Below are positions 1-35,184 of a stretch of 35,184 nt of DNA, piece by piece (the stretch's first letter is position 1; each line of letters starts with the position of its first letter). The translations under genes and the position numbers were made by a program. Under the pieces are notes generated by a model. That model was not told where the DNA came from, did no database searches, and saw only the letters and a list, made by a program, of their open reading frames with translations. The DNA is from a virus, in IMG/VR virus record IMGVR_UViG_3300042346_000208, positions 1-35,184 of that record, one strand, 5' to 3'.

Positions 1-3000
1 TTCTTACATTATAATCCGTTAATACAGAGCTTGTATTAAAATCAATATACGGAGAGACTGCTGATGCAATATTGGACTGCGGCCCTAATGTTACGCTTCC
101 TCCAGAATCAGTACCAAACGATGCTCTTCCTGTTGCACTATTTGCCGTAATTCCTGCAAAAGTTGGGGAATTACTCACGCCCAAATTTTGATTGATAGTA
201 TATTGAGTAATATTTAAAGAAGTTCCGCCGATATTTAAACTTGATGCAGTACCAGTTAAACCAGTACCAGCGCCAGATAAAGTTGTGGCAGACAATGTTC
301 CGGATAATATTGTGTTCGCTGCAATAATATTTAAATTACCGCTACCGGATACAGAATTATTTCCTGATGCTATTAATCTGACATTATAATCCGTTGCTAC
401 AGAGCTTGTATTAAAATCAATAAATGGCGTATTTGATGATGCAGTATTGGCTTGATTTCCTATCGAAACGCTTCCTCCAGAATCAGTAGATAATACTACT
501 TTTCCTGTTGTACCGGATACTGTCAATAAAGTTGTTGTTAATGATCCAGTATTAGCGTTTCCGTTAACATCTAATTTATAAGAAGTATTAGAAGATGAGC
601 CAACAGCAAGATTACCGCCTATTGAAGTGCCTACTCCGGTAGTATCTAAAGATAAAAATCCATCGTTGCGTATTTGGAATGGTCTTAAATTATTCCAAGT
701 ACCGCTTGCAGTTGTTCCGCCATTACTCAACAATATGTAATATTGCGCTCCATCGTATCTATGGATTATTGTATTAGCTGTTCCATAGAATAGTTGTAAT
801 TGATTTCCTGGATTGTTAATGGTTTGTGCTCCATTAACGGTTAATACTCCAGTATTAGCTGTTCCGTCGACATCTAATTTATACGCAGGAGAACTTGTTC
901 CGATACCAACGTTACCAACACTAGTAATACGCAACTTTTCTGTTGGAGTTCCGGCATTTGCGGTATAAAATTCTAATGTAGTTTGATTCGAACCATTATT
1001 CCTTGCTCGTATCTGACTGTCTCTAAGATTAAATCCTCCACCGTTTACGTCAAATGATAGTATACTTTGACTATTTGCTGTACCAGAAGTGTTTACGATT
1101 GATGTAATTATTGTTCCGCCGGAGTTTGCTCCTACTACAGCGAATTTACCCCATGTACCAGGAGAAGTCGTACCAACCCCAACATTTCCGGCAAAATAAT
1201 TGTCAGCAGTACCAGCAGCATAGAAGTTGTATCTTCCCGCACCAGAAGCTATATTTGAAAAGAACCCGTAGTTATTGGTTGCTCCTGTAAGGTTGGATGC
1301 AGCATGAAATCCATACTGATTGGTTATAGCTGAATTAGCTCCTATTGTTCCTTGAGACGCGTCGTAATGACGTAAATTGGTCAGAGTGAAAGAAGCGGCT
1401 TGAGTTGATAATTCAGACTGAAATCCAATTGCTGTGTTGTTTACGTCGCTCAAAATTGTAGCAATTTCTCTGATACCTAGTGCGGTATTAGAAGTACCTC
1501 CTCCTGTAATATTTTTTAGAGAAGATATAGAAGTATCTCCATAGGGCGCTCCAGAGCCAAATGTAATTCTTCCCTTATTATCAATTCTCATCTGTTCAGT
1601 AGGACTGGAAGCGCCATCGGCTGTAGTACTGAAAGATAATCTTCCTGGCATGTCATTAGTGCCGGGAGTATTGTCTACTGCCGCCGTAATCTCCGCAGCG
1701 CGAATGAAAGCAGTGCCATCTGAACCTTGAAAACTAACTTGACCTAGTAGCGTGCCTGATGCAACAGAACCGCCAGTATGAGTGCCAACGGTGCCGCTGT
1801 TGCATTTTGCCAAAACTAAAGAACTTGCTTGAGAAGTGGTTGCAAACCATGCAGAGGCACCATAAGACGCTTGCGCCGCCGCACTTACTGCGTGAAGTTG
1901 AGCGTATGGCCCCATTGCACCGCCGCTCCCGGGATTGACTACGCTAAGGGTAGATGTATTGCCAACAATAAGCTGACCAACGCTGTTCACAACGAACGGA
2001 GTTCCGTCAGGATTAGCGCTATCCTCAACTATTAAAGCATTACCTGAACCAGTTTGCGTGATTCGTAAAGCATCGGCGCTAGAACTTGATTCTATAATTT
2101 GATTTCCGGATACATGTAGATTTACCGATGGAGAACTTGTTCCAACACCAACGTTCCCGATGAAAACATTATTAGCAGTACCAGCAGCATAGAAGTTATA
2201 TCTATTTGATCCTGCGGCAGAGGCCGGAATGCTAGAATAAAACCCGTAGTTATTATTAGCTCCAATCAGAGTAGAGGAAGCATTATAACCATATTGGTTT
2301 GTTACCGTTGACCCTGCTCCGATTGTACCTTGTTGCGCCCAATAATGATTCAAACTAGTCAAGGTGAAAGATTGAGCAGAAGTATTTGGTATAGAATAAA
2401 ACGAGTCGAATCTTGTAGTAACTGACGAATTTGCAGTCATATTTGACTGTACGCCAACTAAATATCCTCCAGTAGGAGAACCGTTGCCGGCAAGAGCTAG
2501 AGTTCCGCTAAATCCTCCTGGACTTGTTGTACCAATACCAACAGAACCTGCAAAATAATTGGTAGCAGTACCAGCAGCATAGAAATTCCAGCGGCCTGTA
2601 TTTGATGCGATATTTGAATAGAAGCCGTAATTGGTCGAGGCTCCTATTAATGTTGAATCAGCAATAAAACCATATTGACTTGTTACTGATCCACCAGCAG
2701 ATATATTTGAAAAAGTGCCTTGAGCAGCTTGATAATGTCTTAGATCCGTTAAGGCAAAATTTGCGTTTTGTGTGCTTGCTGTTGTTCTGAAGTATTGTGC
2801 TGTATTTGTTACGTCGCTTTGTACAGTACCGTTTGATAGTATTCCGTAAGTAGAAACTGCTCCTGTAAGAGTTTTACCAATTAATACATTTTGACCTGCT
2901 GATGTAGCAGAACCAATACCAACAGCCCCAGCAAAATAATTGTCAGCAGTACCAGCAGCATAGAAATTCCAGCGGCCTGTATTTGCTGCGATATTTGAAT

Positions 3001-6000
3001 GGAATCCGTAGTTGTTGGTGGCTCCAGTTAAGTTTGACTGAACGCCGAAGCCGTATTGACTAGTTATAGCTGAGTTTGCGCCTATCGTACCTTGTTGCGC
3101 TTGGAAATGCGTCAGTAGGTTTAGCGTAAAATTATTAGCCTGCGTCGACGGTAAACTTAGATATGTGGTATGAGCACTGGTCACATCAGACTGAATTGTA
3201 GGATCAGTATAATGATAATAAACGCTGGTAGCTCCTGAAGAATTTCCCGCATATTTTAGTCTTGCTGCCGATGTTATTGTAGAATTAAACGCGAAACGCC
3301 CTTGATTATCAATTCTAAGCCTTTCTGTAGAATAATTAGCGCCATCAGCCGTGGTGCTAAAAGTCAACCTACCTGGCATATCGTTCGCGCTGGGAGTTCC
3401 GTCTACTTGTACGCTAATAGAAGCGGCTGGAATGTAATTTGTTCCATCTGATCCGCCCCAAACTAAGTTTCCGATTTGGTCTCCTGAAACAACTATTGTG
3501 TGATTGTTAGGAGAAACGGTACTTCTAGTTTTAGTGAAATCAATATCAGCTCCATAAATGTCAGCGCTATATCTTCCTATAGCTAGACCCTGAACGCTAT
3601 GATGGGCGGCGATTTGTACAGTAGCTTTGTTGCCGTAATGCGACGTGTACGCAGATGTTAACCCGCTTAATACTCTACCATCATTAGTGATTACAAAAGG
3701 CGTACCATCAGGATTAGTGCTATCCTCAACTACTAATGCATTGCCTGAACCAGTATGAGTTATTCTCAGAGCATCAGTACCAGAACTTGATTCTATAATT
3801 TGATTTCCTGATACATGAAGGTTTGCTGATGGAGAACTTGTTCCAACTCCAACATTTCCTACGAAAACGTTATTAGCAGTACCAGCAGCATAGAAGTTAT
3901 ATCTACCAGTTCCTGAATTAATAGCAGAATAAAACCCGTAGTTATTTGTTGCTCCTGTTAGGGAGGAAGATACGCTAAAGCCATAGCTGTTTGCTCCGGA
4001 ACCGCTCGCCAAGTTATAAATAGATTGAGATTGCGAGTCAATTCGCATTACTTCCAGTTGTGTACCAGATCCATTATCAGCAAAAAATGATAAACCTATA
4101 TTACTTGATGATGTCCCTCGATAATGTCCTATAGAACTGTATCTATCAGTCCTATCAGAAGCAAACACTAATTGAGGGGTGGCAGTGCTATTAGTAGCTA
4201 TAGTAGAAAACAAAAGCAATTCTGCAGTTGGCGGCGCTGTTATATTACTTGATGCCCGCGATAGCGTAGTCCCGCCACCCTGCACTTGAAATTTATTGTT
4301 AAGTGCTGTAGTGCCAATCCCCACCCTACCCGCGTTATCAATCCTCATCTTTTCAGTCGGGCTAGACGCGCCATCAGCCGTCGTGCTAAAAGTCAACCTA
4401 CCTGGCATATCGTTCGTTCCAGGAGTACCGTCTACTGCCGCCGTAATATCCGCAGCGCGAACGAAAGCAGTGCCATCTGAACCTTGGAAACTAACTTGGC
4501 CTAGTAGTGTGCCTGATCCTACGCTTGCATGCGTACCGACAGTGCCACTATTGCTTTTTGCAAAGACAAATGAGCCAGTTTGTGCGCCAGTGGCGAACCA
4601 AGCGGTAGCCCCATAAGCCGCCGATCCTGCAACAAGCCCATGTTCTTGAATAACAGGAGTAAATAATAACCCGTTGGCTGGGTTTACAGCATCAGCGGCA
4701 ATAGTATTACCGATTACCACAATACCCGCTTGGGTTATGACAAAAGGCGTAGAATCAGGATTAGAGCTATCCTCAACAACCAAAGCGTTACCTGAACCCG
4801 TTTGAGTGATTCTTACAGCATCAGTAGAAGATGCTGCTGATGTTATTAATGATGAAGCAGATACAGACGATCCTGTTATATTACCAAAAGATACATTATT
4901 GGCTTGGAAATCCGCTATTCTAAAAGAAGAATTTGAGGTATCTATATATGGAGATAAATCGGTTTGTGGTAAATATTGATCGAATACTTTCCAGTAACCA
5001 TCTGAAGCATCTCTGAAGAATCCTGCGTTTCTAGCTATTCCGTCGTTATATTTTCCAGCAAACCCTAGATCCGGATTAGCAACATTAGATTCGCTATTAA
5101 GATAAATCATATTATCTTTAATTGCTAAATTATTAGCGCTGACAGTTGTAACGTTACCAGAGAAAGTTACGTTACCAGTAACTAATAATGAAGAATTAAT
5201 TGTTACAGGACCAGCAAAATAATTTTCAGCAGTACCAGCGGCATAGAAATTGTAACGGCCTGTATTTGCAGCGATAGCTGAGTAAAAACCATAGTTATTT
5301 GTCGCTGATGTTAGGCTCCCGTCAGCATAAAACCCATGCTGATTAGTAATTGAAGAATTTGCTCCAAGCGTAAAAAATGACGCTTTATTATGAGTCAAAT
5401 TGCTTAAATTAAACGAAGCAGCTTGAGTGCTAAGATACGAAGAATTGTGTGTATATGTATTAGTTTGAGCTGAACTTACAGTAGTATCGTTGAAAATTCC
5501 GGACGCGCTTGTGCCAGAAGAAATTCCCGAAGTTCCGCCGCCTATACCAATACGCTCGCTACCAGGATAAGTTCTGCCGAAAAGAACGTTTTGTAAACTA
5601 TTGATTCTAAATGCTTCAGTAGGGATAGTTCCGCCGTCTCTGGTAGTACTGAATAGTAGACGACCTGGCATATCATTTACGTCTGGAGTGCTGTCTACTT
5701 CAGCAGATATTTGCGCTGAACGGATTTGATTTGCGCCGTCATTTCCTAAAAATACTACAGAACCCAACGTATCGCCTGCTTGAACTATAGTATTAACATA
5801 AGGATTTGAATTCCTAATTTTTCTCAAATATAACTCAGCGCCAACTACATCTACACTTGCTCTTGTCAACATGACCGGCCCTTCTGAGCCGACTGACATT
5901 ACGTTTAATTTTGCATTGGTGTAAGTTGCCACTACGCCAATATTTACATTTCCGTTGGAATCAATAACAAAAGGAAAACTATCTGGATTCGCGCTATCTT

Positions 6001-7090
6001 CAATTACCAGAGCATTACCTGAACCAGTTTGAGTAATTCTAAGAGCAGCATTACTAGAACTAGATTCTATAATTTGATTTCCGGATATATGAAGTTTTTC
6101 CGATGGAGCGTTTGTCCCGATTCCAAGATTACCTAAAGAAGATAATCTCATCCATTCGTTTGCGCCATAAATATTTCCGAAAATTAAATCTCTAGAAGAA
6201 CCGGCAGATAAAGTAATACCGCTTTGGATGTAATTTGCGTTGCTTGTTGATATAAGTCTTAATAAAGAATTAGAAGATTCTTGTACTATAAGAGCTGCAC
6301 TACCTGTTCCAGAAATATTTGCCTGAGAACTGCTGCCTAATCCTGAAACTGTAAGGTTAGTTAAAACTGCGCTATTAGCAAAAACTAAAGAACCAGTTCC
6401 GGTTTCGTTCGCTATTACACTAGCCAATTCAGTTGCTGTTGTTGTAGCGAACTGAGATAATTTTCCGGTAGTTACGGCTAAATTAGTTATAGAAGATCCT
6501 AATTGTATAGAAGAACCGTTTATACTAATCGAGGAATTTTGTAAAGCTCTGTTCGGAACTGAAACTAATCTATCATTAGGTAAAGTTCCTGATATTAAAT
6601 TACTAGCATTAGCTGAAGAATTTGCTGTATTTGTAAGATTATCATATAGATATTTTACTGTACTAGCAGTAGCAGCTTCGGTAGTAGAAGTGCTGGTAAA
6701 CGTATCATTTAATTTAACTAAACCAGAAACAGAAGTAGTTGCTATAGCAATAGCAGTATTACTAATAGAAGTAATTCTTCCATAATTATCAGTCGTTATA
6801 GTTGTAGTATGTGTAGAATTACCATACGTTCCTCTGACGCTTACGTTAGCCAAAGAACTTAATGAAGTTCCGTTAAAATATATTAAAGGTCCAGTGGTAA
6901 ATGAATTTTGATTAGTACCACCCCTAGCAACAGCCAAAGTTCCTGCTGTTATATTTGCAGCATCTCTATAAGTGGAATCAACGTATGCTTTGGTCGTAGC
7001 ATCAGTATTAGATACTGGGTTAGCAACGTTAGTTATTGTTTGGTTATTATTATCTAAACCATTTCTAGCTATAAATCTTTTTGTAGACAC
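1..7090 (-). CDS. Giant modular tail fibre protein (3' end outside window)
   Basis: The frame is open from a GTG at 7090-7088 to the window edge, at least 2,363 residues, with the C-terminus missing. GTG is the likely start: an in-frame TAG lies four codons upstream, and a GAGG-type ribosome site precedes it. The N-terminus (STKRFIARNGLDNNNQTITN, then TKAYVDS) resembles virion-attachment ends of T4-type fibres from aquatic phages. The body is Ser/Thr/Asn/Gly-rich and repetitive. The motif AGTAxNxFxGNVGxG occurs about six times (near 1190, 2160, 2550, 2935, 3870, 5215). A PTExMRIDxxGRxxxG motif occurs near 1580, 3330, 4350 and 5620. An EDSANPDxxPFVV motif occurs near 2020, 3710, 4770 and 5990. 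The role is inferred: a long trimeric fibre contacting the host, last known member of the leftward unit. The receptor-binding tip would lie outside the window. Confidence 0.85.
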   Translation of the reverse strand, partial: MSTKRFIARNGLDNNNQTITNVANPVSNTDATTKAYVDSTYRDAANITAGTLAVARGGTNQNSFTTGPLIYFNGTSLSSLANVSVRGTYGNSTHTTTITTDNYGRITSISNTAIAIATTSVSGLVKLNDTFTSTSTTEAATASTVKYLYDNLTNTANSSANASNLISGTLPNDRLVSVPNRALQNSSISINGSSIQLGSSITNLAVTTGKLSQFATTTATELASVIANETGTGSLVFANSAVLTNLTVSGLGSSSQANISGTGSAALIVQESSNSLLRLISTSNANYIQSGITLSAGSSRDLIFGNIYGANEWMRLSSLGNLGIGTNAPSEKLHISGNQIIESSSSNAALRITQTGSGNALVIEDSANPDSFPFVIDSNGNVNIGVVATYTNAKLNVMSVGSEGPVMLTRASVDVVGAELYLRKIRNSNPYVNTIVQAGDTLGSVVFLGNDGANQIRSAQISAEVDSTPDVNDMPGRLLFSTTRDGGTIPTEAFRINSLQNVLFGRTYPGSERIGIGGGTSGISSGTSASGIFNDTTVSSAQTNTYTHNSSYLSTQAASFNLSNLTHNKASFFTLGANSSITNQHGFYADGSLTSATNNYGFYSAIAANTGRYNFYAAGTAENYFAGPVTINSSLLVTGNVTFSGNVTTVSANNLAIKDNMIYLNSESNVANPDLGFAGKYNDGIARNAGFFRDASDGYWKVFDQYLPQTDLSPYIDTSNSSFRIADFQANNVSFGNITGSSVSASSLITSAASSTDAVRITQTGSGNALVVEDSSNPDSTPFVITQAGIVVIGNTIAADAVNPANGLLFTPVIQEHGLVAGSAAYGATAWFATGAQTGSFVFAKSNSGTVGTHASVGSGTLLGQVSFQGSDGTAFVRAADITAAVDGTPGTNDMPGRLTFSTTADGASSPTEKMRIDNAGRVGIGTTALNNKFQVQGGGTTLSRASSNITAPPTAELLLFSTIATNSTATPQLVFASDRTDRYSSIGHYRGTSSSNIGLSFFADNGSGTQLEVMRIDSQSQSIYNLASGSGANSYGFSVSSSLTGATNNYGFYSAINSGTGRYNFYAAGTANNVFVGNVGVGTSSPSANLHVSGNQIIESSSGTDALRITHTGSGNALVVEDSTNPDGTPFVITNDGRVLSGLTSAYTSHYGNKATVQIAAHHSVQGLAIGRYSADIYGADIDFTKTRSTVSPNNHTIVVSGDQIGNLVWGGSDGTNYIPAASISVQVDGTPSANDMPGRLTFSTTADGANYSTERLRIDNQGRFAFNSTITSAARLKYAGNSSGATSVYYHYTDPTIQSDVTSAHTTYLSLPSTQANNFTLNLLTHFQAQQGTIGANSAITSQYGFGVQSNLTGATNNYGFHSNIAANTGRWNFYAAGTADNYFAGAVGIGSATSAGQNVLIGKTLTGAVSTYGILSNGTVQSDVTNTAQYFRTTASTQNANFALTDLRHYQAAQGTFSNISAGGSVTSQYGFIADSTLIGASTNYGFYSNIASNTGRWNFYAAGTATNYFAGSVGIGTTSPGGFSGTLALAGNGSPTGGYLVGVQSNMTANSSVTTRFDSFYSIPNTSAQSFTLTSLNHYWAQQGTIGAGSTVTNQYGYNASSTLIGANNNYGFYSSIPASAAGSNRYNFYAAGTANNVFIGNVGVGTSSPSVNLHVSGNQIIESSSSADALRITQTGSGNALIVEDSANPDGTPFVVNSVGQLIVGNTSTLSVVNPGSGGAMGPYAQLHAVSAAAQASYGASAWFATTSQASSLVLAKCNSGTVGTHTGGSVASGTLLGQVSFQGSDGTAFIRAAEITAAVDNTPGTNDMPGRLSFSTTADGASSPTEQMRIDNKGRITFGSGAPYGDTSISSLKNITGGGTSNTALGIREIATILSDVNNTAIGFQSELSTQAASFTLTNLRHYDASQGTIGANSAITNQYGFHAASNLTGATNNYGFFSNIASGAGRYNFYAAGTADNYFAGNVGVGTTSPGTWGKFAVVGANSGGTIITSIVNTSGTANSQSILSFDVNGGGFNLRDSQIRARNNGSNQTTLEFYTANAGTPTEKLRITSVGNVGIGTSSPAYKLDVDGTANTGVLTVNGAQTINNPGNQLQLFYGTANTIIHRYDGAQYYILLSNGGTTASGTWNNLRPFQIRNDGFLSLDTTGVGTSIGGNLAVGSSSNTSYKLDVNGNANTGSLTTTLLTVSGTTGKVVLSTDSGGSVSIGNQANTASSNTPFIDFNTSSVATDYNVRLIASGNNSVSGSGNLNIIAANTILSGTLSATTLSGAGTGLTGTASSLNIGGTSLNITQYTINQNLGVSNSPTFAGITANSATGRASFGTDSGGSVTLGPQSNIASAVSPYIDFNTSSVLTDYNVR

Positions 7091-7114
7091 GATTCTCTAT
7101 CCTCGCGAAGTGTT

Positions 7115-10099
7115 TTATATTGTGACCGACGTTCTTATAATTTTTGTATTACTCGCAGTATTAGCTACTGGAGTTATCAATAGTTGTACGTTTGTTGAAG
7201 AAATTGTTGAATCAAAACTAGCTATTGCGCTACCGGAAGTAAATATAGTTCCGTATTCAGTTATATAAGAATTTTCTCCGTCTTGTATCAATAATATTTC
7301 CGTGGATTGATACGATGTATTTGTAGAAACTTGTACCAAATACTTACAAGATCTAAATTGAGTATTAGAAAATGCATCTATTACTTGATTTGGAGTATTT
7401 GTTCTAAGGTTTATAGTATTACAGAAAATAACACTATTATTTAAAGTCAAAGTATCAGAAACAGTCAAATTCTTCGTTGTTACATTAGAAGTAAACGTAG
7501 AAGAATTGGCTATTATAATATTAGAAAATAATGTACTAGTATTAACGCTAGTATTTGCCTGGATTGTGTTCAGAGTTAGCGCTGAAGCGAAAATATTATT
7601 AGTGCTTACTCTTGTATTTGCAACAACGAATCCTGAAGTAATACTATCAGAGAATACTGAATTTGTACTTACCCTATTATTAGCAACAAAAAATCCAGAA
7701 ATAATATTATTAGAAAATAAAGAATTCGTACTAACACTAGTGTTAGATTGAATTGTATTCAGAGTTAATGCTGAAGCAAAAATATTATTAGTGCTTATAG
7801 AATTATTTGCCTGAACGGTATTCAGAGTTAGCGCTGAAGCAAAAATATTATTAGTGCTTATAGAAGTATTCGCCTGAATTGTATTCAGAGTTAATACCGA
7901 AGCAGAAATAGTATTAGTGCTTACTGAATTATTCGACTGGATTGTATTCAGAGTTAGCGCTGAAGCGAAAATATTATTAGTGCTTACTGAAGTATTCGCC
8001 TGAACGGTATTCAGAGTTAGCGCTGAAGCGAAAATATTATTAGTGCTTACTCTATTATTAGCAACTATAAATCCTGAAGTAATACTATTAGCGAATATTG
8101 AATTTGTAGTTACGCCGGTATTCGCCTGAATTGTATTCAGAGTTAATACCGAAGCGGAAATAGTATTTGTACTTACAGAAGTATTCGCCTGAATTGTATT
8201 CAGAGTTAATACCGAAGCGGAAATAGTATTTGTACTTATAGAAGTATTCGCCTGAATTGTATTCAGAGTTAATACCGAAGCGGAAATAGTATTAGTAGTT
8301 ATAGTATTTGTACTAACGCTGGTATTTGCCTGAATTGTATTCAGAGTTAGTGCCGAAGCAGAAATAGTATTAGTGCTTAATGAATTATTCGCCTGGATTG
8401 TGTTCAGAGTTAATGCTGAAGCAGAAATAGTATTAGTGCTTACTGAAGTATTTGCCTGTATTGTATTCAGGGTTAGTGATGAGGCGCTAATTGTATTTGT
8501 ACTAACGCTGGTATTTGCTTGGATTGTATTCAGAGTTAATGCTGAGGCAAAAATATTATTAGTGCTTACTCTTGTATTTGCAACAACGAATCCAGAAGTA
8601 ATACTATTGGCGAATACTGAATTTGTACTTACGGAAGTATTCGCTTGAATTGTATTCAGAGTTAATGCTGAGGCGCTGATAGTATTCGTACTAACGCTTG
8701 TATTCGCTTGGATTGTGTTCAGAGTTAATGCTGAAGCAAAAATATTATTAGTGCTTACAGAAGTATTCGCCTGAATTGTATTCAGAATTAACGCTGAGGC
8801 GGAAATAGTATTAGTAGTTACAGAATTGGTATTTACAGAAGTATTCGCCTGAATTGTATTTAGAGTTAATGCTGAAGCGCTGATGGTATTCGTACTAACG
8901 CTATTGTTTGCTTGAATTGTATTCAGGGTTAGCGCAGAAGCAGAAATAGTATTCGTACTAACGCTTGTATTAGCTCGAATTGTATTTAAAGTTAGCGCAG
9001 AAGCAAAAATGTTATTAGTGCTTACTGAATTATTCGCCTGGACTGTATTCAGGGTTATCGCCGAGGCAAAAATATTATTAGTGCTGACGCTGGTATTAGC
9101 AACAATAAACGCGGAAGTAATACTATTAGCGAATACTGAATTTGTGCTCATTCTAGTATTAGCAACAATAAACGCGGAAGTAATAGTATTAGCGAATACT
9201 GAATTTGTACTTACTGAATTATTGGCCTGAATTGTATTCAGAGTTAGCGCAGAAGCGGAAATAGTATTCGTACTAACGCTATTGTTTGCTTGAATTGTAT
9301 TCAGAGTTAGCGCAGAAGCGGAAATAGTATTCGTACTAACGCTATTGTTTGCTTGAATTGTATTTAAGGTTAATGCTGAAGCAGAAATAGTATTAGTGCT
9401 TACTGAATTATTCGCCTGAATTGTATTTAGAGTTAATGCTGAAGCGCTGATGGTATTCGTACTAACGCTATTGTTTGCTTGAATTGTATTCAGAGTTAAA
9501 ATATCAGAGAATATAGAACTCGTAGATATATAATTATTAGCTATAACATAATTTGTTAATATATTTGAAGCTGATATTTGACCACTAGACCCTAAAGTAG
9601 AAGTAGTCGTAATACCTTGAAGAATAGTGTTACCGGATATTACTAAAGATTTTCCTAATAGGTTATTAACATTAGCAGTTCCATATAAATTTACATAATT
9701 GTAAAACGAAGAATTACCTGAAACTAATAAAGCATTTTCTGTATTAGATAAATAAAGATAATTTATTTTACTTAATCCGCTCGCATCTAACGAATAGAAA
9801 GAATTATTTGCGTTCGTTAAATATAAAGTTTTGCCTATTTCAGCAGTATTCTGTACATATAAAAGGCTATCTGTTCCTTGAATATTTGTTTCATTTGTAA
9901 ACAGAGCTCTTGCATCAGATTGTAATCCGTATACATTAGGATCGCCGCTATCAGCTAAAATGAAAGAACCGGAGGGTTTGGTCCATTCATCAAACCCTAG
10001 TCCGTTCATACTATTGATCATATTATCGGTGGCTCTTATTAGATCACCGAAAGTATTTGAAGCGTATATATTAGAAAGATATGTTGGAGTAATTGCCAT
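7115..10099 (-). CDS. Repeat-rich tail fibre / virion structural protein with ITEYG C-terminal domain
   Basis: The protein has 994 residues in three parts. Residues 1 to about 210 are a non-repetitive N-terminus beginning MAITPTYLSNIYASN. Residues 211-850 are 30 tandem units, mostly of 21 residues, typified by SVSTNTISASALTLNTIQAN. Residues from about 890 are a C-terminal domain containing TQFRSCKYLVQVS and ITEYGTIFTSGS. That last domain is recognisable from virion structural proteins of T4-like cyanophages and relatives. No enzymatic motif is visible. The strict repeat period and Ser/Thr/Asn/Ala composition suggest an elongated, beta-rich, probably trimeric stalk; this is inference. The gene lies between the 73-residue coiled-coil gene (22-base gap) and the giant fibre (24-base gap), so it is probably cotranscribed with both. 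It could equally be a whisker or a baseplate-associated fibre. Confidence 0.85.
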   Translation of the reverse strand: MAITPTYLSNIYASNTFGDLIRATDNMINSMNGLGFDEWTKPSGSFILADSGDPNVYGLQSDARALFTNETNIQGTDSLLYVQNTAEIGKTLYLTNANNSFYSLDASGLSKINYLYLSNTENALLVSGNSSFYNYVNLYGTANVNNLLGKSLVISGNTILQGITTTSTLGSSGQISASNILTNYVIANNYISTSSIFSDILTLNTIQANNSVSTNTISASALTLNTIQANNSVSTNTISASALTLNTIQANNSVSTNTISASALTLNTIQANNSVSTNTISASALTLNTIQANNSVSTNSVFANTITSAFIVANTRMSTNSVFANSITSAFIVANTSVSTNNIFASAITLNTVQANNSVSTNNIFASALTLNTIRANTSVSTNTISASALTLNTIQANNSVSTNTISASALTLNTIQANTSVNTNSVTTNTISASALILNTIQANTSVSTNNIFASALTLNTIQANTSVSTNTISASALTLNTIQANTSVSTNSVFANSITSGFVVANTRVSTNNIFASALTLNTIQANTSVSTNTISASSLTLNTIQANTSVSTNTISASALTLNTIQANNSLSTNTISASALTLNTIQANTSVSTNTITTNTISASVLTLNTIQANTSISTNTISASVLTLNTIQANTSVSTNTISASVLTLNTIQANTGVTTNSIFANSITSGFIVANNRVSTNNIFASALTLNTVQANTSVSTNNIFASALTLNTIQSNNSVSTNTISASVLTLNTIQANTSISTNNIFASALTLNTVQANNSISTNNIFASALTLNTIQSNTSVSTNSLFSNNIISGFFVANNRVSTNSVFSDSITSGFVVANTRVSTNNIFASALTLNTIQANTSVNTSTLFSNIIIANSSTFTSNVTTKNLTVSDTLTLNNSVIFCNTINLRTNTPNQVIDAFSNTQFRSCKYLVQVSTNTSYQSTEILLIQDGENSYITEYGTIFTSGSAIASFDSTISSTNVQLLITPVANTASNTKIIRTSVTI
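7550..9469 (-). repeat. In-frame tandem array, 30 units of about 63 bp
   Basis: There are 28 units of 63 bp and two of 78 bp, giving exactly 1,920 bp and residues 211-850 of the fibre. Most units carry TISASALTLNTIQAN or NIFASALTLNTIQAN. A second class carries SVFANSITSxFxVAN. Neighbouring units are sometimes identical at the DNA level, as around 9236-9360. The two long units, numbers 11 and 19 counted from the N-terminal side, carry an extra TNSVT- or TNTIT-type pentapeptide. Confidence 0.95.
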
Positions 10100-10121
10100 T
10101 ATTTTATCCGTTTATTTCCTT

Positions 10122-10343
10122 TTAACCTTTTTCTAAAATCTTTAACATTAAATCTTTAATTTCTTTTATATCAGATTTAATATCATCCACTTCAGACTTA
10201 ATAGTATTTATTTCGTTTTTTTGGGACGCTAATATATTTCTTCTATTCAAATAATCTGTCAATCCTTGAGAATCTTGATTTATTAATGTATTAGTTTCAA
10301 TATCTTTTACAAAACTAGTCCCTTGTATTTTTACTAATTTCAT
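10122..10343 (-). CDS. Small coiled-coil virion-associated protein
   Basis: The protein has 73 residues. The N-terminal half (KIQGTSFVKDIETNTLINQD) looks like a short beta element, and the C-terminal half (NEINTIKSEVDDIKSDIKEI) is a clear heptad coiled coil. Its ATG overlaps the stop of the DUF4815 gene in an ATGA junction, so it is probably translated by coupling. Small proteins of this shape sit beside large structural genes in T4-like phages of aquatic bacteria, but I know no proven function. A role as assembly factor or small linker for its large neighbours is inferred from position only. Confidence 0.75.
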   Translation of the reverse strand: MKLVKIQGTSFVKDIETNTLINQDSQGLTDYLNRRNILASQKNEINTIKSEVDDIKSDIKEIKDLMLKILEKG

Positions 10344-13300
10344 TGTTTACCTAACTTATCGTTTTCTTTAGCAGGTAAAGCAATACATCTAAAATCATAT
10401 ATCTTAGGAACGAAAGTTTTATCCGAAGTTGTCATTAATATTTTAATAGCAAATTCACTGAAAGACGTAGGACTAAACGTTTCTCCTAATGTATTATTAT
10501 AAGAAACATAACCTTGATCTACGCCATCAACACCAGGAGCAAAACTAAATTCAAAAGATTCGTTTCTAGTTTTTGAATATAAAGAATCGCTGTTTCTTGT
10601 TTTAGTCATCAATTGCCAATTTTGATTTTCAAAACGATCGGTATCGAATCTATTTTTTATTTTATAATAAACATGAATATCAGTTCCTTGAGGACGATAC
10701 GCAGTTAAAAATACAGCTAAATCTTCAGAATCGAAATTAGTATCTAAAACTACTTTCTTAGTAAAGTATTTCGCTATACCAGATCCACCGGAAGCAGAAG
10801 TTTCCCCATTCACTATAACAGAAACGTTAGAATTACCAGATCTGGTTGCTGCGTCAGTTACTGTTATGGTTGGAGTTTCTATATATCCATATCCAGGATC
10901 AGTTAAATAAATATAATCTATTTTTCCTCCAGTAACATTAGCTTTTGCTAGAGCTGTTTGACCAAATCTTCCAGTTGGAGAAGAAACGGTTACTTGTACT
11001 GTAGTATTATTATATCCAGTACCCTGCGAATCTTCATTAATAATAATAATATCATCAGAAAGTTCACAATTATTTATAATATTTTCTATAGTATATAAAG
11101 TAATACCTGCATCGGATATCATTGGTGATATATTATCATCATAAGAAGTTAATATCGCATCCAACGAGAAAGAAGTTGAAGAATTAGAACTTAATAATAA
11201 CCTTTCCCCTCTTCTATCGTCTAATACAATATCCGTCGGTAATGCAGTCCCATATTTCCCTGGAGTTACGAATTTTGGAGTATCATAAACATTATCTTTT
11301 GTTAACGTTCCATACTCGTAATATAAACTCGCCGCAGGAGGAACAAAATCTGTTGTAGTAACGTTAAATGCATCGTATAATATATTAGAATTAGAAGTTG
11401 CTAGATTTGTATTAGCAACATTCGCTGTACTAATTGTATAGTTTACGCTATCCTCAATCAGAGTTCTGGTAGGAGCGCCTTTAGGAACAATAAATCTAAC
11501 GGATGGATTTTGTGTTATATTAAATTTACAACGATCTATCACAAACATTAGACTTTCGTTTGGATCAGTTACCCAAGTAACGGCATTTTGAGATCTAAAT
11601 ACTGAACCAATATAAGGAGCTGTTCCAATTACTGGAGTATTAGTTGGAATAGAATCAGTAACAGTATTTCTATACGTCGATGGAATCATTTTTGATCCAT
11701 TTTTAGCAACGTGTACATAATATTCTTTACTTTCTGATTTCAATATAAACGCATAGAGTTTATCTGGATAGATATAAACAGGAACCGCAAACTTAAATTC
11801 TGTATAAGCTGAAGCGCTTGTATAGAAAAACTCTTTATCGCTAGGAGATAATCTCTTAACATCTTTCTTTTCTTTTATTACTATAGAATGATCTAAAGTT
11901 TCTCCTGAAGGAATTCCGCCGTTTGTTCCAACTATAGATAAAGTAATAGAACTATTATCTCTGTTTCCAGGTATACTATAGAAGAATACTTTTATTGAAT
12001 ATAAATACGTTCCTCTTGGATAATTTTTAGAATCGATCATGAAAGTTTGAGCTAACGGATCGTATGGGTTATAATATTCGAATTTAGATATTGATGTAGA
12101 TGTACTTATTTTAGTTTGTTGCCTTTCGTTAGTAGCAATCAAAGTATTCTTCAGAGAAGAAGGAGATCCAGAAACTGCATCTAATCTAGTTTTTTGAGTA
12201 AATAATCCTTCCGAATAAAAAGTTCCTTCTGCCCAAGTAGAAGAATCAATTTCTTCGCCAATTCCTCTATTATCTACCCTGAATACTCTTTGTCCACTAT
12301 GGAATTGTCCTGTAGGAACATTAAATATGGCAAAATATTTCCCGAATGCGTCTGTAGAAAACTTTCCTATTGAATATACATCGTTTGTTGCATATTTTAA
12401 TTCTTTATCTAGAGTCAAGTTTCTATTTTGAGTATTAAATCCTGTAATAGTTGCGTTAGATCCTGCTCCAGCCCCAGCTACGATATAGAAAGTATTTCCT
12501 ACTATATCAGTACCAGTCATATTTTTAGATATGGAAGAATTTGCTTGGACAGATAATTTTACAACATTATTTGGAGTTATTGCAGAATCGCCGAATATAG
12601 ATCCTCCCCAATGAATACAAGTTCCGTATGTATAAACTCCGCTTAGAGCTATTGATTTATTAACTGGGGCATTAGTGCTATCGAATTTTCCTACATGTAT
12701 TGTTATGTTTGATCCGGAAGTTTCAATACCATAATTTCCATTAGAAGAAATTATATTAGGGTTGTTTCCATCGCTTATCACATATAATAATCCAGTCCCA
12801 TCTCCAGATGAAGATTTCCCAACAACTTTAGCAGTAGGTTTAAAGGTTGTAGAATTGGTATAATATCCAATAACATCACCTTCTACAAAATTATTGGCTC
12901 CTGCGGTTAATTTTATTACGTTAGGTTTTCTTACATAATTATCTACATTAATTTTATCAAAATAATTTCCTAGTCCGTCCGTATTTTTTAATCCAGTACA
13001 ACCTACCAAAATTTCTTGCGCTCTAATCCAAGGAGCAATACTTATATCCTGAACGAAATCCATATTAACATCATATGTGTTATTTAATTTGGAATATTCA
13101 CCTAATATATTATTTTGTTGTTGGGTTATTGTTTGTGTGTATGTATCTGTAGTGGTAGTTTGAACAGTATGTTTAGCATAACCTACAAGATTTCTCGCTT
13201 GTTGTTCTGTATATCCTTGATCTAATAACCATTGAAGATCTTGTCTACTAACTTCTTTATTAGTAAATTGTCCATGGTTTAATCTTTCTTGAATAGTTTC

Positions 13301-16300
13301 TATCGTTTGCTTGTCGCTGCTGGTTAATTGCGTTGTACCGGATATTGTTTGATAATCTCCAGTATACATCAAATTAGTTTGACCTGGAGTAGATTTCCAA
13401 ATATTGAAATCTCCTTGTAAGGTGATGCTGGCTGCTATTTTATCGTCAATCCAGTTATCATAATTTGGACTTAAAGAAAGTTTACCTTCTCTTTCTACTG
13501 AAATTGCAAAAGGGTTTACGCTGATTGGATCAGTTAATTCATTTGTTGCATAAGGTTGAGAAGTTAATATTTCTGATGTATATGGTAAAGTATAATAATT
13601 TACAAAATTATCTTTATGTATTTTATAACTTAATGCACTTATTTCAGCATCAGATAAAGCTCCATTATTATAGACTAAAGCTATATTCTTTAGAGCAACG
13701 TTTTTAATATCTTTAGAGCAAGTTAGATACTTGAGCCTTCTGTTTATCGCTGCATTGTAATCTTGATTATTTCCATCTACAGTAGAATAGCTAGAAAAAT
13801 CGTCAGTCATGATGCCATTTTTAAATCTATTCAATCCATAACCGTCGGTTATTTGCATTTTTGTTGCAGATTGTTCCAACGCACTAAGGGCTGTATAATA
13901 TTCAACCTGATTAATTCTATTTTCTAATCCAGCAATATCAGTCATCCTATATCTTTTATGTTTGAGTTTTTCAATACTCAAATCCGGAGAATAAGAAGCC
14001 AATAATTCCCCTGGTATATAACTTGTATAAGGATTGTGATATAAATTCGCTATAAGTAAAGAGCCTTCTGGTTCAGTTGGAAGAGAAGCTTTTGTTGATG
14101 GAACTCCTTCTAATATTTGAAAAGATTTATCTTTGTTTAATATCAACCTATCCTTTCTTTCTAAATAGAACGAATAATCCGTCACGAAAGAATCTGTTGG
14201 TATATAAGCTCCTTTTAAATTGGGATTTGCTGAATATACATTAAAAGAGAAAGTCGATAAAGCGTTCTTTCTTACTCTTCTAAAATCTATACAATCTCTT
14301 AGATTATAAGAAACGCCAGAAGAACTTAAGAATAATGGAATTTGTCTATAATCGTCTGGCTTTGAAGAACCGTCTACATAAGAATATTTACTGAAATATC
14401 CATCTCCGCCGCCATGTTGGTAATAATCAACAAGTATAAGAATATTCCCTACGGGTTTTGGACGTCCTGGGATTAATTTTATCGAAGCATGATCATAATA
14501 TGTATCTCTCTGACCATCATCGAAAGAATAATTATTTGTTATATCATAAGAAGAATTTTGTAACATTGCTACAGTAGGAGCGGTAGCAGGGTTTTTAGTA
14601 TCAATTATTCTCTTTATGTATTTCACATCGGAAAGATATAAAGATTGATTATTCCCTGAATTAACTATTCCTGCTTTCTTTATGTATATTTGTCCTGTAG
14701 AAACCAAAGATCTATCATCAACGTAAGTATTACCTAAACCATCAATATTAGTCATTACTGCGGTTGAGGTTATTGCTTTATTATTCGCTGTAATTAATTG
14801 TTTAGTTTTTACTATACGAGAATCATTAGCATTGGTAATGAACACTTTAGCTATTACTATAGCATCAAAGTTATAAGGTAAATTCGTAACTAATGTTAAT
14901 GTCGTTTGATCAACACTTAAAGTCGCGCTAACTCCATAAGTATCCCAGGAAATTATATCTCCATTTTGTACTGTGGTATTAGTACCTCTATTTGTGACAA
15001 TTATAATATAATTATTTTTTATTGTATCAGAAGAACTTCCTTCGTGTAAAACTACTCCGTTAAGCGTAGATAAATCTAAGTCAGCTCCGGTAGTAGCGTT
15101 AAATGTAACGTTACGGAAAGTTTGTGTAGAATAATAAGAACTGTCCGATAAAGAATTTACAAAAGGATTACCGATTTGATAAACCAATTCAGGTAAAGAA
15201 TTATTTTCTATAAAAGTAAATCCGCTAGGAATACCATCGACTTTACTGGCTGTATAAATGTTTGCTTTAGAATTAAATACTGCAGGGTATGACGCCTTAT
15301 TGGTATAAGTTAAACTTTCAGCGTCTTTAATATCAAAATTAAAAACAAATTCTGAGGTATTATCTGGGTTATAAGACCATACTCCATTAATGTATGCCGT
15401 TTTAGTAGATCCGTTATAACTCGCTATAGTAGCAAATTCCCCAGCATTTGTTCCTTTTGTTATAAGCATAACAACGCCAGTATATGCGTTATTCGTAGAA
15501 GATAGTTTTCCGGAATTAAAGAAAGTTACACTATTTGCTGAGGATGATACTACATTTCCGGTTAATGTTTTGGTGTATACATTATCAATATAAGATTTAT
15601 AAACCCAATTATTTGTATTACTACTTCCTAAGCTAGAATTAAATTCTATATTTCTCATAAATGCAGTAGCAACTACTGTGGAATTATAAGAATTTGTAGA
15701 AGAAAGACTTATATTAGCATAATCTACGCAATGTATATCTATTTCTTGAGTAGATGTTACATCAAAAAATGTAGTATTTCCTTTTACGTTATTTACATAC
15801 AAATAACTTCCAGGATCGTTTGTTCTAGCAACTGGATGATTTCCGGAAGATGCGGTAGTTCTTGATCTATTCGATACTAATTCTACAGGGTATGGATTTT
15901 CTGTTCTATATCCACCAATATAAGCCAATCCTTTTCCGATATTAAGTATATAAGTATCGGCGTTTGCGGTATTGATTTTTGTTACTAATTTAAAATCGTC
16001 TACTACATAATCTCCATTACTTTCGTATTCTCTTTTCGCGATATAATCGTTTATTAAAGAATATTGAGTTTCTTGTACTGTTGGGTATATGGAGCCATTT
16101 ATAACTCTTACCAATTCTATAAAGTTTTGATCACTTCCTATAGAAAGAGATCTAGAAGATAATGTTAATTTTATAACATATCTATCAGCTCCAGGAGCTT
16201 GGAAATTAGAAGCGCCCAAAGCTGGATCTAATAAAGAATTATCATCAACATAATCATAAACCGTTTCGGATATTTCTAATCCTACTCTTGCGCTAGGAGT

Positions 16301-16879
16301 TTTACTGTATTTTGATAATACAATAGTAGATTCAGGAACTTCTACGAAATTTCCTTCGACATAAAATACGCCTTTAGTAATAGAAATTACAGAAGAAAAT
16401 CCTGTTGAATTTGATGCTATAGCAAGAGCAGCGGCATTGTTATTGGAATATAAGGAAAATATCGTATCTCCGTCTACGAACATTTTTCCTGATTTATAGG
16501 AAACTATTAATGTTGGAGGATCTGAATCTCCTGCGGACCCTGTAGCTTCTACTACAGACAATACTTGAGCTATAACTTCGCCTGTAGAATCAGTTACCAT
16601 TATTCCATCAAAATCATTAACATCTATTAATACGCCTTCGTATTCTGTTTGTAATTTTATATAATGACAGGTGAAATTTGTTGTAATCTGACCTCCAGTT
16701 ACAGGAGAATTTCTCTTAAAGATATTATCAGCAAATTTAGTAATTTGATCTTGTAATATGGTTTGAGCTTGAGTTAATTCTCTAGCTTGGACAGATACAC
16801 CAGGTTTAAATAAGATTCTATGGAAGTTTTTTGTAGAATCAAAATCGTCGTAATATGGGTCGGAGTTGAAATTAATCAT
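10340..16879 (-). CDS. Very large DUF4815 baseplate-region structural protein
   Basis: The protein has 2,179 residues. The N-terminus (DPYYDDFDSTKNFHRILFKP, then VQARELTQAQTILQDQI) is the hallmark of DUF4815 structural proteins of T4-like cyanophages and relatives. A second conserved block at roughly residues 975-1025 contains YRMTDIAGLENRINQVEYYT and the motif LNRFKNGIMTDDF. Near residues 1940-2030 lies a beta-rich module (GTGYNN, then DPGYGYIETPTITVTD) resembling ones in gp6 and gp8. No enzymatic residues are recognised. It starts after a good AAGGA ribosome site and a late-promoter match at 16904-16911. Following gp8, it sits where T4 has gp9-gp12, so it may replace gp10-type outer wedge or pin proteins; this is inference from position. 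Confidence 0.88.
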   Translation of the reverse strand: MINFNSDPYYDDFDSTKNFHRILFKPGVSVQARELTQAQTILQDQITKFADNIFKRNSPVTGGQITTNFTCHYIKLQTEYEGVLIDVNDFDGIMVTDSTGEVIAQVLSVVEATGSAGDSDPPTLIVSYKSGKMFVDGDTIFSLYSNNNAAALAIASNSTGFSSVISITKGVFYVEGNFVEVPESTIVLSKYSKTPSARVGLEISETVYDYVDDNSLLDPALGASNFQAPGADRYVIKLTLSSRSLSIGSDQNFIELVRVINGSIYPTVQETQYSLINDYIAKREYESNGDYVVDDFKLVTKINTANADTYILNIGKGLAYIGGYRTENPYPVELVSNRSRTTASSGNHPVARTNDPGSYLYVNNVKGNTTFFDVTSTQEIDIHCVDYANISLSSTNSYNSTVVATAFMRNIEFNSSLGSSNTNNWVYKSYIDNVYTKTLTGNVVSSSANSVTFFNSGKLSSTNNAYTGVVMLITKGTNAGEFATIASYNGSTKTAYINGVWSYNPDNTSEFVFNFDIKDAESLTYTNKASYPAVFNSKANIYTASKVDGIPSGFTFIENNSLPELVYQIGNPFVNSLSDSSYYSTQTFRNVTFNATTGADLDLSTLNGVVLHEGSSSDTIKNNYIIIVTNRGTNTTVQNGDIISWDTYGVSATLSVDQTTLTLVTNLPYNFDAIVIAKVFITNANDSRIVKTKQLITANNKAITSTAVMTNIDGLGNTYVDDRSLVSTGQIYIKKAGIVNSGNNQSLYLSDVKYIKRIIDTKNPATAPTVAMLQNSSYDITNNYSFDDGQRDTYYDHASIKLIPGRPKPVGNILILVDYYQHGGGDGYFSKYSYVDGSSKPDDYRQIPLFLSSSGVSYNLRDCIDFRRVRKNALSTFSFNVYSANPNLKGAYIPTDSFVTDYSFYLERKDRLILNKDKSFQILEGVPSTKASLPTEPEGSLLIANLYHNPYTSYIPGELLASYSPDLSIEKLKHKRYRMTDIAGLENRINQVEYYTALSALEQSATKMQITDGYGLNRFKNGIMTDDFSSYSTVDGNNQDYNAAINRRLKYLTCSKDIKNVALKNIALVYNNGALSDAEISALSYKIHKDNFVNYYTLPYTSEILTSQPYATNELTDPISVNPFAISVEREGKLSLSPNYDNWIDDKIAASITLQGDFNIWKSTPGQTNLMYTGDYQTISGTTQLTSSDKQTIETIQERLNHGQFTNKEVSRQDLQWLLDQGYTEQQARNLVGYAKHTVQTTTTDTYTQTITQQQNNILGEYSKLNNTYDVNMDFVQDISIAPWIRAQEILVGCTGLKNTDGLGNYFDKINVDNYVRKPNVIKLTAGANNFVEGDVIGYYTNSTTFKPTAKVVGKSSSGDGTGLLYVISDGNNPNIISSNGNYGIETSGSNITIHVGKFDSTNAPVNKSIALSGVYTYGTCIHWGGSIFGDSAITPNNVVKLSVQANSSISKNMTGTDIVGNTFYIVAGAGAGSNATITGFNTQNRNLTLDKELKYATNDVYSIGKFSTDAFGKYFAIFNVPTGQFHSGQRVFRVDNRGIGEEIDSSTWAEGTFYSEGLFTQKTRLDAVSGSPSSLKNTLIATNERQQTKISTSTSISKFEYYNPYDPLAQTFMIDSKNYPRGTYLYSIKVFFYSIPGNRDNSSITLSIVGTNGGIPSGETLDHSIVIKEKKDVKRLSPSDKEFFYTSASAYTEFKFAVPVYIYPDKLYAFILKSESKEYYVHVAKNGSKMIPSTYRNTVTDSIPTNTPVIGTAPYIGSVFRSQNAVTWVTDPNESLMFVIDRCKFNITQNPSVRFIVPKGAPTRTLIEDSVNYTISTANVANTNLATSNSNILYDAFNVTTTDFVPPAASLYYEYGTLTKDNVYDTPKFVTPGKYGTALPTDIVLDDRRGERLLLSSNSSTSFSLDAILTSYDDNISPMISDAGITLYTIENIINNCELSDDIIIINEDSQGTGYNNTTVQVTVSSPTGRFGQTALAKANVTGGKIDYIYLTDPGYGYIETPTITVTDAATRSGNSNVSVIVNGETSASGGSGIAKYFTKKVVLDTNFDSEDLAVFLTAYRPQGTDIHVYYKIKNRFDTDRFENQNWQLMTKTRNSDSLYSKTRNESFEFSFAPGVDGVDQGYVSYNNTLGETFSPTSFSEFAIKILMTTSDKTFVPKIYDFRCIALPAKENDKLGKQ

Positions 16880-16903
16880 TTTATTTCCTTAAAATATTTT
16901 TAT

Positions 16904-16911
16904 TATTTATA
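16904..16911 (-). promoter_or_regulatory. T4-type late promoter -10 box
   Basis: The leftward strand reads TATAAATA, the exact T4 late consensus, in the 33-base gap between gp8 and the DUF4815 gene. Initiation about six bases downstream would give a leader of roughly 20 bases containing the AAGGA ribosome site at 16886-16890. Placement in one of the few intergenic gaps supports function, but AT-rich sequence makes chance matches common. Confidence 0.6.
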
Positions 16912-16912
16912 A

Positions 16913-18772
16913 TTAAAATTTCAATAATAATTTAAATAATTCTATAGAATCTTCTGCTCTTTTTACTTCTTCTATATTATCTACATACATTATTCTTCCT
17001 GAATATTTTATAATATTTGAAACAGTGGCAGTTAATATTTTTCTCGAAGTTCCTGTATTTTTTCCGGATAGAGAAGCTCCTATAGTATAAGAACCTTTTA
17101 CATTAGATAATATTAATCTATTAAAGGTTGAGTTATAATCTACACAAGTAGCAGAAAAATAAGCATTAGCATAACTGCTTGTTGATTGATATACTATTTC
17201 TCCTCTTTCATAAGTCCCGCTTCCTGGAGAAACATTTATCGTTGTTGCCGCTAATATAGTATCTGATCTTTCGTGATTTGGGTAAGATTCCGTAGAAACA
17301 ATTCCAGATATTAATCCATATTGACGAATTTCTAAATCGTTTGGAATTTCTGTATCAGTTTCGTCAAAAGCTCCTATTACAAATATTCTATCGCATCCTA
17401 ATTCAGACATAACATCGCTTCCATTTCCTCCAATAGAAGAAATTAAAGGAACATGTTTAAACCCTGAACCTAATGTAGAATTTATAGCAACGTTTGCATA
17501 AGTATAATTTTTCCCTGGATTTGTTACTACTATTCTTGATATAGTATTTGTCGTATTATTTACTTGTACTGTTGCCGCAGCTCCAGTTCCGTCTCCCATA
17601 ATAATAGCAGAAGAAATTGATGGTTCTCTTACTGAGTTATATCCAGAACCTCCATCAAGTACGGCAATAACTTCTATACCTCCGCATCCTTCTGCTTCGG
17701 AATAAACGTCAGGTTGATCTGATAATAAAACAGGCATCCATTTTTCGTCTAAGAATTTTTGGATTTTAGCCATAGGAAGAGTATACATATACTTCCAAGT
17801 ATATCCATCAACCTCAGTATAAAACACGTTCAAATCTACATTATAATGTCCAGGTATAAAATAAGGTTCTTCTAAAGAAGGAGCTCCTTTATTATTCCAT
17901 AAACATTTAAATACCTGACTATAACTATTTAAAACGTAATATTTATATTTTAAATTACCATCAGCGTCTTTTTCTCTAACATTAATATCTTCCGAATAAT
18001 AATCGTAAACTGTACCAGCGTTCCAGTTTACTCTTTGGATTACAGGAGACATATCATCTTCTGTTATTTTCTTAAAATATATTATATCTTTATGGACTTG
18101 TCTAATATATTTTACGGTATCTTTTGGTTTCGGAGGATTATTGTTATCGTTAAATATTTTTAATGTAGAAAATGTAGTTAACGGAGGATAATCGCTGAAA
18201 GGAACATCTACTTTTATAGTTCTTGTTTCCGGATCGTATTCGGTAATGTTTCTAGTGTAAGTTAATCCGCCAACTTCGTTAGTGACATCAACGAATAGAG
18301 AATAATCATTATAAAAATTTGCTACATTAGATAAAGGTAAGCTTGAATTTTTTTCGTTTATAGTTACCAAATAAGTTTGATTTAATCCAATAAATTTAGC
18401 ATTTCCAAAATAATTATTTGCAGATTTATTGTTTATGTATAAAGATAAATTATTTTCGTTTAATGAGGTGACATAACTATTAGCTGGAAGATAATCTGAT
18501 ACTACTTTCATACCAACGAAAAAATCTGATAAAGAATTATCATTTGCTATAAAAATAGTATTAGAATCCTCTATAGCTGCAATCTTTTTAGTTACTATTG
18601 TATCCGAAACATTACTAGTTAAAAGAGTTTCGTCCCATGGAGTTTTATAAGATATAAAAGAATATAAAGAAGTCAAATATTCTCCTGCAACAATAGTGTC
18701 AGGAGAATAATAATAGTTACTTAACTCAAAAACTTTGCTATCAGAAGTTAATATGCTGTTATTTTTTATCAT
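16913..18772 (-). CDS. gp8: Baseplate wedge protein gp8 (enlarged)
   Basis: The protein has 619 residues; T4 gp8 has 334. The diagnostic gp8 block is at about residues 270-350: YYVLNSYSQVFKCLWNNKGA, then DGYTWKYMYTLPMAKIQKFL and EKWMPV. gp8 is a dimeric part of the baseplate wedge that binds gp6, gp7 and gp10 in T4. The extra length includes an N-terminal module near residues 60-125 (FFVGMKVVSDYLPANSYVTS) that resembles repeats in the gp7-position protein. It also includes a GxGY/GTGA-type beta module at about residues 365-430. The ATG directly follows the TAA of the fibre chaperone gene. The identification rests on the conserved block; the added modules are probably decoration. Confidence 0.85.
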   Translation of the reverse strand: MIKNNSILTSDSKVFELSNYYYSPDTIVAGEYLTSLYSFISYKTPWDETLLTSNVSDTIVTKKIAAIEDSNTIFIANDNSLSDFFVGMKVVSDYLPANSYVTSLNENNLSLYINNKSANNYFGNAKFIGLNQTYLVTINEKNSSLPLSNVANFYNDYSLFVDVTNEVGGLTYTRNITEYDPETRTIKVDVPFSDYPPLTTFSTLKIFNDNNNPPKPKDTVKYIRQVHKDIIYFKKITEDDMSPVIQRVNWNAGTVYDYYSEDINVREKDADGNLKYKYYVLNSYSQVFKCLWNNKGAPSLEEPYFIPGHYNVDLNVFYTEVDGYTWKYMYTLPMAKIQKFLDEKWMPVLLSDQPDVYSEAEGCGGIEVIAVLDGGSGYNSVREPSISSAIIMGDGTGAAATVQVNNTTNTISRIVVTNPGKNYTYANVAINSTLGSGFKHVPLISSIGGNGSDVMSELGCDRIFVIGAFDETDTEIPNDLEIRQYGLISGIVSTESYPNHERSDTILAATTINVSPGSGTYERGEIVYQSTSSYANAYFSATCVDYNSTFNRLILSNVKGSYTIGASLSGKNTGTSRKILTATVSNIIKYSGRIMYVDNIEEVKRAEDSIELFKLLLKF

Positions 18773-19279
18773 TTACTTTACCGATACTTCAGGGGTTTCG
18801 GAAGAAACAGGATATCTAGATCTAATTTCTTCAATTTTATCTTGCCATTCTTGAATAGTCGCTTCCCCTCTCTGAGATTTGAAGAATAAAGGATCAGCCT
18901 CGCTGACATAAGCTTCAGATCTTAATCTTTTATTTAAATTATCTATTTGTTCTTGAGTTGGAGGGTCTCTGTCTTTTAGACCAGGACGTCCATTTTTTTT
19001 CTGATATAAAATTTTTCCTTCAGACAAACCATTCATAAGAGATTCGTGTTCTTCTTTAGTTATTTCTACATCTTCTTCTTTTATCATTTCTTTATGAAAC
19101 GATTCGAAAATAAAACCATTTAAACTTTTTGAATAATATATTTTATTTTCCGAAGGCCAAATATCCTTTAAATTTGGTTCTATCCTAGTTTCTGGAATTT
19201 CTATATTAATATCATCGACTAAGGAATCTATTTTAGTTTCTTCTATATTTTCCATTGCATTTTCCGTTGTATTTTTCAT
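18773..19279 (-). CDS. Tail fibre assembly chaperone (Tfa/gp38-like)
   Basis: I place the start at the ATG at 19279, in a TAATATG junction with the upstream fibre stop, giving 168 residues. A longer in-frame start at 19330 would lie inside the fibre gene. The middle matches the Caudovirales tail-fibre-assembly pattern: KIYYSKSLNGFI, a short acidic stretch ending in VEITKEEHESLMNGLSEGK, then GRPGLKDRDPPTQEQIDNL, and a helical C-terminus with WQDKIEEIRSRYP. Such proteins help the C-terminal knob of the adjacent fibre fold or trimerise, and sometimes stay on the tip. Position directly after the knob-bearing fibre fits this. The acidic N-terminal 45 residues are variable. Confidence 0.82.
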   Translation of the reverse strand: MKNTTENAMENIEETKIDSLVDDINIEIPETRIEPNLKDIWPSENKIYYSKSLNGFIFESFHKEMIKEEDVEITKEEHESLMNGLSEGKILYQKKNGRPGLKDRDPPTQEQIDNLNKRLRSEAYVSEADPLFFKSQRGEATIQEWQDKIEEIRSRYPVSSETPEVSVK

Positions 19280-19280
19280 A

Positions 19281-21980
19281 TTAACGTCCGATAGCCAACC
19301 AAGAAGCAGTAGTGGCGCCAGCTTGACCAAAATTATCTACAGTAAACTTTGTAACATAATTAGTCTTAACAAATGATGCAGTAAGACCAACGTTCCTATC
19401 CACGCTTTTATTCGTAAGAAATACCGCAGTAATATACATACCAAAACTCATGGTAACCTCCGTATCAGCAGAACCTGAAATATCTACTCTGCCCCATTGA
19501 ATTTTTGTTCTATCATTTAATACAATCCAACCAGAATCTTCGGTAGAAGAAGATCTTACGAGCCTATCTAACCAATAAAGACGGGAATCGCCTGTAGCAG
19601 TAGCACCCCATACCCAAAGAGGTTGACCACCAGGATCATCCCAAGTGAATGATATTCCATTAAAGTAATTTCTGCCATTAGATCTGTTATGATTAACAAT
19701 ACTTCCCCCAGACGCAGAATATAACCCCCAATTATCTTGATTACTGTATATATAAACTGGATTATACCCAGCTCTAGAAGCCCCGACTTGACCCTCGATG
19801 GTATCACCTGTGGTAAAAAATCTTCCTGTAGTAGCCGCATCTGCGTAGGTAGATCTAGAAGAAGTTCCTTGAACATTAATTGGCCAAGTTCCACCCGCAT
19901 TAGATCCATCAGTTTTCGCCGGAGTATAAGTTAATCCATTTGTTATTTGAGAAGAACTTAAAGGTCCGCCATAAGGAGCGCTAAGAGATGTAGCAGAGCC
20001 AGTGACGCTAATCGGCCATGTTCCAAAAGCATTTGTTCCGCTGGTATTCGCTGGGGTATACCCTAATCCAGTTGTTATTTGAGAGGATTTAAGAGTTCCA
20101 GTCAAATTAGCCGCAGAAGCAGCAGAGCCAGTTATACTAATCGGCCAAGTTCCAAAAGCGTTTGTTCCGCTGGTATTCGCTGGGGTATATTTTAATGCAG
20201 TTGTTATCTGAGAAGAAGTTAGAGGTCCTGTATAAGAACCAGTAATAGACTTAGCTGTTCCTTGAACGCTAATGTTCCAAACGCCAGAAGCTCCTGATCC
20301 ATTTGGTCTAGGAGGTTCAAACCCTAATAAAGATATTATTTGAGGTCTAGTAACATTTGCCTCTCCAGAACTTGAAGAAGATCCAGTAATATTAATGTCC
20401 CATGTACTTTTCGGAACCACGTTTGTTCCGTCGATCTTTGCTGGAGTATAGCCTAATGCATTTGTTATTTGAGGTTTGGTTAGCGTTCCGTCATAAGGAA
20501 GGCTAAGAGACTTAGCAGAGCCATGAATACTAATTGGCCAAGTTCCATACGCTCCGTTTCCTAATAGACTAGGTGGGGTATATCCTAATCCAGTTGTTAT
20601 CTGAGAAGAAGTTAGAGTTCCAGTCAAATTAGCCGCAGAAGCAGCAGAGCCGGTGATACTAATTGGCCATGTTCCAGAAGCGTTTGTTCCGCTGGTATTC
20701 GCTGGGGTATATCCTAATCCAGTTGTTATCTGAGAGGATTTAAGAGTTCCAGTTAGGTTAGCTGCAGAAGAGGCAGAACCAGTAATGCTAATCGGCCAAA
20801 CTCCAGAAGCATTTGTTCCGCTGGTATTTGCTGGGGTATATCCTAATCCAGTTGTTATCTGAGAGGATTTAAGAGTTCCAGTTAGGTTAGCTGCAGAAGA
20901 GGCAGAACCAGTAATGCTAATCGGCCAAACTCCAGAAGCATTTGTTCCGCTGGTATTTGCTGGGGTATATCCTAATCCAGTTGTTATCTGAGAGGATTTA
21001 AGAGTTCCAGTTAGGTTAGCCGCAGAAGCAGCAGAACCAGTAATACTAATCGGCCAAACTCCAGAAGCATTTGTTCCGTCGATTTTTGCCGGAGTATAAG
21101 TTAATCCCGACGTTATCTGAGAAGAAGTTAGAGGTCCTGTATAAGAGCCAGTAATAGACTTAGCAGAACCAGTGATACTAATTGGCCATGTTCCAGAAGC
21201 GTTTGTTCCATCGATCTTTGATGGAGTATACCCTAATGCATTTGTTATTTGAGATGAATTTAGAGGTCCTGTTAGGGTAGCTGCAGAAGCAGCAGAACCA
21301 GTTATACTAATTGACCATGTTCCAGAAGCTCCAGTTCCTGTTTTCGTCGGAGCATAAGAATTAAAATTTTGCGCGTGAAGTACTGTATTAGATCCATATA
21401 ATAATGCAGGAGCGGATAATTGCCCTGTCATACTTCCGCCAGACAACTTCACGAAAGTAGAATTAGCTCCTACTGAAGTATATGTATTATTTGCTCTTGT
21501 ATATGCGTCAGTTCCATGAGAATATGCTGTATTCGCTCTATCATATGCTACGTTAGCTTGATTAAATGCAGAATTAGCTTGGTTAAATGCAGAATTCGCT
21601 GCTCTATAAACTAAATTAGCTTGAGCAAAAGCTAAATTGGCTTGATTAAAAGCTAAATTGGCTTGATTATATCCTGATCTTGCTATACTTATTGTAGTAT
21701 TATCGCTTATTGTTATAGTATTTCCGGAATAAACGGTTTTACTAGTGAGATTATTAATAGTAATTCCGCCGCCGGTATTAATCGTAAAAAACCCCTGATG
21801 GTTAGGATCTGCATAAAATTCCGCCAAATATCCCATTAAAGAATTTAAAGAAACTCTTTTTGTTGACATAGTTTGTGCATTAACTACAACAAACCAGGTA
21901 TTCTTTGGATCACCAGGTAAATTCGATTGCGTCGCTTCTTGTAATTGTGATATTTTTATTTGTGGTGCTATAATTGCCAT
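19281..21980 (-). CDS. Tail fibre with QAN heptads, 12 GTWPISITGSA repeats and gp53-like knob
   Basis: The protein has 899 residues. Residues 1 to about 75 (MAIIAPQIKISQLQEATQSN) form the presumed baseplate-attachment part. Residues about 100-150 are heptads of the FNQANLA type, a coiled coil. About residues 215-700 hold 12 copies of a 39-45-residue unit, typified by GTNASGTWPISITGSA followed by SSQITTGLGYTPA, as in phage tail-repeat proteins. The C-terminal 110 residues (KIQWGRVDISGS, YITAVFLTNKS, WLAIGR) match the knob type found at the tips of many phage side fibres. It likely binds a host surface receptor. It sits between the gp7-position gene (12-base gap) and its chaperone, inside the baseplate wedge cluster. 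Confidence 0.9.
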   Translation of the reverse strand: MAIIAPQIKISQLQEATQSNLPGDPKNTWFVVVNAQTMSTKRVSLNSLMGYLAEFYADPNHQGFFTINTGGGITINNLTSKTVYSGNTITISDNTTISIARSGYNQANLAFNQANLAFAQANLVYRAANSAFNQANSAFNQANVAYDRANTAYSHGTDAYTRANNTYTSVGANSTFVKLSGGSMTGQLSAPALLYGSNTVLHAQNFNSYAPTKTGTGASGTWSISITGSAASAATLTGPLNSSQITNALGYTPSKIDGTNASGTWPISITGSAKSITGSYTGPLTSSQITSGLTYTPAKIDGTNASGVWPISITGSAASAANLTGTLKSSQITTGLGYTPANTSGTNASGVWPISITGSASSAANLTGTLKSSQITTGLGYTPANTSGTNASGVWPISITGSASSAANLTGTLKSSQITTGLGYTPANTSGTNASGTWPISITGSAASAANLTGTLTSSQITTGLGYTPPSLLGNGAYGTWPISIHGSAKSLSLPYDGTLTKPQITNALGYTPAKIDGTNVVPKSTWDINITGSSSSSGEANVTRPQIISLLGFEPPRPNGSGASGVWNISVQGTAKSITGSYTGPLTSSQITTALKYTPANTSGTNAFGTWPISITGSAASAANLTGTLKSSQITTGLGYTPANTSGTNAFGTWPISVTGSATSLSAPYGGPLSSSQITNGLTYTPAKTDGSNAGGTWPINVQGTSSRSTYADAATTGRFFTTGDTIEGQVGASRAGYNPVYIYSNQDNWGLYSASGGSIVNHNRSNGRNYFNGISFTWDDPGGQPLWVWGATATGDSRLYWLDRLVRSSSTEDSGWIVLNDRTKIQWGRVDISGSADTEVTMSFGMYITAVFLTNKSVDRNVGLTASFVKTNYVTKFTVDNFGQAGATTASWLAIGR
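20701..21020 (-). repeat. Perfect 129-bp tandem repeat, about 2.5 copies
   Basis: Every base from 20701 to 20891 equals the base 129 positions later, so 320 bp are perfectly periodic. The period equals 43 residues of the fibre (ANTSGTNASGVWPISITGSA plus the SSQITT linker). The first differences are a C/T pair at 20700/20829 and at 20892/21021. This indicates recent in-frame duplication within the more diverged 12-unit array. Confidence 0.95.
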
Positions 21981-21992
21981 TTTCTAAACCTG

Positions 21993-24900
21993 TTATAAAG
22001 AGATTCCTGTTTCTACTAAAGCTGAAATGATATTATTTGATTCATCAAAGAACTGGAATAATTTCGCGTTACTATCCATAACTCCCCTATTTGAAAGGGT
22101 TATAGTATAATTATTTATACCGATTATTTTAGTGTTTGATGGAATGTTATAAAGTTGTATATAATTCTCGAATAATGTAGGAGATCCGCCCTCATAATGT
22201 ATTGTATTAGAAATAACGTTACCTGTTGCAGTATTTGACATTAATATAGTAGAATTTCCTGGATAGTAAGATATTATAGAAGTATTACCTGGTATATATC
22301 TTCCAGAAATAATCTGTCCAGAACGGACATTTCCGTATATTTTAACCGAAGTTAATGTATTACTTGAATAAGTAACATTCGCAGAAATAGTAACAGGTTC
22401 TGAAGTTACGGTTTGACCGATAGAAATTCCAGATAATATTGACGAATAATCTCCATTTATTTGAATTGTATTACTTCCTATTATAGTATTTCCATTAACC
22501 GCCGAAGTGGTATAAACGTATGTCGGTGGATAGTAAGCATTATCTCTTACAGTAAATTCTTGTAAAGTTGTATTAGAAATACAATTATTTGATATAGTAA
22601 TATAATTACCATCCAACGAAATTGTTCTTATTATACTATTATCAGGTATTCCGTATCCTTCTATTATTTGTCCGACAAAAATAGTAGACGGGAATTCTCT
22701 TAATGTGATTGTATTATTAGACGTCCATTGACCATATTTAGATATAGAAGAATCAAATATTAAAGTATTATAACTCTCATCTGCAATTACTTCGAAAATA
22801 TATTGTAATTCTGTATCGTTTAATTTATTAGAAAAATAATTTTCAAAATCAGTAGGATGATCTATATAAGAATTTATTCTAGCTTGACCAATTAATCTAC
22901 TACCAGCTGGATGTAATAATTCATAAATCCAATTTCTGTATTTTGATATTTCTTTTTCTACGGATAAAATATAACTAAATTCATTATAATTTTTATTTTG
23001 TAGTATAGAGAAAGAACTTAACTGACCTCTGTCAGATATATATTTACCTTTTCCTATCTTTAATCCGTTCAAGAATTTAGCGTTTGCCTTAGCAGAACCG
23101 TCTCCGAAAGTAACTACACCTTGGTGGCTTGTATCGGTTCCTTGATACCCTGTAGGGAAAGTATAAGTTTTTTCTATATTTAATGTATATGTATTAGCTG
23201 TATTTGGTTGAGCCAGCCTTAGAGTTAATATAGAATCTACATCAATTAATTTATTGTAATTAAAACTTCTTATAATATATTTTGATAATAATGGATTGAT
23301 GTTATTTTCAACCAAAGTTATAGAATCAACGTAAGATTTATAGTTCGATTTTACATCAATATTTCCTTGATATAGAAGATCCCCGCTAACAGGAAGTTTT
23401 GTTATATTTAAATTGGAAACAGCTATATCTTGAATTTTTAAAGAAACTCGCGGTTCTGAATTATAATCTTCTCCGTATTCAGAAACATTTATGGTCGTTA
23501 TTGATCCAATTCTATCTGTAGTAGAACTTAATTGAGCAGCTTCGCCTAAGATGCAATCAACGTATAAAGAAGCTCCAGTACCAACTAAATTATAGGTATT
23601 AGATATATAAGTTGCTGTAGCATTATTAGAAATTAATACACTATTATTCCCTGTGTATATAGTGGTTATTACAGAATTACTTGGTATTCCATTTCCCGTA
23701 ATAGTTTGACCTATTCTAACGTTATTCAAAGGGGAAGCTGAATTTATTACAACAAGTCTACTATTGATTGTGACGTTAGCAGTCTTTGTTTTTGGTTGTA
23801 TAGTAACTTTTGGTAAATTACTAGCATAATAACCAAATCCTCCTAAAGGAGCAGGAACGTTCGCCTTTTGATAATAAGAAACAGATATTATTTCCCCATT
23901 AGAACCAACAGAAGATACATTAGCAAACGCAGCCGAACCGACAGAACCAGAAAAACTTAATTCGTCTCCAACTTCGTAAGAAGTTCCTGACATTAAATAT
24001 CCAGTAACTGGATTTTTTTGTACTTTAACTGGCCCTAATATACCCAATAAAGGTAATTCTGCGCATTCGTATGTTGAACCAAATGTATATCTGTCATCAT
24101 AATAAGGAGCTCCAGTATCTAAATATTTGTCGGTTTCATAAGTTGATACGGCTTTTAGGGCTGGAACGGCAGAAAAACTAGAGCTTCTTGTTATAATTAA
24201 AGATTTTATTGGATGCGTATCAAAAGATGAAAACGAAAACGCATCGCTCATTCTGGTATTAGAATTCGCTTTCGGTAAAGTAGAAAAACCGTAATCGCAT
24301 TGATTATTTGTAGAATATCCTGTACTAGCATCGCAATATAATATTTGATCTTTATAAGCGTCTAGACCATCTTTTATTATATAATTTAGAGGTATTGTAT
24401 TAGAAGTATCTACTTCAGAAACGTCGATAATAGTATATTTCTGAGGATCTGGATTTAATACAACTTTAGTATATGGTATTCTATATCCATAATTACCAGA
24501 CGAACTTGGATTTGTAGTTGCTGTTAATAGATAACCTGGAGTTACTTCCCCTACTGTTGCAACAGCTCCAATTCCTCCGGCATCAAGTCCATTATAGAAT
24601 ACAACAGGATTCCCCGTTTGATAAAAATTTCCTCTATTTTTTGGATTAATATCTACGCTTGATATAGGAGATAATAATCTTGCTCTTAATATATCTCCTT
24701 GGCCTTCTGATACAACATTCCCATCTTCGTCGAAATATAGTTCTTTAAAATTGTAATCAACGACTCTTATATATTCACTAACAGCAAAAGTTCTTTTTAT
24801 ATCAGAAAGAAATACTTCGAGTTTATCTCCAACAGAAATTACTCTTTCTATTTTGGCTACTGAAGTAGAAGTTTCTCCTGCTATAAAATAATCTTCAATG

Positions 24901-25352
24901 TTCAAGAACCTAGGATCAGAAGATCTTAGTTTTACCGATTTAGGAGAAAACCAAACTCCGGAAGAAGGGATTAATATAAAATCTTTAGTTTCAAATATTT
25001 CGCAATCAGATCCATATAAAGATTTAAATAAGAATTTATATGATGATATAGTACCTTTTGTTTGATATATTTCTCTGGAAAATTTAAGCAGTTTTCTTCT
25101 ATCACAAATTATATCCTTCGGGAAAGAAGGCATAAATTCATTATAGAAATAATCAATAAATTCATCTAATGTAGAATCTATAGTTTGATATTCTAATAAA
25201 TTTTTCGTCTCGCCATAAACTTGCCCCTGTTCTTCCATCCATTCGTAATAAGCTTCTAAGAAAGAAACAAAAGCCGAATAATCAGCTTCTTCGCTTATAT
25301 ACGACGGAAGTTGAGACGTTATTAGATTTGATATTTTTGTTGAATCTTTCAT
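21993..25352 (-). CDS. Large baseplate/tail structural protein at the gp7 position
   Basis: The protein has 1,119 residues. The N-terminal domain (ISNLITSQLPSYISEEADYS, FVSFLEAYYEWMEEQG, then KGTISSYKFLFKSLYGSDCE) is a family I associate with large structural proteins next to gp6 in T4-like cyanophages. The length and place after gp6 match T4 gp7 (1,032 residues), but I see no clear sequence match to T4 gp7. The C-terminal half carries repeated beta modules of the type VGQxIxGxGIPxNSxI (near 23590-23750, 22550-22730, 22190-22380 and 22040-22180) and an EYGEDYNSEPRVSLKI element. Its ATG overlaps the gp6 stop by one base (TAATG). A role as wedge scaffold is inferred. Confidence 0.72.
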   Translation of the reverse strand: MKDSTKISNLITSQLPSYISEEADYSAFVSFLEAYYEWMEEQGQVYGETKNLLEYQTIDSTLDEFIDYFYNEFMPSFPKDIICDRRKLLKFSREIYQTKGTISSYKFLFKSLYGSDCEIFETKDFILIPSSGVWFSPKSVKLRSSDPRFLNIEDYFIAGETSTSVAKIERVISVGDKLEVFLSDIKRTFAVSEYIRVVDYNFKELYFDEDGNVVSEGQGDILRARLLSPISSVDINPKNRGNFYQTGNPVVFYNGLDAGGIGAVATVGEVTPGYLLTATTNPSSSGNYGYRIPYTKVVLNPDPQKYTIIDVSEVDTSNTIPLNYIIKDGLDAYKDQILYCDASTGYSTNNQCDYGFSTLPKANSNTRMSDAFSFSSFDTHPIKSLIITRSSSFSAVPALKAVSTYETDKYLDTGAPYYDDRYTFGSTYECAELPLLGILGPVKVQKNPVTGYLMSGTSYEVGDELSFSGSVGSAAFANVSSVGSNGEIISVSYYQKANVPAPLGGFGYYASNLPKVTIQPKTKTANVTINSRLVVINSASPLNNVRIGQTITGNGIPSNSVITTIYTGNNSVLISNNATATYISNTYNLVGTGASLYVDCILGEAAQLSSTTDRIGSITTINVSEYGEDYNSEPRVSLKIQDIAVSNLNITKLPVSGDLLYQGNIDVKSNYKSYVDSITLVENNINPLLSKYIIRSFNYNKLIDVDSILTLRLAQPNTANTYTLNIEKTYTFPTGYQGTDTSHQGVVTFGDGSAKANAKFLNGLKIGKGKYISDRGQLSSFSILQNKNYNEFSYILSVEKEISKYRNWIYELLHPAGSRLIGQARINSYIDHPTDFENYFSNKLNDTELQYIFEVIADESYNTLIFDSSISKYGQWTSNNTITLREFPSTIFVGQIIEGYGIPDNSIIRTISLDGNYITISNNCISNTTLQEFTVRDNAYYPPTYVYTTSAVNGNTIIGSNTIQINGDYSSILSGISIGQTVTSEPVTISANVTYSSNTLTSVKIYGNVRSGQIISGRYIPGNTSIISYYPGNSTILMSNTATGNVISNTIHYEGGSPTLFENYIQLYNIPSNTKIIGINNYTITLSNRGVMDSNAKLFQFFDESNNIISALVETGISL

Positions 25353-27439
25353 TATAGTTTAGGAGTTACATTTACTACAATAGAATTTGAGTCCAGAGTA
25401 TCTATAGTTAATAACCTTTTTCTAGAAGAAGATAAAATTGTACTTCTCGGATTTGCTGATATCGTTAACCTATTTAACAAACTATTTGGTACTTCTATAG
25501 GAGCAAAATTATATAGATATATTACGCCTTTCTCGTAATCTACTATACCAGTATCCGAAGAAAAAAGCGTTTTTTGTTGTTTGTCGTTATAATATACTGT
25601 TCTTAGGTTTCCGTATCTTCCAGCGATTGAAGCGTACGCTTCTGCTCCATACCCATCGCCGATAACTTTTACTGTAGCATAACTATAATTATTTCCTGGA
25701 TTATCTAATACAACAGATCGTAAGCTCCCGTTTACAATAACAGCATGAGCATTTGCTCCAGTTCCATCTCCGGTAATTTCTATTGTTGGAGTTGTTGTAT
25801 AGCTATATCCAGGAACAGAAACTAATATTGAATCTATTCCTCCTAATGCTGTAGGAAGTTCTTCTATTTCAGCTCCATATATTTTAGTTACTCCAGAAGA
25901 TTTATCATAAAAAGTCATTCCTGGATATGAAGTTATTCCAGAAATTACAGAACCTCTTTCTAAAGGGCAACCAAAATCTAACTCGTAATTAGTGCCTACA
26001 TCTAAATTTGGGAAAAATTTCTTTTCTACAAAAATATCGCCGTCATTAGATATGATAGAAACATCAGCAGTTTGTATTTTATATAATAAAGTTGGATAAC
26101 TTAATGTTGAATCAAAAGAATTTAACGTCGAATTACAAAAATCGTAAATAGCCTCTCTAACTTTCGTTTGTATTTGAGAAGGGCTTAATTTAGTTTTTTT
26201 AGGATCATATAGAACGTTAGAAATAATTCTTAAATAAACATAATCTGGATCTACTATTTGAGGATCAACAGTAATTACGCTTATTGGTTTTATTATTTTA
26301 TTTTTTACTACTTCTTTTTGAGCTTCTGTTAATGTGTATGCGCCAGCCGGCTTCAAACATAAAAATACTTGTCCATATATAGGTGGATCGTTTTCTTGAC
26401 CGCCCCAAACATTAACAGCATCAAAAGAAAAATTTAAGTTGTTATTATTTAAAGCGTATATGTAATCTTGATAAGTTACTGCTCTTCCTTGCGCAGAATA
26501 ATGTCTAGGAGCATTAAATTTAATGGAAGATACAGATTCTCTTTCAGTTCCGCCGAATGCTGTATCCACTGTCGTGATTACAGGAGAATTTGAATTGAAA
26601 GGTAGTTTATCTAATAATTTAAATTGATTATCGCTTCCTGCTCCATAACTAGCAATTCCAGAACTTACAACATAAGTAATAAGAATTACGTTTCCGTCTT
26701 GTAGCAATTTACCCAGAACTCCGTCTCCGAAAATTATTTCATAAAAACCTTCGTTATTTTCTTCAGTAAAATAAACTAAAGAATCTGGTCCAAGATATCC
26801 TAAACTTTCTGCGTTATAGTAATATTCAAAAGAGGTATCTGTTACTGATTTTTGTACTCTTACTTCTAAAGTATTTAAATCTACATTAGTATCAGCAATC
26901 AAAAATCTAGCATCTGGATTATTTTTTCTATAATAAATTTGCCTTATTGATATAGGTTCTCCTTCTATCAATCCAATATTTTTTATTTCTATGCTTGTAT
27001 TTCCGACAGGCTTACTTTGATAAACATCTTCTGTAGTAACGAAAGTGTAATATTTATCATCTATATTCTCGGAAACAAATTTTGTGTATTTTGGTATCAA
27101 CAGATAGGTGTCATTATTACTAACTCCAGATATAGACATGTTTATAGTAGCTATACAAGAATGAGCAGATTTTGGAACATATCCAAGAAGTTTTGCTTTT
27201 GATACTACAGAGTTTCTTTTTGTTGCAGTATCTAAAAACATTTCGTTAGCAAGCATATTCAAATAATATGAATTATAATGAGTATTATATGAAAGTACGT
27301 CTAATAAAACAGATAATACGCTTCCATCATAATCTGCATCAGCTAATACATTTTGACCTTTTAAAAATTCCTTCAGGTTACTTTTAATATTATCAAAATC
27401 TAAATCGGTAAGTTGTATATTTGAATTTGCTTGAGCCAT
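25352..27439 (-). CDS. gp6: Baseplate wedge protein gp6 (baseplate J family)
   Basis: The protein has 695 residues; T4 gp6 has 660. gp6 forms the dimeric ring that holds the wedges together around the hub. The N-terminus contains SVLSVLLDVLSYNTHYNSYY and MLANEMFLDTATKR, typical of gp6. At about residues 290-326 the baseplate-J signature appears as GGTERESVSSIKFNAPRHYS followed by GRAVTYQDYI. Near residues 530-600 there is a beta module (GYSYTTTPTIEITGDGTGAN, then NPGNNYSYATVKV) related to ones in gp8 and the DUF4815 protein. It follows gp25 after 15 bases with an AAAGAGAAA ribosome site. The gp25-gp6 pairing is the usual core of contractile baseplates. Confidence 0.95.
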   Translation of the reverse strand: MAQANSNIQLTDLDFDNIKSNLKEFLKGQNVLADADYDGSVLSVLLDVLSYNTHYNSYYLNMLANEMFLDTATKRNSVVSKAKLLGYVPKSAHSCIATINMSISGVSNNDTYLLIPKYTKFVSENIDDKYYTFVTTEDVYQSKPVGNTSIEIKNIGLIEGEPISIRQIYYRKNNPDARFLIADTNVDLNTLEVRVQKSVTDTSFEYYYNAESLGYLGPDSLVYFTEENNEGFYEIIFGDGVLGKLLQDGNVILITYVVSSGIASYGAGSDNQFKLLDKLPFNSNSPVITTVDTAFGGTERESVSSIKFNAPRHYSAQGRAVTYQDYIYALNNNNLNFSFDAVNVWGGQENDPPIYGQVFLCLKPAGAYTLTEAQKEVVKNKIIKPISVITVDPQIVDPDYVYLRIISNVLYDPKKTKLSPSQIQTKVREAIYDFCNSTLNSFDSTLSYPTLLYKIQTADVSIISNDGDIFVEKKFFPNLDVGTNYELDFGCPLERGSVISGITSYPGMTFYDKSSGVTKIYGAEIEELPTALGGIDSILVSVPGYSYTTTPTIEITGDGTGANAHAVIVNGSLRSVVLDNPGNNYSYATVKVIGDGYGAEAYASIAGRYGNLRTVYYNDKQQKTLFSSDTGIVDYEKGVIYLYNFAPIEVPNSLLNRLTISANPRSTILSSSRKRLLTIDTLDSNSIVVNVTPKL

Positions 27440-27454
27440 TAGTATTTCTCTTTA

Positions 27455-27871
27455 TTAAAATGCGTTTCCTGGAAAAGGAACTTTTAAATTATTTACTTCA
27501 TCAGAATTTAATAGATAATAAGATATATCAGCTATTACAGTATTTTCATCATCTTCTGCATAATAAACGTTTATTGAAATTAAATTTACCCGAGGTTCAA
27601 AATTTTTTATTACGTTAAAAATTTCTTTTTCTATAATACTTGTAGTAAAAGACCCATTTAATTCGAATAATAATTTTCTTAAATTACAACCTATTTCTGG
27701 ATGAAATAATCTTTCGTAGTAACTCGTTGATAATAAATTTCTTATAGATTTATTTATTGCATCAGCCCCCTTATTTGTCGTTAGATCTTTTTTAATTGGG
27801 TGGATTTTAAATAATAAATCTAAATCGGAATACGATAATTTATCAGAAGTTTTGTTTATATTTATTTCCAT
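27455..27871 (-). CDS. gp25: Baseplate wedge protein gp25
   Basis: The protein has 138 residues; T4 gp25 has 132. It carries the conserved helix region LLSTSYYERLFHPEIGCNLR (47-66) and the EPR motif at residues 92-94 (NFEPRVNL), which binds the gp6 core bundle and helps nucleate the sheath in contractile systems. The fold is lysozyme-like but structural. Its ATG overlaps the hub gene stop by one base, and gp6 follows directly. Confidence 0.95.
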   Translation of the reverse strand: MEININKTSDKLSYSDLDLLFKIHPIKKDLTTNKGADAINKSIRNLLSTSYYERLFHPEIGCNLRKLLFELNGSFTTSIIEKEIFNVIKNFEPRVNLISINVYYAEDDENTVIADISYYLLNSDEVNNLKVPFPGNAF

Positions 27872-29343
27872 TAGTATATCGAATTTTTAGATTTTAAAGA
27901 ATTTAATTGAGTATTGTTATTATCAAAATCCGTCAACCCAGGGGTTTCATCTAATGTATCATAATAAGAATCTTTCCTTAATTCTAATACAGTTTTAAAA
28001 TTTCCAGTATTATTTATTACGTGCCTAATAGCGCTTACTAAATAAAATCCAGATAAAAATTTATTTTCTGGTTTAGTAGAATTAGTTGTATCTATAGTAG
28101 TCTGAGGTATATTTACCTTTACTATCATACCAACTCCAATATTATGATCTCCAGGTATTACTATTTTTAATACGTTAGTATCTAGTAAACCGAATTGAGC
28201 TGCTCTATATGGGAAAGTATATTCTATGTTTATATCTTTTATTTCGTTTTGATTAGTTTTAATGAATTTATTATCTATCTGTCCAGTATTTGTTGTTATA
28301 ACTTTTATAACCCCTTCGCTGTATTCATTATATTTTTTACCAAACCTATCTTGCGCGTTTGACATGATAGAATATTTGTTTTCTTTTTTATATAAATCAA
28401 TATTAGATTTAGTATACTTTTCGTAATTCTCGTAATTAAAATCAGTGCTTCTATAAGTTCTAGTTAAAGGATCAATCGTAATTAATTTATTAGCGAAAAC
28501 CCCTTTCTTAATATTTTCAATAGAATTATATGATTTGAGTATGTTATATGTAATTATTTGTTCACTGTCCCTGATCTTACTTGAGTTTGAGTCTTTCGAT
28601 CCAATCATTCTATTAACATCAACGTTTTTTACGCCATACCAATAGCCGTTTCCCGTATTTTCCCATCCTTTATAAAAATAATCATCTTTATTTTTGAAAA
28701 TTTCTAATAAAGATTTAAAAAAATATCCGTATCGGTTTTGCCAGAATAAATAGGTTGCTCCACTTTCTCTACTATTAGGTAGATTATTTGATATAGCATA
28801 ATTACACAACCAATTTATTGCTTCATACGGCCTCAAATTTGGAATAGTTATATTATGAGTACCATAAGTCATTTCTATATTTTCATCTAAAAATTCTTTA
28901 GGATCTATTTTTAAATATTGAAATGCTATGTCTTTTACTATTTCGTCTATTCTTGAGTTTTTATAGGTTTTACTAATTCTTATCTTTTGAGCTAATAACA
29001 ATTCTTCAGAACAAAAATTTAAAATATAGTTTTCATTAGTTTCGCTTGTAGTTGTTCTATTAGACATAGAATATATTTTACAAACTTTTTTTATTATAGT
29101 ATCATCGTCCGTCTTACCAAAAGATAAAATTAAATATTCATTACCAGACCAAGAATATTTGTTATGTAAAGAAGAAGAATCGTTTATTAATAAATTTCCC
29201 GATATAGAATTTGAGAAAATATCTTCGAAATAATTTAATTCAACTAGTACTGGCATCATTTCCAATACGCCAACAGAAGAAACTATTTTACATTCTTTGA
29301 TATAAACATCAATTATATTTTGAGAAATATTCGCGTTAGACAT
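27871..29343 (-). CDS. gp27: Baseplate hub protein, gp27-like
   Basis: The protein has 490 residues, longer than T4 gp27 (391). The pattern fits the gp27/late-control-D hub fold. It opens with a beta-rich N-terminus (IIDVYIKECKIVSSVGVLEM, FEDIFSNSISGNLLIND). It then has a helical spacer (SRIDEIVKDIAFQYLKI) followed by NLRPYEAINWLCNYAISNN, a block typical of hub proteins. A second beta domain near the C-terminus contains NIGVGMIVKVNIPQTT and FLSGFYLVSAIRHVI. gp27 forms the trimeric ring at the centre of the baseplate that passes from threefold to sixfold symmetry. The ATG lies inside the end of gp53 (8-base overlap). No lysozyme domain is visible, so the spike must be encoded elsewhere. Confidence 0.75.
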   Translation of the reverse strand: MSNANISQNIIDVYIKECKIVSSVGVLEMMPVLVELNYFEDIFSNSISGNLLINDSSSLHNKYSWSGNEYLILSFGKTDDDTIIKKVCKIYSMSNRTTTSETNENYILNFCSEELLLAQKIRISKTYKNSRIDEIVKDIAFQYLKIDPKEFLDENIEMTYGTHNITIPNLRPYEAINWLCNYAISNNLPNSRESGATYLFWQNRYGYFFKSLLEIFKNKDDYFYKGWENTGNGYWYGVKNVDVNRMIGSKDSNSSKIRDSEQIITYNILKSYNSIENIKKGVFANKLITIDPLTRTYRSTDFNYENYEKYTKSNIDLYKKENKYSIMSNAQDRFGKKYNEYSEGVIKVITTNTGQIDNKFIKTNQNEIKDINIEYTFPYRAAQFGLLDTNVLKIVIPGDHNIGVGMIVKVNIPQTTIDTTNSTKPENKFLSGFYLVSAIRHVINNTGNFKTVLELRKDSYYDTLDETPGLTDFDNNNTQLNSLKSKNSIY

Positions 29344-29980
29344 TTTGTATATTAGAAATCAAAGTGTTTAAAGATCTTACAGCATCTAGTTTATATTCTT
29401 CTTTTAATAATTTAATATTTCTCTTTTCTTCATTTAATTCCATTTCTTTTTGATATATCGTTGTTATATTTTTCTGTAGGTCGTAAGAAATTTCTTGAAA
29501 ATTATCGACAAAAAATTTAGTATATACAGAAGTTAATTCATATGTACGTTTATCAATATTATAATAATTTTTTCTTAAAACTGTATTTGTTGATATATTT
29601 GTAACTGTAATTGTTTTTTGATACCCATATACTGGATCTGGAGTCGTTAATGCATATTTGTATCCGCTAATATTTAACTCATTTCCTTGAGTTTTATATT
29701 TACTGTTTAAGTAATTATTAAAAGTAACAGAATTCATAGGTAAATCAAAATTTGGATTTATTATTCCATTAGTCAGTAGTATGATCCAATGTAGAGTAGA
29801 ATCTCCATAATATTTATTTGCAATAGTATCAGGAGTATCTATATCCTGATACACGTAGTCATAATATAATAGAGGATCTTTCACCCAATCAAATTCGCTG
29901 TATTTTACTCTTGCAGAAATATCAGTTAATAATACATCATTATAAAATATTTTAGGAATTTTTTGAAAAAACGGAATCAT
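29336..29980 (-). CDS. gp53: Baseplate wedge protein gp53
   Basis: The protein has 214 residues, similar to T4 gp53 (196). The N-terminal part (FFQKIPKIFYNDVLLTDISA) and the LysM-like segment at residues 44-74 (DTPDTIANKYYGDSTLHWII) are characteristic. gp53 clamps neighbouring wedges together at the end of baseplate assembly. The C-terminal 50 residues form a charged coiled coil (KEMELNEEKRNIKLLKEEYK). The ATG follows the gp48 stop in a TAATATG junction. Confidence 0.93.
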   Translation of the reverse strand: MIPFFQKIPKIFYNDVLLTDISARVKYSEFDWVKDPLLYYDYVYQDIDTPDTIANKYYGDSTLHWIILLTNGIINPNFDLPMNSVTFNNYLNSKYKTQGNELNISGYKYALTTPDPVYGYQKTITVTNISTNTVLRKNYYNIDKRTYELTSVYTKFFVDNFQEISYDLQKNITTIYQKEMELNEEKRNIKLLKEEYKLDAVRSLNTLISNIQNV

Positions 29981-29981
29981 A

Positions 29982-31049
29982 TTAGAACCCTTCTTCTACA
30001 TCTTGTCTTGTTACTTGTTCAATTTCGCTGAAAGTTAGTGTCATTTCAACTACAGCAGGCATACCATCAACATAAGTAGACCAACCTCTGGGAGAATAAT
30101 TTACTTCGCAATTAGTTAATGCGCAAGTCTTGAATTTTGGTATATTTTTATTAGTTTTTCCTTTATGAAAAACTTCTATATCAAAAGTCGAAGGAGCTAA
30201 ATAAAACCTAGAAGTTCCATATAAAAGTTCAGGGGACGAATGAAACCTGAAAGTTTTTATTATGTTTCTTATATTCCTTGATTCTTTTTCATTACTTGGT
30301 ATAAATACAAATTGGAACTGAAAATTTCTTCTAGATAAACCTTGAAACATAACTAAAATATTAGGATTAGTTGCAACTCCAGCCGCGCCTTTTACAATAG
30401 TACCTAAATCCCCTAATTGTGCTCCAGCTTTATTAGCTAATTCTGCTCCTCTTCGAGCAGCTTCTGCAGCTAAGGATACAGCCCATCCGTAATTATCAGA
30501 AGAAACAGTATTTAAAGAAGTATCCATTTTTCCTTCTCTTCTAAATTTATCTGCCAAACTTCCGGCGTATTTTCCAACTTGAGCTCCTGTTTGTAATGCT
30601 ACTCCGGGGAGTCCAAAGGCAGAAGTACGATCAATCTCCCCCCAATTTAAATTAGTTCCGAAAGATAACCCAGAAGGAGGAACGTATAATGAAACTGCTT
30701 TATTGATTCTTTTATATAAAGGTCTTACTGGACCAGTGCTACCAAAATTTCCGCTCAACCCCTTAACAGGTTCAAATTTAGTTGGAATTTTTCCGGTAAG
30801 AGTACTTTTAATACCAAAAAACCCTGCTCCATCTGGAAGAGAATATGTATTATTAATATTCCAATTACTCTTTTGACCATTAATATAAGAACTTCTTTCA
30901 TGAACATTTATATAAAAATTCATATAATGTCCATTTCCAGTTATGTCGTCTATAATTTCAGGAAATTTCGCATAACTAAAATCATATTTTCCTTGACCTG
31001 AAGATAAAGAATATAAAGAATCCAGCGGAGATTTGGTTCCTAAGTCCAT
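29982..31049 (-). CDS. gp48: Baseplate tail tube cap gp48
   Basis: The protein has 355 residues; T4 gp48 has 364. Identification rests on the C-terminal tube-like domain: SRRNFQFQFVFIPSNEKESR, IIKTFRFHSSPEL, FKTCALTNCEVNYSPRGWST and VVEMTLTFSEIEQVT. gp48 caps the hub and links it to gp54 and the tail tube. The middle (residues about 150-230) is Ala/Gly-rich and hydrophobic. It is the first gene of the leftward unit, 33 bases downstream of a TATAAATA box. The short AT-only leader shows no Shine-Dalgarno sequence. Confidence 0.92.
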   Translation of the reverse strand: MDLGTKSPLDSLYSLSSGQGKYDFSYAKFPEIIDDITGNGHYMNFYINVHERSSYINGQKSNWNINNTYSLPDGAGFFGIKSTLTGKIPTKFEPVKGLSGNFGSTGPVRPLYKRINKAVSLYVPPSGLSFGTNLNWGEIDRTSAFGLPGVALQTGAQVGKYAGSLADKFRREGKMDTSLNTVSSDNYGWAVSLAAEAARRGAELANKAGAQLGDLGTIVKGAAGVATNPNILVMFQGLSRRNFQFQFVFIPSNEKESRNIRNIIKTFRFHSSPELLYGTSRFYLAPSTFDIEVFHKGKTNKNIPKFKTCALTNCEVNYSPRGWSTYVDGMPAVVEMTLTFSEIEQVTRQDVEEGF

Positions 31050-31069
31050 AAAATTTATTTAATATACGT

Positions 31070-31077
31070 TATAAATA
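31070..31077 (+). promoter_or_regulatory. Late promoter -10 box for the rightward unit
   Basis: TATAAATA on the + strand, 22 bases before the gp4 ATG. It is one arm of the near-palindrome 31070-31089. Expected initiation near 31084 would leave a leader of about 16 bases with no purine-rich ribosome site. Confidence 0.75.
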
Positions 31078-31081
31078 CTAT

Positions 31082-31089
31082 TATTTATA
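31082..31089 (-). promoter_or_regulatory. Late promoter -10 box for the leftward unit
   Basis: The - strand reads TATAAATA from 31089 to 31082, facing gp48. It is the mirror arm of the + strand box, separated by CTAT. Expected initiation near 31075 falls within the opposite promoter's box, so the two early transcribed regions overlap. Confidence 0.75.
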
Positions 31090-31099
31090 TAACTTTTTT

Positions 31100-31543
31100 A
31101 TGGCTGGTAAATCTTATCCAAAACCTAAATTATGGTCCCCAAAAAACCCACAAAAATACGCAGGAGATTCTTCTAATATATGGGTAAGATCTTCTTGGGA
31201 ATTGAAAGTTTATAAATGGATGGATTCGAAAAGTTATGTAATAAACTGGAGTTCTGAAGAAATAGCTATTCCTTATCTATCTCCAGTAGATAATAGATGG
31301 CACAAATATTATCCAGATGTGTTAGCTAGAATTGATATTGGAAATAAAATTACAACATTTTTAGTAGAAATAAAACCATATAATCAAACTATAGAACCTA
31401 AAACTAAAAAGAGAATAACAAAAAATTATATAAACGAAGTTTGTACTTGGGGAATTAATTCTGCTAAATGGAAAGCCGCAAAAGAGTATTGTTTGGACAG
31501 AAAATGGGAATTTAAATTGTTAACAGAAAAGGATCTATTTTAA
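31100..31543 (+). CDS. gp4: Head completion nuclease gp4
   Basis: The protein has 147 residues, close to T4 gp4 (150). The family block NIWVRSSWELKVYKWMDSK, then SSEEIAIPYLSPVD, is clear. A PD-(D/E)xK nuclease core is visible: E34 in SSWELK, P72-D73 in YYPDV, and E90-I-K92 in FLVEIKP. The end NSAKWKAAKEYCLDRKWEFK is also conserved. In T4, gp4 (gene 50/65) is needed to complete filled heads before tail joining; the nuclease role is predicted from the fold. It is the first gene of the rightward unit and has no evident Shine-Dalgarno site. Confidence 0.93.
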   Translation: MAGKSYPKPKLWSPKNPQKYAGDSSNIWVRSSWELKVYKWMDSKSYVINWSSEEIAIPYLSPVDNRWHKYYPDVLARIDIGNKITTFLVEIKPYNQTIEPKTKKRITKNYINEVCTWGINSAKWKAAKEYCLDRKWEFKLLTEKDLF

Positions 31544-32274
31544 TGCCTTTTACAAAAAATTATTCTTTATTTCATACAGTAAATTATAAGGATAAAATGT
31601 ATATATTTGATCCATTCGCCTTTGGTACAGGTGGTTGGAAGATATATCATTCAAATTCTGGTAAAATGGGTATAAGCGTTGATAAGTCTTTACAAAAAGA
31701 ATTAAACGAATTGATGTTTGGTAACGGAGAATTGCCGAACATGTTAGAGAGGCTTAAGATAGCGAGCGAAGAAGAAAAACAAAATTTCAAAGAAATATCT
31801 TTATCGTGGCTTCAGTTAAAAGTAAGAGGGTTGAAAGAACGAAAAGAAGTCGAAGGAATGAAAACGACATCAGTCTTTATTCCCGGAGGAATGTACTATT
31901 ATTCTTATGACGCAAAATATAAAGATATACTTCCTATTTGGGATAGATTTCCTCTTACTATAATTTTAGAAATTTATTCCGATGGATTTTTGGGTTTAAA
32001 TTTACATTATATAGAACAAGAAAAGAAAGCCGCAATACTATCGTATTTGGTAGAACGTTTTGGTAATTTAAATGAAAATAATTCCATATTAAAACTAGCT
32101 ATAACATATAAAATAATTTCCTCAATTTCTTACAAAACAGAATTTTCTCCTTGTATAAAAAGATATTTATTTTCTCATGTAAATTCTAAAATTTTACCAG
32201 TAGAACCGCACGAATGGGCGTATTCCATTTGGATACCAGCTCAAGATTTTCAATTTAATCAAGGTAAAAAATAA
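31543..32274 (+). CDS. Conserved T4-type virion protein, possible DNA end protector gp2
   Basis: The protein has 243 residues; T4 gp2 has 274. The most family-like segment is at residues about 117-157: GGMYYYSYDAKYKDILPIWD, then FPLTIILEIYSDGFLGLNLH. A second block follows at 195-230 (SPCIKRYLFSHVNSK and EPHEWAYSIWIPAQDF). I recognise this segment as widespread in T4-like phages. I link it to gp2 because genes 2 and 4 are adjacent in T4; this is position-based and tentative. gp2 in T4 is a minor head protein that shields injected DNA ends from RecBCD. Its ATG overlaps the gp4 stop (TAATG). No transmembrane segment or enzymatic motif is seen. Confidence 0.55.
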   Translation: MPFTKNYSLFHTVNYKDKMYIFDPFAFGTGGWKIYHSNSGKMGISVDKSLQKELNELMFGNGELPNMLERLKIASEEEKQNFKEISLSWLQLKVRGLKERKEVEGMKTTSVFIPGGMYYYSYDAKYKDILPIWDRFPLTIILEIYSDGFLGLNLHYIEQEKKAAILSYLVERFGNLNENNSILKLAITYKIISSISYKTEFSPCIKRYLFSHVNSKILPVEPHEWAYSIWIPAQDFQFNQGKK

Positions 32275-32921
32275 TGTCCAACGTCAAAAATTTTATATCT
32301 AACTTTAAAAAAACCGAACTTGCAAGACCATACAATTTCGATGTTAGTTTTTATCCATCAGAATCAGTAATTTCTACGATAATAAGTCCTTCTTTGGCTG
32401 GTAAAGCTCTACAATTAGAATTATTGAAAAACGGAAGAGACTTTAAAATGAAATGTGAACAAGCAGAACTTCCTGCTAGAACTTTTTCTACAGTAGAACA
32501 AAGAATATACGGTTATACAGATAAATTTCCAATATCAACTTCATACGAACCTATTACATTAGTTTTTATATGTTCAGATGATATGAATGAAAAATATTTT
32601 TTTGATTTATGGATGGAAGTTATCTCTATGACTAATCCTATAGGAATTGCTGTTTCTGCAGCAGCAGATTTAGCAGAAAATTTACTTGGTATAGATACTG
32701 GTTTTGGAACAAGATTCGATCTTCAATACAAAGATAATTATAGTTGTATGATAGAAATTACTCAATATGATTTAACAGGAAAAGCTTCATATAAAGTCAT
32801 GTTAATAGCAGCTTTTCCGAGGTCCGTTAATCAAATGCCTTTACGTTGGTCTGATACTGGTTCTTATCACAGAGTAGCTGTTACTTTTGAGTATAAATAT
32901 TTCATGATTGTCCCTTTATAG
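32274..32921 (+). CDS. gp54: Baseplate tail tube initiator, gp54/gp19-type tube fold
   Basis: The protein has 215 residues. It has the tail-tube family pattern: NFISNFKKTELARPYNFDVS, FKMKCEQAELPARTFSTVEQ, PITLVFICSDDMNEKYFFDLW, YKDNYSCMIEITQYDLTG and HRVAVTFEYKYF. gp54 binds the gp48-capped hub and is the first ring of the tube. T4 gp54 is longer (320 residues), and gp19 itself (163) has the same fold, so a tube-related protein is certain but the exact paralogue is not. With gp48 present and a hub cluster following, gp54 is the better choice. Its ATG overlaps the preceding stop. Confidence 0.72.
   Translation: MSNVKNFISNFKKTELARPYNFDVSFYPSESVISTIISPSLAGKALQLELLKNGRDFKMKCEQAELPARTFSTVEQRIYGYTDKFPISTSYEPITLVFICSDDMNEKYFFDLWMEVISMTNPIGIAVSAAADLAENLLGIDTGFGTRFDLQYKDNYSCMIEITQYDLTGKASYKVMLIAAFPRSVNQMPLRWSDTGSYHRVAVTFEYKYFMIVPL
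32892..32899 (+). promoter_or_regulatory. Possible internal late promoter before gp26
   Basis: TATAAATA inside the last codons of the gp54-like gene, 58 bases before the gp26 ATG. gp26 has the only spaced start in this part of the unit (36-base gap) and a good GGAG site at 32947-32950, which fits a separate transcript. A chance match in coding AT-rich DNA is possible. Confidence 0.35.
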
Positions 32922-32957
32922 ATAATTGATACCTTAAACTAATTTCGGAGTTATAAA

Positions 32958-33683
32958 ATGTTACCTAAAATTGAGTCGCCTGTTTTTGAATTGACTTTGC
33001 CTATTTCAAAACTTAAAGTTTCATATAGACCTTTTTTGATTAAAGAACAAAAAATATTATTAATGGCTAATGAATCTGACGAGAAAGATTTCCTTTACAA
33101 AAATGTTAAACAAATTATAACTAATTGTTGTTTATCTGAAATAAATGTAGAAGATTTATCTATTGTAGATATTGAATATTTCTTTTTACATTTAAGGGCA
33201 AAATCTGTGGGAGAAATTGTTGATACGAAATATAGATGTCAACATTATGTAGAAGATAAAGAGGATTATTGTAATAATTTAATGGATGTTTCATATAATA
33301 TTCTTGATACCGAAATAGATACAGATAATTATAACGAGTTAATACAATTAACTCCTAATATGGGAATAAAAATGAAATACCCAGATTATAAAACTATCGA
33401 AAATGCTTATGGAAATTCTGGGTCTGATGAGGAAGATGTTTTTGGAGTGATTAAATCTTGTATTGATTATATCTACGATCAAGATAACGTTTATAGTTTG
33501 AAAGAAGCAACAAAAGAAGAGATAGATGAATTTTTTGATTCATTAAGCGTGAAACAAATAAAACAAATTAAAGATTATTTTAATAATTTACCGACGATCA
33601 AGAAAGAAATAAAAGTAGATTGCAATAAATGCGGATTTAATCATGTGATTAATGTGAAGGGGTTGATGAATTTTTTCGATTAA
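32958..33683 (+). CDS. gp26: Baseplate hub assembly protein gp26 (tail assembly chaperone type)
   Basis: The protein has 241 residues; T4 gp26 has 208. Family features are KVSYRPFLIKEQKILLMANE near the N-terminus, DIEYFFLHLRAKSVGEIVDT (71-90), MKMKYPD-like residues at 138-143, and a helical C-terminal half with VFGVIKSCIDYIYDQDNVYS (161-180). In T4 it helps build the central hub and is not a major part of the finished tail. Four cysteines (C94, C105, C222, C225) form a possible zinc site. The stop at 33681 follows a slippery heptamer that would shift ribosomes into the gp51 frame. Confidence 0.88.
   Translation: MLPKIESPVFELTLPISKLKVSYRPFLIKEQKILLMANESDEKDFLYKNVKQIITNCCLSEINVEDLSIVDIEYFFLHLRAKSVGEIVDTKYRCQHYVEDKEDYCNNLMDVSYNILDTEIDTDNYNELIQLTPNMGIKMKYPDYKTIENAYGNSGSDEEDVFGVIKSCIDYIYDQDNVYSLKEATKEEIDEFFDSLSVKQIKQIKDYFNNLPTIKKEIKVDCNKCGFNHVINVKGLMNFFD
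33657..33677 (+). promoter_or_regulatory. Probable -1 ribosomal frameshift signal
   Basis: The heptamer T TTT TTC (33671-33677) is in the correct phase of gp26 (AAT TTT TTC) for tandem -1 slippage. A Shine-Dalgarno-like AAGGGG at 33657-33662 lies 8 bases upstream, as for bacterial -1 stimulators such as dnaX. The -1 frame is open from 33677 to the gp51 stop at 33856. No strong downstream stem-loop is evident. Confidence 0.8.
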
Positions 33684-33856
33684 TTTTTAGTCATGAAAAC
33701 TTGAGCAATTATTATAAGGTTAATTTTATTTTGATCCAGCATCACAAATACAGTTTAACCGAATTAGAAAATATGCTACCGTGGGAAAGAGAAATTTATA
33801 TAATACAATTAGAAAATTACATAAAAGAACAACAAGATAAATCCATTAATGGATAG
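33677..33856 (+). CDS. gp51: gp51 hub assembly protein, expressed as gp26-gp51 frameshift product
   Basis: This frame encodes 59 residues, ending SLTELENMLPWEREIYIIQ followed by a charged helix, the signature of gp51 and of downstream-frame tail assembly chaperones. In T4, gp51 is a catalyst of hub assembly. There is no ATG between the entry point and the conserved part: the ATG at 33693 is in another frame and stops after three codons, and the only candidate is a TTG at 33701 without a clear ribosome site. The preceding residues RLIFSHENLSNYYKVNFILI also look family-like, supporting translation from upstream. The fusion would be 299 residues (gp26 residues 1-240 plus 59). Confidence 0.85.
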   Translation, partial: RLIFSHENLSNYYKVNFILIQHHKYSLTELENMLPWEREIYIIQLENYIKEQQDKSING

Positions 33857-33865
33857 GAAAAATAA

Positions 33866-35184
33866 ATGTCAATATCAACAGTTCTGAATCAAATTAAAAA
33901 TGCCAATCGAGATTTCCACACAAATCCTTCGGCGCCAGTAAACATAAATTTGACAGAAGGTTTCGATTCGCCGAAAGAAAATGATAAATTTTCAGAAATT
34001 AAATCTGAGATTAGAGATTTAAAGGCTACTATTGATAATAATTTATTTGGGATAAATTTACAATTAAACCAAATGAGAAACGCTACATCAGCGCAAAACG
34101 ACTTACAGAATATTCAAGAATTGAGCGGATCTACTATTCTTTCTGATATAGGAGAAATGCGGGATGATATTAATAAAATAGAAAAAAGAAGTTTATCTAC
34201 GCAACAAACAGCAGTTAAGGAGAATGAACAAGGGTTTTCTTGGAAAGACGCTTTAGGTGTCGCAGGAAGCGTTGCAACAATAACTCAATTAGTATCTAAA
34301 TTTGTTGATCTTAATACGGTATTTGGTGATATAAAAAATTCTATTTCTGGAATTATAGAAAGTTTAACCAGCGAAAATTCCGGAGGTTTATTAGGCGGGT
34401 TATCAGAAATGATAAAAAAATCCTTTTCCGGATTTTTTGAAGAATTAAAATCTGATTTAGAAAATTTTAAAATTCAACCTTATATCGAAAATTTTAAAAA
34501 CGAATTAAAAGAACTTAATTTAAAAGAACTTTTTTCTTCTCCTATTAAATCTATAGAAAATTCTTTATCTGAAATTTCTGGTATTAATTTTTCAGGAACT
34601 CTTGCTGGAGTAAGGGACGAAATATCAAATATTAATTTTAAAGAAGATATATTCAAACCGATGTTTGACGCTTTAAATAAAGTCTTTATAGAATTTTTTA
34701 ATGTCGATTTAAAAGAAAATTTAAAAAATATCGTAAATAATTTTACTGAAATTATGAAATCAGTAAGTTCTTCTATGCAAAATTTTGCTGGAATTATGGA
34801 AACTGCATATAAAAGTATTCCTTCTTTTATACAAATTATGAAGGAATCTTTAACAGGTTTTGGAAAAAATTTAGATGATATTTCTAGAATTATTTGGACC
34901 ATAAAGAATCCTATTGATAGTATATCATACGATAGACAACTATCTATTTCTCGTGATCCATTTGTTGAACCTGCTGTAAGAGAACGCGCCAAAGAAGAAA
35001 TGAATAGAATGAGGGAAGCTGGAGAAGCCCCTCCTGAAAGAAAATTTGAGAGTACCTTTAAAAATTTATTGGCTCCATTAGGAACGACAACTCCATTAGG
35101 AACGACAACTCCATTAGGAACAGCAACCACATTAGGAACGACAACCGCAGGAACAGCAACTCCATTAGGAACGGCAACCACATT
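33866..35184 (+). CDS. Probable tape measure / hub protein (3' end outside window)
   Basis: The frame is open for 439 codons to the edge, with an AGGA ribosome site just before the ATG. The sequence is mostly amphipathic helix with evenly spaced Phe, Leu and Ile (KSFSGFFEELKSDLENFKI, ELKELNLKELFSSPIKSIEN) and one hydrophobic stretch (ALGVAGSVATITQLVSKFV). This style is typical of tail tape measures. Position directly after the gp26/gp51 chaperone pair matches the usual chaperone-then-tape-measure order of long-tailed phages. T4 gp29 is the functional counterpart, but I cannot claim sequence identity. It ends in the window with a Pro/Gly/Thr linker. A hub protein followed by an enzymatic domain downstream is the alternative. 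Confidence 0.65.
   Translation, partial: MSISTVLNQIKNANRDFHTNPSAPVNINLTEGFDSPKENDKFSEIKSEIRDLKATIDNNLFGINLQLNQMRNATSAQNDLQNIQELSGSTILSDIGEMRDDINKIEKRSLSTQQTAVKENEQGFSWKDALGVAGSVATITQLVSKFVDLNTVFGDIKNSISGIIESLTSENSGGLLGGLSEMIKKSFSGFFEELKSDLENFKIQPYIENFKNELKELNLKELFSSPIKSIENSLSEISGINFSGTLAGVRDEISNINFKEDIFKPMFDALNKVFIEFFNVDLKENLKNIVNNFTEIMKSVSSSMQNFAGIMETAYKSIPSFIQIMKESLTGFGKNLDDISRIIWTIKNPIDSISYDRQLSISRDPFVEPAVRERAKEEMNRMREAGEAPPERKFESTFKNLLAPLGTTTPLGTTTPLGTATTLGTTTAGTATPLGTATT
35075..35184 (+). repeat. 18-bp in-frame repeat encoding PLGTTT-type linker
   Basis: At least five 18-bp units (CCATTAGGAACGACAACT and variants), one shortened to 15 bp at 35147-35161. They encode PLGTTT, PLGTAT and TLGTTT-like hexapeptides and continue to the window edge. 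Confidence 0.9.

Follow-up and report, generated by a model that had tools for sequence, protein, structure and literature searches.

A putative gp26-gp51 tail chaperone gene in T4-like phages, probably expressed as short and long forms through a -1 frameshift

A gene 26 homologue and a gp51-like domain lie in overlapping frames near the right end of the viral DNA studied here, the entire IMG/VR record IMGVR_UViG_3300042346_000208 of 35,184 bases (hereafter the window). We consider it very probable (roughly 0.9) that gp26 and a gp26-gp51 fusion are made from one message by a -1 slip, as the short and long members of a tail assembly chaperone pair. Most ribosomes would stop at the TAA codon and release gp26 of 241 amino acids (TAC-N), and a minority, with Phe-tRNAs on TTT TTC, would shift back by a single base onto TTT TTT and go on to translate the gp51 domain, yielding a fusion of 299 amino acids (TAC-NC). 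In phage lambda, both chaperone forms, gpG and gpGT, bind to the tape measure protein, with binding to the tail tube protein residing in the T part (PMC5009743). By analogy, the tape measure protein here may be coated with many short and few long copies, the gp51 tails of the latter bringing in tail tube subunits. The initial annotation of this DNA had proposed such a G/GT-like pair, and the proposal is supported by the conservation of the slip site, selection in the -1 frame, missing start codons, gene position and the composition of gp51 in T4.

On the + strand, the genes near the right end of the window follow the order of head closure, DNA end protector, tail tube, gp26 and a tape-measure-like gene (Table 1). 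The gp26 product matches the Pfam family T4_baseplate (PF12322) over residues 9-240 (1e-54; 186 bits, against a cut-off of 24.5) and phrog_150 (2.8e-59). The -1 extension matches phrog_634, annotated as baseplate hub assembly catalyst, over residues 2-55 of its 59 (3.9e-23), and also columns 234-278 of phrog_150 (8e-6). Both parts sit between the tail tube and tape-measure-like genes, with the same placement in relatives, and this position is the slot of G and GT between the tail tube and tape measure genes of lambda.

Table 1. Coordinates of the gp26-gp51 locus and its neighbours in the window
Feature	Position	Strand	Evidence or remark
Tail tube gene, 5' neighbour of gp26	32274..32921	+	phrog_45 4.8e-28; Pfam Phage_TTP_2 1.7e-6
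gp26 homologue, putative short chaperone (TAC-N), 241 aa	32958..33683	+	PF12322, phrog_150
AAGGGG, Shine-Dalgarno-like purine run, possible stimulator	33657..33662	+	8 nt 5' of heptamer
Slippery heptamer T TTT TTC, predicted -1 shift site	33671..33677	+	in gp26 phase; conserved
gp51-like C-terminal domain, -1 frame, 59 aa + stop TAG	33677..33856	+	phrog_634; purifying selection
gp26 zero-frame stop TAA	33681..33683	+	3 nt past heptamer
Tape-measure-like gene, 3' neighbour, truncated by record end	33866..35182	+	phrog_5493 tail length tape measure 3.8e-4; position as in relatives

The 3' end of gp26 (33657-33683) reads AAG GGG TTG ATG AAT TTT TTC GAT TAA, so that the slippery T TTT TTC in X XXY YYZ phase and the AAGGGG ending 8 nt upstream, both pointed out in the initial annotation, can be read directly. 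Past the heptamer, the -1 frame holds 59 codons up to the stop at 33854-33856. It is open through gp51, as had been claimed, although it opens at 33653, 18 nt earlier than the heptamer, and not exactly at it. The further claim that gp51 has no start of its own stands for the first residues of the extension, with no ATG upstream of the conserved core, and has to be qualified by a TTG at 33701 (opening an ORF of 51 amino acids) and by a first ATG about 31 codons in, inside that core. An open stretch of 59 codons arises in 0.2% of mononucleotide shuffles of the extension's composition. The heptamer by itself is unremarkable, because TTTTTT occurs 70 times in the AT-rich window and another in-phase site, T TTT TTG, lies inside gp26 at 33032.

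The weight of the argument is therefore carried by comparison with relatives. IMG/VR loci and GenBank phages supplied 191 gp26 loci. They were selected for resembling gp26 or gp51, irrespective of the heptamer, and are not a random sample; in 185 of the 191, gp26 has T TTT TTN in phase close to its 3' end, and an open -1 frame follows. Every locus with a short adjacent gp51 carries it (185/185, of which 151 are non-redundant), whereas of the 338 F-[F/L] pairs at other places in these genes just 33 form it, so that the conservation is more than chance would give; pure chance as the origin of the heptamer is ruled out by this in-phase conservation. Among the 151 non-redundant loci, the codon before TTT invariably ends in T (NNT), a wobble base with a frequency of 38% in the background; the heptamer finishes with C in 117, T in 24, A in 9 and G in 1; and the zero-frame stop falls 3 nt past the heptamer in 132. 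The extension is 53-80 amino acids long and open in all loci with the heptamer. Isolates bearing it infect Synechococcus, Prochlorococcus, Pelagibacter, Vibrio, Sinorhizobium, Rhizobium and Pseudomonas, and include members of Kyanoviridae, Pootjesviridae and Emdodecavirus, as well as Schizotequatrovirus KVP40 and Chakrabartyvirus pf16; the heptamer and the -1 frame are also present in four further cyanophage isolates. Rhizobium phage RHph_I1_18 (locus L022, near 3190-3230) has overlapping T TTT TTA and T TTA AAC motifs, and its zero-frame stop lies about 25 nt beyond them.

The six loci without T TTT TTN belong to T4, Acinetobacter phage 133, Serratia phage X20, two Ackermannviridae and Vibrio phage D510. 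In the first three, gp51 lies on the opposite strand. A survey of T4-like phages for the heptamer and for the missing gp51 start, which had been suggested along with the original claim, is thus positive outside the T4 subgroup, and a separate gp51 with no slippery site, the arrangement named there as speaking against the frameshift, was found in T4 and two other Tevenvirinae. As far as the sequences tell, this exception would reflect a different architecture in which short and long forms are still encoded. The two Ackermannviridae and D510 lack a classical heptamer, but their gp26 genes continue, in an open -1 frame, into a gp51-like domain. Their sites read G ATT TTC, G GTT TTC or A CTT TTC (L020:3224-3400; L195 near 2247; L021:3200-3390), and the slip signal is possibly of a different kind, similar to that of phage Adele.

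T4 itself has genes 26 and 51 in divergent orientation on opposite strands, with no slippery site. T4 gp26 is homologous to gp26 of this phage, and T4 gp51 combines a gp26-like domain with, C-terminal to it, the domain found here in the -1 frame: its residues 13-185 align with gp26 in profile comparison (E 3.7e-7, probability 93%), and residues 208-244 align with the -1 extension in the expected order and place, with an E value of 0.0036 and an hhalign probability of no more than 9%, the match being this short. Given this composition, T4 seems to carry the long form as a gene of its own, full-length and on the opposite strand, whereas in the window a short gp51 adjoins gp26 in the -1 frame. 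A similarity of KVP40 gp51 to the C-terminal end of T4 gp51 is already noted in the KVP40 record. Together with the lambda-like gene slot, the composition of T4 gp51 argues that gp26 would act as the short and gp26-gp51 as the long chaperone. The two T4 proteins are listed as hub assembly chaperones, gp51 being required for assembly and absent from the final particle (PMC3004832); evidence placing T4 gp26 in the hub is also cited there. On this view, genes 26 and 51 of T4, which have traditionally been described as hub factors, would be explained as the two-gene version of a short/long chaperone pair. Vladimirov and colleagues reportedly regarded the frameshift as a conserved feature of several T4-like groups, with T4 using separate genes 26 and 51 in its place.

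The short gp51 might instead be a separate small protein, reinitiated at a non-ATG or overlapping start after the gp26 stop, the -1 overlap being incidental. An ATG is present near the start of the extension (residues -3 to 8) in 50 of the 151 non-redundant loci, so that a separate gp51 could also be made in these, and annotators placed such starts in the GenBank records of Sf-CH11, S-PM2, KVP40 and Vibrio F86; in this phage, the TTG mentioned above would serve. However, reinitiation leaves the heptamer unexplained in all 185 loci, those bearing an ATG included. Moreover, the first 13 residues of the extension contain no ATG, GTG or TTG in 53 of the 132 in-register loci, and yet these residues, read in the -1 frame, show protein conservation: 57% of the single-base codon differences in them are synonymous in that frame, compared with 29% and 17% in the other two, and the same measure in the 30 loci nearest the window gives 64% against 30% and 21%. 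This synonymous excess indicates selection at the protein level, in the -1 frame, on codons that precede any possible start. In the annotation of isolates such as P-SSM7, S-CAM1 and ACG-2014d, gp51 is a stub of 31 amino acids or missing, which again speaks against reinitiation, as does T4 gp51, where the gp26-like domain is covalently attached. We regard reinitiation as very improbable. A joined gp26-gp51 feature was absent from the GenBank records examined, where gp51 is separate, a stub or missing.

A fusion could also be produced by slippage of RNA polymerase on the run of six T, rather than by ribosomes. The site is a homopolymer, and the run reaches at least 7 T in 24 of the 151 loci; against this, a C follows the six T in 117 of them, a run of six is short for transcriptional slippage, and the phase is always X XXY YYZ. 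In some relatives, a covarying stem begins 5-6 nt downstream, as is typical of ribosomal stimulators. Polymerase slippage is, in our judgement, somewhat less probable still than reinitiation. Least probable of all, and by a clear step, is that the heptamer is a by-product of a conserved GLxxFF protein motif in an AT-rich gene, since, even though T4 gp26 ends in GLKEFFELL with no frameshift and T6 runs are common in the window, T4 and Winklervirus X20 encode FF by the non-slippery TTC TTT after a codon ending in G or A, the gp26 of Acinetobacter phage 133 lacks FF altogether, and NNT TTT is fixed in 185/185 loci with a short gp51 compared with 33/338 elsewhere.

The ribosomal frameshift may be assisted by elements on either side of the heptamer. 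A Shine-Dalgarno-like string rich in G and A occurs within 20 nt upstream in 142 of the 151 non-redundant loci; because the conserved [E/K]GL codons lie in the same place, its conservation may be due to coding, and it is a candidate stimulator only. The RNA 3' of the heptamer is more stable than its synonymous shuffles, with a mean z of -1.45 (s.e.m. 0.17) compared with -0.32 in a control window. In 28 loci (L032, L054, L064, L080, L094 and 23 others; first 48 nt), a common stem of 11 bp starts 5-6 nt past the heptamer. In these, 96.1% of cells are paired, a figure that is partly built in, pairing in this register having been the criterion for choosing the loci, and nine cells are changed on both sides, which, the loci being related to each other, do not amount to nine independent events. 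The covariation exceeds that of all 500 shuffles and of every slid control. At one pair, which varies as T-A, G-C and A-T, the second base of a gp51 codon for Glu, Ala or Val changes together with the wobble position of an Ala codon, and such double changes, accompanied by an amino-acid change, are hard to explain without RNA pairing. The odds seem to us evenly balanced that in this cyanophage-like subgroup the stem tunes the frameshift, with pairing overriding the choice of amino acid, and that phages with no stem use the heptamer and the purine run alone. If so, these phages would offer a natural series of stimulators for one chaperone ratio. The stem is absent downstream of the heptamer in the phage studied here (z +0.79). 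A second hairpin, GACTATC-TCAC-GATAGTC, lies directly 3' of the gp26 stop in a group of marine IMG/VR loci (L002:2655-2680 and L003-L012), with a z of -4.2 in L002.

Beyond the T4-like phages, a counterpart is gpG/gpGT of lambda and of long-tailed phages in general (Xu, Hendrix & Duda 2004), where a short form and a -1 long form are likewise encoded between tube and tape measure. Lambda differs in that it uses another heptamer, no sequence relation to it was detected, and gp26 of the window is larger (241 amino acids). Structure modelling covered the window and the IMG/VR loci, and the AlphaFold model of gp26 has a pLDDT of 92.3. A Foldseek search of the PDB with this model returned no significant solved tail chaperone; HK97 gp13 (2ob9) was matched at noise level only, at a probability of 0.11-0.12, and 3fgx at a non-significant 0.25, and a profile search of the PDB with gp26 gave nothing meaningful. 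Among viral models, Foldseek recovers other gp26-type proteins.

The chaperone genes of T4-like phages are reported to have been identified by Vladimirov, Gautam & Davidson (2022, Virology 566:9-15), in the same gene families as here, in a paper whose title suggests a mechanism other than frameshifting. The paper on phage Adele credits that study with poly-T -1 signals in T4-like TAC-N genes (PMC12846349), and the PRFect paper states, with reference to the same study, that the short protein and the fused one have a gene each in some T4-like phages (PMC10885494). Adele (Vandenendeviridae/Andersonviridae) resembles the present phage in having a -1 shift near the end of TAC-N at a poly-T signal, and in a C-terminal part that is unannotated or hypothetical in databases (PMC12846349); it differs in its motif, GTTTTT instead of T TTT TTN, and belongs to other phage families. 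Since the arrangement had already been proposed for T4-like phages in 2022, the finding made here, which we take to be correct, is not new in kind, and, the general point having been published earlier, it adds a member and comparative support and no new principle. Searches of the openly available literature found no earlier paper that names a gp26-gp51 frameshift for cyanophages. The evidence points to a correction of annotation, with one frameshifted chaperone gene in place of a separate, stub or missing gp51, in a very abundant marine phage group.

Two further features of the window concern neighbouring tail genes. The tape-measure-like gene enters a tandem repeat of LGTTTP/LGTATT-like units at 35080-35184, where it is truncated by the end of the record. 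A protein of 2179 amino acids is encoded at 10340-16879, between baseplate wedge and tail fibre genes, and has its best match in phrog_358 (function unknown; 7.9e-301).
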